In this document: piece by piece, positions 1 through 64,000 of the stretch
Layout of the letters: each line of letters starts with the position of its first letter
Numbering within the stretch: the first letter of the stretch is position 1
Source: Geobacteraceae bacterium
GTDB lineage: Bacteria; Desulfobacterota; Desulfuromonadia; Geobacterales; Pseudopelobacteraceae
Assembly (NCBI GenBank): GCA_013336525.1
Contig: JAAXTM010000001.1
Span: forward strand, 620,001 to 684,000
Direction of reading: 5' to 3'
DNA: 64,000 bases
The notes under the pieces: generated by a model
What the model saw: the letters and a program-made list of their open reading frames with translations, nothing else
Databases searched by the model: none
What the model was told of the DNA's origin: nothing
Made by a program: the position numbers and the translations under genes

Positions 1-1
1 G

Positions 2-205
2 ATCCACTTCGTAGGCGGCATTCGCGGCAACGATGAACTGGTCAAGTTAGTAGATTCCGGTGAATTCGCCGTGGCGTTCGCCCTCCATCCAACCTCCATA
101 CTCGAACTGATCGAACTGGCGGATCAGGACCAGATCATGCCGCCTAAATCAACCTGGTTCGAACCAAAGCTCCGCAGTGGCCTGTTTGTACATCTGCTGA
201 GTTAA
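2..205 (+). CDS. DUF1015 family protein, C-terminal fragment
   Basis: Only the last 67 codons are inside the window; the 5' end lies upstream of base 1. The visible tail contains MPPKSTWFEPKLRSGLFVHL, the MPPKST-x-F-x-PK-x-x-SGL pattern I associate with the C-terminus of DUF1015 proteins, a conserved bacterial family of unknown biochemical function. The reading frame is open from base 2 to the TAA at 203-205 and is followed at once by a strong terminator. It converges with thiC. Nothing more can be said about function from this fragment. Confidence 0.75.
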   Translation: MHFVGGIRGNDELVKLVDSGEFAVAFALHPTSILELIELADQDQIMPPKSTWFEPKLRSGLFVHLLS

Positions 206-228
206 TCTTCAGGCATACAAAAGATACT

Positions 229-270
229 AAAAGACCACCGGGGTTTCAGAAACCACGGTGGTCTTTTTTT
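229..270. terminator. Bidirectional intrinsic terminator
   Basis: The arms AAAAGACCACCG and CGGTGGTCTTTT form a GC-rich stem around a short loop, with an A-run before and a T-run after. It sits between two convergent genes (DUF1015 fragment and thiC), so it can end transcription from both sides. Confidence 0.85.
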
Positions 271-290
271 GCGAAGTAAAAAACAGCCCC

Positions 291-1577
291 TTATCTCTTC
301 ATAGCATCATCCATCAGCTTGTAGGCACAGAACTCGCCGCACATCGTACAGGCACCGTGGTCAGACACCGGCGAATTAGCCCGATATTCGCGAGCCTTGT
401 CAGGGTCCATCGCCAGGGCAAACTGACCTTCCCAGTCCAGCTTTTTACGGCATTTTGCCATGGCAATATCCTTAGCCATAGCCCCTTTGACACCCTTGGC
501 AATATCTGCAGCATGGGCTGCAATGCGTGTGGCAATGACGCCATCACGTACATCCTGCACATTGGGCAGACAGAGATGCTCGGAAGGGGTTACGTAGCAG
601 AGGAAGTCAGCTCCGGCGGCTGCCGCAATTGCACCACCGATGGCACAGGTAATATGGTCGTATCCAGGAGCGATATCGGTAACCAGCGGTCCGAGCACAT
701 AAAACGGGGCACCGTGGCAGAGTCTTTTTTGCAGCTGGATGTTGGTTTGAATCTGGTTTAAAGGCACATGACCAGGCCCCTCGATCATAACCTGCACACC
801 GGCTTCCTGAGCACGCTGGGTCAGCTCGCCGAGCAGGATCAGCTCGTGGATCTGAGCGCGGTCGGTAGCGTCCGCCAGGCAGCCGGGACGGAATCCGTCA
901 CCAAGCGAAAGGGTCATGTCGTATTCTTTGGTGATTTCCAGCAGCTTGTCGAAATGTTCAAAGAGTGGATTTTCCTTGTTGTTGTAGCTCATCCATTCGA
1001 TCGTGAAGGCCCCGCCGCGCGATACTACGTCCATGATGCGCCCTTCGTTCTTCATCCGTTCGACAGTACCGCGCGTTACACCACAGTGAACGGTGATAAA
1101 ATCGACCCCATCCTCTGCGTGTTTGATGATCCCGGCAAAAATATCGTCTACCGTCATGTCTACGATCGCTTTATTTTTATTGCGCACTGCATCAAGAGCT
1201 GCCTGATACAGCGGCACACTGCCGATGCAGGCATTTGTTTCGGCAATGATCGCTTTTCTTATTTCGTCCACCGGACCGCCGGTAGACAGGTCCATGATGG
1301 CATCGGCACCATATTTTACTGCAATACGCGCCTTTTCCAGTTCCTTTTGCATATCCGTATCATCAGAAGAAGAACCGATATTGGCGTTAACCTTGGTGCG
1401 CAGACCGGCTCCGACAGCCAGAGGGATGCCATTCAGATGCTTGATATTGTGGCAGATAACAATGTTACCGGCGGCAATGCCGTCACGGATGAATTCGGGG
1501 GGAAGGCCTTCTGCTGCAGCGGCAATCTGCATTTTTTCGGTGATGACGCCTCTGCGGGCGTATTCGAGCTGAGTCAT
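291..1577 (-). CDS. thiC: Phosphomethylpyrimidine synthase ThiC (short form)
   Basis: 428 residues. ThiC is a non-canonical radical SAM enzyme that rearranges aminoimidazole ribotide into HMP phosphate, the pyrimidine half of thiamine. The protein shows the family blocks [38 protein letters not shown] and a C-terminal cysteine cluster at C410, C413 and C417 for the Fe-S cluster. It is the short type without the long N-terminal extension of the E. coli enzyme. The start is supported by AAAGGAT upstream. It lies 39 bp after a thiE-thiD fusion under a TPP riboswitch, which favours true ThiC over the paralogue BzaF (anaerobic benzimidazole synthesis). The cysteine spacing is CX2CX3C rather than the textbook CX2CX4C (see findings). 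Confidence 0.9.
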
Positions 1578-1616
1578 GTGCGTGATCCTTTATCCTTTTC
1601 GTAAAATTCGGAACAT

Positions 1617-3092
1617 TTATGGTGTTTGCAGCAGTTCGCGTGCCGCCATGAAGTGATTAACCGGGCTATGACCCTTCCCCAGACTCCGGGCAAGACGGAT
1701 AGCAGTACTGATGAACAATTTTGACCGTTCAACCGCTGTCAGCAAAGGCTCGCCCTGAGCAAGCAGAGCGGCAATAGCCGATGCGTAGCTGCAGCCGGTG
1801 CCGTGGGTGTTGCTGGTAAAAAACCTCTCAGAGCTGAAATGGTGGCACTTTTTACCATCAAAAAGAACATCGGTGGAGAAACGTCCGGACAGATGCCCCC
1901 CCTTTATAAGGACATTGGCCGCCCCCAACGCGTGCAGGTCACTAGCAGCCAGCTCCATCTCCGACTCGTTTTTTATTGATCTCCCTAGGAGACGCTCCGC
2001 CTCCGGAACATTAGGGGTCAGCAGATAGGCAAGAGGCAGCAGCTGGAGGCAAAAAACCTGTACTGCTTCACGTTCAAGCAGCGCTGCCCCACCCTTGGCG
2101 ACCATAACCGGATCTATCACCATCGGTATGAGAACCTTCCGCTCTCCGAGACGCTCTGCCAAAGCCGAAATGATTGCCGGAGTATGCAGCATTCCGGTTT
2201 TGATGACATCTATTGGAATATCTGACAGTACAGCATCAAGCTGATCACATATAAAGCTAGGCGGCAGCCCATGGATAGAAGAGACGCCGCGGGTGTTCTG
2301 CGCTGTCAGAGCGGTCAGGACCGTAGCGGCATAACTCCCAAGCAGGGTAACAGTCTTGATATCAGCCTGAATACCTGCCCCCCCTCCGGAATCGCTTCCG
2401 GCAATACTTAAAACAGCCCCGCGCGGAAAGGGACGGACACGATTAAACAGCAGTAAAAGTTCCGCAACTACAATGTCCGGTCGCGGACTCGAAAGCACCG
2501 ATGAAATTACTGCCAGAGCATCCGCACCTGCATCGATCACCCGACAGGCGTTTCCTGTAGTTATTCCGCCAATTGCCACGATCGGGATCTTTATGCTGGC
2601 ACGTATCGCCTCCAACCCTTCAACACCGGGGAGATGCGTAACAACCTTGCTTCCGGTCGGATATAATGCTCCAAAACCGATATAATCGGCGCCGTCCAGT
2701 TCCGCACGCAGAGCTTCTTCCAGATTATGGGTCGATTTACCGATAATTTTATCCGGCCCGAGCAGCGCCCGTGCGGCGGCAACATCGCCATCATCCTGAC
2801 CCAAATGTACGCCATCGGCATCCAGCTCTTTGGCAAGCTGAAGATCATCATTAACAATAAACGTTGTTCCAAAACGGGTACAGAGCTGCTTTAACTCGCC
2901 ACCCTCCGCTAATCGCTCACCATACTCCATACCCTTGGCACGGTACTGCAGTACCGATACTCCGCCGCTGAGCGCCCGACTGACTCTGTCTATCAGATCA
3001 ACGCCCTGATCCGTGATCAGATAGACGCCCGTAATATCAGGGAGATGTGCGGCCTTATTTACGACAAGGCGTAATGGTCTGGCGTTACTCAC
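1617..3092 (-). CDS. thiED: Bifunctional thiamine phosphate synthase / HMP(-P) kinase (ThiE-ThiD fusion)
   Basis: 491 residues with two domains. Residues about 15-215 are ThiE, which joins HMP-PP and thiazole phosphate to thiamine phosphate; visible motifs are LQYRAK, FIVNDD, GVHLGQDD, GFGALYPTGSK and AIGGI. Residues about 226-491 are ThiD, the HMP/HMP-P kinase of the ribokinase superfamily, with SIAGSDSGGGAGIQADIK at its start and the anion-hole motif THGTGCSYASAIAA near its end. Fusing them links the kinase product directly to the condensing enzyme. The gene is the first in a two-gene operon with thiC and is preceded by a TPP riboswitch and terminator. The ThiE domain reads IGKSTH where IGVSTH is usual, a minor change. 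Confidence 0.92.
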   Translation of the reverse strand: MSNARPLRLVVNKAAHLPDITGVYLITDQGVDLIDRVSRALSGGVSVLQYRAKGMEYGERLAEGGELKQLCTRFGTTFIVNDDLQLAKELDADGVHLGQDDGDVAAARALLGPDKIIGKSTHNLEEALRAELDGADYIGFGALYPTGSKVVTHLPGVEGLEAIRASIKIPIVAIGGITTGNACRVIDAGADALAVISSVLSSPRPDIVVAELLLLFNRVRPFPRGAVLSIAGSDSGGGAGIQADIKTVTLLGSYAATVLTALTAQNTRGVSSIHGLPPSFICDQLDAVLSDIPIDVIKTGMLHTPAIISALAERLGERKVLIPMVIDPVMVAKGGAALLEREAVQVFCLQLLPLAYLLTPNVPEAERLLGRSIKNESEMELAASDLHALGAANVLIKGGHLSGRFSTDVLFDGKKCHHFSSERFFTSNTHGTGCSYASAIAALLAQGEPLLTAVERSKLFISTAIRLARSLGKGHSPVNHFMAARELLQTP

Positions 3093-3167
3093 TCAGGAAA
3101 TCCTAGCCCCGATAAACGGGAGAAGTGAATTACAGAAGCCTTTTTAGAAAAGCCCCTAAGTGTAAAA

Positions 3168-3200
3168 CAAAAAACCGCACTGACGTACAACATCAGGCGG
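3168..3200 (-). terminator. Terminator of the TPP riboswitch expression platform
   Basis: Read on the minus strand, CCGCCTGA pairs with TCAGTGCGG around a 9-nt loop and is followed by TTTTTTG. It lies between the TPP aptamer and the thiE-thiD start, where ligand-bound aptamer would be expected to allow it to form and stop transcription. Mechanism is inferred from position. Confidence 0.8.
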
Positions 3201-3221
3201 CTGGATAGAGTTAAAATCCCG

Positions 3222-3342
3222 CAAGCCGCTTTCCTACGCCGGAATTACCCGGTTCAGGTGCAAAGGGTTCCCGCTTTCAGAACGTGTTACGGTTCTGCAT
3301 GAGCGGATCTCAGTTCAAATGAACTCCCCCAGGGCCTTGTTG
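3222..3342 (-). promoter_or_regulatory. TPP (THI box) riboswitch
   Basis: On the minus strand the leader contains CTGAGAT, the conserved pyrimidine-sensor CUGAGA element (about 3306-3313), and later ACCTGAACCGGGTAATTCC followed by GGCGTAGGAAA (about 3229-3259), the conserved pyrophosphate-sensor half of the THI box. The P3 stem GTTC/GAAC and the variable arm AGAAC/GTTCT are also present. It precedes the thiED-thiC operon and is followed by an intrinsic terminator, so thiamine pyrophosphate probably represses by transcription termination. Confidence 0.93.
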
Positions 3343-3349
3343 GGTTGGT

Positions 3350-3378
3350 ACAGTACTGCAATGAAGCTATAATGTCAA
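3350..3378 (-). promoter_or_regulatory. Sigma-70-type promoter of the thi operon
   Basis: On the minus strand a perfect -35 TTGACA (3373-3378) is followed after 17 nt by TACTGT (3350-3355). The predicted transcript would start near 3343, just at the 5' edge of the TPP aptamer, which fits a riboswitch leader. Confidence 0.65.
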
Positions 3379-3421
3379 ATGGTACAAGCAAGTTTTCAGT
3401 TTATCAGGTTTAAACCAATAA

Positions 3422-3588
3422 AAAGCAGTTATCCGCAGATTAACGCAGCCAGAAGTAGGCGCTTCTAAGCGATATACGCAGATAAATTAAAGGCTTAAAA
3501 CAGATGCTGGTTCAACCAAAAAAGAGATCATGTTTTTAAAATAACTATTGGTTTTATCTGCGTTAATCTGCGGTATCTGCGGACCAAC
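3422..3588 (+). repeat. Dispersed palindromic repeat, copy A (interrupted)
   Basis: The ends GCAGTTATCCGCAGAT and ATCTGCGGACCAAC are imperfect inverted repeats rich in the CGCAGAT word. The same element occurs inverted at 6924-7058. The interiors also match (AAAGGCTT, GGTT-AACCAAAAA, CTATTGGTTTTATCTGCG). Copy A carries about 30 extra bases near its left end, containing the small hairpin AGAAG-TAGGCG-CTTCT. No coding capacity is seen. Apart from the riboswitch region, this element accounts for most of the gap between thiED and the kinase gene. Confidence 0.8.
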
Positions 3589-3606
3589 TGCCGTTTATAG
3601 GTTAAA

Positions 3607-4956
3607 TCATGTACAAGGCAGCATGACACGAAAAGAAGTACCCGATCCGACCGAACTCCGTACCGAAATAGAGCCGCTATGGGTTGCAACCAACTCCTGC
3701 ACAATGGTCAATCCCAACCCTAAACCGCCATTCTTCCCTTTGTAAAAACGCTCAAAAATAAACGGCAGGTCCTCTTCCGGAATTCCGCAGCCATTGTCGG
3801 TTATCTCTATACAGACACAATCACCCTCTAAAAAGGCACTGATCGTTATCCGGCCACCCGAAACAATCGCCTTGATACTGTTGCTGATCAGGTTGATGAT
3901 AATCTGGCTGAGGCGATCAGGATCGGCATTGATAATTAGCTTTTCGGGACAGTCAAGCAAAAGGACGGCATTTTTATCAGCAACAATCCGTTCAAAGCGG
4001 CTTGAAATGGTGGAGAGATACGGCTTGAGTTCAAAACTTTCCTTATGCAGGTTCAGTGTACTTGACTCAGCCCGTGACAGTTCGTCCACGCCATCCAGAA
4101 TAGCGGTCAGGCGCCGCGCTTCATCATGGAGTGACTGGAGCGCACTCCGATCAGTCGGCAGAACACCATCCAGCATCCCTTCAAGCTCCCCGGAGATAAT
4201 TGCCAATGGGGTGCGCAGTTCATGAGCTGCATTGGAGAGAAGGGTACGACGCAATTTCTCCTGTGCTTCCAAGCCGTGGGCCATACTGTTGAAGCTCTGT
4301 GACAAGCGGCCGATTTCGTCATTTCCCGAGTTTTTAACGCGCCGGGACAGATCACCACCCGCAATGTCACCGGAAGCATCTACCAGTTCAAGAATAGGGC
4401 GGGTCATTCTTCGGGAAGCTATAATGCCGGCGAGAATCGATATTAATCCCAAAATAGTGACCGAAACCAGCAAAACCCGATTTGAGGATCGTACGAAATA
4501 ATCCTCCTTAACCCGATCCAGCAACTGTGCTTCAAGGTGTCCGATCTCTTCACCACGCAGATAAAGTGGGTACGGAACCGGATCGGTTTTTGCTGCGCGG
4601 GGGTCATATCCGGTTACCTCCAGCACCCTTCTGCGCATCAGTGGCGTCAAAGCCGAAACGGCCTGTTCGGAATCTATCACCGCCTGACCGGATGAATCGA
4701 ACAGGTGAACCTCAACTCCCAACTGGAGCGCCCAGGCAAGATCCGTAGTCAGGCGGCTCTGTTGCCACCCGCCATTCTGTTCATAACCCCCTTCAAGGAG
4801 AGCAACGACACGCTGGATCCGATCCTGGGATTCTCCGTCCAGGTACCTGGCAAAATCACGCATGATAAGCCCACGCAGTACGAAAGCAGATGAAAGGGCA
4901 ATGGCAGAAATCAGCACAAACAGCAGTAGGAATTTACAGCGCAAATTACAGCGCAT
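3607..4956 (-). CDS. Two-component sensor histidine kinase (BaeS-like)
   Basis: 449 residues from the ATG at 4956, which follows GGAGAACGAG and overlaps the response regulator by 11 bp; an upstream in-frame start would lie well inside that gene. Order: TM1 near residues 8-31, a periplasmic sensor of about 120 residues, TM2, HAMP, the phospho-acceptor box NAAHELRTPLAII, N-box LISNSIKA, DNGCGIPEEDLPFIFERFY, and G-box GGLGLGLTIVQELV. It should autophosphorylate and pass phosphate to the adjacent regulator. The layout and H-box are close to BaeS/CpxA-type envelope-stress kinases, and the neighbouring exported ZraP-like protein supports envelope or metal stress as the signal. The ligand is unknown. 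Confidence 0.9.
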   Translation of the reverse strand: MRCNLRCKFLLLFVLISAIALSSAFVLRGLIMRDFARYLDGESQDRIQRVVALLEGGYEQNGGWQQSRLTTDLAWALQLGVEVHLFDSSGQAVIDSEQAVSALTPLMRRRVLEVTGYDPRAAKTDPVPYPLYLRGEEIGHLEAQLLDRVKEDYFVRSSNRVLLVSVTILGLISILAGIIASRRMTRPILELVDASGDIAGGDLSRRVKNSGNDEIGRLSQSFNSMAHGLEAQEKLRRTLLSNAAHELRTPLAIISGELEGMLDGVLPTDRSALQSLHDEARRLTAILDGVDELSRAESSTLNLHKESFELKPYLSTISSRFERIVADKNAVLLLDCPEKLIINADPDRLSQIIINLISNSIKAIVSGGRITISAFLEGDCVCIEITDNGCGIPEEDLPFIFERFYKGKNGGLGLGLTIVQELVATHSGSISVRSSVGSGTSFRVMLPCT

Positions 4957-5650
4957 CTCGTTCTCCGGCAAACAGATACCCGACGCCATACACAGTTTTG
5001 AGGTATTCCGGTACGCGGGGATCTTTTTCAATTTTGTGCCGGAGATTCTTGATGTGAGCGTCTATACTGCGATCATACCCTTCGAATTGGTATCCGAGCG
5101 CACGTGAAACCAGCTCGTCGCGGGTAAACGTTCGGCCGGGTGATGAGGCCAGAATCAGGAGGAGTTTAAACTCGGTGGGGGTAACGGAAACGGGGTAGCC
5201 ATTCAGGCTGATTTGATGGCGGAGGCTGTTAAGAACAAGCGTACCGTCATTGAAAGACACAATGCTATCCGGTGATGCAGAACTGTGTTCATAGCGTTTC
5301 AGCACAGCTTTCAGACGACAGACCAGTTCACGGGGACTGGCCGGTTTAACCATGTAGTCATCAGCCCCGAGGGCAAAACCGGCAATTCGCTCCTCCTCGG
5401 ACGACTTTGCCGTCAGCATAATGACAGGAAAATCACCCAATTCCTTAAAACTCTGACACAACTCTTCACCGCTTCCATCAGGCAATCCGAGATCAAGTAT
5501 GGCTGCCAGTGGAAGTTCTGACTCGGCCTTTTGAAGGGCTTCACTAACTGTTGACGCATGAACCGTCCTGAAATCAGCCCCTTCAAGGTATGCTTTCACA
5601 ATCCGGGCAAGCTTTGTGTCATCTTCAACAATCAGAACGGGTGGAAGCAC
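4946..5650 (-). CDS. OmpR-family response regulator
   Basis: 234 residues. The receiver domain has acidic pair D10/D11, phosphorylation site D53 in LDLGLPDGSG, T80 and K102. The C-terminal winged helix (about 125-230) carries VTPTEFKLLLILASSPGRTF and ends in RHKIEKD...TVYGVGYLF, typical of OmpR/PhoB regulators. It is the partner of the overlapping kinase gene. Likely targets include the two small exported proteins just upstream in the same orientation, but no operator could be defined. Confidence 0.92.
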   Translation of the reverse strand: MLPPVLIVEDDTKLARIVKAYLEGADFRTVHASTVSEALQKAESELPLAAILDLGLPDGSGEELCQSFKELGDFPVIMLTAKSSEEERIAGFALGADDYMVKPASPRELVCRLKAVLKRYEHSSASPDSIVSFNDGTLVLNSLRHQISLNGYPVSVTPTEFKLLLILASSPGRTFTRDELVSRALGYQFEGYDRSIDAHIKNLRHKIEKDPRVPEYLKTVYGVGYLFAGERDAL

Positions 5651-5665
5651 ATGGACCTCGTTTTT

Positions 5666-5721
5666 AGTAAGTTAGAATTATTTCTTGCGCTTTTTGGCAA
5701 GAAATAATTTCGTTAACTTAC
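5666..5721. repeat. Long palindrome upstream of the response regulator
   Basis: GTAAGTTA and ATTATTTCTTGC on the left pair with GCAAGAAATAAT and TTAACTTAC on the right, giving a 20-bp near-perfect stem with an 8-nt centre. There is no long T-run, so it is more like a repeat element or regulatory cruciform than a standard terminator. Its outer parts resemble sequence at 51222-51268 (see findings). Confidence 0.7.
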
Positions 5722-5745
5722 TTATCCAGTTTATCTGGGCTGGAA

Positions 5746-6159
5746 TCAATACATTGAGCGTATGCGACCGGAACGCTTGTCGATCATAACCCGGTCAACA
5801 ACCTTGCCGTCTTTATTAATTATTTCGGCCCTAAAACCCCATCTTCTCTCTGTGATCTCCGAAACAGTGTACCCCTGTCCGGCGAAATAATTCAGGAGAA
5901 GTGTGCGCGCTTCCGCCTCGTTGGCCACCGGTTTACGGGCGCCGTACCAATCGCCTCGACGCTTGCCGCATTGGCCGCGGATTTCAGGCTTGCAAGTGAC
6001 TCCATCACTATTACACCAATCCGGAGGAGCATCACAATCCCTTTTCATGGCATGTCTGCGCGGTTTTGTTTCAACCACATCGTTCTCAGCCTGAGCAGCG
6101 ACAACAGACTGTGCGGCAAGTAACAATGCGCTTAGCAGTAACAAGATGTAATATTTCAT
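5746..6159 (-). CDS. Small exported PepSY-like protein
   Basis: 137 residues from the ATG at 6159, chosen because it follows TTGGAG and begins directly with a signal peptide (MKYYILLLLSALLLAAQ...VVAAQA); a longer in-frame start adds 18 non-signal residues. After a short basic linker there are four cysteines within about 30 residues (DC, WC, TC, QC), suggesting disulfides or metal binding in the periplasm. The C-terminal part (NEAEARTLLLNYFAGQGYTV...VMIDKRSGRIRSMY) has the look of a PepSY-type fold. It lies between the ZraP-like gene and the two-component genes, so it is probably part of that stress response. Function is not known. Confidence 0.75.
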   Translation of the reverse strand: MKYYILLLLSALLLAAQSVVAAQAENDVVETKPRRHAMKRDCDAPPDWCNSDGVTCKPEIRGQCGKRRGDWYGARKPVANEAEARTLLLNYFAGQGYTVSEITERRWGFRAEIINKDGKVVDRVMIDKRSGRIRSMY

Positions 6160-6222
6160 ACTCAGCACTCCAAAAAAACTGGTGGTTGGGTCTGATATGC
6201 TCCCAACCACCATAAAAACTTA

Positions 6223-6651
6223 TTACTGAGCGCATGGACCGTTGTTACAACCGCCCATTCCTTTACCACAACCGCCCATACCTTTTTTACCAGCTTTGCC
6301 CATTCTCTGGCCGCATTCACCATCTCTCATACCGACAGGCAGGCCACTCTGGCTGCGGACATCCTGAATCTTTGTTTGAATGGCCTTGATGTCTGCCTGC
6401 AGTGCAGCGATCTTTCCACTGTCCGGTGTTCCTTTCAGATTTTCGCGCTGCATTTCAAAACGCTTGGTCATCATTTCCTGACGCAGATCAATGGTATCCG
6501 CCTGAAATTTTCGGAACTGATCTGAAGACGCGCCACCCTGCGCACAGTTGCCGCAACCTCCACCCATACCATTTCTGTAACCGGCGTTAGCAACGCTGAA
6601 CATGGATACCGCCAGACTTAAAGCAATTACTACTACGGACATTTTTTTCAT
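6223..6651 (-). CDS. Spy/ZraP-like periplasmic protein, Cys- and Met-rich
   Basis: 142 residues with a clear signal peptide (MKKMSVVVIALSLAVSMFSVANA) and RBS GGAGGAAG. The middle is a helical region (QFRKFQADTIDLRQEMMTKRF, then KIAALQADIKAIQTKIQDVR) like the helical hairpin of Spy/ZraP/CpxP proteins. Both ends are Gly/Cys/Met-rich: GCGNC after the signal and GKGMGGCNNGPCAQ at the C-terminus, six cysteines in all. ZraP-family proteins bind zinc and act as periplasmic chaperones, often controlled by a neighbouring two-component system, which fits the local context. Metal specificity is inferred only. Confidence 0.8.
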   Translation of the reverse strand: MKKMSVVVIALSLAVSMFSVANAGYRNGMGGGCGNCAQGGASSDQFRKFQADTIDLRQEMMTKRFEMQRENLKGTPDSGKIAALQADIKAIQTKIQDVRSQSGLPVGMRDGECGQRMGKAGKKGMGGCGKGMGGCNNGPCAQ

Positions 6652-6678
6652 TTCTACTTCCTCCCTTTATAAACTGGT

Positions 6679-6806
6679 TATTCCATTTTTAAATCAAGAG
6701 TGATATCAAGGCGGCGAGGACTGAGGCGACGGAGACATACAGACAGTATGTTGAGGAGCCGAAGACGAGCCAACGAAGATAGCGCCTTGATTTAGAAATG
6801 GAATTA
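6679..6806. repeat. Inverted-repeat element, about 128 bp
   Basis: The left end TTCCATTTTTAAATCAAG is mirrored at the right end by CTTGATTTAGAAATGGAA. The interior is GA-rich with a central hairpin ACATAC-AGACA-GTATGT. It looks like a MITE or REP-type dispersed element. It lies 5' of the ZraP-like gene, so it probably overlaps or pushes back that gene's promoter. No ORF of its own. Confidence 0.7.
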
Positions 6807-6923
6807 ACTGATGATTTGACACTATACGAATAATAAGAATATTGTGTGAAGTAATTGTGATCAATTGTGAAGATAATTTTATAGGTACGCAGCAAACTAT
6901 GGAACAATTATCCCACAAACTGC

Positions 6924-7058
6924 TGTTGGTCCGCAGATACCGCAGATTAACGCAGATAAAACCAATAGATATTTAAAAAAACATACTCTCCTTTTTGGTT
7001 AAACCCAGTATTTATTTCAAGCCTTTAATAAATCTGCGTATATCTGCGGATAACTGCT
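6924..7058 (-). repeat. Dispersed palindromic repeat, copy B
   Basis: Reverse-complement copy of the element at 3422-3588: GTTGGTCCGCAGAT at one end, ATCTGCGGATAACTGC at the other, with the same interior words (ACCAATAGAT, TTTTTGGTTAAACC, AAGCC). It lacks the 30-bp extra segment of copy A. With the element at 6679-6806 it fills the 450-bp gap between the ZraP-like gene and the AEC transporter. Confidence 0.8.
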
Positions 7059-7104
7059 TTTTTAAAGGTTATATCAACAACCTAACATAAAACAGGACGG
7101 CATT

Positions 7105-8025
7105 ATGATGATCATCACCAATGCGTTATTTCCCGTACTGGCCCTTATTTTCGTCGGTTTTCTCATCCAGCGCACAAATTTCCTGCCACCCACATTCTGG
7201 CCATCAGCGGAAAAGCTGACCTACTTCCTGCTCATGCCGGCCACGCTGATACACAGTCTGGCGGGTAAGCAGATCGGCGCCCTGCCATGGCTGAAGATCC
7301 TTCTGACTGTGGAGGGAGCGGTACTGGCAAGCGCACTTCTGGTAACTCTCTGGTGGTTCGCCAACCGCAGCATGGGGGGCGCAGCATTCACCTCGCTTTT
7401 TCAGGGAGGAGTGCGTTTCAACACTTTTGTTGTACTGGCGCTCGCGGAAAACCTGTTCGGCAAGGATGGCCTGTTCCTGGCCGCCATGGGAGCCGGCTTT
7501 ATGATCATTCTGATCAACGTGCTCTGCGTATCGGCTTTCTCGCTGGCGGTAAACGACGGCAAAAAGGTCGACTTCAAGAGACTGGTGATTGATCTGCTCC
7601 GCAACCCGCTCATTATCGGTTGCGTCATCGGGGTTGGATTAAATGCTTCGGGACTGAAACTGCCGCTGGCAATTGACGGCATACTGTCACTGGGTGGAAA
7701 GGCTGCCTTTCCGGTGGGCCTGATGGCCGTTGGTGCGGCATATCGGGCCGAAAACCTGATGCTGCACTGGCATCCGCTGCTGGTGACCAGCACCGTGCAG
7801 TTCCTCTGTAAACCTCTTATTGCATGGGGGCTGGCGACATATCTTGGGCTGTCAGGGATTGCATTGAGCGTTGTCGTGCTGCTGTTCAGCGTACCAACCG
7901 CCCCGTCAGCCTACATCCTGTCCAGACAGATGGGGGGCGATCATGACAGCATGGCCGCGATCATCACCGTTCAGACAGGACTGTCATTTATCACCCTGCC
8001 ACTCACGGTCTGGCTGTTGAGCTGA
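7105..8025 (+). CDS. AEC-family transporter (auxin efflux carrier / malonate permease type)
   Basis: 306 residues, about ten hydrophobic segments beginning with NALFPVLALIFVGFLIQR. The two halves each show the AEC pattern of five helices, including the broken-helix region RFNTFVVLALAENLFG and the late FSVPTAPSAYILSRQMGGD motif that is typical of the family. AEC proteins are secondary carriers of organic anions (malonate, malate, auxin); the substrate cannot be told here. Start supported by AGGACGG upstream. It converges with the cytochrome cluster and has no obvious functional partner. Confidence 0.87.
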   Translation: MMIITNALFPVLALIFVGFLIQRTNFLPPTFWPSAEKLTYFLLMPATLIHSLAGKQIGALPWLKILLTVEGAVLASALLVTLWWFANRSMGGAAFTSLFQGGVRFNTFVVLALAENLFGKDGLFLAAMGAGFMIILINVLCVSAFSLAVNDGKKVDFKRLVIDLLRNPLIIGCVIGVGLNASGLKLPLAIDGILSLGGKAAFPVGLMAVGAAYRAENLMLHWHPLLVTSTVQFLCKPLIAWGLATYLGLSGIALSVVVLLFSVPTAPSAYILSRQMGGDHDSMAAIITVQTGLSFITLPLTVWLLS

Positions 8026-8043
8026 GGATTAATATTCAGTGAT

Positions 8044-8730
8044 TCAGTGCTTGATCGCTTCCGTCAGCTTCAACCCTGCAAGTTCGTAAATAGTACGGGA
8101 CAGATAATAGAATACCGCTATCATAATAAGCATCGACGGCAGCGCGATCACAGGATAACTCAGCAGGTTCATGCGCCCTAGTTCTTCGTTGAAAGCGGGG
8201 GTGCCAGCCGGGCTGTTAACAATCCATGTGGCCAGAAAATAGTTCATGGCAGAGGAGAATAAAAATGAGCCTCCCAGCATCCAGGTGGTGACCTTCAGAC
8301 GCGTCTCAAAGGTTGCTGCGTTCCCCCGCTGATGAAGGTTCTCCTGAATTAGCTCAACATTCATCAGCGTAGGACTGAACAACAGTACGCGCACCAGCGG
8401 CTTGCTTGTATAGGCGGAGATGACCACGACCAGGCCGACCAGGCCGGGAATAGCCGCTTCTTTTACGGCCAGCCAATGTGTGTCCAGCTGCAGCAGTCCG
8501 ATGCTGCCGGTAAGCAGGATGCTGACAAGTCCCAGCACTGCAATCATATTGACCTTGCGCTCACGCAATAACGACCGTGCACCCCAGAAAAGCGGAAAAG
8601 TCAGAGCCAACAGCAGTGCGTTGACCGTACCCAGATCCTCCGGACCGGAGAGTTTCATCAGTATGATCGAGGGGATAATCAGAGTTATCGTCAGTTCGAT
8701 CATTGGGTTAGGCTTGGCTGAGTTATTCAT
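8044..8730 (-). CDS. VC0807-like polytopic membrane protein
   Basis: 228 residues from the ATG at 8730 (AAAGG upstream); the longer in-frame start runs back into the preceding cytochrome gene. About six membrane segments alternate with basic loops (RSLLRERKVNM, TSKPLVRVLLF), the pattern I associate with VC0807-family proteins of unknown function. It is the last gene of the cytochrome/porin cluster, 13 bp after the 9-heme gene. An inner-membrane role next to the cytochromes is possible, but there is no heme motif or clear His ligand pattern. Confidence 0.75.
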   Translation of the reverse strand: MNNSAKPNPMIELTITLIIPSIILMKLSGPEDLGTVNALLLALTFPLFWGARSLLRERKVNMIAVLGLVSILLTGSIGLLQLDTHWLAVKEAAIPGLVGLVVVISAYTSKPLVRVLLFSPTLMNVELIQENLHQRGNAATFETRLKVTTWMLGGSFLFSSAMNYFLATWIVNSPAGTPAFNEELGRMNLLSYPVIALPSMLIMIAVFYYLSRTIYELAGLKLTEAIKH

Positions 8731-8743
8731 GAACAATACCTTT

Positions 8744-9931
8744 CTATTTTTCGACTCGATTAAGAAACGACTTCCATTTTTCAATGTACGCTTTTGTATA
8801 TGCCGGGCTTTTACCGCTCATACGCAGATAACGGGCGGCATCCATGAAACTGCCGTTACTGACCCGCTGCCCTCTCTGAAGCCAGAACGATTCCAGCCCC
8901 ATACCATCCTTTTCGAGATTATAGATTCGCCGTGATTCAGGCTCAAACAGAAAGCGGGCCGGATTATCGTGACACCCTTCGCAGGTCACACTACCGCGCT
9001 GAACAGTATGTGGAAAATAGGCGCGCCATTCAGCGACCAGCAATGTATTTTCCGGGCCGTTGTTTCTGGCGGTCATAATATCGGTATAATACGCTATGAA
9101 CATCGGCCGGATCGGACTGATCCGCCCTGCCGCATTGATCCCCAGCGGCGGTGCATCCTGTTTTTTCAGATAGGCGCTGCGCAGGTATTCCGCGCTTGAT
9201 AAAGGCTTAAGATCAAAATCATCTTTCAGGCGGTTATTGCGAAAGCGGAGAAAAAAAGTGCCGTACTCCTGCGGCGCCCAGGCTGAATGACAGGCGTAAC
9301 ATTCCAGCCGCTGCAGATGAGCCGGAATGCGGTGTTCGTGAACCTTCTGGCTCGGCTTGTGACAGTCACGGCACCCTTTTGATGATTTTTTACCGTTTGC
9401 AAGACTGTCCATTGAATGACAGGCACCGCAGGTCATACCGGCGGTGTAGTGTACATCCGGAAGCATTTTCAGAAACGTACTGCCATTAACCTCAATACCC
9501 CGCTGATAGCGCATATTGTCTTCTCGCGGAGCGCGCCCCGAATAGTCCCATCCGGTGAAATAACCGTTATGACAGCGCTGACAGACCGCAACAGTCGGCT
9601 TTGCTAGTCCCGCCCCACCGTGGCAGTCAAGACACCCCTTCAGGTGACAGGAGCTGCAGTTTTTATCCCAGAAACCGGAATCGAAGCGCCCGTAGCTGCG
9701 CTGCACAAACTGCTTTTCGCCGGAGCGCTGTCCCATGGCGTGATCAAAAATCCGCTCATGCCCGGTGTGGCAGACGACACAGCCGTTTGCCCGACCGGAA
9801 CGGGAGGCCGGGTCGCTTGCGTTTCCGCCCTGACGATGGCACGAGGAGCAGGCCAGCCCGACGTGGGCGGATGCAACATTCAGGTTAAGGGCCAGACAGA
9901 AGCCGACGATGGAGAGTATCATCCAATGCAC
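8744..9931 (-). CDS. Periplasmic nine-heme c-type cytochrome
   Basis: 395 residues, signal peptide ending ...VASA, then nine CXXCH motifs (CSSCH, CVVCH, CSSCH, CLDCH, CQRCH, CGACH, CRDCH, CYACH, CEGCH). Eight lie in the first 220 residues and one near residue 320. It starts with GTG, preceded by GGAAAGGA, inside the end of the 12-heme gene (47-bp overlap), so the two are probably translated together; an ATG at 9922 is the alternative. Likely passes electrons between the periplasm and the outer-membrane conduit formed with the porin and lipoprotein cytochrome upstream. Confidence 0.9.
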   Translation of the reverse strand: MHWMILSIVGFCLALNLNVASAHVGLACSSCHRQGGNASDPASRSGRANGCVVCHTGHERIFDHAMGQRSGEKQFVQRSYGRFDSGFWDKNCSSCHLKGCLDCHGGAGLAKPTVAVCQRCHNGYFTGWDYSGRAPREDNMRYQRGIEVNGSTFLKMLPDVHYTAGMTCGACHSMDSLANGKKSSKGCRDCHKPSQKVHEHRIPAHLQRLECYACHSAWAPQEYGTFFLRFRNNRLKDDFDLKPLSSAEYLRSAYLKKQDAPPLGINAAGRISPIRPMFIAYYTDIMTARNNGPENTLLVAEWRAYFPHTVQRGSVTCEGCHDNPARFLFEPESRRIYNLEKDGMGLESFWLQRGQRVSNGSFMDAARYLRMSGKSPAYTKAYIEKWKSFLNRVEK

Positions 9932-11747
9932 GCAGGTTTATTCCTTTCCGATAGATCGGGTCACGAGCCTTGTCGTGACAAGGGAGACAGAGGTTGACTG
10001 AAAGCGTCCGCTTCACTTCGGCACCGCTCAAGGGGCGGGCATTCTCACGGGTAATGGCGGAATAGGCGTTTACCCGCCCGTTTTTCATCGTCACAAAACC
10101 ATCCAGCGGCTTACTGTCGGACCGTTCGCAGATCAGTGTCCCCTTGATACTGTTCCCTTCGATCACATGCTGACCAAAACCGAGAAAAGCCGGATTACCA
10201 TGGCATTCGGCACATCCGACAGCCTTTTTGCTCGTGTTGTGGGAGTAGAACGGCGCAAAGCGAAGCTGCTGTTTCCCTTTGTATTTTGCGACATATTCTG
10301 TTTTTGACTGCGTGCCGTCAGGCTCTATCACATTTATAAACGTCTGACAGCCGGGGGTGACGGGAGAAATACGCCCCCGCTGGTTGAGCGCCAGCGGAAA
10401 CGGGCTGAGCATGCGATAATCCTCTTTCTCACTGAAAGCGCCGGGTGTATCAGCACCCTTGATGAAATCATGCCCGTCCTGGCTCTTGTCATAGGTCGTA
10501 TGGCAGCCGTAGCATTGCGGCACAGAGCGGGAGTGGCAGCTATAACATTCAAGACGCTCATGCCCGACAACGTTATGCTCCGGCGTACCGGTAATCACCT
10601 TGCTCCGGTGCAGCTTGCCGCTTTTTTTACCGGCCACCCAGATCGTATTATCGCGATAAAAGACATTGGAGTAACTTCGCCCTTTGGATGTCTGAATCAT
10701 CTTCATACCTGAGGTCACCGGCAGCTTGTAGTTTTTGGACTCCCGCAGCGCCTCAGCGTTTTCACGGGTGATCTCACGATAGCGTGGCACCTCTCTGGCC
10801 CCGCCGTGGCAATCTTCACAGGCTACTTCCGTCTGCAGGTACATATTCCGGTAGGCGAAACCGTCCCCCATCACGTCGCGCGAAGTATGGCAGTCTATAC
10901 ATTCCATACCGGCAGCAAAGTGAACATCAGCTGTAATATGAGTTAAATTGCGCGCGCCGCTTGCCATCACAGGGCCACCCTCTCCCCCCCTGGTCGGAAC
11001 ATAGCTGTTGTTGCCGTCGTTTAGCCCCTGATACGAGAACGCAATCCGGCCGCTCCGGTTGTGGCAGCGGGCGCAGACCTGAATATCCGGCAGTGAGTTC
11101 ATCGTATGGGTAGCAGAGTGCCCCGCCTTCCCTTTCATGGTTTTGTCGCCCCCTGTATAAACCCCTTCATTATTCCAGGGGAAATGGCAGGCGGCGCAGC
11201 CGGAATCGTGGCTGGCACTGTAGACACCGGTAGTTTGTGCGCCGACATGGCAGCGGGCGCAAAACTTGCGATACAGCTCGCCGGAAAGGTTATCCAGTTC
11301 GGCTACCGGTTTGGGTGAGAAGGGGTTACCGTCGGCATCAAACTGTTTTTCTCCGTGAGTGGTGTAGCTGTTGCCATCCTCCCCTTCCCAAGTCAACTGG
11401 GCATTACGGATCATTCCGGCGGCGGTGTACATCAGGTTGCTCTGCATCCGCTCAAGCTGATAGCGGTGACAGGGAGCGCAACCATTTTCCCAGCGCCCCA
11501 TAAATTCAGGGTTGGAGATGCCAAAAATGCCCTGATGCGCTTTTTCCTTCCCTTCTTCCAGTGGTTTGCCACCGTGGCAGGAAACACAGTCGCCATGGGT
11601 TTTGGAAACATGTTCGATACCTTTGTGGCAGCGGACGCAGGAGGATTCTTTTATTCCCGTGTGGCAACCGGAGATGAAGATTGACTGACAGAGAAGCAGC
11701 AGAAAAATAATATGGATTCTGACATGAGCGAAAGTATGGATATGCAT
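9885..11747 (-). CDS. Twelve-heme outer-membrane-type lipoprotein cytochrome c
   Basis: 620 residues. A hydrophobic leader ends in a lipobox (FISGC), so it is predicted to be a lipoprotein. Twelve CXXCH motifs are visible: CVRCH, CVSCH, CAPCH, CARCH, CAACH, CARCH, CIDCH, CEDCH, CYSCH, CYGCH, CAECH and CLPCH. Long heme-free stretches (about residues 310-380 and 420-490) suggest non-heme domains. Placed between a porin and a periplasmic cytochrome, it fits the lipoprotein cytochrome of a porin-cytochrome conduit that carries electrons across the outer membrane. It shares the ...RGRISP-P...-type segment before a late heme with the neighbouring 9-heme protein, so the two are probably related. Confidence 0.9.
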   Translation of the reverse strand: MHIHTFAHVRIHIIFLLLLCQSIFISGCHTGIKESSCVRCHKGIEHVSKTHGDCVSCHGGKPLEEGKEKAHQGIFGISNPEFMGRWENGCAPCHRYQLERMQSNLMYTAAGMIRNAQLTWEGEDGNSYTTHGEKQFDADGNPFSPKPVAELDNLSGELYRKFCARCHVGAQTTGVYSASHDSGCAACHFPWNNEGVYTGGDKTMKGKAGHSATHTMNSLPDIQVCARCHNRSGRIAFSYQGLNDGNNSYVPTRGGEGGPVMASGARNLTHITADVHFAAGMECIDCHTSRDVMGDGFAYRNMYLQTEVACEDCHGGAREVPRYREITRENAEALRESKNYKLPVTSGMKMIQTSKGRSYSNVFYRDNTIWVAGKKSGKLHRSKVITGTPEHNVVGHERLECYSCHSRSVPQCYGCHTTYDKSQDGHDFIKGADTPGAFSEKEDYRMLSPFPLALNQRGRISPVTPGCQTFINVIEPDGTQSKTEYVAKYKGKQQLRFAPFYSHNTSKKAVGCAECHGNPAFLGFGQHVIEGNSIKGTLICERSDSKPLDGFVTMKNGRVNAYSAITRENARPLSGAEVKRTLSVNLCLPCHDKARDPIYRKGINLRALDDTLHRRLLSGP

Positions 11748-11807
11748 TTTTCGGAGGAAACCTTTTTATAGCATGAAGTCTCTATCTACGCTTATCTTAC
11801 GTTTTAG

Positions 11808-11914
11808 TCCCCTCTCCATGAGGGAGAGGGTCAGGGTGAGGGGGCAGAGGTGGATTCTGCAGCACCGTCATCCCCTCATCCGGCCTTTGGCCACCTTCTC
11901 CCTCAGGGAGAAGG
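11808..11914. repeat. Inverted pair of REP-like sequences
   Basis: Two units of the CCCTCTCC-GGGAGAGGGT...GTGAGGGG type face each other: one at 11809-11844 (CCCCTCTCCATGAGGGAGAG) and its inverse at 11871-11914 (ending ACCTTCTCCCTCAGGGAGA). Each forms a hairpin. Such G-rich palindromes are common dispersed repeats in proteobacteria. The pair lies in the 298-bp gap between the porin and 12-heme genes, with the porin terminator; nothing else is visible there. Confidence 0.8.
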
Positions 11915-11978
11915 ATATAGCAGAAGATCCACAATATTCAGCGCCAAAACTATAGCACGTCATTTTAACTATCCAGAA

Positions 11979-12022
11979 TAAAAAAGTGACCTGACAGGGT
12001 AGTTACCCGTCAGGTCACTTTT
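11979..12022 (-). terminator. Intrinsic terminator after the porin gene
   Basis: AAAAAGTGACCTGAC pairs with GTCAGGTCACTTTT around an AGGGTAGTTACCC loop. It lies 23 bp past the porin stop, inside the presumed cluster, so transcription may partly stop before the cytochrome genes and set a higher porin level. Confidence 0.8.
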
Positions 12023-12045
12023 GTTACAACTTTTTGGTCAGTTGA

Positions 12046-13239
12046 TTAGAAAATCAACTGCAACTGAGTAATATAGGTCATAAAATCTTTGGACCCGTCA
12101 ACAGTAGTCCCGGATCCTTTGTGGAAGCCGGTGTTGCTGGCCTCAAATGTTAACTTCAAGTTCTGGTCTCGTAAATAATAGTTGGCACCGCCACCGTACC
12201 AGTCGACCCTCTGATCATATACGCCGTTCAGGCTAGCAAAGGACCACTTTTCGTATCTGACAAAGAGCTGTAACGGAAGTTTTGGCAGCATGTAACCGGC
12301 TTTCATATAATAGCCGTTCTTTTCACCGTTCTGGCCAATTGTATCAGAATCCGGATTAGCACCTTTATATGCACCGCCGAGATCGATATCTTCGTATGCG
12401 CCGGAAAGGGTAACTGTTCCAACACCGTCAATCGGGTACTCAAAAAAGAGATCAGCCGTCCACCCTTTGTAATCAACAGCTCCGCTTTTAGCAACAGTAT
12501 CACTGTAAGCAACATCCGACTCCTGCTGATATGCGCCGCCAATTGTCAGCACCTTTTTCTTGCCAAGGTACGTACCTTTGTAGCCATATCCTGTTTCTGG
12601 ATCAAGCAGGGAAACATGGGCGCGACCGGAATAGCGGAAGTTGGATTTGGGGGTATCCGTTCCTGTCGCACTACGGCCATTCATTACATCCACACGATAC
12701 TGGAACATGTCGTTGAACAGATTACCCCAGACGGCAACCCCTTTATCAGTCGTGCCGACAAACGGAGCGCGGATAAAAAGCGAGCGATCAAGAGTCAATG
12801 GCGCTTCGCACGCCTCCAGGTTTTCGCGGTTCATGTTGTATTTTAATTTACCAACGTGAACATTGAAAGCATTGTCGAATTTGAAACGCATCTGTGCATC
12901 CAGCATGTAAAAATTGGATCCTGCATTACCATCCTGGACATCAATCGGTTTAATATTCTGATTTTCAAGAAATTCGGTTTGTACATATATGCTCATGTTA
13001 TCACCATAAGCACCCATCAAGGCAAGCCGGTTGCGACGGAAGTTGAAGTCTGCGGTGCCGTCATCTTTAGCAGCTCCGCTCCCGTTATCACGAACCATCG
13101 CCTGGAACTGTCCCTTGTAATCCAGCTGCAGAGTCCCCTCATTATTAGGACCAAAACTCATCTGCGGCCCGGCAAATGCTGTGCCGGCAAAGCCCAGCAA
13201 TAAGGCCGCTGATACACTTATTTTTCCAATTTTAGACAT
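12046..13239 (-). CDS. extI: Outer-membrane beta-barrel porin, ExtI-like
   Basis: 397 residues from the ATG at 13239; AAGGAG sits 9 nt upstream, and the longer in-frame start is a GTG inside that ribosome-binding site. A signal peptide (AALLLGFAGTAFA) is followed by alternating polar/aromatic strands throughout and a C-terminal YITQLQLIF ending in Phe, the usual BAM signal of outer-membrane barrels. The N-terminal MSFGPNNEGTLQLDYKGQF resembles OprO/OprP-type phosphate-porin folds. Next to a rhodanese lipoprotein and multiheme cytochromes, it matches the ExtI porin of Geobacter, which has been linked to selenite and tellurite reduction. The name rests on context and architecture. Confidence 0.75.
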   Translation of the reverse strand: MSKIGKISVSAALLLGFAGTAFAGPQMSFGPNNEGTLQLDYKGQFQAMVRDNGSGAAKDDGTADFNFRRNRLALMGAYGDNMSIYVQTEFLENQNIKPIDVQDGNAGSNFYMLDAQMRFKFDNAFNVHVGKLKYNMNRENLEACEAPLTLDRSLFIRAPFVGTTDKGVAVWGNLFNDMFQYRVDVMNGRSATGTDTPKSNFRYSGRAHVSLLDPETGYGYKGTYLGKKKVLTIGGAYQQESDVAYSDTVAKSGAVDYKGWTADLFFEYPIDGVGTVTLSGAYEDIDLGGAYKGANPDSDTIGQNGEKNGYYMKAGYMLPKLPLQLFVRYEKWSFASLNGVYDQRVDWYGGGANYYLRDQNLKLTFEASNTGFHKGSGTTVDGSKDFMTYITQLQLIF

Positions 13240-13302
13240 ATATGTATTCTCCTTCACTTAGTTAATGTAATCGCTGAAGATATTTAAATCAGAGTAGCAA
13301 CT

Positions 13303-14619
13303 CTAACAACCACTGCCACTGCCACCACCTCCACCAGTTGATGTTGTGGTTGTTGTGCCGCCACTGGTGAAGTAGGCTTTATCCTCGTTCAGTATCTGGT
13401 TTGCACGGGGATCGGTTATGGAGGTGAACATTGCGTTGGATATTGGGTCGAGAGTTATTTTTGTCCCAGCAGTAGTTATAGAGCCAGATGTCCTTGAAAA
13501 AGCCGTTCCTGACGAGAGAGCATCTGTCTGCCAAGCGGCTGCAACCTTGTTGGCAGTCGCGGTGGATGCATAAGAACTCCACTGATCCCAAGAACCGTCA
13601 TACAGAGTGACAGGCCACCCCAAAATGCCGTCAAGTACAAAGAATGCTAAGGATGCTCGGACACCGGACACGCAGTAGGTGTAATTCATGCTTTTGCTGG
13701 CGGTGATACCAAAGGTGACCAGGCGGGCCTTTATATCGTCTGAGTTCTTGAAAATAGCCGTTTTTCCGCTAGGAATAGTGGCGTACAGATTATAGTCATC
13801 CGGCACACCGGCGGCAAGAGCAGTGTTTTGAATAAAGACAGTTGGGAGAGTGGCACCACGTACGTCCATGATTGAAACGCCGGTGGCATCGGTTTTAACT
13901 GTCCCTGCATTGATTTTGTCAACCAGCGCCAACATTTCACCAATCGAATAGCGGTAGTTGAAATTGGTAGTACTGCCAGTATAAAAGTTTTTAACGCTGA
14001 AAGTTGATGGAGTTACAGTTGGGGCCACAGTTGTCAAGGCATATGAAGCACCCCAGTTGTTAGCTGTAGCCGTATCTTCCCAGGCATTATCCCCTCCGTT
14101 AAGGAACTTCAGGCGTTCCTTGGGGAAGCCCCAGTAGCGAAAAGTAAAATAAGCACGGGCGGCATGGGCAAAGTTGTAACCCTTGCCAGCGGAAAAGACT
14201 ATGGTTGTGTTTTTGTTTATGCAGAATTTTTTGACCAGAGCGTCTATCGAAGAGCCGTCAAGCATCATAGTCGGACTTGTGGCTACACCTTCCATACGAG
14301 TCATCAGCAGTTCGCTGTCGCTTTTCAATAGCTGCGCACCTGGAATATGGGTGGCATAGTTTGCTGCGGGACTGACAGTTATAACTACTACACGGTCACG
14401 TGATGCCGGATCATTATTATTCACTTTACCTTCATCCATCCATTGCTTGAGCGTAGCTGCATCAATCAAAGCGCTGGCAGTTTTTGTCGTTGTTATGGAT
14501 GCATTTGGATCATCATAACTACTCGTCCCGCAACCCCACAAAGTAAGTGCGGCAATCATTACTGTTCCAAGCAGTGCTGCTATCAGCACTCTGCTTTTCT
14601 TCATAATCTTTTCCGACAT
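13303..14619 (-). CDS. extH: Tandem rhodanese-like lipoprotein, ExtH-like
   Basis: 438 residues with lipobox TLWGC, so predicted lipid-anchored outside the inner membrane. Two rhodanese domains: the first (about 50-190) has AYFTFRYWGF and FLNGGDNAW but its loop (FSAGKGYNFA) lacks the cysteine; the second (about 210-370) has YCVSGVRAS with the likely catalytic Cys. This order is typical of tandem thiosulfate/mercaptopyruvate sulfurtransferases. The C-terminus is a Thr/Gly/Ser tail ending in GSGC. GAGGAGG precedes the start. It lies just upstream of the porin, as extH does in the Geobacter extHI... cluster. Substrate (sulfur, selenium or tellurium species) is inferred. Confidence 0.8.
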   Translation of the reverse strand: MSEKIMKKSRVLIAALLGTVMIAALTLWGCGTSSYDDPNASITTTKTASALIDAATLKQWMDEGKVNNNDPASRDRVVVITVSPAANYATHIPGAQLLKSDSELLMTRMEGVATSPTMMLDGSSIDALVKKFCINKNTTIVFSAGKGYNFAHAARAYFTFRYWGFPKERLKFLNGGDNAWEDTATANNWGASYALTTVAPTVTPSTFSVKNFYTGSTTNFNYRYSIGEMLALVDKINAGTVKTDATGVSIMDVRGATLPTVFIQNTALAAGVPDDYNLYATIPSGKTAIFKNSDDIKARLVTFGITASKSMNYTYCVSGVRASLAFFVLDGILGWPVTLYDGSWDQWSSYASTATANKVAAAWQTDALSSGTAFSRTSGSITTAGTKITLDPISNAMFTSITDPRANQILNEDKAYFTSGGTTTTTSTGGGGGSGSGC

Positions 14620-14772
14620 AATTCCTCCTCGTAAAAAAGTGTGAGAATACAGCTGATACCATGTTGATCCATTCTACAAAGGTTCTACGTACTTTCACCT
14701 CCTTCTGGATTAATTAAGCCAACTTGGCTTTATGCCACTTACCCAACTAAGAATTGTGTGAAAGCTTACGAT

Positions 14773-15075
14773 TTATTGTCCGGTAATTGGGTCAGCCCAC
14801 TTAAATCTGACATTTTGTTTTGCAGGAATCTGGGGCTGTGAGGGTTGTTTTGCCTCTTGAGGTTGTGGTAAGATTATATTTTTTGCTTGCGGCAGTATCG
14901 GAGTTTGATCGCTGCTGGAAAGATACTGCACAGCAGTTATTGATTTGACGGAACCGTCAAGGGGTATGGTTTGGGTTTTTCCATCTGCAAAGCTGATGAC
15001 AACGGAATCGGCCTGGCTGATTGCGCTGTATGAAAGAATTACAATGGCGGACAGGACAATTTTAAAAATATTCAT
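14773..15075 (-). CDS. Small exported protein at head of the ext-like cluster
   Basis: 100 residues with a signal peptide (MNIFKIVLSAIVILSYSAISQA). The mature part begins with a short strand-rich segment (SVVISFADGKTQTIPLDGSV) followed by a Pro/Gln-rich linker and ends FKWADPITGQ. No catalytic motif. It is the promoter-proximal gene of the rhodanese/porin/cytochrome cluster and is divergent from the LysR regulator. A small conserved protein (ExtJ) is known in the Geobacter ext operon, and this could be its counterpart, but I cannot confirm that. Confidence 0.7.
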   Translation of the reverse strand: MNIFKIVLSAIVILSYSAISQADSVVISFADGKTQTIPLDGSVKSITAVQYLSSSDQTPILPQAKNIILPQPQEAKQPSQPQIPAKQNVRFKWADPITGQ

Positions 15076-15178
15076 TTGGCGTGTGATCCCCTGTTTTTAA
15101 GACCTGCAGGTTTTTATTCAGCCTAGAAATCGCGCCGGCAACAAATTTGACTGCATCTTAGCCTTGTCATCTGCTATT

Positions 15179-15199
15179 ATGAAAATGAATTTTAGTCAT
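15179..15199. promoter_or_regulatory. Candidate LysR-type operator
   Basis: ATGA-N13-TCAT is an interrupted dyad in the divergent region between the small exported gene and the LysR gene, where LysR regulators usually bind. The match is weak and only suggestive. Confidence 0.3.
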
Positions 15200-15246
15200 G
15201 AGTCTATGCGTTTCCATTAACAAAACATAGGTTTACAGGAGCATCA

Positions 15247-16212
15247 ATGAAATCTGAGTATTTACGGACACTTGTAGAATCAATTGCTACCGGCAGCTTT
15301 TCAAAGGCGGCTGAAAATCTTTTTATTACTCAGTCCGCAGTGTCCCGCAGAATCAAGTTTTTGGAAGATCAATACGGTTATTCACTTATAGATCGCAGTG
15401 GACCGATTCTGGTTGCCACAGAAGCTGGACAGGTTGTAATAGATAAAGCCGGTAAAATATTGCAGATTGAAGACGAACTGGTGAATGACCTTCGATCACT
15501 TTCCTCAAAACCGGAAATTTCCTTCTGCTGCACACCTTCCTTTGGCATCACCTACCTGCCGGAAATAATGAAAGGCTTTATGCTCTTAAAACCAGACTTG
15601 CTTGAGTTAAAGTTCTCTTTTGAAATGCCGGACAAGATTGTTGATGGAATGCGGAAGGGACTGTACCAAGTAGGTGTTATTGAACACAAAGAGGATTATG
15701 ATTTTACCGGGATGGAGACGTTCGAACTACCGGGGGATGAAGTCGTCTTTGTCAGCTCTCCGCAATTGGGGATCACAGAAGAGGAATTGCCCATTGAGCG
15801 TCTGTCTTGCTTTGATTTATACAGCAGAAAGGAAGGCTGTTGTTCCAACAAACTGCTTGAGTATAATCTTAAAAGACTTGGCAGGGATAATTCGGAATTC
15901 AACAGGATAATTTATTACGACGACCTTCACCTCATCATCAGTTCTGTTCTCAAAGGGTATGGCCTTGCTTTTTTATCCAGATCTGTTGTTGAAAAACTTG
16001 TGAATGAGGGTGCCCTGCGTGCCCATCGCGTTACCGGCTTTGATCATGGGTTCAAACGTACGCTTATTGTCAACAACGGATCTGCTTCAAATGGTTTGCT
16101 TGTCAGTTTTATCGAAGAAATCAGGGGGGTTTTCAGAAAGGCACCAGCAGAGATAGATTTTTTATCCTGTAGTGTTGATGATTGTGGTTTGCCGTTTGCA
16201 CCGTCATTATAA
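15247..16212 (+). CDS. LysR-family regulator divergent from the ext-like cluster
   Basis: 321 residues. The N-terminal helix-turn-helix is typical (TGSFSKAAENLFITQSAVSR, then RIKFLEDQYGYSLIDRS). The rest is the ligand-binding LysR_substrate domain. AGGAG precedes the ATG. LysR proteins usually control the divergent neighbour, here the rhodanese/porin/cytochrome cluster. The effector domain is unusually cysteine-rich (FCC, LSC, EGCC, LSC, DDC), so thiol chemistry or metal/metalloid sensing is worth considering. The operator is not established. Confidence 0.88.
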   Translation: MKSEYLRTLVESIATGSFSKAAENLFITQSAVSRRIKFLEDQYGYSLIDRSGPILVATEAGQVVIDKAGKILQIEDELVNDLRSLSSKPEISFCCTPSFGITYLPEIMKGFMLLKPDLLELKFSFEMPDKIVDGMRKGLYQVGVIEHKEDYDFTGMETFELPGDEVVFVSSPQLGITEEELPIERLSCFDLYSRKEGCCSNKLLEYNLKRLGRDNSEFNRIIYYDDLHLIISSVLKGYGLAFLSRSVVEKLVNEGALRAHRVTGFDHGFKRTLIVNNGSASNGLLVSFIEEIRGVFRKAPAEIDFLSCSVDDCGLPFAPSL

Positions 16213-16221
16213 TTTTTCAGG

Positions 16222-16260
16222 CAAAACCTCCGAGGTTTTTAAAACCTCGGAGGTTTCTTT
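16222..16260. terminator. Bidirectional terminator
   Basis: AAAACCTCCGAGGTTTT and AAAACCTCGGAGGTTT form a perfect stem with A/T runs at both sides, between the convergent LysR and chemoreceptor genes. Confidence 0.85.
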
Positions 16261-16263
16261 TGA

Positions 16264-17913
16264 CTACGCTTTCAACTGAAACTGATTAACAATACCCCTC
16301 AACTCTTCGGCCAGGTCGGCAAGACGGCTGGCTGCGGCGGCGGTCATCTGGGAGCTGGTGGCTGTTTCCTGAACTACATCAGTGATACGCTGCATATTGC
16401 CACTGATTTCATTTGTCGTGGCAGTCTGTTCCTCTGCAGCTGTTGCTATCTGGTTAATCTGCCCGGTTACTTCGTTTACCTGAGACAGAATCTCTTCAAG
16501 TGCACTGCCAGATTGGGAAGCGTCCTCAGTACCACGCTCAACCTCTTGCACGCCCTCTTCCATAGCAGTTACCGCACTGCGGGTTTCCATCTGGATGTTT
16601 TTTATCATCCCGCCAATTTCCTTGGTTGCACGGGTGGTCCGTTCAGCCAGGGCGCGTACTTCATCGGCAACGACTGCAAAACCGCGCCCCTGCTCGCCGG
16701 CACGGGCGGCTTCGATAGCTGCATTCAGCGCCAACAGATTGGTCTGGTCGGCGATATCTTCAATAGTACCGATGATTGCACCAATCTGATCGGAGCGTTC
16801 ACCGAGACTTTCAACTGTGCGAGCACTTTCCTGGACTTTGACAGCGATACGGGACATCCCGTCAACGGTTTTTTGAACGACAACGGCTCCACTGGTGGCT
16901 GTGTTGCAGGCCCGGTTGGCGCTTTCCACCGCCATGGTGCAGTTGCTGGCGATGTCATTTGAAGTGGCAGCCATCTCCTCACCGGCTGTCGCAACGGACG
17001 CAGCCTGGGCCGCAACATGCTCTGAACCGGTCGCAATTTGCTCGGCGTTTGCTCTCAACTCGCCAGCTGCATCCGTAAGAGCATCAGAACAGGAATGAAT
17101 CCGCTCCATTGCCGACTGGAGTGTGTTGGCAATCTGGTTAAAACTATCCCCGATCACCCCTAATTCATCACGGGAAGTAACAGCAGCGCGAACCGTAAGG
17201 TTGCCAGATGCCAGCTGTGAAGCAATCTCCTTGAGCGATACTGATGAGCGCCCGATGGAACCGCCAATCAGCATCCCGAGCGTCAACCCAAGCACAAGCG
17301 CACCCAGTATTGAGCCGACAATGACGTTACGATACAGGGAATATTGCTGCTGGCTTTTTGCATAAGCAGCCTTGGCTAGGTCAACCTCATTCTGCATAAG
17401 CGCTTCCATCGATTTGTTGGCTTTCTGGATAGCCGGGTTTACTACTTCAAAAGTCAGATTATTTGCTTCGCTATAGTTATTGGCCAGTGCTGCATTCGTG
17501 GCTGGCTCAAGACCTTCCTTAACAAAATCCGTTCGATCTTTATGAAAAACATCTGCCAGATCACGGGAGCTCTTGAGTGTTAAACTTTTATAGTACTCAC
17601 TCCAGAGTTCATTGATAGAGACAATATTTTTTTTGATCAGGTCGGCGTGTTGGCTGGTAGGGTGATCATGCATGGCGCTGACTTCACTTTTAGGGTCATG
17701 CTGAAGTGACAGCAACAACTGGATCCGGTTGGCACGCATCAAACCGTCAATTTTGGACAACATGCCGGTATTCTTCAAGTTGACCTGGAATACGTGTTCC
17801 AAAGCCTGGTTGCTCTGCCTGAAACCAACAAGGCCGATAACCCCGACAACAACCATCAGGAGAAGCAAAACAGATGTAATACCCATTAGTTTGGATTTAA
17901 TACTTAAATTCAT
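16264..17913 (-). CDS. Methyl-accepting chemotaxis protein
   Basis: 549 residues from the ATG at 17913 (GGGGGGCAAG upstream); a longer start adds 17 residues. TM1 at about 10-30, a four-helix-bundle ligand domain of about 150 residues, TM2 near residue 190, HAMP, then the signalling domain with tip [20 protein letters not shown] and [16 protein letters not shown]. No C-terminal CheR-binding pentapeptide is seen. A sigma-28-like site (GCTA-N15-GCCGAAAG, 17951-17977) lies upstream but is weak. The sensed compound is unknown. It is a monocistronic gene bounded by terminators. Confidence 0.92.
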
Positions 17914-18003
17914 AAAACTTGCCCCCCAACCTTTCAAAGCAATGTAATAACTTTCGGCGTTCAATTAGTTTATTAGCTCTCGTAATCAAGCTGGAATTTA
18001 TCT

Positions 18004-18041
18004 GAAAAAAACCTCCGAGGTATATAAAACCCCGGAGGTTA
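18004..18041 (-). terminator. Intrinsic terminator after the Lys-rich small gene
   Basis: On the minus strand AACCTCCGGGG pairs with CCTCGGAGGTT and is followed by TTTTTT. It ends the small gene at 18082 and uses nearly the same stem as the terminator at 16222-16260. Confidence 0.8.
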
Positions 18042-18081
18042 GTTTAAATGCCAGTCTCGGATGCAAGGTGGAATAACACTA

Positions 18082-18276
18082 CTAGCAACCGGAAACTTCT
18101 TTCTTGGCCTTGGCAGCAGGCTTGGCTTCTTCTTTTTTCTTCTCGTCCTTCTTGGCGTCTTTCTTTGTGTCTTTCTTCTCAGCCTTCTTGTCAGCAGCTT
18201 CCTCTGCAGCAACTGCTACCATCGAAAAACTGATTGCCATCATTGCTGCTACTATCATTGCCATGATTTTTTTCAT
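18082..18276 (-). CDS. 64-residue Lys/Ala-rich exported protein ending in SGC
   Basis: Signal peptide MKKIMAMIVAAMMAISFSMVAVA, then a 40-residue mature chain almost entirely of Lys, Glu, Asp and Ala (for example KKAEKKDTKKDAKKDEKKK), ending VSGC before TAG. GGGAG lies 7 nt upstream of the ATG, and a terminator follows, so this is a real short gene. No known domain. The highly basic chain with a single terminal cysteine could bind polyanions, heme or a surface partner, but this is speculation. It lies downstream of the hydrogenase operon in the same orientation. Confidence 0.8.
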   Translation of the reverse strand: MKKIMAMIVAAMMAISFSMVAVAAEEAADKKAEKKDTKKDAKKDEKKKEEAKPAAKAKKEVSGC

Positions 18277-18424
18277 TGCTATTCTCCCTTAGTGTGTGGT
18301 GTACCGGCGGACCGGCATCAATCAAACGTAGGGACAATAACATGCAATTAAACAATCTTCCAGCAACATTTTGCGTTGTAAGTGCATTTTTTACATTTAA
18401 CACCAATTTATCGTGGAAATGATT

Positions 18425-19090
18425 CTATTCCGGCTTTTTAATGCGGTATTTAAACCCGCTGAAAATACTGGATATTTCGCCGTCATGCTCTTTAATGTCC
18501 ATCAGTACAGCGCTATATATATGATTTATAATAAATCCTGTGATAAACCATAGTCCGAGATGATGTGCCAGACGCATACCTTGACTACTGAAAAGCGTGT
18601 ACATAAACCCGAGCGTTTTATACATCAGTCCTCCCGGATCATATTGGGCATACAGTGCAAATCCGGTCAGGATCATTGATATATAGAGGCCGAACAGAAT
18701 GACATAGGCGGTGGTGGCAAGCGGATTATGGCCAAAAGTTTCCGGCACCTTCTTTTCCAAAAACATGTAGTAGCGAAACATAGTTACCATTTTTTTACGC
18801 CCTGAAACAGTTGCAAAAGGGAAAAATTCCCGCCAGCAAGCATACTTGTTGCCGATCAGCGACCAGATGACACGGGAAGCAACACTGACTGCAAAGGCGT
18901 ATGCGGCAGTAAAATGAAAAAAACGGAGCCAACCCATGCTAAAATCCGAAGCCGATTGACCGAAGTTGTATGGAGAACCGATGAAAAAACCGGTTACCGC
19001 CAGAATCACAATAGCGAACACATTGACCCAATGATTTATACGTACGGGCAACTCCCAGATATAATGTTTGTATTTTGGTGTTTTCGACAT
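18425..19090 (-). CDS. hyaC: NiFe hydrogenase cytochrome b subunit
   Basis: 221 residues, four membrane segments. Histidines sit in RINHWVNV, RFFHFTAAYAFAV, RLAHHLGLWFITGFIINHIY, matching the di-heme b-type subunit (HyaC/CybH family) that takes electrons from the hydrogenase small subunit to the quinone pool. It starts 15 bp after the large-subunit stop and has AGGGGAGGGG as RBS. In Geobacter naming this subunit of the Hya enzyme is called HyaB. It is the last hydrogenase gene here; no maturation protease follows. Confidence 0.88.
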   Translation of the reverse strand: MSKTPKYKHYIWELPVRINHWVNVFAIVILAVTGFFIGSPYNFGQSASDFSMGWLRFFHFTAAYAFAVSVASRVIWSLIGNKYACWREFFPFATVSGRKKMVTMFRYYMFLEKKVPETFGHNPLATTAYVILFGLYISMILTGFALYAQYDPGGLMYKTLGFMYTLFSSQGMRLAHHLGLWFITGFIINHIYSAVLMDIKEHDGEISSIFSGFKYRIKKPE

Positions 19091-19105
19091 GAATTGGCCC
19101 CTCCC

Positions 19106-20803
19106 CTATACTACCTTGACCTTAACCACCTCATTACCATTGACATCCATGACATGGACAGCGCAGGCAAGACAGGGGTCAAAGGAATGAATAGTACGCA
19201 GGATTTCAAGCGGTTTATTCTCATCAGCCACCGGCGTTCCGACCAGAGCCGCTTCGTATGGACCGCGCTGACCTTTGGCATCACGCGGCGACGCGTTCCA
19301 TGTTGAAGGGACAACCGCCTGATAATTGAGAATTTTCATATCCTTGATCTTGATCCAGTGACCAAGCGCACCACGGGGGGCCTCATGAAAACCGAATCCT
19401 TTGGCTTCAGCAGGCCAGGTTGAGGGATCCCATTTCTCGTTGTTGTGAATACGGTAATCACCCTTGGAGATATTACCGATCAATTCATCAAGCCATTTCG
19501 GTGTTTGTTGAGCAATCAGCAGAGCATCAATACCCCTGGCAGCGGTACGCCCGAGCGTAGAAAACAGTGCCGGGGCACCGACTCCCAGCTTGCCGAGCAC
19601 CAGATCCACTACCGCCTTGGTCTCTTTATGCCCGGAAGCATAGGCCACCAGAATGCGGGCCAGCGGGCCGACTTCCATAGATTTTTCTTCATAGCGGGGT
19701 GCCTTCACGAATGAATATTTCGCGGTCGTATCAAGATTCTTGTATGGCGGTTTTGGCCCGGTGTAGCGGGCATCGGTTTCCCCTTCAAACGGGTGCAGTC
19801 CCTTCCCTGCTCCGGCGCTGTTTTCAAACCAGGAGTGATCGACGTACTCGGCTATTTTGCCCTGATCAACCGGAATAACTTTAGAGAGATCCTTGTTCAG
19901 CAGTGCGCCGGCAGGGAACCAGGGGTTGCCGTTGGCGTCAGGAAATTCGCCATATGACAGATAATTGCCGACACCGGCACCGATACCGGCCCATTCCTTA
20001 TAGAAGGAAGCAATTGCCAAAAGATCCGGGATATATACTTTCTCTACGAAATCCTGCGCTTTTTTCAGCAAGCGCTTGATCTCGATCAGTTTGTCGGCGT
20101 TAAGGGCATTCTGGGAATCCGGGTCGATCGGAATCGACATGCCGCCAACCAGAAAAGTCTGCGGATGAGGATTTTTGCTCCCGAGAATAGCGTGAATTTT
20201 GATGACATCTTTTTGCCATTCCAGCGCTTCGAGATAATGGGCGGTTGCCATGAGATTAGCTTCTGGCGGCAGTTTATACGCAGGGTGCCCCCAATAGGCG
20301 TTAGCGAATGGACCAAGACGGCCTGACGCGACAAACGCTTTTACCTTGTCCTGTACCGTTTTGAAATAGGTAGCTGAGTTGTTCGGCCAATCGGAAAGTG
20401 ACGCAGCCAGAGCGGCTGTTTTGGTTGGGTCAGCTTTCAGGCCGGAGGTGATATCAACCCAGTCAAGCGCATGCAGATGATAGAAATGAATGACATGATC
20501 CTGCACATTCTGGATTCCAATAATGATATTACGGATCAACTGGGCATTGGGCGGGATCTTTATTTTAAGGGCATCTTCAACGGCACGGATGGATGCAATT
20601 GAATGAACGGTGGTACATACGCCACAGAAACGTTGCGTCCAGAACCACGCATCGCGGGGATCACGACCGCGAAGGATTTTTTCGATACCGCGAAACATGG
20701 TAGCTGAACTCCAGGCATCTTTTATGAATCCCCCTTCGATCTCTGCTTCAATACGAAGATGCCCTTCAATCCTGCAAATCGGATCTACGACAATCCTGGT
20801 CAT
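19106..20803 (-). CDS. hyaB: NiFe hydrogenase large (catalytic) subunit
   Basis: 565 residues. The four Ni-Fe ligands are visible as C60/C63 in RFCGVC and C544/C547 in DPCLACAVH. H550 is the expected processing site; the 15 residues after it (VMDVNGNEVVKVKVV) would be removed by a maturation endopeptidase after nickel insertion. Other family blocks include RIEGHLR near the start and GDYRIHNNEKWDP. It forms the membrane-associated uptake hydrogenase (group 1) with the small subunit and cytochrome b; named HyaL in Geobacter. GGAGGGAT precedes the start, 3 bp after the small-subunit stop. Confidence 0.95.
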   Translation of the reverse strand: MTRIVVDPICRIEGHLRIEAEIEGGFIKDAWSSATMFRGIEKILRGRDPRDAWFWTQRFCGVCTTVHSIASIRAVEDALKIKIPPNAQLIRNIIIGIQNVQDHVIHFYHLHALDWVDITSGLKADPTKTAALAASLSDWPNNSATYFKTVQDKVKAFVASGRLGPFANAYWGHPAYKLPPEANLMATAHYLEALEWQKDVIKIHAILGSKNPHPQTFLVGGMSIPIDPDSQNALNADKLIEIKRLLKKAQDFVEKVYIPDLLAIASFYKEWAGIGAGVGNYLSYGEFPDANGNPWFPAGALLNKDLSKVIPVDQGKIAEYVDHSWFENSAGAGKGLHPFEGETDARYTGPKPPYKNLDTTAKYSFVKAPRYEEKSMEVGPLARILVAYASGHKETKAVVDLVLGKLGVGAPALFSTLGRTAARGIDALLIAQQTPKWLDELIGNISKGDYRIHNNEKWDPSTWPAEAKGFGFHEAPRGALGHWIKIKDMKILNYQAVVPSTWNASPRDAKGQRGPYEAALVGTPVADENKPLEILRTIHSFDPCLACAVHVMDVNGNEVVKVKVV

Positions 20804-20806
20804 TGC

Positions 20807-21943
20807 TTATCCCTCCTTCGTTTCTGCAGGCTTTTTGTCTTTGCGCAGCGCACTCATGACACCATGGACAGCGAAGGCCGCAGCGGCACCTGCCACCAGA
20901 CCAAGACCGATCTTGTCAGCGGTCGCCTCGACACCGAAGCCGGGAACATCAGGCAGCCGGTGATACATCGGCGACATGGTATCCCAGAACTGCGGTTCCG
21001 AACAACCGGCACAGCCATGACCTGAAGCAACCGGCCAGCTGGTTTTTTCGTTGTAGCGCTGGGTTGGGCAATTATGGAATGTTGCGGGCCCCTTGCATCC
21101 CATCTTGTTGAGACAGAATCCTTTGCGATGTGCTTCGTCACCCCAATGCTCGACAAACTGTCCGGCATCAAAATGCGGCCGTCTCTCGCAGTTGTCATGA
21201 ATGCGCTTGCCATAGGCAAACAGCGGGCGCCCCTTGCCGTCCATGGCGGGGATTTTGCCAAAAACGAGATAATGTACAACCGTAGCGGTCAGGTTATCGG
21301 CGTTACACGGACAACCGGGGAGATTAATGACGGTAGCACCCGGCACCGCTTCTGTGACACCGACGGCACCGGTCGGGTTTGGAGCAGCGGCGGCAATGCC
21401 GCCGTAAGCGGCACAGGTACCGATAGCGATCGTAGCCGCGGCGCTCCCGCAGACCCGCCGGGCAATTTCCAAATGTGTTTTTCCGCCCGTACAGCCGTAC
21501 ACTCCGTCGTCCTTCATGGAGATGGAGCCCTCGACAACACAGAGGTATTTGCCTTTGTACTTGGTAATGGTGTTTTCAAGTGCTTCTTCTGCCTGATGGC
21601 CGGCAGCGGCCATTATAGTTTCATGATAATCAACCGACAGAATATCAAGGATGATCTCACCAACGGTTGGATTGGCGGCACGCAGCAGTGCCTCGGTATC
21701 TCCGGTGCAATCCTGGAAGTTCAGCCAGACCAGCGTTGGACGCTTGACCTCGTCCAAAGCCTGAGCAACAGAAGGAGCAAACGAAGCGGGCAGAGACATT
21801 GCAGCCGTCATCACAGAGCAGAACTTTAGAAAGTCGCGCCGGGACACCCCACGTTGCTTGAGAATCTCTCCTACGGAGTATCCCCGCAGCTCTAAACCCT
21901 GTTCTGATTTGCCTGATTCATCATCGTTTTTTTGCATACTCAT
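20807..21943 (-). CDS. hyaA: NiFe hydrogenase small subunit, Tat-exported
   Basis: 378 residues. A twin-arginine signal (SRRDFLKFC, R35/R36) shows export of the folded complex. The mature chain carries cysteines for three Fe-S clusters: FQDCTG, GTCAAYGG and LPGCPCNADN (proximal), then HDNCERR, GFCLNKMGCKGP and CPTQRYNE, and HGCAGCSEPQFWD. A C-terminal hydrophobic helix (about 342-364) anchors it to the membrane facing the periplasm. AAAGGGGG precedes the start. First gene of the small-large-cytochrome b operon; named HyaS in Geobacter. Confidence 0.95.
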   Translation of the reverse strand: MSMQKNDDESGKSEQGLELRGYSVGEILKQRGVSRRDFLKFCSVMTAAMSLPASFAPSVAQALDEVKRPTLVWLNFQDCTGDTEALLRAANPTVGEIILDILSVDYHETIMAAAGHQAEEALENTITKYKGKYLCVVEGSISMKDDGVYGCTGGKTHLEIARRVCGSAAATIAIGTCAAYGGIAAAAPNPTGAVGVTEAVPGATVINLPGCPCNADNLTATVVHYLVFGKIPAMDGKGRPLFAYGKRIHDNCERRPHFDAGQFVEHWGDEAHRKGFCLNKMGCKGPATFHNCPTQRYNEKTSWPVASGHGCAGCSEPQFWDTMSPMYHRLPDVPGFGVEATADKIGLGLVAGAAAAFAVHGVMSALRKDKKPAETKEG

Positions 21944-22125
21944 ACCTGACCCCCTTTCAGAAGTTTATACGTAGGTACCTGGATATGTCATACAATTCCA
22001 CCTTAACTATTTGCGGTTATAAATATAAATAAGTTCTATTACAATGTATATTTTATGCATAGCTGATTTTAAAGAACCTTAGTAAGGTTATCACGGCAAC
22101 TGCAACAATCAACAATCGAACAGAT

Positions 22126-24564
22126 TTATTTTCTTGTTTTTTTGGCCTTCTTCTTTTTCAGATTATCTTTGACCCGCTTTTCAGCCCTTGCAATCAAAAG
22201 CCGATGACTCCCCTCACCCTGCCCTTCAGCTGGAATACGCTGGATGTAACTGCCATCAGGCTGCATATCCCACGCAGAACGTTGATCCGCCAGATGTGTT
22301 TCAAATATCGTGCGAATTTCTTTGGTCAACTCAGGCGGCTCTACCGGACAGAGGATCTCAACCCGAGCCTCAAGATTTCGCTTCATGGCATCAGCAGAAG
22401 CGATAAAATATTCTTCAGCACCGCCATTGCGGAAATAGTAGATGCGGGCATGCTCCAGAAACCTCCCGACAACACTGACCACCCTGACATTGTCAGAAAG
22501 CCCGGCAATTCCAGGGCGCAGACGACAGGTGTCACGAACAATCAGATCAATTTTGACACCTGCCATTGAGGCACGGTATAGCGCCCTGACTACATCTCCA
22601 TCCTCCAGGGCGTTAATTTTAAACTGAATCAAACCGCCACCGGCAGACTGGTGCACATTTATTTCACGCTCAATTTTATCAAGCAGCGCTTTTTTCAGCA
22701 TCCGTGGAGCAAGTGCGAGCTTTGAATATTTACGTTTGAGCATGAAGCCGGTAGTTAAAAAATTGAACAGTTCCGTAACATCTTCGGCGATTACCTGATC
22801 ACATGTCAATATACCGACATCACTGTACAACCGGGCGGTATCAGCATGGTAATTGCCGGTGCCGAGGTGCAGATAGCGCCGCAGGCCGTTGTAATCCTGA
22901 CGCACAACCATAATGACCTTGCAGTGCGTCTTTAAGCCGACGACACCGTACGTGACGTGCACCCCGGCTTCTTCCATTCGTTCCGCGAGACTGATATTGG
23001 TCGCCTCGTCAAACCGGGCCTTCAACTCGACAACGACGGCGACCTGTTTACCGTTATGCGCAGCCAGAATCAGTGCATCAATAATGCGGCTCTGGCGCGA
23101 GGTGCGATAAAGAGTCATCTTGATGCCGCGAACTTTGGGATCGGTCGCCGCCTCACGCAAAAAGCGTTCGACTGAAGTTGAAAAGGATTCATAAGGGTGC
23201 TGCAGCAGAATCGCACCAGCATCGCGAATTATATGAAAAATATTGCGCGTCGTTTGCAATTTCGGGTGGTCTACCGGATAGTGTGGAGGATCATGTAACC
23301 GGGCAAAGTCGAGTCGAGTCAACTCAAAGAGGTCACGCATCGCAAGCAGGCCTGGAACTTCAAACACGTCAGTCGCTTCATCCAGTTCAAGTTCTGCCGC
23401 TAGGCGACCGCGATGTACCGGATCCATGCCGGCACCGATCTCAAGCCGTACGATCGGGGCAAACTTGCGTTCTTTAAGCTCAGATTCGATCATCGCCATC
23501 AGATCGTCCGCCTCTTCTTCATCCTGTTCGGTATTGGCGTTTCTGGTAACCCGGAAAAGTTCGCACGATACGATTTCCATACCCGGAAAAAGCATATCCA
23601 GATTGTTCATCATGACCTCTTCAAGCCTGATGAAATGTTCCCCTTTGCCGACCCTGATAAATCGGGGGGTACCGGCATTAACCGGCACCTTGATCCGTAC
23701 CAGTGAATTATGTTTGGCTTTTGGATAACGGAGTGCCACCAAAAGATTAAGCGACAGATTTGATATAAACGGAAAAGGATGGGCGGGGTCTATAGATTGC
23801 GGCGTCAGAAGCGGGAAAATATTCGTATAGTAAAACTCCCTCAGCAGTTTTTTTTCTTTGGGAGTCAACTCGTCATATTGCTCAATCAAAATGTTTTTTT
23901 CTTCCAGCAGAGTGCAGATTTCACAAAACGACTTCTCCTTGCGTGCCTCGATATCACGGACTTCGGCATAACATTCCGTTACCTGTTGGCGTGCAGTACG
24001 GCCATCGAGGGACAACTCCCTCATCCCGGCCCCGATCTGCTGTTTCAGGCCGCCGATACGCTTCATAAAGAACTCATCTAGGTTGCCACTGACAATTGCA
24101 ATGAATTTAAGCCGTTCCAGCAAAGGTGTGCGCTGGTCCTCAGCTTCATGCAACACACGACGGTTGAACGACAGCCATGTCAACTCACGGTTCAGGAACC
24201 ACTGGCTGTCATGCAGATCATAATGTTCAGATCCATTGGCTGAAATATCACTCTTTGCTTTCGCCGCTGCATTCGCATTTGTAAACACAAGTTTTGAGGA
24301 TTTGGATTTGCTGTTTTTCGCCTGATTGCCAGATGACTTAACAGCTTTTGTATTAGGCACTTTCAACTTGGGACTTTTCTGCTTAGCAACTTTCGATTTG
24401 GAGCTCTTGGACTTATCGTCCTTTGTCTTAACTGAATTTGATTTAAGCAGCTTTTGTTTATCATTTTTCTTGGCGTTGGTCACATTAACATCGGCAGACA
24501 ACAAACTGCTGCCAACGACATCAATTGGTGATGAAAACGACTCAATATTTTCTTGTTCTGGCAC
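22126..24564 (-). CDS. ppk1: Polyphosphate kinase 1 with long Lys/Ser-rich N-terminal extension
   Basis: 812 residues. The PPK1 core begins near residue 118 (DSQWFLNRELTWLSFNRRVL) and includes FIAIVSGNLDEFFMKRIGG, MTLYRTSRQSRI and the histidine region HLGTGNYHADTARLYSDVG, whose His is autophosphorylated when polyphosphate is made from ATP. Two features are unusual: about 115 residues of Lys/Ser-rich low-complexity sequence before the core, and a basic tail (LKKKKAKKTRK). Typical PPK1 is about 690-720 residues. It is monocistronic in view. The polar extension may bind polyphosphate or nucleic acid. Confidence 0.93.
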   Translation of the reverse strand: MPEQENIESFSSPIDVVGSSLLSADVNVTNAKKNDKQKLLKSNSVKTKDDKSKSSKSKVAKQKSPKLKVPNTKAVKSSGNQAKNSKSKSSKLVFTNANAAAKAKSDISANGSEHYDLHDSQWFLNRELTWLSFNRRVLHEAEDQRTPLLERLKFIAIVSGNLDEFFMKRIGGLKQQIGAGMRELSLDGRTARQQVTECYAEVRDIEARKEKSFCEICTLLEEKNILIEQYDELTPKEKKLLREFYYTNIFPLLTPQSIDPAHPFPFISNLSLNLLVALRYPKAKHNSLVRIKVPVNAGTPRFIRVGKGEHFIRLEEVMMNNLDMLFPGMEIVSCELFRVTRNANTEQDEEEADDLMAMIESELKERKFAPIVRLEIGAGMDPVHRGRLAAELELDEATDVFEVPGLLAMRDLFELTRLDFARLHDPPHYPVDHPKLQTTRNIFHIIRDAGAILLQHPYESFSTSVERFLREAATDPKVRGIKMTLYRTSRQSRIIDALILAAHNGKQVAVVVELKARFDEATNISLAERMEEAGVHVTYGVVGLKTHCKVIMVVRQDYNGLRRYLHLGTGNYHADTARLYSDVGILTCDQVIAEDVTELFNFLTTGFMLKRKYSKLALAPRMLKKALLDKIEREINVHQSAGGGLIQFKINALEDGDVVRALYRASMAGVKIDLIVRDTCRLRPGIAGLSDNVRVVSVVGRFLEHARIYYFRNGGAEEYFIASADAMKRNLEARVEILCPVEPPELTKEIRTIFETHLADQRSAWDMQPDGSYIQRIPAEGQGEGSHRLLIARAEKRVKDNLKKKKAKKTRK

Positions 24565-24715
24565 CGGAAAGCTCCCTTACATTGGTAGTTGATAGATTAA
24601 TACTACATTGTTTATGCTCAACCGCAAGCGGTTGATATAAAAAACACAAAATGCTTGTCAATTACTTATACAGTCTTCATAATTCTGAAAAGAAGGTCCT
24701 ATTAAGGAGGATACA

Positions 24716-25282
24716 ATTAAATCCTTAGCCCTTTATATTGTTGGAATAATTTGTTTATTGTCTTGCTATAGCTTCAACTCTGAAGGGGCTGGTAAAAAAA
24801 TGCCCGATTACAAAATCACTAAAAACTGTAATTTCGAGGATGTCTACCCTGGTTTCTCGGCCAATTCGTGTTCTCCCGAAATCATTGTTCCTACCTTCGA
24901 AGGATTGCTTATCAATACGCCTCCAAAAGTGCCTCTTTCTGCCGCATTGTCAGTGAAAGTGGCTTGCAGCTTTGCTTTTTCACTAAGAAGGGATTTAGGG
25001 GTCTTGGAACGCGTCGAAAACGAAATAGTTTTCACGGTTGTAGATAGGGAAACCAATATTACCTATTCCGGCAAGATGCCCAATATGGATCATTCTATCC
25101 CGAGTCCCGGCCGGTCAAAAAAAACATTACGGAGGGAAGAATTGCCCGATCAAATCATTGAAAGTTATGTCAATGTTGACTTGGTGAAAGTTGTCCGCAT
25201 GCAAAAAAAAACCGGTAGATATAAAGTATATGCAACAGTCTCGACTTTTAAATCCAATACCCTTGATTTTGAAGTGTACTAA
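24716..25282 (+). CDS. Small lipoprotein of unknown function, apparent ATT start
   Basis: 188 residues if translation starts at the ATT at 24716. A perfect AAGGAGG (24704-24710) lies 5 nt upstream of that ATT, and the frame from it reads KSLALYIVGIICLLSC, a full lipoprotein signal with lipobox LLSC. The first conventional start in frame is TTG at 24758, which has no RBS and would cut off the signal. The mature protein has two cysteines (KNC, NSC) and strand-like sequence ending STFKSNTLDFEVY. No family recognised. It lies alone between ppk1 (divergent) and the rep-like gene. Confidence 0.7.
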   Translation: MKSLALYIVGIICLLSCYSFNSEGAGKKMPDYKITKNCNFEDVYPGFSANSCSPEIIVPTFEGLLINTPPKVPLSAALSVKVACSFAFSLRRDLGVLERVENEIVFTVVDRETNITYSGKMPNMDHSIPSPGRSKKTLRREELPDQIIESYVNVDLVKVVRMQKKTGRYKVYATVSTFKSNTLDFEVY

Positions 25283-25368
25283 GGAGTCTGCCACAGGGAA
25301 GATATGTTAATTTAAATAAATTTATACAAAATTGCCTCCGTACCCCCCTCCGTGGTACACCTATAACC

Positions 25369-27372
25369 ATGAAAAAACTCAATCCACAACAACAACGCGC
25401 AGTCAACACGGTTGATGGCCCTTTGCTGCTCCTGGCCGGAGCCGGTTCCGGGAAGACCCAGGTAATTACCACTCGTATTGTCCATTTTTTGAAAGACCTG
25501 CACGTCCCGGCCGAGAATATCCTGGCGGTAACCTTTACCAACAAGGCCGCCCGCGAAATGAACGAGCGGGTGCTCGGCATGGCTGGATCAATTGCCAAAG
25601 GGATAGTAATCTCGACCTTCCACTCACTCGGAGTCCGTATCCTCCGCCGTGATATCCGCGCACTCGGCTTCAAGCCGAATTTCTCCATCTATTCCACCTC
25701 CGATCAGGCAGGCGTCATTCGTCAGGCCGTGCGCGAACGGGATATCGACCCGAAAAAGATAGATCCGGACCGGATTCTTTGGCACATCTCCGGACTGAAG
25801 AACCGCCTCATCGGACCAAAGGAGTTTACCCCGGACCGGAACGACCCCCTGGAAATCGCGGTTGCCGCCGTGTATCCCCGTTATCAGGAGTTGCTGAAAG
25901 GCTTTAACGCCATCGACTTCGATGACATCATCATGCTCTCCGTGCGCCTGCTGCAAACCACCCCGGCCATCCTCGCCCACTGGCAGGAGCACTTCCGGTA
26001 TATTATGGTTGACGAATATCAGGATACCAACGCCTCGCAATATCTGCTTATTTCGCTTCTTGCGAAAAAGCATGGCAACATCTGCGTCGTCGGCGATGAT
26101 GACCAGTCAATCTACGGCTGGCGCGGCGCGGAGGTGGAGAACATTCTCAATTTTGCCCAGGATCACCCAGGCTGTGTGACCATCAAACTGGAACAGAACT
26201 ACCGCTCCACTGGAGCAATTCTTGATGCCGCCAACAGCGTGATACGAAACAACACCGTGCGAACTGACAAAGCGCTCTGGACATCCGGCGGAAAAGGGCG
26301 TGAGATCGATCTGATTGTGGCTGACAGCGAGGAGGATGAAGCGGCAAAGGTCATAGAGCAGATCATGCTGGAGCAGTATCGTGAAAAGCTGCGCTGGGCG
26401 GATCTTGCAATCCTCTATCGTTCCAACGCGCAGAGTCGGGCTTTCGAGGAAAAGCTGCGCATGGAGCGTATCCCTTATGTGGTTATAGGCGGGCAACAGT
26501 TTTACGAGCGGAAAGAGGTCAAGGATGCCATCGCCTATCTTAAGGTGATCGACAATCCGAGCGATGAAGCCTCTTTGCTGCGCATCATCAACTTTCCCCG
26601 CCGTGGAATCGGCGACACGACCCTGATAAAGCTGAACCAGTGGTCGATGAATCATGACGTACCACTGTTTGAGACACTGGGGCGAGCGGGTGAAATTGAG
26701 GACCTTTCACCATCGTGCCGAAAAACGGTGATCGCCTTTCACTCCATGATGAAAGATGTCATCGCCGGTTTCAGTAATATAAACATGGGGGCGCAGGTCA
26801 ATGCCCTATTCAACCGCCTGCGCATTGAGGACGAACTGTATCGCACCTTGAACGACGCCAAACAGAGTCGCAAGCGGATTGAAAACATCGAGCAGGTAGT
26901 GAACTCACTGGCGGCTTACGAAGAACAGACACCACGGGCAAATCTGTCGGCATTCCTCGAACGGATCTCGCTTATGGATGAGGACAAACCGTCTGAAGAT
27001 GGCAAGGAGCATGGCACCAACGCCGTCACGCTGATGTCGCTGCACTCCAGCAAGGGGCTGGAATTCAGCCATGTCTGGCTGGTAGGGATGGAAGAAAATC
27101 TTCTGCCGCACAAACGCTCGATCGAAGAGGATCCGACCGTAGCCGAAGAGCGGCGTCTATGTTACGTCGGCATCACGCGGGCCAGAAAATACCTGACTAT
27201 CTCGCGATGCATGACTCGGCGCAAATATGGTGCGGTGGAGGGGCAAAAACCGAGCCGGTTTCTGGCCGAAATTCCGGAGCATCTGCTGAATGGTACAGCA
27301 GGAGGAGCAGAAGGTGAAACGGCTGAACCGGTAGACCTGGCTGCAGATTTTTTTGCACGGATGCTGGGGTAA
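25369..27372 (+). CDS. rep: ATP-dependent DNA helicase, Rep/UvrD family
   Basis: 667 residues, superfamily 1A helicase. Motifs in order: Q-motif LNPQQQRAV, Walker A AGAGSGKT (23-30), TFTNKAAREM, VDEYQDTN (Walker B), VGDDDQSIYGWRG, EQNYRST, LMSLHSSKGLEFSHVWLVG and CYVGITRARKYLTIS. Length and the sequence around each motif are closer to E. coli Rep (673 residues) than to UvrD/PcrA, which carry longer C-terminal tails. Likely clears proteins ahead of replication forks. No strong RBS is seen before the ATG. PcrA is the alternative name. Confidence 0.88.
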   Translation: MKKLNPQQQRAVNTVDGPLLLLAGAGSGKTQVITTRIVHFLKDLHVPAENILAVTFTNKAAREMNERVLGMAGSIAKGIVISTFHSLGVRILRRDIRALGFKPNFSIYSTSDQAGVIRQAVRERDIDPKKIDPDRILWHISGLKNRLIGPKEFTPDRNDPLEIAVAAVYPRYQELLKGFNAIDFDDIIMLSVRLLQTTPAILAHWQEHFRYIMVDEYQDTNASQYLLISLLAKKHGNICVVGDDDQSIYGWRGAEVENILNFAQDHPGCVTIKLEQNYRSTGAILDAANSVIRNNTVRTDKALWTSGGKGREIDLIVADSEEDEAAKVIEQIMLEQYREKLRWADLAILYRSNAQSRAFEEKLRMERIPYVVIGGQQFYERKEVKDAIAYLKVIDNPSDEASLLRIINFPRRGIGDTTLIKLNQWSMNHDVPLFETLGRAGEIEDLSPSCRKTVIAFHSMMKDVIAGFSNINMGAQVNALFNRLRIEDELYRTLNDAKQSRKRIENIEQVVNSLAAYEEQTPRANLSAFLERISLMDEDKPSEDGKEHGTNAVTLMSLHSSKGLEFSHVWLVGMEENLLPHKRSIEEDPTVAEERRLCYVGITRARKYLTISRCMTRRKYGAVEGQKPSRFLAEIPEHLLNGTAGGAEGETAEPVDLAADFFARMLG

Positions 27373-27511
27373 TAAGCGTTAGACTCAGCTCACCGACTGG
27401 CCTCATCAACACCTGAGCGGAGTCAGAATAAAAATATCCGGAAAGTCTAATACCCTCAATTAACAATAGCTTTGACGCCGCTTGTTCCGGGTGGTATTGT
27501 CTTGCCCGAAA

Positions 27512-27531
27512 AATAGGATTCCTATCCTATT
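27512..27531. promoter_or_regulatory. Perfect 8-bp inverted repeat upstream of a chemoreceptor
   Basis: AATAGGAT-TCCT-ATCCTATT lies 58 bp upstream of the GTG start. It is too short and lacks a T-run for a terminator, so an operator is possible. No regulator is identified. Confidence 0.35.
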
Positions 27532-27588
27532 GCATATAAACCAAATTTTTTTGGCCTTTATTGACCAGAATTATCAGGAGAATCAGGC

Positions 27589-29688
27589 GTGACTATCAGA
27601 ACAACTATAATCACTTTCAGCATCGCCAATGCCATCATCTTAATTTTAGTTATGATTGGTTTTATTGCCTTCAGCAACTACCAGGGTGATAAGCTTGAAC
27701 ATTTGATCACCAGAGATTTTGCCTTTTCCAGAGCAGTTGATCAGGCATACAACAATGCTCTGCGCGCAGGTATCGCCCTGAGAACCATGGCGATAGATCC
27801 AGAGGACGAATTACCGGCCATGACATTTGAAAAAGCACGACTGGAATTTGTCGCCAAGGCTAATGAATCGCGTAAAGTAAATGATGGCAAGGCTGGGGCG
27901 CTTATGGGAGAAGCGGTCACCATTTGGACCACGGCTGACCCGATTAAAGACAGGATAGTCCGACTGATCCAGGAAGGAAAACGCGACCAGGCGATGTCAG
28001 AGATCGGCGAAGACACTGAAGTTTTGCGAGACATCAAAGAAATCATCGATCAGGCCAAAGCCGAGCAGGACAAGGAATTGGCAGCATCCATAAAGGAAAA
28101 TAAAGAAACAATTCTGAAAGGTCGTTTGGCGGTTTCAGGTCTTTTACTGACGGGAATGATTGGAATGATTGTCACCGTATTCATCGCATTCAAACGTGTT
28201 TTGCGCCCCCTTGAGAAACTTGTCTCAGCCGTTTCAAAGGTAGGGACCGGAGACCTTAGACAAAAAATAGAGACCGGTACCCAGGATGAACTAGGCACTT
28301 TGGCGTCAGAATTCAACACCATGGTAACCAAGCTCAGTAACATGGTAGTGAAGCTTACCAACACCTCCGGGGAGTTACAATCGGCCTCTACACAGATCGC
28401 TTCAACGACCCAGCTGGTTGTTGAAGCCTCCGATATCCAGGTTACCGGGGTCAAAGAGACCTCCCGTGCCGTAATGGAAATCACCTCTTCGATCCAGAGT
28501 GTGGCACAGAGCGTAGAGAATCTCTCCGTTTCAGCAAATGAGAGCTCAGCATCTACGCTTGAAATGGCAGCAAACATCGAGGCGGTTGTTCTCGACGTAG
28601 AGGGACTTGACAAATCCGTAGCTGATGTAAGTTGCTCGATCACCGAGATGGCTGCAACCGTCAGACAGATCAATGGCAGTGTCCAGCAACTGTCGGACAT
28701 CGCCTCGTCAACATCAAGTTCAATAGTTGAAATGAACTATTCGATAAATGAAGTCGAGCGAAACGCACTCGAGACTGCCGCAATTTCCGACAAACTCCTG
28801 GACGACGCTAAACTGGGCAAGGAATCCGTTGAAGCAACCATTATTGGAATACAGGAGATCCGCAAAGCCTCCAGTCTCACGAGTGAAGCAATCACGGCCC
28901 TTGATGCCAAGGCTGGGGATATCGGCAAAATTCTTGAGGTGATCAACGACGTCGCTGAACAGACCAATCTTTTGGCACTCAACGCCTCAATCATCGCAGC
29001 TCAGGCAGGTTCACACGGCAAGGGATTCGCGGTGGTAGCGGATGAAATCAAGGAACTTGCCAATCGCACCAAGATGTCCACCATGGAAATTGCCCATGTG
29101 ATCGAGGCGGTTCAGAATGATACCCACAGGGCGACCGGCACCATAGTAATGGCTGAAAAAAGTATCGTTAACGGTGAACGGCTTTCAAAAGAGTCCGAAG
29201 GTGCGTTGCAGAAAATAGTCGTCGGGATACAACGCTCCACTGATCGAATGAATCAGATTGCCAAGGCAACCGGTGAACAGGCCAAAGGGAGCCAGATGAT
29301 CAGCAAATCAATTGGCCAGGTTTCGGAAATGGTCAAACAGATCGCCAATGCCACCAGCGAACAGAACAAAGGAAGTGAACTAATCAGGGAGTCGGTTGAG
29401 ATCATGAAAACGCTGACCGGTGAGGTCAATATCTCCATCAGAGAGCAGGCTTCAGTCAGTAACTTCATAGCCACAAATACTGAGCAGACCACAAACATGA
29501 TCCTCCAGATCAAACAGGCTACTAATGAACAAAGTATTAGCAGTGACCAGATAGTTCAATCAATAGGTGCAATCCAGAATTCGGCACACTCCAATGCAAC
29601 TTCTACCAAAGCGCTCAACGATGTAAGCGAAAACCTTTCCCTGCAGATTAAGCTGCTTCAGGAGGAAATGGCCAACTTCAGGCTGTAA
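27589..29688 (+). CDS. Methyl-accepting chemotaxis protein, long form
   Basis: 699 residues from GTG with AGGAGAATCAGGC upstream. TM1 at about 7-28, four-helix-type periplasmic domain to about 185, TM2 near 188-205, HAMP ([20 protein letters not shown]), then a long coiled signalling region. The hairpin tip reads [20 protein letters not shown] and [18 protein letters not shown], differing from the common [10 protein letters not shown]. The cytoplasmic part is longer than in the first receptor and rich in polar Ser/Thr/Gln repeats. No CheR-binding pentapeptide. It may feed a separate chemosensory pathway; ligand unknown. Confidence 0.9.
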
Positions 29689-29712
29689 TCCCTCCACAGG
29701 AGTCCCCCCGAC

Positions 29713-31839
29713 ATGGCTTCCTCACAGAACAGTGCCGCGTACGTCGCTTCCCTGATGGCGATCGACACATCCACCCTCCCTGCCGATGGCGGCGAACGTT
29801 TCAACCGCCTGATCTTCGCCCGTTCCCCCTACCTGCTGCAGCATGCAGAAAACCATGTATCATGGTATGAATGGGGGTCTGCAGCCTTTGACAGAGCACG
29901 CAGCGAGAGTCTGCCAATCCTGCTTTCAATCGGCTACGCCACCTGTCACTGGTGCCATGTTATGGCTCATGAATCATTCGAGGACCAGGAAGTTGCTGCA
30001 CTCCTTAACCGCCACTTTGTCTGCATCAAGGTCGATCGCGAGGAACGCCCTGACATCGATGATTTTTATATGGCAGTTGCGCAGACGCTGACCGGCAGCG
30101 GCGGCTGGCCGATGAATATTTTCATGACTCCGGACAAGCACCCTTTTATGTCAATAACCTACCTGCCCAAACGTGAACGAAACGGCATGAGCGGCCTGAT
30201 GGAGCTGCTGGCTAACATTGCCACGCTCTGGCGACAAAGGCCGGATATGATCGAGAGGAATTGCCAGGGAATTATGGAGGCACTGGAGGATGCGCGCGCT
30301 CTGCATCCAGATGCGACAGTTCCGGATTTAAAAGCCGTTTCTGAAAAGTCTTTGCAGCTGTTGAAGAAAATTTATGACCCGGAATACGGCGGTTTCGGGA
30401 GTGCCCCAAAGTTTCCGATGCCGTTTTATCTGAGCTGGCTTATCGGACAGGCCGGCCCTCACCACACCCCTCTCCCAAAGGGCGAGCGGGTTCTTCATAT
30501 GGCACTCCACACCCTGCAACAGATGCGTTCCGGCGGCATTTGGGACCAGCTTGGCGGCGGATTGCACCGTTATTCAGTCGATAGAACCTGGCTTGCGCCG
30601 CATTTTGAGAAGATGCTCTACGACCAGGCCATGCTGGCCCGGGTAGCAATCGAGGCTTACAAAGCCACAGGAGAGCCGTTTTACAGCACTATGACGGAAG
30701 AGATCTTCCTGTTTGTGGAGCGTGAGCTCCGGTCTGAAGAAGGTGCTTTTTATTCTGCTCTGGATGCCGACTCAGAAGGGGTTGAAGGCAAGTTTTATCT
30801 GTGGGACAAAAGTGGAATTGACGACTGCCTCGGATCAGACTCCTGGCTGTTCTGCCGCTTCCATGCAGTAACCGATGGCGGGAACTTTGAGGGGCAGACC
30901 ATCCTTACCGCCCCGGTCGCTCTGGATGAATTTTGCCCTGATCAAGGTCTGAATATTGAAGATACGCGTGAACAGCTGGAACGGTGCCTGACAAAACTGC
31001 TGCTGCGTCGCGAAGAACGCATCCGCCCGCTCAGGGACGACAAAATTATTACCTCATGGAACGGCCTGATGATAGGGGCACTTGCTACCGCCGGGATTGT
31101 ATTCGGCAAGCAGGAACAGATCATCAGCGCCGTCCGTGCGGCTTCATTCATCCTCAAACACCTCCGCCGCGACGATGGAAGGCTGTTGCGCAGCTATCTG
31201 AACGGGGCATCTAATATCCCCGCCTTTCTGGAGGACTACGCATTTTTGGCAGGGGGAGTGCTGGATCTGTACGAAGCGACTCTCGACCGCAGCTGGCTGA
31301 CCGAAGCCAGGCAACTTGTCGAAGACCTTCTCCACACCTTCAGGGATCCTGACTCCGGCGAATTTACCCTGACCGGCCACGACGCCGAACAGATGCCAGC
31401 CAGGGTTTCTTCCGACCACGACGGAGTGACACCATCTGCTCTTGCCAGCACTGCTCACGTCCTATACCGTTTGGCGTGGATCGACGACAATCCTGAGTTG
31501 CTTGAAACTGCACGCGCAGCTCTGGACGGGATTCTGGGCGAAATTCAGCAGAACCCGTTGGGACATCTCGGCGCTCTGCAGGTCCTCACACAATTGGGCA
31601 GTGAACCGGCGATTGCCGTATTTGCAGGAGAAACCGATTCTTCTGGGGCCTTCGCACTCAACACCCTTCTGCATAACAGCGCGCTTAAGAACCTGATCGT
31701 CAGGTGTGATGACCAGCCAGTTCCTTTATCTCTCTCACTTTGCTGTCATGGCACCTGTTACCCTGCCGTTTCCACTCCGGAGGAACTGGAGCGCCTTCTT
31801 CAGCAAAGCGGGCTGTCCGGCGGGAATAGCCGGACATGA
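29713..31839 (+). CDS. Thioredoxin-domain protein of the YyaL/DUF255 family
   Basis: 708 residues. The N-terminal thioredoxin-like domain includes the diagnostic [15 protein letters not shown] (C78, C81) and [14 protein letters not shown]. The rest is an (alpha/alpha)6-type region with [17 protein letters not shown] and [13 protein letters not shown], as in YyaL and human SPATA20 relatives. Biochemical role is not established; the C-terminal half resembles N-acylglucosamine epimerase/cellulase folds. Residues about 248-260 ([13 protein letters not shown]) are encoded by a REP-like repeat inserted in frame. AGGAG precedes the start. Confidence 0.88.
30456..30490. repeat. REP-like palindrome inside the yyaL-type gene
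   Basis: CCCTCACCACACCCCTCTCC followed by CAAAGGGCGAGCGGG is the same kind of repeat as the pair at 11808-11914 (TGAGGG...GGGAGAGGG on the other strand). Here it is translated in frame as [13 protein letters not shown] without breaking the gene. Confidence 0.65.
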
Positions 31840-31925
31840 TGGAATTGTGATTTGCCAGCGGCTCACCCAGTATGATATAGCATTTGTTATTCTTTCACCT
31901 TGCACCATCAGGAGCTTACAAACTT

Positions 31926-32258
31926 ATGCTGACCGGAAAACAAAAACGACATCTGCGGGCCCTTGGGCACAAATTGAAACCCCTTATCCAGATCGGCAAA
32001 AAAGAGATTGAAGCTGCTTTGATTGCAGAAGCCAACGCCTCCCTTGATCACCACGAACTAATCAAGGTTAAGCTCCTTGAAAGCTGCATGCTGGATAAAC
32101 ATGAAGCTTCAGAAGCTCTGGCTGAAGCCTGTCACGCCGATGTTGCGCAGATCTTGGGCAAAACATTCCTCCTTTACCGTGCCGCTAAAACGCCGGTTAT
32201 TGTTCTACCTAAAGCTGACCCGCCTCTCAAATCGCCCGTGAATCCGACCTCTGTATGA
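31926..32258 (+). CDS. yhbY: YhbY family RNA-binding protein (CRM domain)
   Basis: 110 residues from the ATG at 31926, preceded by AGGAG. A single CRM domain: LTGKQKRHLRALGHKLKPLIQIGKKE, LDHHELIKVKLL, and GKTFLLYRAAK. YhbY-type proteins associate with pre-50S ribosomal subunits. It overlaps the next gene by 4 bp, so the two are translationally coupled. Confidence 0.93.
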   Translation: MLTGKQKRHLRALGHKLKPLIQIGKKEIEAALIAEANASLDHHELIKVKLLESCMLDKHEASEALAEACHADVAQILGKTFLLYRAAKTPVIVLPKADPPLKSPVNPTSV

Positions 32259-32908
32259 TCATCCGGGCGGTTCTGTTTGACCTTGATGGCACTCTGGTTG
32301 ACTCCCTGGAAGACCTGACAGATGCCGTTAATCATGTCAGATGTGTCCATGCGCGTCCACCGCTGACAATGGATGACGTGCGCCGCAAAGTTGGCAAAGG
32401 CGCGCGTCATCTGGTACAGCAGATCCTGCCGGATCTTTCAGGCACTGACATCGACCTCGCTCTCGACCTCTTTTTGGACTTCAACAGACAACACATCGCC
32501 GACAAAAGCAGGCTCTATCCCGGAATACTGGGTGTGCTCCATAGCCTTGCAGCCCGTGATATCAAGATGGCGGTTATTACGAATAAAAATGAAGATCTGA
32601 GTGCGCTGATACTTGAGTTTTTCGGAATTAATGACCTGTTTGAATGTCTTTGCGGCGGCGATACCTATCCGGAAAGAAAACCTTCCCCCCTCCCCTTGCT
32701 GAAGGTGGCTGAAAAACTCGGGGTCGCATATCATGAATGCGTTATGGTTGGCGACAGCATCAACGACATTGAAGCCGGCAAACTGGCCGGCATCGCTTCG
32801 ATCGGCTGCACTTGGGGATTTGGCGGGGATGACGAACTGACAGGTGCTGATACTTTGGCCTGCACTCCTCAAGAATTGCTTGTAACTATCGCGGCGGGCC
32901 TGAGATAA
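32255..32908 (+). CDS. gph: Phosphoglycolate phosphatase-like HAD hydrolase
   Basis: 217 residues. HAD motifs: nucleophile DLDGTLVDS (D9, D11), motif II VITNK, and late lysine/acidic motifs RKPSPLP and VGDSINDIEAGK. The helical cap between motifs I and II is the type found in Gph/PGP, which removes 2-phosphoglycolate formed by DNA repair or oxygenase side reactions. Other small phosphate esters are possible. Overlaps yhbY by 4 bp and is 3 bp before the aldehyde oxidoreductase gene. Confidence 0.85.
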   Translation: MIIRAVLFDLDGTLVDSLEDLTDAVNHVRCVHARPPLTMDDVRRKVGKGARHLVQQILPDLSGTDIDLALDLFLDFNRQHIADKSRLYPGILGVLHSLAARDIKMAVITNKNEDLSALILEFFGINDLFECLCGGDTYPERKPSPLPLLKVAEKLGVAYHECVMVGDSINDIEAGKLAGIASIGCTWGFGGDDELTGADTLACTPQELLVTIAAGLR

Positions 32909-32911
32909 TTT

Positions 32912-34651
32912 ATGAACGGATGGAACGGCAAAATACTCCGGGTTGACCTGACAACCGGAACCTCTTCGATTGACGAGATCCCCCGCACACTGCTTGAGGA
33001 GTATTTGGGCGGCCGCGGCCTTGGTGTGCGTCTGATGCGTGAGTATTATCAGCTAGACCCGTTCGATCCCGCCATGCCGCTGATCTTTGCCGTCGGCCCG
33101 TTATGCGGCACACCCGCTCCGACATCCGCCCGCCTTTCCGTTGTTTCCCGCTCACCATTGACCGGCACGATCTATGACTGTTCCGCCGGGGGACGCTTTG
33201 CCTGGCGCCTGAAGGCGGCCGGCGTCGATGTGCTGTTCATAACCGGCAGGAGTCCATGGCCGGTGGTTCTAACGGTAACTGCTGAAAAGGTAGAAATAGT
33301 GCCTGCTGTCACCTTGTGGGGGTGTGATATTCCGACAACCGTCGCAGCGCTTAAGGAGCGGGGGAGCGTTGCCGCTATCGGTCCGGCCGGCGAGAACGGC
33401 GTCCTGTTTGCAAACATAATGATGGGAGAGGGAAATTCAGTCGGTCGTGGCGGTATGGGCGCTGTCATGGGGAGCAAGAACCTTAAAGCGGTGACGGTAA
33501 ACGGAGATCGAAAAAACAGCGTCGCCGACCCGGCGCTGTTTGAAAAATCACGTCAGGACATCATGCGTCTGTTCAAGGCCTCACCCGTTATATTCGGCCC
33601 ACTGGGCCTCTCCGAGTTCGGCACCCCGGTACTGGTTGACCTGATGGCGCAGCGCCGCATGGCTCCAACTGCAAACTTCAGCAAAACGTATTTTGAACAT
33701 TCTGCCAACTATTCCGCCCCGACCATCAAAGATGCCTGCGGAGCAAAAAAGGACGGCTGTTACGGCTGTCCAATCCAATGTAAAAAATCGTCCGGAGCGG
33801 GCAAACCTCTTCCGGAATACGAGACCGTTTCCCATTTCGGCGCATTGAACAATGTGACCGCACTGCATTCTATTATCAAGTCTAACGACCTCTGCAACGA
33901 ACTTGGTATGGACACGATCACTGCGGCTGCCACTCTCTCCGCCTGGGGAGAAATCAGGGGCACCTTTCCAGGCGCTGACGAAATACCTGGACTGCTGGAC
34001 GACATTGCCCTGCGCCGGGGAGATGGTGAAATACTGTCGCTAGGTTCCCGCCGCCTCTCCGAAAAGATGGGGCATCCGGAATTGTCGATGAGCGTAAAGT
34101 CGCTCGAACTGCCGGCGTACGACCCGCGCGGAGCCTACGGCATGGCGCTGGCGTACTGCACGAGTAACCGCGGCGGCTGCCATCTGCGCGCCTACCCCAT
34201 TTCCCACGAAATCCTGCGCAAACCGGTACCGACCGATCGCTTTTCGTTTTCCGGCAAGGCCCGCATCATCAGCATCGCAGAGGACACCAACGCCGCAGTG
34301 GACTCCCTCGTCGCCTGCAAGTTTGCCTTCTTCGGCGCCAGCTTGGAAGAGTACGCCGAATTGCTGACCGCCGTCACCGGAGTCGCCTATTCGCCCCAGC
34401 GCCTGAAGGAGATAGGTCGCCGCATTGTGCTGACTGAGCGCTACTACAACTGCAAAAACGGCTTTACGCGCAACGACGACATGCTGCCGGAACGGTTCTT
34501 CACCGAGTCAGGCAGCAGCGGAGACGGCATCGACATTCACCCGCTTGACAGGGGGCGTTTTGATGAGGAGCTGGAAAAGTATTACCGCATCCGCAGTCTG
34601 AATAAAAATGGCTGTTTTGATGATGCAGACTTCCTGGAAAAACAGCCATGA
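32912..34651 (+). CDS. Aldehyde:ferredoxin oxidoreductase family, tungsten/molybdenum pterin enzyme
   Basis: 579 residues. Starts with the AOR signature MNGWNGKILRVDLTTG and GGRGLGVRLM, and has SARLSVVSRSPLTG plus the MGAVMGSKNLKAV pterin-binding block. The [4Fe-4S] ligands are C283, C286 and C290 (GCYGCPIQC) and C469 (LVACKF), matching the spacing class of the Pyrococcus enzyme. It likely oxidises aldehydes (or reduces acids) with ferredoxin, in the cytoplasm. Shorter than typical 600+ residue AORs. Its stop overlaps the first pilus gene by 4 bp, which is unexpected functionally. Confidence 0.9.
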   Translation: MNGWNGKILRVDLTTGTSSIDEIPRTLLEEYLGGRGLGVRLMREYYQLDPFDPAMPLIFAVGPLCGTPAPTSARLSVVSRSPLTGTIYDCSAGGRFAWRLKAAGVDVLFITGRSPWPVVLTVTAEKVEIVPAVTLWGCDIPTTVAALKERGSVAAIGPAGENGVLFANIMMGEGNSVGRGGMGAVMGSKNLKAVTVNGDRKNSVADPALFEKSRQDIMRLFKASPVIFGPLGLSEFGTPVLVDLMAQRRMAPTANFSKTYFEHSANYSAPTIKDACGAKKDGCYGCPIQCKKSSGAGKPLPEYETVSHFGALNNVTALHSIIKSNDLCNELGMDTITAAATLSAWGEIRGTFPGADEIPGLLDDIALRRGDGEILSLGSRRLSEKMGHPELSMSVKSLELPAYDPRGAYGMALAYCTSNRGGCHLRAYPISHEILRKPVPTDRFSFSGKARIISIAEDTNAAVDSLVACKFAFFGASLEEYAELLTAVTGVAYSPQRLKEIGRRIVLTERYYNCKNGFTRNDDMLPERFFTESGSSGDGIDIHPLDRGRFDEELEKYYRIRSLNKNGCFDDADFLEKQP

Positions 34652-36024
34652 CAAGCATATCTTCTATCTACTTCGACGGTGCAATTGTCCAAATCGTAAA
34701 TGCCTGCATTTCCGGCAGCACGGTAACAGTTAAAGAGGCACACACATTCCCTCTTGACGAACTGGATGACTATCTCTCAAATTGCAGGGAAAAAAGATTC
34801 ATAATCTGCTGCAATCCGTTGTCATTCCATCAGGATATTATCTATCTTCCTCCTGCCGCCGGCAGGCAATACGATAAGCTGGTCCGTGCCGAAGCGCAGA
34901 AGCTTCATCCCGAGCTGACATCCTTCTCCACCTTTCACACTGCTGTCGGCCAAGCCACAATTGATTCCAAAGTGTTTAATAAAATAGCGGTATTCAGCTA
35001 TGCAGACGGGTTTCTCTCCGGCTTACTCGCGACATTCAACAAACAGGGCAAGGTCGTTTTGCAGGTCTACGCCGCCCCATATTCCATTTTCAAGCTGATT
35101 GCCTCAACCTGCCTCAACGATGCAAACCAGTCACGCATTTTCATTGCATCACTTCCCGGCGAGAAGCTTCTCCTGGTGGGAGAAAACGGTGAACTCGAAT
35201 TTATCCGTAAAATTCCATCGTCAGACGCAGAGTTGCTCCCGATTGATTTCCAGAATATTAACATGACGCTGGATTACTGTTTCCAGACCCTTCGCGTAAA
35301 GCCTGCGGAAGCGGTCATACTTCAACAATCAGAAACAGGTGACGAACAGCCTGCTCCTCTTTCCGTGCCAATGAGATCAGCTTTGCCGCCAGTTCTGGCA
35401 AGCGTACCGCATGATATTATTGCCGATTACATTGCCCCGCTTGCCGCAGCTATGCACTATGTCGAATCACCTCGCGTCGGCAGCATACTGCCGTCAGACT
35501 ATGCAGCCTTCATCACTCACAAAAAACTTCTCACTGCAGCGGCCCTGCTTATGTTTGTCCTGGCACTGCTTTGTGGGGGATATTTTGTAACGGAGATGAT
35601 GATTGTCTCTGAACTGAAATCTAAAACCGGTAGGGTAAGAACCGAATTAAGCGGCTCCGGAAGCGAAATAGCTGCCTTTAAAAAACTGGATGCTGAAGTA
35701 AATCTGCTCAAACAGCCGCTGGATTTTTCCAACAAACGCAACTCTTCACCCAATCCGGCAAAAGCCCTTGCGGCTTTAATCCTGCCGGAATCCCCGGAGT
35801 ACATAATTAATGGGATCACCATCCAGAGTGAAGGGAGTTCCCTGCCGGTCCAGATCACAGGGGCAATAAATGCTTCCGGCTACAGCAACACCCAGGCATC
35901 CTTCGAAAAGCTCGTTGCACACGTCGCAAAACTCCCCGGATATGGTGTATCATCCAGCAGCGTTGACATAAAACAAAAAACATTCGGCATACAGGCCCGC
36001 TACAGCAGTGGGGGCAACAGATAA
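34648..36024 (+). CDS. MSHA/T4P biogenesis protein, MshI-like (PilM/PilN type)
   Basis: 458 residues. The first about 270 residues look like a cytoplasmic actin-fold PilM/GspL-type domain (ends in SADYAAF...-like region PSDYAAFITHK), followed by one membrane helix (about 295-317) and a periplasmic part resembling PilN. This is the layout of MshI/GspL proteins that build the inner-membrane assembly platform. It overlaps the AOR gene by 4 bp and is 1 bp from the next gene. The assignment relies mainly on gene order before MshJ/K/L-like genes. Confidence 0.75.
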   Translation: MTSISSIYFDGAIVQIVNACISGSTVTVKEAHTFPLDELDDYLSNCREKRFIICCNPLSFHQDIIYLPPAAGRQYDKLVRAEAQKLHPELTSFSTFHTAVGQATIDSKVFNKIAVFSYADGFLSGLLATFNKQGKVVLQVYAAPYSIFKLIASTCLNDANQSRIFIASLPGEKLLLVGENGELEFIRKIPSSDAELLPIDFQNINMTLDYCFQTLRVKPAEAVILQQSETGDEQPAPLSVPMRSALPPVLASVPHDIIADYIAPLAAAMHYVESPRVGSILPSDYAAFITHKKLLTAAALLMFVLALLCGGYFVTEMMIVSELKSKTGRVRTELSGSGSEIAAFKKLDAEVNLLKQPLDFSNKRNSSPNPAKALAALILPESPEYIINGITIQSEGSSLPVQITGAINASGYSNTQASFEKLVAHVAKLPGYGVSSSSVDIKQKTFGIQARYSSGGNR

Positions 36025-36025
36025 A

Positions 36026-36580
36026 ATGAACCCTATCGATAGCAGATATGAAATCAATCTCAAGCCATTAAAAAAACGCTTTTTCATCGCGGTACTGCTG
36101 TTTCTTATTGCAGCCATCGCCCTTGTCACGCTGCAAAGAAGCCGCAGACAGCTTGAAAAAACATTTGATAATTTGACCCGGGCACAAGTCGGGCTGTCCA
36201 GAGTCAAGGAGGCCAATGCCAACCGGAGGCAGGTCCTGACCGCGCTGAAATCACAGTTTGGACAGGGCACTCAAAATATATCCCCGGAAATGGTTCTCTA
36301 TGGCAAAATAGATGAAATCAAGGCGCGCCTCAACCCGAATGACATGACCATCGCCACAGTGGAGAAAAAGGGGGGGGAAGCTTCTCTCCAGTACACCCTC
36401 ACATTCAGTAATCAGGATTTCAACAATCTGCTTAACGCCATCAACTATCTGCACGGATCCGTTTTCCCGATAGCCCCGGTAAGTTCTGTCGCTATCACGC
36501 AATCCGAGCTAAAGGGAACCGGTGGAACCTCTTTCAAGGTTACGGGTAAAGTAATCACCAGCGAGAAAATAAAACCATGA
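36026..36580 (+). CDS. MshJ-like (PilO-type) pilus assembly protein
   Basis: 184 residues from the ATG one base after the previous stop. A short cytoplasmic N-terminus, one membrane helix (about 15-36, FFIAVLLFLIAAIALVTL), a coiled-coil (RSRRQLEKTFDNLTRAQVGL) and a small periplasmic alpha/beta domain with FSNQDFNNLLNAINYLHG, as in PilO/GspM/MshJ. It should pair with the MshI-like protein. The next gene overlaps by 4 bp. Confidence 0.75.
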   Translation: MNPIDSRYEINLKPLKKRFFIAVLLFLIAAIALVTLQRSRRQLEKTFDNLTRAQVGLSRVKEANANRRQVLTALKSQFGQGTQNISPEMVLYGKIDEIKARLNPNDMTIATVEKKGGEASLQYTLTFSNQDFNNLLNAINYLHGSVFPIAPVSSVAITQSELKGTGGTSFKVTGKVITSEKIKP

Positions 36581-37062
36581 CCCTCGACCGTACTATTACC
36601 ACAATACTTGCTGTGCCACTTCTGGTGATCGCCATACCGGCTATACTTTTTTTCCGGAAACTGCCCAACGCCGACCTGACCCCTTCTGAAAAAGAGCTGA
36701 TAGACTTTTCAAGCAAGCCGGTTCCCTTGTCGCCACCGCAGACACAGGTCGTTTTTTCCGGCCTGGCCTCCCCATTAAGAGGAATTTCAAAACCAATCGG
36801 TGACATACTTGCCAAAAGCGGCAAACCTGTTTCCACACCAAGCACTACACCCTCAAACGCAAAGAGTAACCAGCGGCTTTCTTTGGGTAGCCTCCCGGTT
36901 GTTTCCATGATATATTTTGCCGGTTCCACGAGAATGGCCATCGTTGACAACCATGTAGTTAATGAGGGATCAACTCTGAATGGCGGCGTGATTGTAAAAA
37001 TTGAAAAAACTCGGGTGCTGATGCGAAAAACCGGGAAGGATATATGGCTAACAACAGAGTAA
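36577..37062 (+). CDS. MshK-like pilus biogenesis protein
   Basis: 161 residues: a short N-terminal membrane anchor (LAVPLLVIAIPAILFF), a Pro/Ser-rich linker and a compact C-terminal domain (SLPVVSMIYFAGSTRMAIV, then VNEGSTLNGGVIVKIEKTRV) like MshK, PilP and GspB/C proteins, which link the inner-membrane platform to the secretin. It overlaps the secretin gene by 19 bp. The name is by position and fold likeness. Confidence 0.7.
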   Translation: MTLDRTITTILAVPLLVIAIPAILFFRKLPNADLTPSEKELIDFSSKPVPLSPPQTQVVFSGLASPLRGISKPIGDILAKSGKPVSTPSTTPSNAKSNQRLSLGSLPVVSMIYFAGSTRMAIVDNHVVNEGSTLNGGVIVKIEKTRVLMRKTGKDIWLTTE

Positions 37063-38630
37063 TAAATACTGCTGCCAAATCATTGAGATATATTTTGATG
37101 ATCATGGCAATGACTGTTCTTGCAGCCTGCTCGGCCAACAAACAGGCCGCAAAGCCTGATGAACATCTCATAAAGGATAGCATTCCCCGCTCACCGGAGT
37201 GGAAGGTTGAGCCGAAAACCGCTCCAGGTGAACCACTGCCCCCCGCTTTTGTTTCCATGACAGAAGAAATAGTCCCGCTTAAAACAAGGATCGTCGATAT
37301 TGTGGTCAGAAACAGTACGCTCGGCGATGTCCTGCATATCATCGCCAATGCAACAGGACTCAATCTTCTGGTTGACAAGGATGTCTTCCTCGATCAACCC
37401 ATGACCTTGTCCATCAGAAACGCAACTGCCGAGGATGCCCTGAAGGCCATATTCTCCAGCGCAGATTGCTTCTACACCATCACAAATAATGTGCTCAAGG
37501 TGGAATCAGCCGGAACCAGGGTTTTCGAACTTGGTCACCCCGCCCTGGTCAACTCCTATTCAATGGATATCGGTGGGAATATTTCGGGCGCCGGCATGAG
37601 CGGTGCCATTACGTCGGGCAGCAAGGCTGACGCAAAGGCACACGATTTCTGGGGTTCCATGGAAACATCACTGGCCGGCATCATGGACAAGAAGGATACC
37701 GCTACCGGCGATTCAAAATTGAAAGCTACCGGCAGCCAGCAAAGCATCACGATCAACCGCCTGACCGGGACCATCATGGTGACCGCCTCCCGGAAGAACC
37801 TGGAGAAGATTGAGCAATACCTGGACAATGTCAGAAAAGTACTCAACCGCCAGGTGATGATTGAAGCGAGGATCATCGAAGTTCAACTGAGCGAAGGGTT
37901 GAATTACGGCATTGACTGGTCCTTCCTCGAAAATGTTAAAGGGCTGGGCGGACCCTTAAACGCCGGCTTTGGCACATTGAACGTTGGCACCACTACGCTG
38001 AATGATGCAACCGCGGCTGCAGCCAGTGCCTCCAAGTTTCAAGTCGGAATCACCAGAGCCAATTTCCAGGGGCTTTTAACCGCCCTGAAAACGCAGGGTG
38101 ACATCAAGACCCTCTCTAATCCGAAAATCAATGTCATGAACGGACATGCCTCCATTCTGACCGTCGGCACCAACACCAGCTTCATCTCCAAGGTGACCAC
38201 CACCACAACCGCCACCGCTGCCGGCAATTCGATCAGTTTCACCCCGGAAACCACCAGCGTCCTTTCCGGCATGATTATCGGCATCGTCCCCTATATTTCC
38301 GAACGGGGTGACATCACACTCAATATCACGCCAATAACGTCCGATCTGATAGACCTGAAGGACAAAACCTTCGGCACCGCCGGCAACCAGGTCACCATAA
38401 CCATCCCCACAGTTGCCCTCAGAGAAATGACCACAACGGTCAAGATGCGTGATGGCCAAATGGTCATCATCGGCGGCCTGATTTCGAAGAAAGAGTCCTC
38501 AAACGAAGAGAAAGTACCGATCATCGGCGATATTCCGTACCTCGGCAAATTTTTCACCAGAATTGACAACAAGGAATCGCGAACCGAGCTGGTGCTGCTC
38601 CTTCGGCCTCATATTGTTGACAATGAGTGA
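37044..38630 (+). CDS. mshL: MshL-like outer-membrane secretin
   Basis: 528 residues with lipobox TVLAAC (C29). After an STN-type N-terminal domain (VDIVVRNSTLGDVLHIIANATG, LNLLVDKD) comes a secretin core: QVMIEARIIEVQLSEGLNYG, TLSNPKINVMNGHASILTVG and the late MVIIGGLISKKESSNEEKVP plus ELVLLLRPHIV. It should form the outer-membrane gate through which the MSHA-type pilus passes. AAGGAT lies just before the ATG. The inserted low-complexity AAAASASKF region is unremarkable. Confidence 0.9.
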   Translation: MANNRVINTAAKSLRYILMIMAMTVLAACSANKQAAKPDEHLIKDSIPRSPEWKVEPKTAPGEPLPPAFVSMTEEIVPLKTRIVDIVVRNSTLGDVLHIIANATGLNLLVDKDVFLDQPMTLSIRNATAEDALKAIFSSADCFYTITNNVLKVESAGTRVFELGHPALVNSYSMDIGGNISGAGMSGAITSGSKADAKAHDFWGSMETSLAGIMDKKDTATGDSKLKATGSQQSITINRLTGTIMVTASRKNLEKIEQYLDNVRKVLNRQVMIEARIIEVQLSEGLNYGIDWSFLENVKGLGGPLNAGFGTLNVGTTTLNDATAAAASASKFQVGITRANFQGLLTALKTQGDIKTLSNPKINVMNGHASILTVGTNTSFISKVTTTTTATAAGNSISFTPETTSVLSGMIIGIVPYISERGDITLNITPITSDLIDLKDKTFGTAGNQVTITIPTVALREMTTTVKMRDGQMVIIGGLISKKESSNEEKVPIIGDIPYLGKFFTRIDNKESRTELVLLLRPHIVDNE

Positions 38631-38650
38631 AGTACAAAGGTGAACCGCTC

Positions 38651-40303
38651 GTGATACTTGCACCGAATAACCTTGGAGATCTCCTGATATCGACCGGGAA
38701 GATCAGCGCCAAGCAGCTCAGAATTGCCCTTATCCAGCAGCGGGTGACCGGCACCATACTGGGTGAAACACTCATATCACTCGGATTCCTGACATCGCAG
38801 GAATTTGCCCAGACAATCGCCCTGCAGTCCGGCCTTGAATATCTTGATCTCCGCACATTCACCCTGTCAGAGCAGGCACTGCGTCTCATCCCCAAAGAAA
38901 CGGCTTTAACTAACGGTTATATCCCGCTGGAACTGGACGAAGGAATCCTCTCCATCGGAATCATGACCCCCAGTAACGTTGTGGCGGTCGACAGCGTGCT
39001 ACGCCTGACCGGCAAGCCCCCCAAGGTTTATCTTGTGGATCAGGAAGCCTACGGGGATATCTTTGAGCGGGCCTACTATTTTTCAAAAAACTCGGTACAA
39101 CAACGCTTGGAAGAGTTTGCCGAAACCCTCAAAAACGGCGAGGTCATACCGGGCGCCATAGTCCCGGAACTGACCGAACTCCTTATCATGGACGGCATAC
39201 TCAAAATGGCGTCCGATATCCACATGACCCCGTCAGACGAGGTTCTGCACATCTTCTATCGTATAGATGGCGTGCTGACCTACGGCCATTGCCTGCCAAA
39301 GATCATCCAGGCGCCGCTCGCATCACGGATCAAGATTTTGGCCGACCTGGATATCACAGAGCAGCGGCTTCCGCAGGATGGTTCATTCACCCTGGCTTTT
39401 TTGAAGAAAAAATATGATCTGCGTATATCTACCGCACCCTCCATCTATGGTGAAAACATCGTCACAAGGGTTCTTTCAACGAACGGAGCCCTCAAACATA
39501 TTTCCACTCTGGGACTCAACGAAGATATTGTCGACACAATGCGGCAGCTTTTCAACAAATCTCACGGCATCATACTCATCACCGGCCCGACCGGCAGCGG
39601 TAAAACGACAACACTCTACTCCTGCCTCCGCGAGATCGACCTGCTGGAAAAAAATGTCATTACGATCGAGGACCCGGTCGAATACCGCCTCAACTTTGTT
39701 CGCCAGACAGAAGTGAATGAAAAGACCGGTTACACCTTCGCATCATCCGCCAGAACCTTCATGCGTCAGGACCCCGACGTCATGCTGCTGGGCGAAATAC
39801 GTGACAAGGAAACAGCCCAGATCGCCATCCGTGGCTCCATTACCGGACATCTGCTGCTTTCCACTCTCCATGCCACCGATGCGGTCGCCTCCATCCCCCG
39901 CCTCCTTGAACTGGGAATGGACAAACTGCTTCTTTCCTCGACCCTGCTGGCTGTTCTGGCCCAGCGCCTGGTACGCCGGATATGCCATTATTGCAAAGAG
40001 GAATATGAACTGAGTGAAAAAGAGCGGAAAGTCTTTCACCGGGCCGGCATGGATGTAGCCAGGGCATATCGCGGTGCCGGCTGCAGCAGATGCGGCAATA
40101 GCGGTTTTGCCGGCAGAACCTCCATTGCCGAGGTCATGGTCATGAATACGGAGATCAAGGAACAGATCTATGCCGGTGCCTCTATGGAAGCCATTTTTCA
40201 GGCTGCGCAGCGCGGCGGGTTAGTGCCCCTCTTCACAGAAGGGCTCAATCAGGTTATCGCCGGACACACTACCCTCCAAGAGGTCCAAAGGGTGGTCGGA
40301 TGA
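38651..40303 (+). CDS. mshE: MshE-like pilus extension ATPase (GspE/PilB family)
   Basis: 550 residues from the GTG at 38651, chosen because AAAGGTG lies 8 nt upstream; the alternative GTG at 38627 overlaps the secretin stop and lacks an RBS. N-terminal MshEN-type domain with two halves (NLGDLLISTGKISAKQL and ILGETLISLGFLTSQEF), then the ATPase with Walker [14 protein letters not shown], Walker B DPDVMLLGEIRD and a zinc motif CHYC...CSRC. It powers pilin addition. MshEN domains bind cyclic di-GMP; here the Arg expected before LGDLL is Asn. Confidence 0.93.
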   Translation: MILAPNNLGDLLISTGKISAKQLRIALIQQRVTGTILGETLISLGFLTSQEFAQTIALQSGLEYLDLRTFTLSEQALRLIPKETALTNGYIPLELDEGILSIGIMTPSNVVAVDSVLRLTGKPPKVYLVDQEAYGDIFERAYYFSKNSVQQRLEEFAETLKNGEVIPGAIVPELTELLIMDGILKMASDIHMTPSDEVLHIFYRIDGVLTYGHCLPKIIQAPLASRIKILADLDITEQRLPQDGSFTLAFLKKKYDLRISTAPSIYGENIVTRVLSTNGALKHISTLGLNEDIVDTMRQLFNKSHGIILITGPTGSGKTTTLYSCLREIDLLEKNVITIEDPVEYRLNFVRQTEVNEKTGYTFASSARTFMRQDPDVMLLGEIRDKETAQIAIRGSITGHLLLSTLHATDAVASIPRLLELGMDKLLLSSTLLAVLAQRLVRRICHYCKEEYELSEKERKVFHRAGMDVARAYRGAGCSRCGNSGFAGRTSIAEVMVMNTEIKEQIYAGASMEAIFQAAQRGGLVPLFTEGLNQVIAGHTTLQEVQRVVG

Positions 40304-41517
40304 AAAACTTCGCGTACCGCGCCACCGACTATTCCGGCAAGATTGTCAGGGGGAACGTCGCCTCCGAAACGGTGGAAGCCGCTTCTCAGGATGTGAGTGC
40401 CAAAGGTCTCTACATTATCTCGATCAGTGAAACCACCGATCAGTTTGCCTTTCTCAGAAAGTTCTTTCTCGGACTGCAGATCAAAAGGTCCGATATTCTC
40501 GAATTCACCGGCAGTTTTTCGGTCATGCTGAAGTCGGGGGTTCCTATTATCACCTGTCTGGATGACCTCATAGCCACTACGACCAACAACGCTTTCAAGC
40601 CTGTCCTGATGGATATCCAGCACCGATTAAGGGGTGGAAGTTCTGTTTCTACGGCACTGGGAGCCCAGGGAGCTGTTTTTCCGGACATCATCAAAACATT
40701 GGTCGCGGTCGGAGAGGAAACCGGGCGCCTGGATGAAAGCCTGAGGGAAGCGACCGAACATCTTCAAAGATTGCAGAACCTGTCCAGTTCCATTAAAAAA
40801 GCACTTATGTACCCCCTTTTTGCCTTTACCGCCACTCTCGGCGCCCTGATTTTCTGGATGTTGTTCGTTATACCCAGCCTGACCTCGACTCTGAAGAGCA
40901 TGGGGGTTAAACTCCCCGCTCTGACCCTGTTTCTCATAAACTCCAGCAGCCTGTTCCAGGCGCACTGGAAACTTTTACCTCTCGCATTTGTTCTCGTGCC
41001 GCTCGCCATATTCCTGCTGGGGAAGCAGCCTGCAATCAGATACCAGATGGATAAGATCCTGGTAAAAATGCCGGTTCTGGAAATTATTGTCTTTAACAAA
41101 CTGCTGGCTACTTTCGCTGAGCAGTTCAGAATGATGATTGCGGCAGACATCCCTTTAAAAAGACTTTTTGACCTGATAGTTCCGGCTCTCGGCAATGAAT
41201 ATTTTGGAGTGAACCTCCTCAAAGCCAAGGAGAATATTCTCAATGGCAACACCATTTCCGAATCACTCGAACAGCAAAATATAGTACCTCCTCTGGTTAT
41301 AAGTAAGATTCGTATCGGTGAAACGAGCGGAACCCTTGACAAACAGCTGGATTTTCTGGCTAAGTACTACACCAAGAAATTGGACGATGCCACCGAGAAC
41401 CTGGGCAAGATCATTGAACCATTGGTCATGACCGTAATCGGCGGACTGTTCGCCATCATCATCATGGGGCTGCTGCTCCCGATTTACGATCTGGTTTCCA
41501 AAGTCGGGAAAGGCTAG
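40300..41517 (+). CDS. mshG: MshG-like inner-membrane platform protein (GspF/PilC family)
   Basis: 405 residues. Starts MKNFAYRATDYSGKIVRGNV, the usual opening of PilC/GspF proteins, then two repeated T2SSF domains, each with a GETSG or GEETGRLDESL signature and large membrane helices (LIFWMLFVIPSL and the C-terminal IIMGLLLPIYDLV). It couples the ATPase to pilin extraction from the membrane. Overlaps mshE by 4 bp. Confidence 0.92.
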   Translation: MKNFAYRATDYSGKIVRGNVASETVEAASQDVSAKGLYIISISETTDQFAFLRKFFLGLQIKRSDILEFTGSFSVMLKSGVPIITCLDDLIATTTNNAFKPVLMDIQHRLRGGSSVSTALGAQGAVFPDIIKTLVAVGEETGRLDESLREATEHLQRLQNLSSSIKKALMYPLFAFTATLGALIFWMLFVIPSLTSTLKSMGVKLPALTLFLINSSSLFQAHWKLLPLAFVLVPLAIFLLGKQPAIRYQMDKILVKMPVLEIIVFNKLLATFAEQFRMMIAADIPLKRLFDLIVPALGNEYFGVNLLKAKENILNGNTISESLEQQNIVPPLVISKIRIGETSGTLDKQLDFLAKYYTKKLDDATENLGKIIEPLVMTVIGGLFAIIIMGLLLPIYDLVSKVGKG

Positions 41518-41533
41518 GAGGTTCTTACAAAGC

Positions 41534-43225
41534 ATGGCAACGGATTACCTCTCATTTTTCAACCTCAACGATGACCCGTTCCGTCTTACGCCGGACACCG
41601 CCTACTTTTACAATTCACCGGCTCATTCAACAGCCTTTCTCTCGCTTGAATACTGTGTGACGCATAAGGAAGGATTTTGCATCCTCACCGGCGAACCGGG
41701 GACCGGAAAAACCACAATACTTCGGCTCTTCACCGAAAAATGGAAAGAAAAGGCCGAGATTGCCCTGATCATGACCCCACGGCTTTCAGCTGATGAGTTT
41801 TTTCGGGCGATCCTGGATGATTTCAAAATACCTCTGAGCGACAGTAAAAACGAAATGCTGAAATCGTTCCGGGATTTTCTCCTCACCCATGCATCACATG
41901 ACAAACGGGTAACCATCATTGTGGACGAGGCCCAGGAACTGCCGGAAAGCACTCTTGAAGAACTGAGGCTGCTGTCCAATCTGGAAACCGAGAAAGAAAA
42001 ACTGCTGCAGATTATCCTCATCGGCCAACCTGAACTGTCCAACAAACTGCTCAGAAATCCTCTGCGTCAGCTGAACCAGCGCATTACGGTCCGCGTCAAA
42101 CTCAAGCCGCTCACTTCACCCGAAACTTCCGACTACATCAATACCAGGTTGATCAAAGGGGGCAATAGTTCCCTTCTTTTTAACCAGAAGGCCAAGGAAC
42201 TGATCTTTAACCTGTCCAAGGGCATACCCCGCACCATAAACCTGCTCGCCTCGCGGGGCCTCATGGCCGCTTTTCTGGAGAGAAGCAATGAGGTACTTGA
42301 GAGGCATATCGAACAGGGGGCCAAGGATGTCATGGAAGCAACTGTTCCCGTCCACACCCCTCGTGCTTTTCCCTTTCGTACGATTGCAGTTGCCGCAGCT
42401 GCTGTATTTACAGCTGTTGCCCTCGGAGCAGCGATCTACTTTTTTACAAGCAAAGCCCCTACAGTTGCCAATCAGGAAGCGCCGCCAAAGCCTATAGCGG
42501 CACAGATAAGTTCCGCTCATCCACTTCCGGCAGATAAAACCGTTGCAGCTCCTGTACCGGTTTCCTTTGCAGCAGCCGTCTCAAAGGAGAGTGCTGCCGC
42601 CGATGCCAATATGACTGTTTTTCAATCATTCAACGCCATGGCCACGGCATGGAATCTTCCGCTGATTCCTCAGTTTACGAAAAAGAAAGATGCCCCGAAT
42701 AAATACCTCGCAAGCCTGGCACTGCAGCGCGGGATGGAGTTGATCAGCTTCGACGGCAATGCAGAGGGGATTATCGAAATGGGATATCCACTGATACTGC
42801 ACATCAAACCATCCGATAATGACAAGGAAATATATACGGCACTGGTTGGAATATCCAACGGAGAGTACATCATCTCTCCAAGTCTTGGCGGGAAACAACG
42901 GCTCACTAGAGCTGAGTTGGAAAGCATCTGGTATGGTAAAGCGGCAATTTTGTGGAAAAACTATGAAAAAATTCCGGCCTGGCTTCCGAATGGAGACCGC
43001 ACCGCAGCAACTGTCGGCCTACAGAAACTTCTGGGCAATGCAGGCATTGCCGTTGAAAAAAGCGGGGCGTTTGATCAGAAGACGGTGGATGCTCTCAAGT
43101 CTTTTCAGGGTTTGAAGGGGCTTGAAGTTACCGGCAGACCCGGCCCAAAGACGCTGCTCTATCTGTATCAGGCGGCTTCCGGCTATTTTCGCCCCACATT
43201 AAAAAATGACGGCCCGACAAAATAG
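41534..43225 (+). CDS. MshM/ExeA-like AAA ATPase with C39-like and peptidoglycan-binding domains
   Basis: 563 residues. The N-terminal AAA domain starts with FFNLNDDPFRLTPD and has Walker A GEPGTGKTT, Walker B VTIIVDEAQELP and GQPEL, as in ExeA/GspA and MshM. A single membrane helix (about 277-300) follows, then a Pro/Ala-rich linker, a peptidase C39-like region and a C-terminal peptidoglycan-binding domain (LQKLLGNAGIAVEKSG, DALKSFQGLKGLEVTGRPG). ExeA-type proteins help place the secretin through the cell wall. AGGAGG precedes the start. Confidence 0.87.
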   Translation: MATDYLSFFNLNDDPFRLTPDTAYFYNSPAHSTAFLSLEYCVTHKEGFCILTGEPGTGKTTILRLFTEKWKEKAEIALIMTPRLSADEFFRAILDDFKIPLSDSKNEMLKSFRDFLLTHASHDKRVTIIVDEAQELPESTLEELRLLSNLETEKEKLLQIILIGQPELSNKLLRNPLRQLNQRITVRVKLKPLTSPETSDYINTRLIKGGNSSLLFNQKAKELIFNLSKGIPRTINLLASRGLMAAFLERSNEVLERHIEQGAKDVMEATVPVHTPRAFPFRTIAVAAAAVFTAVALGAAIYFFTSKAPTVANQEAPPKPIAAQISSAHPLPADKTVAAPVPVSFAAAVSKESAAADANMTVFQSFNAMATAWNLPLIPQFTKKKDAPNKYLASLALQRGMELISFDGNAEGIIEMGYPLILHIKPSDNDKEIYTALVGISNGEYIISPSLGGKQRLTRAELESIWYGKAAILWKNYEKIPAWLPNGDRTAATVGLQKLLGNAGIAVEKSGAFDQKTVDALKSFQGLKGLEVTGRPGPKTLLYLYQAASGYFRPTLKNDGPTK

Positions 43226-43248
43226 AACCTGTATAATACTGTAAAGAC

Positions 43249-43360
43249 ATCTCGCACAAAGTCACAAAGGCGCAAAGAAAGTCAGAAAAATTCAGGTTCA
43301 ACCCTAAAGACTTTAGGCTCTTGTTTTGTTTACTTTGCGGCTTTGCGCCTTTGCGAGAGA
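43249..43360. repeat. Dispersed inverted repeat (GCGCAAAG type)
   Basis: The left end TCTCGCACAAAGTCACAAAG then GCGCAAAG is mirrored at the right by CTTTGCGGCTTTGCGCC then TTTGCGAGAGA. The centre is about 55 bp with a small AAGACTTTAGG dyad. This family of repeats is common in environmental bacteria. It fills most of the 198-bp gap between the MshM- and MshN-like genes and may split the operon. Confidence 0.75.
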
Positions 43361-43423
43361 TAAATTGACGTTTAGTATTTATGCTGATAAGGACACTCCA
43401 ATGACGAACAGCCAGTACATTGT

Positions 43424-44485
43424 ATGAGTCTTCTTGCAGACCTTCTATCTAAGAACAAAACGGGCTCATCAAACGGCGGTAATGACCCACCGTTACCCCT
43501 TAATGTTCCTCCGACTCTTTCCAAGGCACAGGGGAATACCGCTCCAGTTCGCACGTTAAACAACCGATATGTGAAGCTGACGTTGATTTTTGTTGTTTTA
43601 TTTGCTCTTGGTGCATTTATGACGGCAAAATTAAGTCTATTAGGCAAAACAAAGCCGCAAACCGTTCCTGCCAAGGTTATTGCGCCCGGTGCGGCAGCGC
43701 CGCAAGTCGCCTTGCCGCCACCTGCTGCAGCACCACCGCTTGAGCAGGTAAATAAAGCAAGGATAATTTTGGGAGAGCCGACGGCAGCGGAGCCCTTAAA
43801 GAAAACAGTCCGAGCGCATAAAGCAATAAATTCGCAACATGCGGTGCAAAAGGCAGAGCGCCAACCACTCCAGACGCCTGCACCAACCAGACAGAAGGCT
43901 GTTGCACCGCGTAAAATTGACACTGCAATGCGTGACTCTCTACTGTATGCGGCACGTTCAGCCGAACAGGCATCAGATTGGAAGTCGGCCCTTGCCAACT
44001 ATCGCAGGGCACAGGATATTGATCCTGATAACTATAAAATCATGAGCAACGTCGCCGCAGCACTCAACAATCTTGGTATGTTCGACGATGGCATACAGGA
44101 GGCCGAGCGGGCACTGGGTAAGAAGCCGGATTATGTCCCAGCTCTGATCAATGCTGCTATTGGAAATTCTTCCAAGGGAAACACACAAAAAGCCCTGCGG
44201 CTTTTTACCTATGCTAGTGCGCTAGACCCGAGCAACAGGAGCCTTGTGATAAATCTGGGAATTCTGCACGAAAGAGCAGGAAACCTTGACGCAGCTCAGG
44301 CTACATACCGCCAATTGGCTGCTGCCGATGATCCGCTCGCTCTGCAGGGAATGGCGAGGATTTATGAACGCAAAGGAAATAGGATCGAGGCGGTCAGGGC
44401 CTACCGGCTGATAATGGCACTACCAAATGCAAGCTCAATATTAAAAAGGGAGGCAAAAGGGAAACTCGTGCGGCTGGAAGAGTAG
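43424..44485 (+). CDS. MshN-like TPR protein
   Basis: 353 residues: cytoplasmic N-terminus, one membrane helix (about 50-70), a Pro/Ala-rich linker and from residue about 170 tandem TPRs (SALANYRRAQDIDPDNY, IQEAERALGKKPDYVPAL, ALRLFTYASALDPSNRSL, AQATYRQLAAADDPLAL). MshN proteins have this layout and usually follow mshM. The exact role in pilus assembly is unknown. RBS is weak. Confidence 0.78.
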   Translation: MSLLADLLSKNKTGSSNGGNDPPLPLNVPPTLSKAQGNTAPVRTLNNRYVKLTLIFVVLFALGAFMTAKLSLLGKTKPQTVPAKVIAPGAAAPQVALPPPAAAPPLEQVNKARIILGEPTAAEPLKKTVRAHKAINSQHAVQKAERQPLQTPAPTRQKAVAPRKIDTAMRDSLLYAARSAEQASDWKSALANYRRAQDIDPDNYKIMSNVAAALNNLGMFDDGIQEAERALGKKPDYVPALINAAIGNSSKGNTQKALRLFTYASALDPSNRSLVINLGILHERAGNLDAAQATYRQLAAADDPLALQGMARIYERKGNRIEAVRAYRLIMALPNASSILKREAKGKLVRLEE

Positions 44486-44546
44486 GGATATTGGGCTAAA
44501 ATTATTATATTATGTGTAAGTTATGCAAAGTTATGTATTAATTATC

Positions 44547-44574
44547 TTGACAAGCTCGACTGAACTTCTATATT
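44547..44574 (+). promoter_or_regulatory. Sigma-70-type promoter before the first prepilin gene
   Basis: TTGACA (44547-44552), 16-nt spacer, TATATT (44569-44574), followed 53 bp later by the ATG with AAGGAG. This would allow the major pilin to be made independently of the upstream assembly genes, as is common. Confidence 0.6.
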
Positions 44575-44626
44575 GGATTGAAAACTTTATTTAAGAATCT
44601 AATTAAATACGTAAAAGGAGCTAGGA

Positions 44627-45364
44627 ATGGATTCCAAGGACACACTGGCAAAATCTGGCATCATGGCAAAACTTAGAAACCGCAAAGGCTTTTCGTTGAT
44701 CGAAATGGCAATTGTTTTGGTGATCATCGGTATTATTATTGCTGCCATCATCAAGGGACAGGACCTGATCACTAACTCACAGGCAAAGAAGGTCGTTTCA
44801 GCTGTAAGTTCGTGGCGCAACCTGACTTTGGCTTTCCTGGACCGCAACGGCAGGTTTCCTGGCGATCAACAAAAAAATGGTGTTATCGGTGACCAGTTAG
44901 TTGCTACGGGTACTGCAGAAAATGGAGCAGCTAACAGCGCCGTTGCAGAACTTGCACCCATCATGGAAAATGTTCCGGACAATCCGATAATAGTCGGTAG
45001 CACATCTTTTTATGTCTACATGGGTAACACAACCGGCCCCAATGGAGCCCGTAACGCAATTTTAGTTTGTGGCGATTCAGCCTGTGCGAATGTTTTTACC
45101 GATAATCAGCTTGAAATTATTAAAACTATTGATACTTCCTTGGATGGAGGTGCTGATGCAGGCATGGGCTCGTTCAGAGCCGTGACTACCGCCCCAACGT
45201 TAGATCCTGTTGCACCTGCATTAGCTGGTGCAGTGAATGGCAGATGGTCAGCTACCTTTACCGCTGCTGGCGTTGTATCGGTTCCTAATACTGTTGCCGG
45301 AACTTCGACAGCCTGGGCATCTGGTCCTCGTGCTGCTGTTTGGCTCTTTGATAAGAATTACTAA
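44627..45364 (+). CDS. Type IV (MSHA-type) prepilin
   Basis: 245 residues. A 21-residue leader ends in RNRKG, followed by FSLIEMAIVLVIIGIIIA: Phe +1 and Glu +5 of class III prepilins. The leader is longer than usual (typical 6-10); M13 is an alternative start, but the strong AAGGAG sits before M1. The C-terminal domain has a cysteine pair (LVCGDSACANV). It is probably the major MSHA-like pilin, since it has its own promoter and is followed by a terminator. Confidence 0.9.
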   Translation: MDSKDTLAKSGIMAKLRNRKGFSLIEMAIVLVIIGIIIAAIIKGQDLITNSQAKKVVSAVSSWRNLTLAFLDRNGRFPGDQQKNGVIGDQLVATGTAENGAANSAVAELAPIMENVPDNPIIVGSTSFYVYMGNTTGPNGARNAILVCGDSACANVFTDNQLEIIKTIDTSLDGGADAGMGSFRAVTTAPTLDPVAPALAGAVNGRWSATFTAAGVVSVPNTVAGTSTAWASGPRAAVWLFDKNY

Positions 45365-45391
45365 CTTAATCAATATATATATTACGACAAT

Positions 45392-45422
45392 GGGGGGGGC
45401 TTGCAAAAGCCTCCCTTTTTTT
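45392..45422 (+). terminator. Intrinsic terminator after the prepilin gene
   Basis: GGGGGGCTT pairs with AAGCCTCCC around GCAA and is followed by TTTTTTT. It closes the prepilin transcript before the transposase element. Confidence 0.85.
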
Positions 45423-45436
45423 ATCGCCTCGAATGA

Positions 45437-45469
45437 GGCAAAAGGGCAAAAGGGGCAAAAGGGCAAAAG
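45437..45469. repeat. Short tandem repeat (GGCAAAAG) x4
   Basis: Four copies of GGCAAAAG, two directly adjacent pairs with one extra G between, directly abut the left end of the transposase element. Could be a replication-slippage product of element insertion. Confidence 0.75.
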
Positions 45470-46530
45470 GGGACGTTGTTATCTATTTATCTATTGACTC
45501 CTTTATGGCCTATGTTAAACTGCTGGCATGCCACGTTTAGCAAGACTTGACATAGCCGGACTTCTCCAGCACGTTATCGTACGCGGAATTGAACGACGTG
45601 ACATTTTCAATAATGATCATGACCGACAACTTTTCGTCGACCGTTTCTCATCACTACTCTCCGAAACCGGCGTGCAATGTTATGCATGGGCGCTGTTGTC
45701 CAATCACTTTCACCTGTTATTAATGCCGACTTCTGCTCCCCTGTCGTATTTCATGCGCAGACTTCTTACCGGGTACGCAGTATCCTTTAACCGCAACAAT
45801 AAACGATCCGGACATCTGTTCCAAAATCGCTACAAGTCCATAGTCTGCGAGGAAGAACCATATCTGCTTGAACTGGTCAGATACATTCACCTGAATCCAC
45901 TCCGGGCTGGTATGGTCAAAAGCCTTGAAGAACTGGACAGCTATCCTTGGACCGGCCATTCTGTGCTACTTGGCAATAGGCAGCTTGATGCACAAAACAC
46001 AGCCTCCATTCTTGAGCGATTTGGAAAAACTAAATCTGTGGCACTTCAGAATTACCGTCAATTTATCTATGACGGAATCAAAGCGGGACATCGTGAGGAT
46101 CTTGTCGGCGGCGGACTTAAACGCAGTCAGGGAGAACGACCAGCCAATGAATACGAAAGCTATGATGATCGGATACTGGGTTCCGGCGATTTTGTAGACG
46201 GACTTAAACAGGAAGCCAACTTGAAGAGCAAGATGAATAAGACCATCACTCTTGCACATCTGTTGGAGGTTGTATCAGCCACTATGAAGCTTGATCCTGA
46301 TTCTGTGAGCAGACCAAGTAAATGCAGAGTGCCGGCGGCTGCGCGTGGTATAATCTGCCATCTGGCGATATTTGAGCTGGGTTATACCGGCAGCGAGGTT
46401 GGTATTTATCTTCACATGGGACCAACCGGCGTTAGCTTGGCTGCAAAACGTGGAGAGAAGGCATTGAAGGCAGATCCAGTGAGAATGAAAGAGATATTAG
46501 GCCAATTAGATAAATAGATAACAACGTCCC
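45470..46530 (+). mobile_element. REP-associated transposase (RAYT) element with 24-bp inverted ends
   Basis: GGGACGTTGTTATCTATTTA plus TCTA (45470-45493) is repeated perfectly, inverted, at 46507-46530, bracketing a single Y1-type transposase gene. The right copy overlaps the stop codon. A second partial right end follows at 46541-46559. The element sits between two prepilin genes, beyond the first one's terminator. No target duplication is obvious. Confidence 0.8.
45528..46517 (+). CDS. REP-associated tyrosine transposase with C-terminal DNA-binding domain
   Basis: 329 residues. Y1 single-strand transposase fold: MPRLARLDIAGLLQHVIVRG, HUH motif NHFHLLLMP, and catalytic tyrosine in RYIHLNPLRAG. 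The C-terminal 110 residues, rich in HTH character (TLAHLLEVVSATM, LAIFELGYTGSEVGIYLHM), resemble a DnaA domain IV-like module often fused to these proteins. RAYTs are thought to spread or maintain REP sequences. No frameshift is seen, so it may be active. Confidence 0.9.
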   Translation: MPRLARLDIAGLLQHVIVRGIERRDIFNNDHDRQLFVDRFSSLLSETGVQCYAWALLSNHFHLLLMPTSAPLSYFMRRLLTGYAVSFNRNNKRSGHLFQNRYKSIVCEEEPYLLELVRYIHLNPLRAGMVKSLEELDSYPWTGHSVLLGNRQLDAQNTASILERFGKTKSVALQNYRQFIYDGIKAGHREDLVGGGLKRSQGERPANEYESYDDRILGSGDFVDGLKQEANLKSKMNKTITLAHLLEVVSATMKLDPDSVSRPSKCRVPAAARGIICHLAIFELGYTGSEVGIYLHMGPTGVSLAAKRGEKALKADPVRMKEILGQLDK

Positions 46531-46568
46531 ACAGGATCCCAAATAGATAACAACGTCCCACAGGATCC
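46512..46568. repeat. Tandem duplication of the element's right end
   Basis: Two copies of AAATAGATAACAACGTCCC plus ACAGGATCC, period 29, at 46512-46540 and 46541-46568. The second copy lies 16 bp before the next prepilin start, so the duplication supplies part of that gene's leader. Confidence 0.85.
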
Positions 46569-46584
46569 AGGATCAGGATATACT

Positions 46585-47508
46585 ATGCGCAAATACAATA
46601 ATAAGGGTTTTTCTCTTATAGAACTCTCCATCGTTCTGGTGATCATCGGTATTATTATTAGCGCCGGGCTTAAGATTGTTGGCCCGATAAACCAGATTGT
46701 AAAGATGCGCGAAACAAAAGAACGTCTGGATACCGCCGTTCAATCTGTTATTGGATATACGGCATCACACAATTCAATTCCTAACAGTATCGCTACTATC
46801 GTTTCTGTGCCTCGTAGCAGTTGGGGCAAGGATTTTGTCTACCTGTATGATACCAATTTTTATTCAGCCGCACCGACGAAGGACACCATTTGCGGACGCC
46901 GCTCCAGTAGCCTGACAGTGCACACCAGAGAACCCGATGTAACAACAAACAACGTAGCCTTTGCGATTGTAAGCAGCACGGAGGAATACGCCTTTAAAAG
47001 TGATGTTGGCGGTACTGTGATTACCGGATCAGCGGCAATCACCGGTACACTGAACATAGATGCCGCAAATAGTGATATGGTCCGTTTTGTTACAGTTGAT
47101 GAACTGCGCACAAAGATTGGCTGTCAGGGGCCACAGCTAAAGATCGTAAACAATGAATTGCCTGTGGGAGAGACTAAAGCGGACTATAGTGCAACTATTA
47201 TCGCCGATGGCGGTGTTCCGTTTGCCACCTCACCTTCAACCTACAAATTTTGTGTTAATAGCAACATTCAAGCCTCTGGCTTTGCTATTGAAGGCACAAG
47301 CGGTTTTTTTAGTGCAGATTGTTTAACAACAGTATCTTGGGGGACAGCAACACCGTCAACAGGCTTAAAAATAGGGTATAGTGGGTCCCCAGCCACTCCG
47401 TTTGCTCCAAGCGGTTCTTATCCTGTTACGATTGTTGTCCGTGACAATACAAACGGGGACAATCAAAGCCAAAAGATTTTTGTTATTACCGTGAATCAAT
47501 CACCCTGA
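46585..47508 (+). CDS. Prepilin-like protein with extended C-terminal domain
   Basis: 307 residues. Leader MRKYNNKG then FSLIELSIVLVIIGIIIS, with Glu at +5. After the pilin-like N-terminal half there is an added C-terminal part from about residue 195, with strand-like repeats (NNELPVGETKADYSATIIADGG, then GSYPVTIVVRDNTNG and QKIFVITVNQ), reminiscent of Ig-like/cadherin-type adhesion domains. It could be a minor, tip-located adhesive pilin. Its upstream region is now the end of a transposase element; only AGGAT serves as RBS. Confidence 0.85.
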   Translation: MRKYNNKGFSLIELSIVLVIIGIIISAGLKIVGPINQIVKMRETKERLDTAVQSVIGYTASHNSIPNSIATIVSVPRSSWGKDFVYLYDTNFYSAAPTKDTICGRRSSSLTVHTREPDVTTNNVAFAIVSSTEEYAFKSDVGGTVITGSAAITGTLNIDAANSDMVRFVTVDELRTKIGCQGPQLKIVNNELPVGETKADYSATIIADGGVPFATSPSTYKFCVNSNIQASGFAIEGTSGFFSADCLTTVSWGTATPSTGLKIGYSGSPATPFAPSGSYPVTIVVRDNTNGDNQSQKIFVITVNQSP

Positions 47509-47546
47509 ATGATTCATTAAGCTAATTAGTAAATAATCCCAAAAAA

Positions 47547-48641
47547 CTACTTTCCAGATAGTTTCAGATAGCAGTCAGCGATAAAAAGGCTCGCATCTGC
47601 CGCCAGTGCTGAGGTGCTCTGTTCGGACAAATACCGACCAAAAAGCTGAATTGCTATTTGGCAGTCACCACTGCGATACGATTTTACCGCCTGTTCAAAA
47701 AGTTTCGGGCCTGAAGAGGAATTGTTGGAAAATGCCAGTTGCTGCGGTATGCAGGCTTTGGCAGGCGCCGTCGAGGATGACAGTGGGGACGAGATGATTG
47801 TTTTTACAGGTAGACCCTTCTTGCCGGCAGCAGTATCTTTTAAATAACTCAAAGGAGATTCGCGTACCGCCTTGTCAGCTATGCTGGCTGTTGTCCGCTG
47901 CTTTGGGAGTGCCGCAGGTAGTTTGAGCTGTTTTGCAGTTGCAGGTTGTTTCGTTTTCTTCTCCTGAAACAGAGGTACTTTAATTATATCACCACTAACG
48001 ATCTGGTCAGGATCCTGAATATCATTAAACCTAAGCGTTTCGGCATACGAAGAACCTTCTTTGCTGTATTTACGGGAGATAGTGTACAAAGAGTCACCCT
48101 TTTGCACCGTCACCTCGCGATATGACACACCATCCTTGACCAGTATCTGATTCTTCTTGATCTGCTCGTTTTCTTTTTTTACTTTTTCCTTTTCTCTTTT
48201 TACCTGTTCCCTTTGCTTCTCGACCTGTTCCTTTTCTATTTTAACCTGCTCTCTTTCCTTCTCGACCTGCATCTTTTCTTTTATTATCAATTCCTTCTGT
48301 TTTTCGATCTGATCTTTTTCCTTTTTGACAAGCTCCTTCTGCTTCTCAGCTTGCTCTTTCTCTTTTTTCAGCTGCTCTTTTTGCTTATCAGCCAGCTCTT
48401 TTTCCTTTTTGGCCTGTTCTTTCAGTTTCTCGGCCTGTTCCTTTTCCTTTTTGAGCCGTTCTTTTTGTTTTTCGGCCAATTCTTTTTCACTGACTACTGG
48501 CGGATTTTCCCTCTCATACTGCTCTTTTTCCTGCGGAGTCCACAACTTGGGAGAGTGAAGTGAATAATTTTTACCCAGAGCAGGTACTGTGAGTGCTAGA
48601 AAAAGCAGAGTGGACATAACTGCGCATGTACGCCGGGTCAT
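47547..48641 (-). CDS. Exported LysM protein with 14-residue coiled-coil repeats
   Basis: 364 residues. Signal peptide (LLFLALTVPALG), then eight 14-residue repeats (residues 57-168, consensus EKQKEQ-KKEKEQ-) forming a charged coiled coil. Next a LysM domain (about 172-228: TVQKGDSLYTISRKY...ILKVPL-type, here QIVSGDIIKVPLF) that binds peptidoglycan, and a C-terminal TPR-like segment (LFEQAVKSYRSGDCQIAIQLFGRYL). It may act as a cell-wall tether near the pilus system. It converges with the second prepilin and overlaps a small upstream ORF by ATGA. Confidence 0.82.
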   Translation of the reverse strand: MTRRTCAVMSTLLFLALTVPALGKNYSLHSPKLWTPQEKEQYERENPPVVSEKELAEKQKERLKKEKEQAEKLKEQAKKEKELADKQKEQLKKEKEQAEKQKELVKKEKDQIEKQKELIIKEKMQVEKEREQVKIEKEQVEKQREQVKREKEKVKKENEQIKKNQILVKDGVSYREVTVQKGDSLYTISRKYSKEGSSYAETLRFNDIQDPDQIVSGDIIKVPLFQEKKTKQPATAKQLKLPAALPKQRTTASIADKAVRESPLSYLKDTAAGKKGLPVKTIISSPLSSSTAPAKACIPQQLAFSNNSSSGPKLFEQAVKSYRSGDCQIAIQLFGRYLSEQSTSALAADASLFIADCYLKLSGK

Positions 48642-48772
48642 ATCGCGCTGATCTCCATGGCAATCGTCACCTGATCAGTAAAAGCTCCGGCAAGTGCCGC
48701 TGCCAGTATCACCATTTCCAAGGATATAAACAAAAAGACGACATTCACAATGCTGATTAACCTCATTGTCAT
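48638..48772 (-). CDS. 44-residue hydrophobic small ORF coupled to the LysM gene
   Basis: Reads MTMRLISIVNVVFLFISLEM..., a single membrane-spanning helix, and ends with TGA overlapping the LysM start (ATGA), the classic arrangement for translational coupling. A second ATG is at 48766. No strong ribosome-binding site is visible before either start, which lowers confidence. It fills the gap between the LysM gene and the cytochrome gene. Confidence 0.5.
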   Translation of the reverse strand: MTMRLISIVNVVFLFISLEMVILAAALAGAFTDQVTIAMEISAI

Positions 48773-48827
48773 TTGAATCAAACTGTTGTGAGTCTAAAGT
48801 ATAAGAAACTTTTTTTCAATGTTTTGG

Positions 48828-50576
48828 TTATTTTCTGTGCAGCGCACCGGCCGCACGGGCTGTTTCGGTGCTAATTCTGATACTGTCATAGGTTTTCCTG
48901 TCACGGATAACCGGCAATGAAAAGTCACCTGACACCTGCCATGCGTCCTTTAGATAGATCCACGGTGCGAACGAAGAGATGGCTACACCCTTGTCCGGCT
49001 CGATCTTTTCTGAGCGCATATCCCGAAAGGAAAGGCCTTTCCGGTCGGCCAGCACCGTATGTCTGCCGTCGAAAGGCAGCGCACCCCGGTCACTGTAATC
49101 CCATGTTACCGTCTGACGTTGAGCGCCTTGCAGGTCAGCGTGGCATGAATCACAGCTGCGGCTCTTGCCAAGCTTATGCGACATCTTGTCCATCTGAATC
49201 CATAACATTGCCTTGTTATTTTCCGGAAGCCCACCAAATAGACCGACGTATGCCCAGGCGTCATCAGTCCGCTGCAGGTCAGGCAACGTTGCCGGGAATC
49301 GCCAATAAAATCCCGGAGTGTAGGGTGAGCTTTTCTGGTTCATGACCGCCATGGGAAACGGCTTGACCGGTATCCAGCGCCCCTTCTGGTCTTTGATCAG
49401 GACAGGTTCCGTTATAATTCCATAATAAGCTTTGTATTTGTAATATGGTGTCGCCGCTCCTGCCAATGTCCCCGGTCCCCAGTAAGTTCCCTGATAGCCG
49501 GCCACACTTTGGACATGACAAGCCTCGCAGGAAAGATTTTTGTGGAGTGAGCCGGCATGACTTTTCACCGCTTCCGAGTGGCACCGCTTGCAGGAGCTGT
49601 CGGCCTGACGCCTGATCATGCCATGGCCAAGTGTTTTGTCTGATTTTGAGTTGTCATGGCAATCAAGACAACCGACCTTGGCCTTGAGATGGACATCCGG
49701 TTCATTGCCTTCCGGGAATGAAAAGAGACCGCCAAAGTATCCAGCGCCACGGCGACGGTCCTCGGGTCCGGCATGGCAGATGGAGGTGCGTCCATTGCCG
49801 TAGCAGCTTAGCGCAGGAGGTGTTTTAGCAAAGGTGTGGCTTCCCATGGAAGGGTCAGTAGCGCTTTTAGGCATGGGGTTGTAGTGGCAGTCCAGGCATC
49901 CGACATGGCAGGTATTACAGACCTTCTGGTTGATGGCATGACCTTTCTTGTCAATTGGCACAGTTGTATTGGCCTGCATCTGGTCATATGCACCCTCGAA
50001 CCAGGGACCGCAATTATGAGGGCCTCGTTGTGGGCTGGTCCACCCCTTGTACTGGCTCTGTTTGCCGTTTGTCCCCATGGTGCTCTTGGCAAACTCGGCA
50101 AATTCTTTTTCATGACAGGCACCACAGCTTTTTTTCATGACCCCAAAGTCCTGAGTCAATGAATCGCTCCGTTTGTCGTGCCACGACAACGCCGCCACAG
50201 ATGAATCCTTACCCTTAATTCCATTTTCCTCGGTCACGGTAAAGACCCTATTAGTCACATCAGCACTAAATCCCAGCGGGAATTTTCTTGGCGATGTATC
50301 AGTTGTCAGCCCTTTTTTCCGTACCACTAACAGCCGTGCCATGCCTTGGTGGGCAGTGGTTTTATCAGTCGCTTTCGGGTTTCCCAGGTGGCAATCGCTG
50401 CAACCGGCAGGCATGTGACTCTGTGTTTCAACCTCATTCTGAGTCACCGCGAAAGCCGCATAACCAAGCGAGGACATCTTTTGGTTATTCTCATGGCAGT
50501 CCCGGCAGGAGTCTGCGGAATAAGCGCTTGTGGACAGTATCAGCGACACAATAAGCAACCCGAAATAGAATAGCAT
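48828..50576 (-). CDS. Multiheme c-type cytochrome, nine CXXCH plus one CX8CH
   Basis: 582 residues from the ATG at 50576, preceded by GAGGAGG; the longer in-frame start is a GTG inside that RBS. Signal peptide ends in SAYSA. CXXCH motifs: CRDCH, CSDCH, CGACH, CNTCH, CLDCH, CLDCH, CKRCH, CEACH, CDSCH. In addition SCYGNGRTSICH has two cysteines eight residues apart before CH, a non-standard heme-like site. Monocistronic here. It does not share gene context with the first cytochrome cluster; likely a periplasmic or outer-surface electron carrier or oxidoreductase. Confidence 0.9.
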   Translation of the reverse strand: MLFYFGLLIVSLILSTSAYSADSCRDCHENNQKMSSLGYAAFAVTQNEVETQSHMPAGCSDCHLGNPKATDKTTAHQGMARLLVVRKKGLTTDTSPRKFPLGFSADVTNRVFTVTEENGIKGKDSSVAALSWHDKRSDSLTQDFGVMKKSCGACHEKEFAEFAKSTMGTNGKQSQYKGWTSPQRGPHNCGPWFEGAYDQMQANTTVPIDKKGHAINQKVCNTCHVGCLDCHYNPMPKSATDPSMGSHTFAKTPPALSCYGNGRTSICHAGPEDRRRGAGYFGGLFSFPEGNEPDVHLKAKVGCLDCHDNSKSDKTLGHGMIRRQADSSCKRCHSEAVKSHAGSLHKNLSCEACHVQSVAGYQGTYWGPGTLAGAATPYYKYKAYYGIITEPVLIKDQKGRWIPVKPFPMAVMNQKSSPYTPGFYWRFPATLPDLQRTDDAWAYVGLFGGLPENNKAMLWIQMDKMSHKLGKSRSCDSCHADLQGAQRQTVTWDYSDRGALPFDGRHTVLADRKGLSFRDMRSEKIEPDKGVAISSFAPWIYLKDAWQVSGDFSLPVIRDRKTYDSIRISTETARAAGALHRK

Positions 50577-50797
50577 GGGCGGCCTCCTCACAGAGTTTTA
50601 TGGACTAATATGGGAAAATACTGATTCCATCGCAAATAAGCGTACCCCTCAATCCCCACCTCGTCAAACCAAGAAATTTTCTTAGTGTCTTGTATCCGTA
50701 TCGCCAATGCCTCCAACTCTCCGTAAATGCTGTTAAAATCAAAATCTCATGCTATAGTGCGCCGTCTCTATCCAAACAAGTCAAAGATGGAAGTCCA

Positions 50798-51220
50798 ATG
50801 AACCTCTTCGGAAAACTTCTCTCCAAAACACCCTCCCCTTCCCCGGTCACCGGCAACAAAGGGACCGGCGAGCTTGGTGAAGAGGTGGCCAAAAATTTCC
50901 TGATCGAACTTGGCTATCAGATTGTAGAGCTCAACTTTCGCTGCAAGGGAGGCGAAGTTGACATTATTGGCCGTGACCCCGAGGACAAAAGCATCGTCTT
51001 TATCGAGGTTAAAGCCAGACGTGGGCTTTCCTACGGCGTACCGCAACTGGCGGTGACACCGTTCAAACAGCGACAGATTTCCAAAGCGGCACTTACGTGG
51101 CTTTCAAAAAACCGTATGCATGACACCAACGCACGATTTGACGTTATTGCCATTTTATTGCATACTGACGGCCAACACGCCATTGATCACATCAAAAACG
51201 CTTTTGATGTGGCGTATTAG
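50798..51220 (+). CDS. yraN: YraN family protein (UPF0102), nuclease-like fold
   Basis: 140 residues from ATG at 50798 with GGAAG upstream. Shows GELGEEVAKNFLIELGYQIVELNFRCKGGEVDIIG and IVFIEVKAR, i.e. the restriction-endonuclease-like E-x-D-x-x-x E-x-K pattern of UPF0102. Cellular role is poorly defined. Confidence 0.9.
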   Translation: MNLFGKLLSKTPSPSPVTGNKGTGELGEEVAKNFLIELGYQIVELNFRCKGGEVDIIGRDPEDKSIVFIEVKARRGLSYGVPQLAVTPFKQRQISKAALTWLSKNRMHDTNARFDVIAILLHTDGQHAIDHIKNAFDVAY

Positions 51221-51221
51221 C

Positions 51222-51268
51222 AAGTTAGAAATTATTTTTATTAACGCACTTATCCTGTTTATCAGAGT
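51222..51268. repeat. Partial relative of the 5666-5740 palindrome
   Basis: AAGTTAGAAATTATTTTTAT then TAACGCACTTATCCTGTTTATC matches the outer parts of the sequence at 5668-5734 (AAGTTAGAATTATTT ... TTAAC-ACTTATCC-GTTTATC) but lacks the central palindrome. Located between yraN and the NAD synthase amidase gene. Confidence 0.5.
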
Positions 51269-51282
51269 CAATAGGAGTCACC

Positions 51283-52131
51283 ATGGATTTTACCGCTGTT
51301 CTGGCTCAGATAAAACCGAAGCTCGGCTGCGTTGCCGACAACCTTGTTATCATTGAAGGACAGATCGCAAAAGCGAGGGAGACCGGAGCCGACCTGATTG
51401 TTTTCCCCGAGCTAGCCCTGTCCGGTTATTTCCTGAAGGATCTCGTGCCCGAAGTTGCGCTGCGAATTGATTCTCCAGAGATACAGCGCCTGGCCGAGCT
51501 TTCCCGTGGCATATCAATCGCCATCGGATTTGTCGAAGAAACCGATGACTACCACTTTTTCAATTCTGCTATTTATCTTGAAGACGGTGCAATCAGCCAC
51601 CTGCACCGCAAGGTCTATCTGCCTACTTACGGATTGTTTGATGAACAGCGCTACCTTGCCCGCGGGTCAGCGTTCCGGGCATTCGATACCAAGTTTGGCC
51701 GTTTCGGCATGCTGATCTGCGAGGATATGTGGCACCTGTCAGCTTCCTATATCCTCGCCATGGATGGTGCAACAACCTTGATTTGCCTTTCAAGCAGTCC
51801 GGCTCGCGGTATCGATGGAGACTCTCTTGGCTCAGCCTCATCCTGGCAGAAACTGGTTTCCACCACCGCACTGTTTCTCAACTGCCGCATTCTCTATAGC
51901 AATCGTGTCGGCTTTGAGGATGGTGTCAATTTTTGGGGTGGATCGGAATATATCGCACCATCAGGAGAATCCATTGTGCGCGGCGCTTTGTTTGAGGAGG
52001 ATTTTGTCACAGTCGAAATTGATGAGGGGGCGCTGCGCCGGGAGCGGATCTTTTCACCAATGATGCGTGACGAGAATCTGTTTGTGACAATGCAGGAACT
52101 TGGGCGCATCGCGCACGAAAGGGGGCGATGA
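51283..52131 (+). CDS. Carbon-nitrogen hydrolase, glutaminase subunit of NAD synthase
   Basis: 282 residues, nitrilase fold. Catalytic triad: Glu in FPELALSG, Lys in [10 protein letters not shown], Cys in LICEDMW. In the usual glutamine-dependent NAD synthetase this domain is fused upstream of the synthetase; here it is a separate gene overlapping nadE by 4 bp. It should supply ammonia from glutamine to NadE. Confidence 0.88.
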
Positions 52132-52952
52132 TGGCCGGTTTGCGAGCAAACATGGAATTACTCAGAAGACTCCTGGTCGGCTTCGTACGGGATGAAGTCC
52201 GCAAAGTAGGGATCAGTAAAGTAGTGCTGGGGCTTTCTGGCGGAATTGATTCAGCGCTTGTTGCTTTTATAGCCGCTGAAGCGCTTGGCCCTGAGAACGT
52301 CCACGCCATCTGTATGCCCTACAGCTGCAGCAATCCTGAAAGTGAGGCACATGCCAGGCTGGTGGCAACAGCGTGCGGCATCAACTTTTCTGTAATACAG
52401 ATAACACCAATGGTCGACGCCTATTTTGAAATGTTCCCCGATGCAGACAATATGCGCCGTGGCAACAAGATGGCCCGCGAGCGGATGACTATTCTTTTTG
52501 ATCACTCGGCACTTTTGCGCGCTCTTGTACTCGGCACCAGCAACAAAACCGAACTGCTGCTCGGGTATGGCACACTTTATGGTGATATGGCTTCGGCCTT
52601 GAACCCGATCGGTGATATATACAAAAGCCAGGTATGGCAACTATCAAGAGCAATGGGAATACCGGCTGAGGTTATCGAAAAGCAACCTTCTGCTGACCTT
52701 TGGGCCGGACAGACTGATGAAGAAGAGCTGGGGTTCTCATACCGTCAGGTGGATGAACTCCTGTATCGCATGGTCGACCAGCGGCTGACAAAGCAGGAGC
52801 TTGCTGCAGAGGGCTTTGAAGATGAGTTTATTGATTCAATATACTTAAAGATTCAAGGTTCTCATTTCAAACGCCGCCTCCCGGTCATTGCCAAAGTTTC
52901 GAACCGTACTATTGACCGTGATTTCAGATATGCGAGGGATTGGGGAAAATGA
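52128..52952 (+). CDS. nadE: NAD synthetase, ammonia-using domain
   Basis: 274 residues. PP-loop [13 protein letters not shown], then [35 protein letters not shown], and [19 protein letters not shown], all NadE motifs. It amidates nicotinic acid adenine dinucleotide to NAD. Coupled by overlap to the glutaminase gene before it and by ATGA to the SUI1 gene after it. Confidence 0.94.
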
Positions 52953-53284
52953 CAAACTGGTCCGACAGCATCCTCGTCTATTCAACAGAATCGGGGCGGG
53001 TAAAACAGAGTGCTCCCGTACACAAAACAGCTGCCCAAAAGAATGACGGCTTCGTGCGGTTGCGGCGTGAAGTTAAAGGACGGGGCGGAGGAACCGTGAT
53101 TGTCATCAGCGGCATTCCGCTTCCCGCAGCCGCAATCAAGGAACTGGCAGGCGTATTGAAGAAAAAGTGCGGTTGCGGAGGGACCGTTAAAGATGGAGTG
53201 ATTGAAATCCAGGGTGATCATAGAGACGCTTTATCAGCTGAACTACAAGCTCGGGGCTTCAAAATCAAACTGTCTGGTGGATAA
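52949..53284 (+). CDS. yciH: SUI1/eIF1-like translation factor (YciH)
   Basis: 111 residues from ATG at 52949 (ATGA overlap with nadE). [40 protein letters not shown] and [13 protein letters not shown] are the SUI1 core. YciH homologues resemble eukaryotic eIF1 and are implicated in initiation fidelity or stress translation. A link to NAD synthesis is not expected; co-location is probably incidental. Confidence 0.9.
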
Positions 53285-53323
53285 TAAAACAGTGCCGTAT
53301 ACCAGACCTAATTCAATAATTTC

Positions 53324-53352
53324 TTGACCTATTCAAAATAATCACCTATCTT
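53324..53352 (+). promoter_or_regulatory. Likely promoter of tRNA-Leu
   Basis: TTGACC, 17-nt spacer, TATCTT; about 60 bp ahead of the tRNA gene. No terminator is visible between the tRNA and tig, so tig might share the transcript. Confidence 0.5.
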
Positions 53353-53415
53353 TGCAAATCTTATTATCCCAGCAGGCAACGACCATGATCAATCGTTTCA
53401 TGGCTCAAGACAGAT

Positions 53416-53500
53416 GCGAGAGTGGCGGAATTGGCAGACGCACCAGACTTAGGATCTGGCACCTCACGGTATAGGAGTTCAAGTCTCCTCTCTCGCACCA
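53416..53500 (+). tRNA. tRNA-Leu (anticodon TAG)
   Basis: Acceptor arms GCGAGAG/CTCTCGC, anticodon arm CAGACTTAGGATCTG with loop CTTAGGA (anticodon TAG), long class-II variable arm, T-loop GTTCAAGT, and encoded CCA. Follows rules for tRNA-Leu. Confidence 0.95.
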
Positions 53501-53577
53501 TCCATAATTTCCCGATGTTTGTTTCGAAGTACTTCACATACAAACATTACATTTCACGATAGAAGAGGATAGCCACC

Positions 53578-54888
53578 ATGCAGGTTCACGTCGAAGACAT
53601 CAGTTCGGTTCAAAAAAAGATTACTATCGAAATTCCAGCTGAACGGGTTAACGAAGAGATCGACAAAGCATATTCAGCGATCCAGAAAAAAGCCAAGATC
53701 CAGGGTTTCCGACCCGGCAAAGCGCCAATGCATCTGATAAAACGCACCTACAGCGATGCAATGCGTGATGACGTAATGCGCCGCCTGTATCAGGACACAT
53801 TGTACAAAGCAATGGATGAGCAAAAGGTTGAACCGATTGATTCACCCACAATTGAGAGCGACGTACTCGAACCGGGAGTTCCGTTCAAATACAGCGCAGT
53901 TTTTGATGTCATGCCGCAGATATTGTTAAACGAATACACAGGCCTGATCGTAAAAAAAGAAAAGTACGTTGCCAAACCTGAAAACGTTGAGGGCGAACTG
54001 AAGCGCATGCAGGAAAACATGGCACAGCTTATTCCACTTGATGAAAGCGCTATCGTTGAAAATGGCCACACTGTATCTGTTGATTATTCAATTGAGGTAG
54101 AGGGATCACCAGAAGAAAACAGCGGAGCTCAGACAGCTGAGGTTGAAGTCGGAGCCAATCGCCTGATCCCTGGCTTTGAAGAGCAGTTAATCGGACTCAA
54201 GTCTGGCGACTCAAAGGAATTCACCCTTGAACTTCCTGCAGTGGGAGAAGAAACTGAGACCACAAGCAGAAAAGGACTTTTTTCTGTTACTGTGAAAGAA
54301 ATCAAGCGTAAAGAGCTTCCTGAGCTTGATGATGATTTCGCACAGCAGTTCGGTGAATACGAAACCATGGAAGCGCTGCACGCCAAGATGGTCGAGTATC
54401 ACGAAAAACATGAAAAAGATCGTATCGAAAATGAATTTAAAGAGCGTGTCATACAGGCTCTTATTCAGAAAAACCCGCTTGATGTGCCTGAATCAATGGT
54501 TAAGCGGCAACTCGATCATATGTTCGAGAACCTCAAAAACCGCCTTAAGAGTCAGCAGATGTCGCTTGATATGATGGGACTTGATGCAGAAGGTTTCCGA
54601 GCTCGCTTTAAAGAAGACGCCATTGACAAAGTTAAGGGCGGCTTGCTGCTGATGGCTTTGGTAGAAAAAGAGAACGTAACCGTAACTGATGATGATCTGG
54701 CTTCACACTACGAAAAGATAGCAGCCGGAAATGTGGAAATGCTTGATCGCATCAAAGAGTATTACTCATCCAACCAGAATGCCAAAGGTTCGGTTATTTC
54801 AGAAATAAAAGAAGACAAGGCAATTGCCTGTCTGATTAAAAATGCTGTCATTACTGAAGTTGATGCAGAGCAGCTCAAAGCGGCCTAA
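53578..54888 (+). CDS. tig: Trigger factor, ribosome-associated chaperone
   Basis: 436 residues. N-terminal ribosome-binding domain with signature [16 protein letters not shown], middle FKBP-type PPIase domain ([30 protein letters not shown]), and helical C-terminal arms. Binds nascent chains at the exit tunnel. Followed by clpP and clpX in the standard order. RBS is AGAGGATAG. Confidence 0.96.
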
Positions 54889-54898
54889 GGAGAAACGC

Positions 54899-55498
54899 AT
54901 GTATATCCCAATGGTTGTAGAGCAAAGCGGAAGGGGTGAGCGGGCATATGACATTTATTCCCGTCTACTCAAAGAACGTATTATTTTCCTTGGTGGCGCT
55001 ATTGACGATACGGTAGCCAACCTTATTATCGCTCAACTGCTGTTCCTTGAGGCTGAAGACCCTGACAAAGATATCCATCTGTATATTAATTCTCCTGGAG
55101 GTGTTGTCACTGCCGGGATGGCTATTTTTGACACAATGCGCTACATAAAGGCGCCAGTATCAACTATTTGTGTGGGCCAGGCTGCATCCATGGGAGCAAT
55201 ATTGCTGACTGCCGGTGAAAAAGGAAAACGATTCAGCCTTAGCCACTCCAGGATCATGATTCATCAACCACTTGGAGGTTTCCAGGGGCAGGCATCCGAT
55301 ATCAGCATCCACGCCAAGGAAATCCTGCGCATGAAAGATGAATTGAACGGGATTCTCGCAGAACTATCGGGACAGAAAAAAGAAAAAGTTGAAGCAGATA
55401 CCGAGCGTGACTTCTTTATGTCTGGCGAGGATGCAAAAGAATATGGCCTGATAGACGCCATCTTCACGCGTAAGCAGTCTACTGGAGACACACCATGA
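54899..55498 (+). CDS. clpP: ATP-dependent Clp protease proteolytic subunit
   Basis: 199 residues from ATG at 54899 (AAGGAG upstream). Catalytic Ser in [14 protein letters not shown] and His in [11 protein letters not shown], with Asp in [10 protein letters not shown]-terminal [24 protein letters not shown] is canonical. Forms the tetradecameric protease with ClpX (next gene, 4-bp overlap). Confidence 0.97.
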
Positions 55499-56751
55499 GT
55501 CGTCGCGACACAACACAGGAACACTTGACATGCTCTTTCTGCGGAAAAAGCCAGGAAGAAGTTAAAAAACTTATTGCCGGACCTTCCGTTTTTATCTGTG
55601 ACGAATGTATTGAACTCTGTAATGACATCATCACTGAAGAGATGAAGCTGGAAGAAACAACCGGACCGGACCTTAAAAAACTTCCCAAACCTCGAGAAAT
55701 AAAGGACATCCTGGACGAGTACGTTATTGGCCAGGAAGTAGCAAAAAAAGTTCTCTCTGTTGCTGTTTATAACCACTACAAACGAATTGAGTCCGGCGGC
55801 AAACCAGGTGAAGTAGAAATGCAGAAAAGTAATATTCTGCTGCTCGGGCCAACAGGCTCCGGCAAAACACTCCTTGCTCAAACTCTTGCCCGGATTCTTA
55901 AAGTACCTTTTGCAATGGCTGATGCAACAAATCTTACCGAAGCTGGCTATGTCGGAGAAGATGTTGAAAATATAATCCTCACCCTGCTACAGGCAGCGGA
56001 TTATGACGTGGAACGTGCGCAAAAAGGCATTATTTACATAGATGAAATTGACAAGATCGCTCGTAAGTCCGATTCACCTTCGATTACCCGCGATGTTTCG
56101 GGAGAAGGGGTTCAGCAGGCACTGCTCAAGATCATCGAAGGCACCATCGCCAGTATCCCGCCGAAGGGTGGCAGAAAGCATCCGCAGTCAGAGTTCATGA
56201 AGGTTGATACGACAAATATTCTCTTTATTTGCGGCGGAGCTTTTGCTGGTTTGGAATCTGTTATTCAACAGCGTATAGGGAAAAAATCGCTCGGGTTTGG
56301 AGCGGACATCAAAAAACGTGATGAGAAGAAGCTTGGAGAACTCCTGAAGAGTCTGACTCCTGAGGATCTCCTCAAGTACGGTTATATTCCCGAGTTCATT
56401 GGCCGACTACCTATGCTGGCCACTCTAACGGAACTGGATGAAGAGGCTTTAGTTCAGATTTTGAAGGAGCCCAAGAACTCTTTAGTGAAACAGTATCAAA
56501 AACTTTTTGAGCTGGAGAAAGTTCGATTACGATTTACTGACGGATCATTGATTGCAATTGCCAAAGAGGCGTTAAAACGCAACACCGGTGCACGTGGATT
56601 GCGCGCAATTCTTGAAAATTCGATGCTCGATATTATGTACGAAGTCCCGTCACAACCGAATGTTCAGGAAGTTGTTATCAATGAAGATGTTATATATCAA
56701 AAAGAAAAGCCTATTATCGTGTATGAGCAGGATCTTAAAGAGGCGGCCTGA
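55495..56751 (+). CDS. clpX: ClpX unfoldase of ClpXP
   Basis: 418 residues. N-terminal zinc-binding domain ([19 protein letters not shown]), Walker [16 protein letters not shown], Walker [15 protein letters not shown]-type ClpP loop [11 protein letters not shown] and sensor TGARGLRAI. Unfolds substrates for ClpP. Complete and typical. Confidence 0.97.
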
Positions 56752-56874
56752 TTTCACCATTAAATCAGTATCTTAGTATTAGTTTTAGATATTTTGTCAG
56801 CATCCCACAGTTACTTATATTATCGTAAACATGCTCAACTGCCCATAATATGCATGTTTGCACAAAAAAAATAC

Positions 56875-56903
56875 TTGACACAATTTGAGATTATCTGATA
56901 AAC
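56875..56903 (+). promoter_or_regulatory. Promoter of the HU gene
   Basis: TTGACA at 56875-56880, 17-nt spacer, ATAAAC (or GATAAA with 16). About 45 bp before the HU start; no terminator for clpX was found in the 200-bp gap. Confidence 0.55.
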
Positions 56904-56948
56904 AGTGGCTCGCTTTGTTTTAACAAACAAAAAATTTGGAGGTGTAAC

Positions 56949-57242
56949 GTGACAAAAGCAGAATTGATCAGTTCAGTAGCAGAGCAGGCTGGCTTGAAAA
57001 AAGTTGAGGCTGAAAAAGCCGTTTCCGCATTCATTGCTAGCGTAACTGCTGCGCTGAAAGGCGGAGACAAACTCAGCTTGGTCGGTTTCGGTACATTCTC
57101 CACCGCTAAACGTGCTGCCCGTAAAGGCCAGAATCCACAGACAGGCAAAAAGATTGATATTCCTGCTGCAACTGTTCCAAAGTTTAAACCAGGTAAGACT
57201 TTAAAAGAAGCTGTTAACGTTGTTCCCAAGAAAAAGAAGTAA
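56949..57242 (+). CDS. hup: HU-family DNA-binding protein
   Basis: 97 residues from GTG with GGAGGTG upstream. Canonical MTKAELISSVAEQAGLKKVEAEKAV, VGFGTFSTAKRAARKGQNPQTGKKI with the DNA-intercalating proline, and a basic tail PKKKK. Bends and packages DNA. Confidence 0.95.
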   Translation: MTKAELISSVAEQAGLKKVEAEKAVSAFIASVTAALKGGDKLSLVGFGTFSTAKRAARKGQNPQTGKKIDIPAATVPKFKPGKTLKEAVNVVPKKKK

Positions 57243-57261
57243 TTTCTTGTAGAGCTCCTGA

Positions 57262-57338
57262 GGGGTTGTAGCTCAGTTGGTTAGAGTGCCAGCCTGTCAC
57301 GCTGGAAGTCGCGGGTTCGAGCCCCGTCAACCCCGCCA
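57262..57338 (+). tRNA. tRNA-Asp (anticodon GTC)
   Basis: Acceptor GGGGTTG/CAACCCC, anticodon loop CTGTCAC in stem CCAGC/GCTGG, T-arm GCGGGTTCGAGCCCCGT, encoded CCA. Confidence 0.96.
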
Positions 57339-57345
57339 TAAATTA

Positions 57346-57421
57346 GGGCGAATAGCTCAGCTGGGAGAGCGCCAGCCTTACAAGCTGGATGTCACAGGTT
57401 CGATCCCTGTTTCGCCCACCA
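57346..57421 (+). tRNA. tRNA-Val (anticodon TAC)
   Basis: Acceptor GGGCGAA/TTCGCCC, anticodon loop CTTACAA in stem CCAGC/GCTGG, T-arm ACAGGTTCGATCCCTGT, encoded CCA. Only 7 bp after tRNA-Asp, so probably one transcript. Confidence 0.96.
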
Positions 57422-57423
57422 TT

Positions 57424-57464
57424 CACAAAAAAACCTAACCATAATATGGTTAGGTTTTTTTGTG
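57424..57464. terminator. Bidirectional terminator
   Basis: AAAAAAACCTAACCAT and ATGGTTAGGTTTTTTT form a near-perfect stem between the tRNA pair and the convergent larE gene. Confidence 0.88.
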
Positions 57465-57486
57465 TTTATACTATCCCTACTGAATA

Positions 57487-58296
57487 TCAAAGTATACTTT
57501 CATTCATAGCCCCGGTTCGATACCCTTGGAGGTCAAGCGCTACATAGGTAAACCCTGCCTCTTTAACCGACCTGACTACCTCATCCCGCAAAACTCCAGT
57601 AGCACTCTCAAACTCCTGTTCACCCAATTCAAGCCTGGCTACAGAACCATGATAGCGCACCCGAAGCGTACGAAATCCCAAGTTATGCAACGACTCCTCA
57701 GCCATACCTACCTGACTGACACGTTCACTAGTAATGGCAGTACCATAAGGAAAACGGCTTGAAAGACATGCAAAAGCAGGTTTATCCCAGGTTGGTAATC
57801 CCATCTCACGAGAAAGGTCACGAATATCCTGTTTGGTAAAACCGGCTTCCTCCAGTGGGCTGGCTACCTGCAACTCTTCTGCAGCTATCCGCCCAGGGCG
57901 ATGATCACATGCGTCATCAATGTTAGTACCGTCCAGTACATGCCCCAAACCTTCTGCTTCTGCAATCACCTTCAGCTTGCCAAAAAGCTCTTTCTTGCAA
58001 TAATAGCAGCGGTTGCGAGGGTTATTGCGGAATTCGGGAATATCCAGCTCCTCTGAAACTATCACCAAGTGCCGGCCGCCGATTTGTTCGGCCAACTCAC
58101 GGGCTTCATTCAATTCACGCTCCGGATAGGTTTGTGAAGTAGCAGTAACCGCCAGGGCGTTGAGCCCCAGAACCTCGGCCGCTACTGCAAACAAAAGTGT
58201 AGAATCAACTCCACCAGAAAAACCGATCACACACCCACCCATATCTGCCAAAATCATGCGAAGTTTATCTGCTTTGTCCTGGAGTAATATGTTCAT
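57487..58296 (-). CDS. larE: LarE-like ATP-dependent sulfur transferase
   Basis: 269 residues. PP-loop GFSGGVDSTLLF, TYPERELNEARELAE, and cysteines in NRCYYCKKELF and PAFACLSSRFPYG. LarE adds sulfur to the nickel-pincer nucleotide precursor used by lactate racemase and related LarA enzymes, using either a sacrificial cysteine or a Fe-S cluster. No larA, larB or larC is in view, so the product may serve an enzyme encoded elsewhere. A general TtuA-like sulfur transferase is the alternative. Confidence 0.82.
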   Translation of the reverse strand: MNILLQDKADKLRMILADMGGCVIGFSGGVDSTLLFAVAAEVLGLNALAVTATSQTYPERELNEARELAEQIGGRHLVIVSEELDIPEFRNNPRNRCYYCKKELFGKLKVIAEAEGLGHVLDGTNIDDACDHRPGRIAAEELQVASPLEEAGFTKQDIRDLSREMGLPTWDKPAFACLSSRFPYGTAITSERVSQVGMAEESLHNLGFRTLRVRYHGSVARLELGEQEFESATGVLRDEVVRSVKEAGFTYVALDLQGYRTGAMNESIL

Positions 58297-58314
58297 AATG
58301 ACAACCTTCCTTGT

Positions 58315-59934
58315 CTACAGCATGTAATCAGTTGAAAGAAAATGAGATTTACGCTCTCGTACAATGCTGGTGATAATATCGCGATTAGCCGCAGTCTCAC
58401 GAGCCGCTACGACGATTCTGATTGAAAAGATCCGCAGGGCATCAGCTACTGACTGGGTCCCGTCAGCAGAGTTTTTACGTCCATTAAACGGGAAGCTGTC
58501 AGGGCTTCGCTGGCACTGGCTATTTATGTTAATACGGCAGACCTGATTAACCAGGGCATCGACTAATTGAGACATAAGGTCTGTATTTTGTCCGAAGATA
58601 CTTGCCTGCTGACCGTAGTTCGAGGCAACAACATACTCAATAGGTTCCTGGATGTCGTCGAATGGCACAACTGCGATGACGGGTCCAAATTGCTCTTCGT
58701 TGTAGATACGCATAGCAGGAGTAACCGGAAACAACAAAGCTGGATAAAAAAATGAACCGTTTCTGGCACCACCACCTTTATTCACAACCCGGGCACCGTG
58801 AGCCTTTGCATCAGTGACCAAACCCTCCAGATAGGACGGCTTTTCAGGTTCCGGCAAAGGAGTAATTATCACCCCCTCATCCCACGGCATCCCGCACTTA
58901 AGAGCACTTATCCCACTTGACATCCGCAGTAGAAAGTCATCGGCAATCGAACGGTGCACGTACATAATCTTTAGCGCGGTGCAACGCTGACCGTTATAGG
59001 CCAGACTCCCCTGGATACATTCGGCAACTGCCAGTTCGAGGTCGGCATCAGGCAGGATAATCGCAGGATTTTTGGCATCCAGACCAAGAACGCAGCGAAG
59101 GCGATGAGGACGCGGATGAACTGCCCTCAGAGCATCGGCAACCCGGTGGGTCCCGATAAAACCAAGCACATCCACCTGTCCAGAGGCCATCAGTGGGGGC
59201 ACTACTGTTTCACCTTCGCCGTAGACCGTATTGATCACTCCGGCCGGAAACGAATCGCGAAGGGCCTCTAGTAACGGTTGAAAAACCAGTATGCCGAATC
59301 TAGGTGGTTTTAATACAATGGTGTTCCCCATCAACAGTGCCGGTATTAGAGTCGTAAACGTCTCGTAGAGCGGAAAATTATAAGGGCCCATGCATAACAC
59401 AACACCCAGTGGAGCACGGCGTATCTGCCCTATTATCCCCTGCTGAATGACAAAACGGGATGATACCCGGTCAAGTTCCTTAAGTGCTTCAAGCGTTTCA
59501 TGTACATATGTTATCGTCCGATCAAACTCGCGCTCAGCTTCCTGTAGTGATTTTCCAATCTCCCATTGAAGAAACAGTACAATCTCCGCTCGCTTATGAA
59601 TCATTGCGGCCGTCAAGAGCTGCACACTCTGGATGCGTTCGCCCACCGACATTGTAGGCCAGACACCGCGACCATTTGAATAGGCACGCACAGCCACAGC
59701 GAGGGCTTCCAGAGCCGCAGTTTCAGTCAACTGGGGAGCTACTCCAATCAATTTCTGCTGACACCCTTTGGCAGTACGTGTACAGACCGGCGAATAAACC
59801 TCCTGCATCGCTCCTTCCCATCTGCGCAGATTGCCATCTATCAGGTAGTAGTCCTGCCTGGTCGGCTGCCAGTTGCGATACTGCTTTGGTAACTGATTTT
59901 CATCAGGAAATAATGCATCATTTTTAAGTGGCAT
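58315..59934 (-). CDS. gapN: NADP-dependent non-phosphorylating glyceraldehyde-3-phosphate dehydrogenase (GapN-like)
   Basis: 539 residues from ATG at 59934; an upstream TTG adds 12 residues. Aldehyde dehydrogenase fold: APLGVVLCMGPYNFPLYET, GFIGTHRVADAL, catalytic cysteine in NGQRCTALK, and INSQCQRSPDSFPFNGRK, the GapN-type block that contacts the phosphate. Oxidises glyceraldehyde-3-phosphate directly to 3-phosphoglycerate. Another ALDH substrate cannot be excluded. RBS is weak. Ends 18 bp before larE on the same strand. Confidence 0.82.
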   Translation of the reverse strand: MPLKNDALFPDENQLPKQYRNWQPTRQDYYLIDGNLRRWEGAMQEVYSPVCTRTAKGCQQKLIGVAPQLTETAALEALAVAVRAYSNGRGVWPTMSVGERIQSVQLLTAAMIHKRAEIVLFLQWEIGKSLQEAEREFDRTITYVHETLEALKELDRVSSRFVIQQGIIGQIRRAPLGVVLCMGPYNFPLYETFTTLIPALLMGNTIVLKPPRFGILVFQPLLEALRDSFPAGVINTVYGEGETVVPPLMASGQVDVLGFIGTHRVADALRAVHPRPHRLRCVLGLDAKNPAIILPDADLELAVAECIQGSLAYNGQRCTALKIMYVHRSIADDFLLRMSSGISALKCGMPWDEGVIITPLPEPEKPSYLEGLVTDAKAHGARVVNKGGGARNGSFFYPALLFPVTPAMRIYNEEQFGPVIAVVPFDDIQEPIEYVVASNYGQQASIFGQNTDLMSQLVDALVNQVCRININSQCQRSPDSFPFNGRKNSADGTQSVADALRIFSIRIVVAARETAANRDIITSIVRERKSHFLSTDYML

Positions 59935-59984
59935 GGGATAACTTTCGTAGGTTCTTGATTGGGAAGTCAACGCTTATTACTAAA

Positions 59985-60021
59985 AAAATGATGGGTTACG
60001 ATTGCTCGTAACCCATCATTT
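59985..60021 (-). terminator. Intrinsic terminator of the pheST-ihfA-merR operon
   Basis: On the minus strand AAATGATGGGTTACGA pairs with TCGTAACCCATCATTT and is followed by TTTT. It lies after the MerR gene and before gapN. Confidence 0.88.
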
Positions 60022-60097
60022 AATAATATGCTTCTGTTAAGTTCCTGAAGTCAGGCAGTTGATTGTATTCACAGTGCTACGAACTGTTAATACATAT

Positions 60098-60451
60098 TTA
60101 CAGCAAGTCTCGTAAAACTCTGAGCTCATTACGAACATTTTTTAACATTGTACTGCAATCTAAAACGCTCGCACTATCTAAAAGATCTTCAGTTTTAATC
60201 AGCTTCCCTTTTGAGGTTATACGTTTTTTTACACCCTCTATTGTAAATTTTTCTTTATATAACAGATCTTTTAACTGTAAAACTAATTCTACTTCATCTT
60301 TTGAATACAGTCGCTGTCCAGAATTACTTTTTAACGGCTTGAGAAATGTAAATTCAGACTCCCAAAAACGTAATACGGATGTTTTAACACCGGCAACTTC
60401 AGCTACTTCGCCGATTTTATAAAACAATTTTTCATTTAATGCAGAAACCAT
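60098..60451 (-). CDS. MerR-family regulator downstream of ihfA
   Basis: 117 residues from ATG at 60451; a GTG at 60469 would add six residues, and neither has a clear RBS. Winged HTH: FYKIGEVAEVAGVKTSVLRFWESEF, then LKSNSGQRLYSKDEVELV. The short C-terminal part lacks metal-binding cysteines. The pheS-pheT-ihfA-merR order is common in this group. Function unknown. Confidence 0.88.
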   Translation of the reverse strand: MVSALNEKLFYKIGEVAEVAGVKTSVLRFWESEFTFLKPLKSNSGQRLYSKDEVELVLQLKDLLYKEKFTIEGVKKRITSKGKLIKTEDLLDSASVLDCSTMLKNVRNELRVLRDLL

Positions 60452-60475
60452 AACAGATTCAGGCAGCACTACAAT

Positions 60476-60760
60476 TTATTTAACTTCAGCATTTATTGCA
60501 TTTTTGAGGACCTGACTAGGCTTGAAAGTCAGAATTCTTCGTGCATTTATAGTTATAGTTTCACCTGTTTGAGGATTTCGTCCGCGACGGTCCGCCTTCT
60601 GCTTTACAACAAAATTACCAAAACCGGCAATTTTAATTTTTTCGCCGGATTCTAATGTTAACTTTAGAAGCCCAAAAACTGTTTCAACCATTTCTGCAGA
60701 TTCTTTTTTGGAGAAACCAATACGCTGATGAATACGTTCGACTATATCTGCTTTTGTCAT
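60476..60760 (-). CDS. ihfA: Integration host factor alpha subunit
   Basis: 94 residues. MTKADIVERIHQRIGFSKKESAEMVE and GFGNFVVKQKADRRGRNPQTGE with RRILTFKPSQVLKN are IHF-alpha features distinguishing it from the HU at 56949. Bends DNA at specific sites. Follows pheT by 82 bp, the usual position. Confidence 0.93.
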   Translation of the reverse strand: MTKADIVERIHQRIGFSKKESAEMVETVFGLLKLTLESGEKIKIAGFGNFVVKQKADRRGRNPQTGETITINARRILTFKPSQVLKNAINAEVK

Positions 60761-60842
60761 ATTTACCTCAATATTTACCGTTAATGCACTGATTCAAAAG
60801 GAAAAATTTTATAGCACAGGGACATCTATTACGCAATAAATT

Positions 60843-63251
60843 TTATCGTACTGTTATCTTTAATTTATTCGTCAGGTTGGTAATAATTTTATTATGAAGC
60901 GAAGCAATCTCTTCTTCAGCGAGTGTACGCTCAAAGGATCTGTATCTTATACGCACTGCAATGCTTTTATACCCATCCGGAACACCTTTTCCGCGATATA
61001 CATCAAATATTTGAACATGCTCAATTTCATTTGATTTTTCCGCCCTGATACAATCAATAATTTTGGCTGCAGCAAGTTCTTCCGGTATCAGCATGGCAAC
61101 ATCGCGGGTGCTGTCTGGAAACCTGGAAGGGGCTGTTATAGTTTTTTTGGTTCGTGATAGCTTGACAAGTTTTTCAAAATCCAGTTCAAAGCAAAAAACA
61201 GGCTTTTCAATTTCAAAGTTTTTCTGAACTGATGGGTGCAACTCTCCAACTGATCCAACGCACTCTCGACCTGCAAAGATTTTACATGATTTACCAGGGT
61301 GATAATAGGATTCCTGATTTTCAGTTACCCAGGATATACCTCCGACGTCAAGAAAATCCAGTACTGTCTCAACAACTCCCTTTGCATCAAAAAAATCAAC
61401 AAGTTCATTTGGACGACTCCAACCATCTCCATCCCGTGTTCCGGTTATGGCACCGACAATACAAAGTGGTTCGCAAGGCATATCCTCTCCCTTACCAGGA
61501 AGATAAACACGTCTAATTTCAAACAGTTTAAGATCCAGCGAGCGAAAGTTCATATTTCTGGCTGTTGTCTCCAGAAGTCCGGGCAACAGGGTGGTACGCA
61601 TTACTGACTGTTCATCGATTAGTGGGTTAGCCAATTTAATGGCGGTGTGTCGCGGGTCATCAACACTCAGCAGCAACTTGCGGACAGATTCAGGAGCAGT
61701 AAAACTAAAGTTAATAATTTCTGTCATACCGTTATTAACAAGCAGGTCTCTTACCTTCTTTTCGATTTCCTGATGACGTGTCGGTCTGTCTGAAATAACT
61801 CTAGCTATAGGCATGGTAGCAGGAATTTGATCATAACCGTTCAAACGGGCGACCTCTTCAATCAAGTCAATTTCACGTTCTATGTCAATTCTGTAATGTG
61901 GCGGAACAACAGACACTGATCCATCAGCACATTGAGAGACCTGACATTCAAGCCTTGTCAGAATGTCGATGATGGCAACACGCTCCAGATTAATACCAAT
62001 CAATTCATTTGCTTTTTCGGGACGAAACAGGATTGCGGCTCGATCGCTCCTCCCTGGATAGGCATCAATACAACCATGAGACAGTAAACCGCCGGCCAGC
62101 TCAACAATAAGTGTGGCTGCCCTATCAAGAGCACGAGTTACACTATCAATGTCTATACCTCGCTCAAAGCGATGTGATGACTCCGTATGTAGTCCGAGAC
62201 GCTTGGCTGTTTTACGAATTGCGGCCGGTTTGAAAAAAGCGCTCTCAAGTAGAATCGTGGTCGTTGTACTCTCAATCTCGGAATTTAACCCACCCATTAT
62301 ACCAGCCAAAGCAACCGGACGCTCAGCATCACAAATAACGAGATCAGTCGAGTTCAGTGTGCGCAGTTGATTATCGAGTGTAGTAAACTGTTCACCCTCT
62401 TCAGCCGTACGTACGACAATCTGTTTACCGGAAAGTCGGAGACAATCAAATGCATGCAGCGGCTGCCCTAATTCCATCATGACCAGGTTAGTGACATCAA
62501 CCACATTGTTTATTGAGCGTATACCGATTGAATTGAGGCGCTTAACCAGCCATTCAGGAGAAGGGGCCACCTTGCAACCTGATATATAGCGAGCGGCGTA
62601 GCGTGGACATAGATCAGGGTTTTTTATCGTCACGCTGATAACTGAATCGGTTCTTTCAGAGCACTCTACCAAAGTGGAATGAGGAAATTTCATCTTAAGA
62701 CCTAGCTTGGCGGCTATATCCCGCGCAATGCCGATTACACTCAGGCAATCTGAACGGTTGGGAGTCAGGCCGATCTCAAAAAGTGTATCCTTAAGGCCAA
62801 GTGCGGTAAAAACAGGCGTACCAAGTGTTGCGATGCCGGGAGGCAGCACAATAATTCCGGCGCTCTCTTCTGCAAGACCGAGCTCTTTGTCAGAGCAAAG
62901 CATCCCGCATGACTCTTCACCACGAATTTTAGATCGTTTTATTTTAAAATCACCGGGAAGTATTGCACCAATCTGAGCAAGAGCTACAGTATCTCCCTGG
63001 CTGAAATTTTGGGCTCCGCAGACTACGTCAAGAACTTCTTTACCGTTATTCACACGACATAACGAGAGTTTATCGGCATTGGGGTGCTGACGTTTTTCTT
63101 CAACCAGCGCAACCACGACATCATCCAATCCGTCACCAAGCTTCACCATAGACTCAACTTCTAGTCCAAGCATTGTCAGCAGTGACGCAAGTTCATCAGA
63201 TGTCACATCAAAGTCTACAAATTCCTTTAGCCAATTGTACGTAACGTTCAT
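60843..63251 (-). CDS. pheT: Phenylalanyl-tRNA synthetase beta subunit
   Basis: 802 residues. N-terminal tRNA-binding (EMAP-like) domain (VVVALVEEKRQHPNADKLSLCRV, LGAAN-type VVCGAQNF), B3/B4 editing domain, B5 domain and C-terminal anticodon-binding FDX domain (SRFPDSTRDVAMLIPEEL). Standard length. 27 bp after pheS. Confidence 0.97.
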   Translation of the reverse strand: MNVTYNWLKEFVDFDVTSDELASLLTMLGLEVESMVKLGDGLDDVVVALVEEKRQHPNADKLSLCRVNNGKEVLDVVCGAQNFSQGDTVALAQIGAILPGDFKIKRSKIRGEESCGMLCSDKELGLAEESAGIIVLPPGIATLGTPVFTALGLKDTLFEIGLTPNRSDCLSVIGIARDIAAKLGLKMKFPHSTLVECSERTDSVISVTIKNPDLCPRYAARYISGCKVAPSPEWLVKRLNSIGIRSINNVVDVTNLVMMELGQPLHAFDCLRLSGKQIVVRTAEEGEQFTTLDNQLRTLNSTDLVICDAERPVALAGIMGGLNSEIESTTTTILLESAFFKPAAIRKTAKRLGLHTESSHRFERGIDIDSVTRALDRAATLIVELAGGLLSHGCIDAYPGRSDRAAILFRPEKANELIGINLERVAIIDILTRLECQVSQCADGSVSVVPPHYRIDIEREIDLIEEVARLNGYDQIPATMPIARVISDRPTRHQEIEKKVRDLLVNNGMTEIINFSFTAPESVRKLLLSVDDPRHTAIKLANPLIDEQSVMRTTLLPGLLETTARNMNFRSLDLKLFEIRRVYLPGKGEDMPCEPLCIVGAITGTRDGDGWSRPNELVDFFDAKGVVETVLDFLDVGGISWVTENQESYYHPGKSCKIFAGRECVGSVGELHPSVQKNFEIEKPVFCFELDFEKLVKLSRTKKTITAPSRFPDSTRDVAMLIPEELAAAKIIDCIRAEKSNEIEHVQIFDVYRGKGVPDGYKSIAVRIRYRSFERTLAEEEIASLHNKIITNLTNKLKITVR

Positions 63252-63278
63252 ATCAATGCACCACGAAATGTAATTTAT

Positions 63279-64000
<722 letters not shown>

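Follow-up and report, generated by a model that had tools for sequence, protein, structure and literature searches.

A likely AUU start for an orphan, probably exported protein encoded between ppk and uvrD in a Geobacteraceae bacterium

Where does translation begin when a strong ribosome-binding site is followed by ATT instead of an ordinary start codon? A plus-strand open reading frame (24716..25282) raises this question in the window, the whole stretch of 64,000 nucleotides that was analysed. The frame lies between ppk and uvrD and comprises 188 codons, counting an ATT at its head, before TAA at 25280-25282. The reading that we favor, with moderate confidence, is that the frame encodes a small exported protein, acquired recently and made in low amounts by translation from AUU.

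An orphan gene in a variable interval

To judge whether the frame is a gene, we gave it a coding score based on hexamers, with 176 long ORFs from 464 kb of the organism's own genome as the training set. Read from ATT it scores +27.0, while the five alternative frames all fall between -135 and -41. One thousand letter shuffles of the same stretch gave a mean of -79 and a maximum of +3.6, and an open frame of at least 188 codons appeared in none of 2000 simulations of the region under a first-order Markov model. The score per codon, 0.14, lies near the 1% quantile of the genome's own genes, and GC by codon position is 0.42, 0.38 and 0.41, compared with 0.57, 0.40 and 0.51 in typical genes. The ORF is a real but foreign-looking gene.

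Searches with the protein yielded no family and no convincing homologue. There was no match in Pfam up to E 1 or in NCBIfam up to E 10; a PDB sequence search gave no family match (best E 0.72), and the best E in PHROGs was 0.042. A single-sequence AlphaFold2 model had a mean pLDDT of 38.4. Within the genus, the protein was found in its own genome only (1 of 39). At E ≤ 0.01, matches occurred in 5 of 395 genomes of a phylum sample and in 6 of 277 genomes of the class, the genome itself being counted in each (276 others in the class). These weak matches (E 0.002-0.009) were judged to be chance, as all were fragments, several were interrupted by stops, and none was a similarly placed ORF. Collections of genome contigs, viral contigs, plasmids and phages held no homologue.

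The surroundings of the gene were compared with 29 loci upstream of uvrD, taken from the 36 other genus genomes with a uvrD match. tblastn at E ≤ 1 detected no copy of the orphan gene in any of them. Of the 29 loci, 14 have ppk upstream of uvrD: in 10 the gap is about 100-195 bases, and in the remaining four (L008, L014, L019 and L026) other sequence intervenes. The other 15 loci carry different sequence or different genes within 1.5 kb, making the region upstream of uvrD variable across the genus (L008-L036). When the ppk-uvrD gap was compared by blastn with the 29 upstream regions, an AT-rich segment at 24638..25316 had no counterpart in the nearest relative: in L008, which has a UvrD 95% identical, the match is confined to 24568-24637 and 25317-25365, and the sequence in between differs. 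GC is 0.36-0.44 in the segment, 0.52-0.58 in uvrD and 0.481 across the 464 kb. Because only the flanks match in L008, the orphan gene, on this alignment, sits in a lineage-specific segment between conserved ppk-side and uvrD-side flanks. A search for direct or inverted repeats marking the ends of an insert returned only short, chance-like ones. In the genome contigs, the named organisms with the closest UvrD belong to the Desulfuromonadales (an uncultured member at 77% identity, Geotalea at 62%).

Two further features of the locus were observed. The ppk-uvrD slot that holds the orphan gene in the window's species is occupied in the nearest relative by a HesB/IscA-like gene (L008, 3689-3976 on the locus plus strand); this gene carries one in-frame TGA, probably encodes a selenoprotein, and has a similar frame in the gap of L010. 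In addition, the N-terminus of Ppk (window 24250-24560, minus strand) bears a Lys/Ser-rich, low-complexity extension of ~100 residues that varies among relatives.

Upstream of the gene, a sigma-70-like promoter (TTGTCA-17-CATAAT, 24655..24683, plus strand) matches the consensus at 10 of 12 positions and ends 33 bases 5' of the ATT. Sites of such quality number four in 951 bp, where 2.8 (sd 1.6) would be expected; the match is therefore suggestive only. An upstream ORF in another frame, from ATG 24651 to TAG 24726-24728, was considered for translational coupling and rejected, since its ATG lies just 5' of the predicted -35, and therefore off that transcript; no ribosome site was seen before it. 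RNA structure around the start was nothing special (z 0.68), and no Rfam element was found in 24000-26000.

The start site and the N-terminal signal

The start region is organized around a Shine-Dalgarno sequence, TAAGGAGG (24703..24710, plus strand), an 8-nt match with an aligned spacing of 5 to ATT. An exact pattern did not locate the 3' end of 16S rRNA in the draft genome, so the anti-Shine-Dalgarno sequence was assumed. As the preliminary description had stated, the core AAGGAGG (24704-24710) stands five nucleotides (ATACA) before the probable start codon, ATT 24716..24718, from which the frame stays open to its TAA. The frame itself opens after TGA 24686-24688, nine codons 5' of ATT (AAA GAA GGT CCT ATT AAG GAG GAT ACA). 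On reading the sequence, we found no in-frame ATG, GTG or TTG between that TGA and TTG 24758..24760 on the plus strand, and hence no canonical codon upstream of ATT. This TTG, the first canonical codon in frame, has no ribosome-binding site and falls inside the hydrophobic stretch, so that starting there would forfeit the signal, again as first described. The accompanying claim that ATT alone yields the full signal held for both downstream codons, but the list behind it was incomplete: an in-frame ATG at 24800..24802 (plus strand, residue 29), preceded by a weak AAGG at an aligned spacing of 10, had been left out, and the signal is lost from there too. The orphan ORF thus has, as expected of an AUU-type start, a non-NUG codon suitably spaced from a ribosome-binding site, and no canonical codon in frame from which the complete protein could be made.

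How often would such an arrangement arise by chance? AAGGAGG occurs 54 times in the 464 kb, counting both strands, which gives p ~3e-4 for one of six accepted spacings before any given codon. For a fitting AAGGAGG ahead of one or another of the 14 codons that run from ATT up to TTG 24758, p is ~0.005. Combining AAGGAGG with a generic signal-like N-terminus is by itself not rare: ~1.7 codons are expected by chance in the 464 kb and three were observed, at two sites, the second of which opens at a non-start codon (TTC or GTA). These odds are weaker than those of an earlier form of the test, whose loose lipobox, with L allowed at -2, had been chosen after LLSC was seen; the test was then redone with the generic signal rule.

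In a survey of start sites among 412 ORFs scored as genes in the 464 kb, three have a site of at least 7 nt placed 4-9 nt before an in-frame ATT, ATC or ATA. Two of the three have a canonical start at most two codons away on the same site, leaving the orphan ORF as the only one in which no canonical start shares the ribosome site. A looser survey had passed over it, since ATG 24800 and its weak site were accepted there as a canonical start; the stricter site was then used. Across the whole 3.5 Mb genome, AGGAGG-N4-9-ATTAA has five matches, of which, on reading, only the one at 24716 appears to stand at a gene start; the rest look internal or open short frames.

The predicted N-terminus, KSLALYIVGIICLLSC (24719..24766, plus strand), combines a positive n-region (K2) with a hydrophobic h-region (mean hydropathy 2.99 over 10 residues) and a candidate lipidated Cys17. 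The preliminary description saw here a complete lipoprotein signal. Its hydrophobic, signal-like character stands, while the lipobox is atypical: LLSC at residues 14-17, with L at -2 and Cys at -4, fails both the strict pattern, [LVI][ASTVI][GAS]C, and PROSITE PS00013, and matches only the loose form. Because the strict patterns fail, we describe the product as exported and lipoprotein-like and stop short of calling it a lipoprotein; it is probably a small protein of this kind, with 172 aa from Cys17.

The atypical lipobox also counts in favor of the idea that translation begins downstream, at ATG 24800 (160 residues) or TTG 24758 (174 residues), and makes a cytosolic protein. ATG is an ordinary start, and the AAGG before it lies at an aligned spacing of 10. 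The upstream features would then have to be accidents: an AAGGAGG at ideal spacing, at the chance level given above for the stretch, a hydrophobic signal-like stretch of a sort found at 0.5% of codons, and a frame that happens to open just 5' of the ribosome site. We give this explanation little credence. An error in the sequence or assembly, with ATG as the true codon, seems more improbable still. The genome is a draft in 28 contigs, but the frames of the nearby ppk, uvrD and chemotaxis genes are intact, and modern assemblies seldom contain isolated base errors. The sequence, the coding score and the start-site survey together support the earlier proposal that the intended start lies at 24716 and that the assembly reads ATT there. 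We consider this position very likely and, judging from the sequence, the use of AUU as the start likely.

A genuine ATT at the right position could also be a lesion. By this account, a G-to-T change at 24718 turned ATG AAA into ATT AAA in this strain and silenced or crippled the gene, which would be dispensable and only beginning to decay. A single base separates ATT AAA from ATG AAA. The genus apparently can do without this orphan, the codon bias of the gene is poor for its own genome, and in the searched genomes no homologue was found that would show the ATT to be conserved. The remaining frame, however, shows no damage. Of 1,683 single substitutions, 79 would create a stop, compared with about half a dozen that would destroy an ATG; the loss would therefore need to be a recent event that struck before any other. 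We regard a recent loss of the start as unlikely. Counting against the reading that we favor, AUG-to-AUU switches are very rare, at 1 of 61,358 ancestral AUG starts (PMC5622118), although annotation pipelines under-call AUU; the AT-rich composition of the gene, its low coding score per codon and the lack of any special RNA structure or Rfam element weigh on the same side.

Non-NUG starts in the genus and elsewhere

Initiation at AUN codons has a classical example in infC, which encodes IF3 and, in E. coli and others, starts at AUU, AUA or AUC, is conserved and is autoregulated. We located infC in 37 of the 39 genus genomes and read its start in 30 of those loci. All 30 have GGRGG followed by ATA GCA AAA CCG; in 20 there is no in-frame ATG, GTG or TTG upstream, and in 10 there is at least one. 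The genome's own infC (C11:685401-685610, minus strand; locus L071 of L045-L074) lies just outside the window. infC of the genus thus appears to start at ATA after GGRGG, which suggests that the lineage uses an AUN codon behind a strong ribosome site for initiation. A non-NUG start in that setting would therefore have a precedent in the genus. The literature searches on the subject turned up no paper on infC of this group.

The orphan ORF resembles infC in having an AUN codon that is set by a strong ribosome-binding site, without an in-frame canonical alternative. Unlike infC, it is unconserved and has no known link to IF3. The pcnB gene of E. coli also has an AUU start, which reportedly limits its translation (work attributed to Binns and Masters, 2002), but pcnB is a conserved housekeeping gene. 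An AUU start acting as a translational brake is already a known kind, with infC, pcnB and cvfC1 of Staphylococcus aureus as examples.

In S. aureus, cvfC1 starts at AUU, ccpN at AUA and infC at AUA, and AUU or AUA starts with extended ribosome sites yielded ~10% of AUG in fusions in poor medium (PMC13009471). cvfC1, like the orphan ORF, encodes a small protein behind a strong ribosome site and an AUU start; among staphylococci both that start and that ribosome site are conserved (PMC13009471), whereas no homologue of the orphan ORF was found. In Streptomyces, the GTC start of sigR serves as a brake and is repressed by IF3, which represses non-canonical starts; sigR shares the non-canonical start but has a different codon, is conserved and was tested experimentally (PMC5472188). 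AUU starts are also reported for RcsD-Hpt of Yersinia pestis, with a ribosome site (PMC10191623), and PncA of Borrelia burgdorferi (PMC13398362). A literature search on AUU starts and lipoproteins, which drew on partial texts, returned no report of a lipoprotein gene with an AUU start.

Translation from AUU and its meaning

How would the gene be expressed if AUU is used? In the reading we prefer, the gene, specific to its lineage and probably acquired, would be transcribed from a promoter of its own in the ppk-uvrD interval, and the near-perfect ribosome-binding site would put ribosomes on AUU. The codon would be decoded as fMet, with initiator tRNA starting there at reduced efficiency. The yield of the 188-residue protein would be low, perhaps near the ~10% of AUG that comparable S. 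aureus sites gave in poor medium (PMC13009471). The protein would then be exported by its N-terminal signal and perhaps lipidated at Cys17. Translation might also be sensitive to IF3.

A stronger proposal, for a genus whose infC itself appears to start at AUA, is that the AUU is a selected brake tying a newly acquired envelope protein to the level of IF3, with synthesis rising as IF3 becomes scarce; the weak codon would then be offset by the strong ribosome site. We consider such a regulatory role distinctly unlikely.

If AUU is used here, standard gene callers would cut the orphan gene to TTG or ATG and so misname its product cytosolic. If the ATT is a fresh mutation, the locus would illustrate an ordinary early step of gene loss. 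If AUU is used, the gene would add one more case to the few known bacterial AUU starts, and would argue for permitting AUN starts after strong ribosome sites when orphan secreted proteins are annotated.
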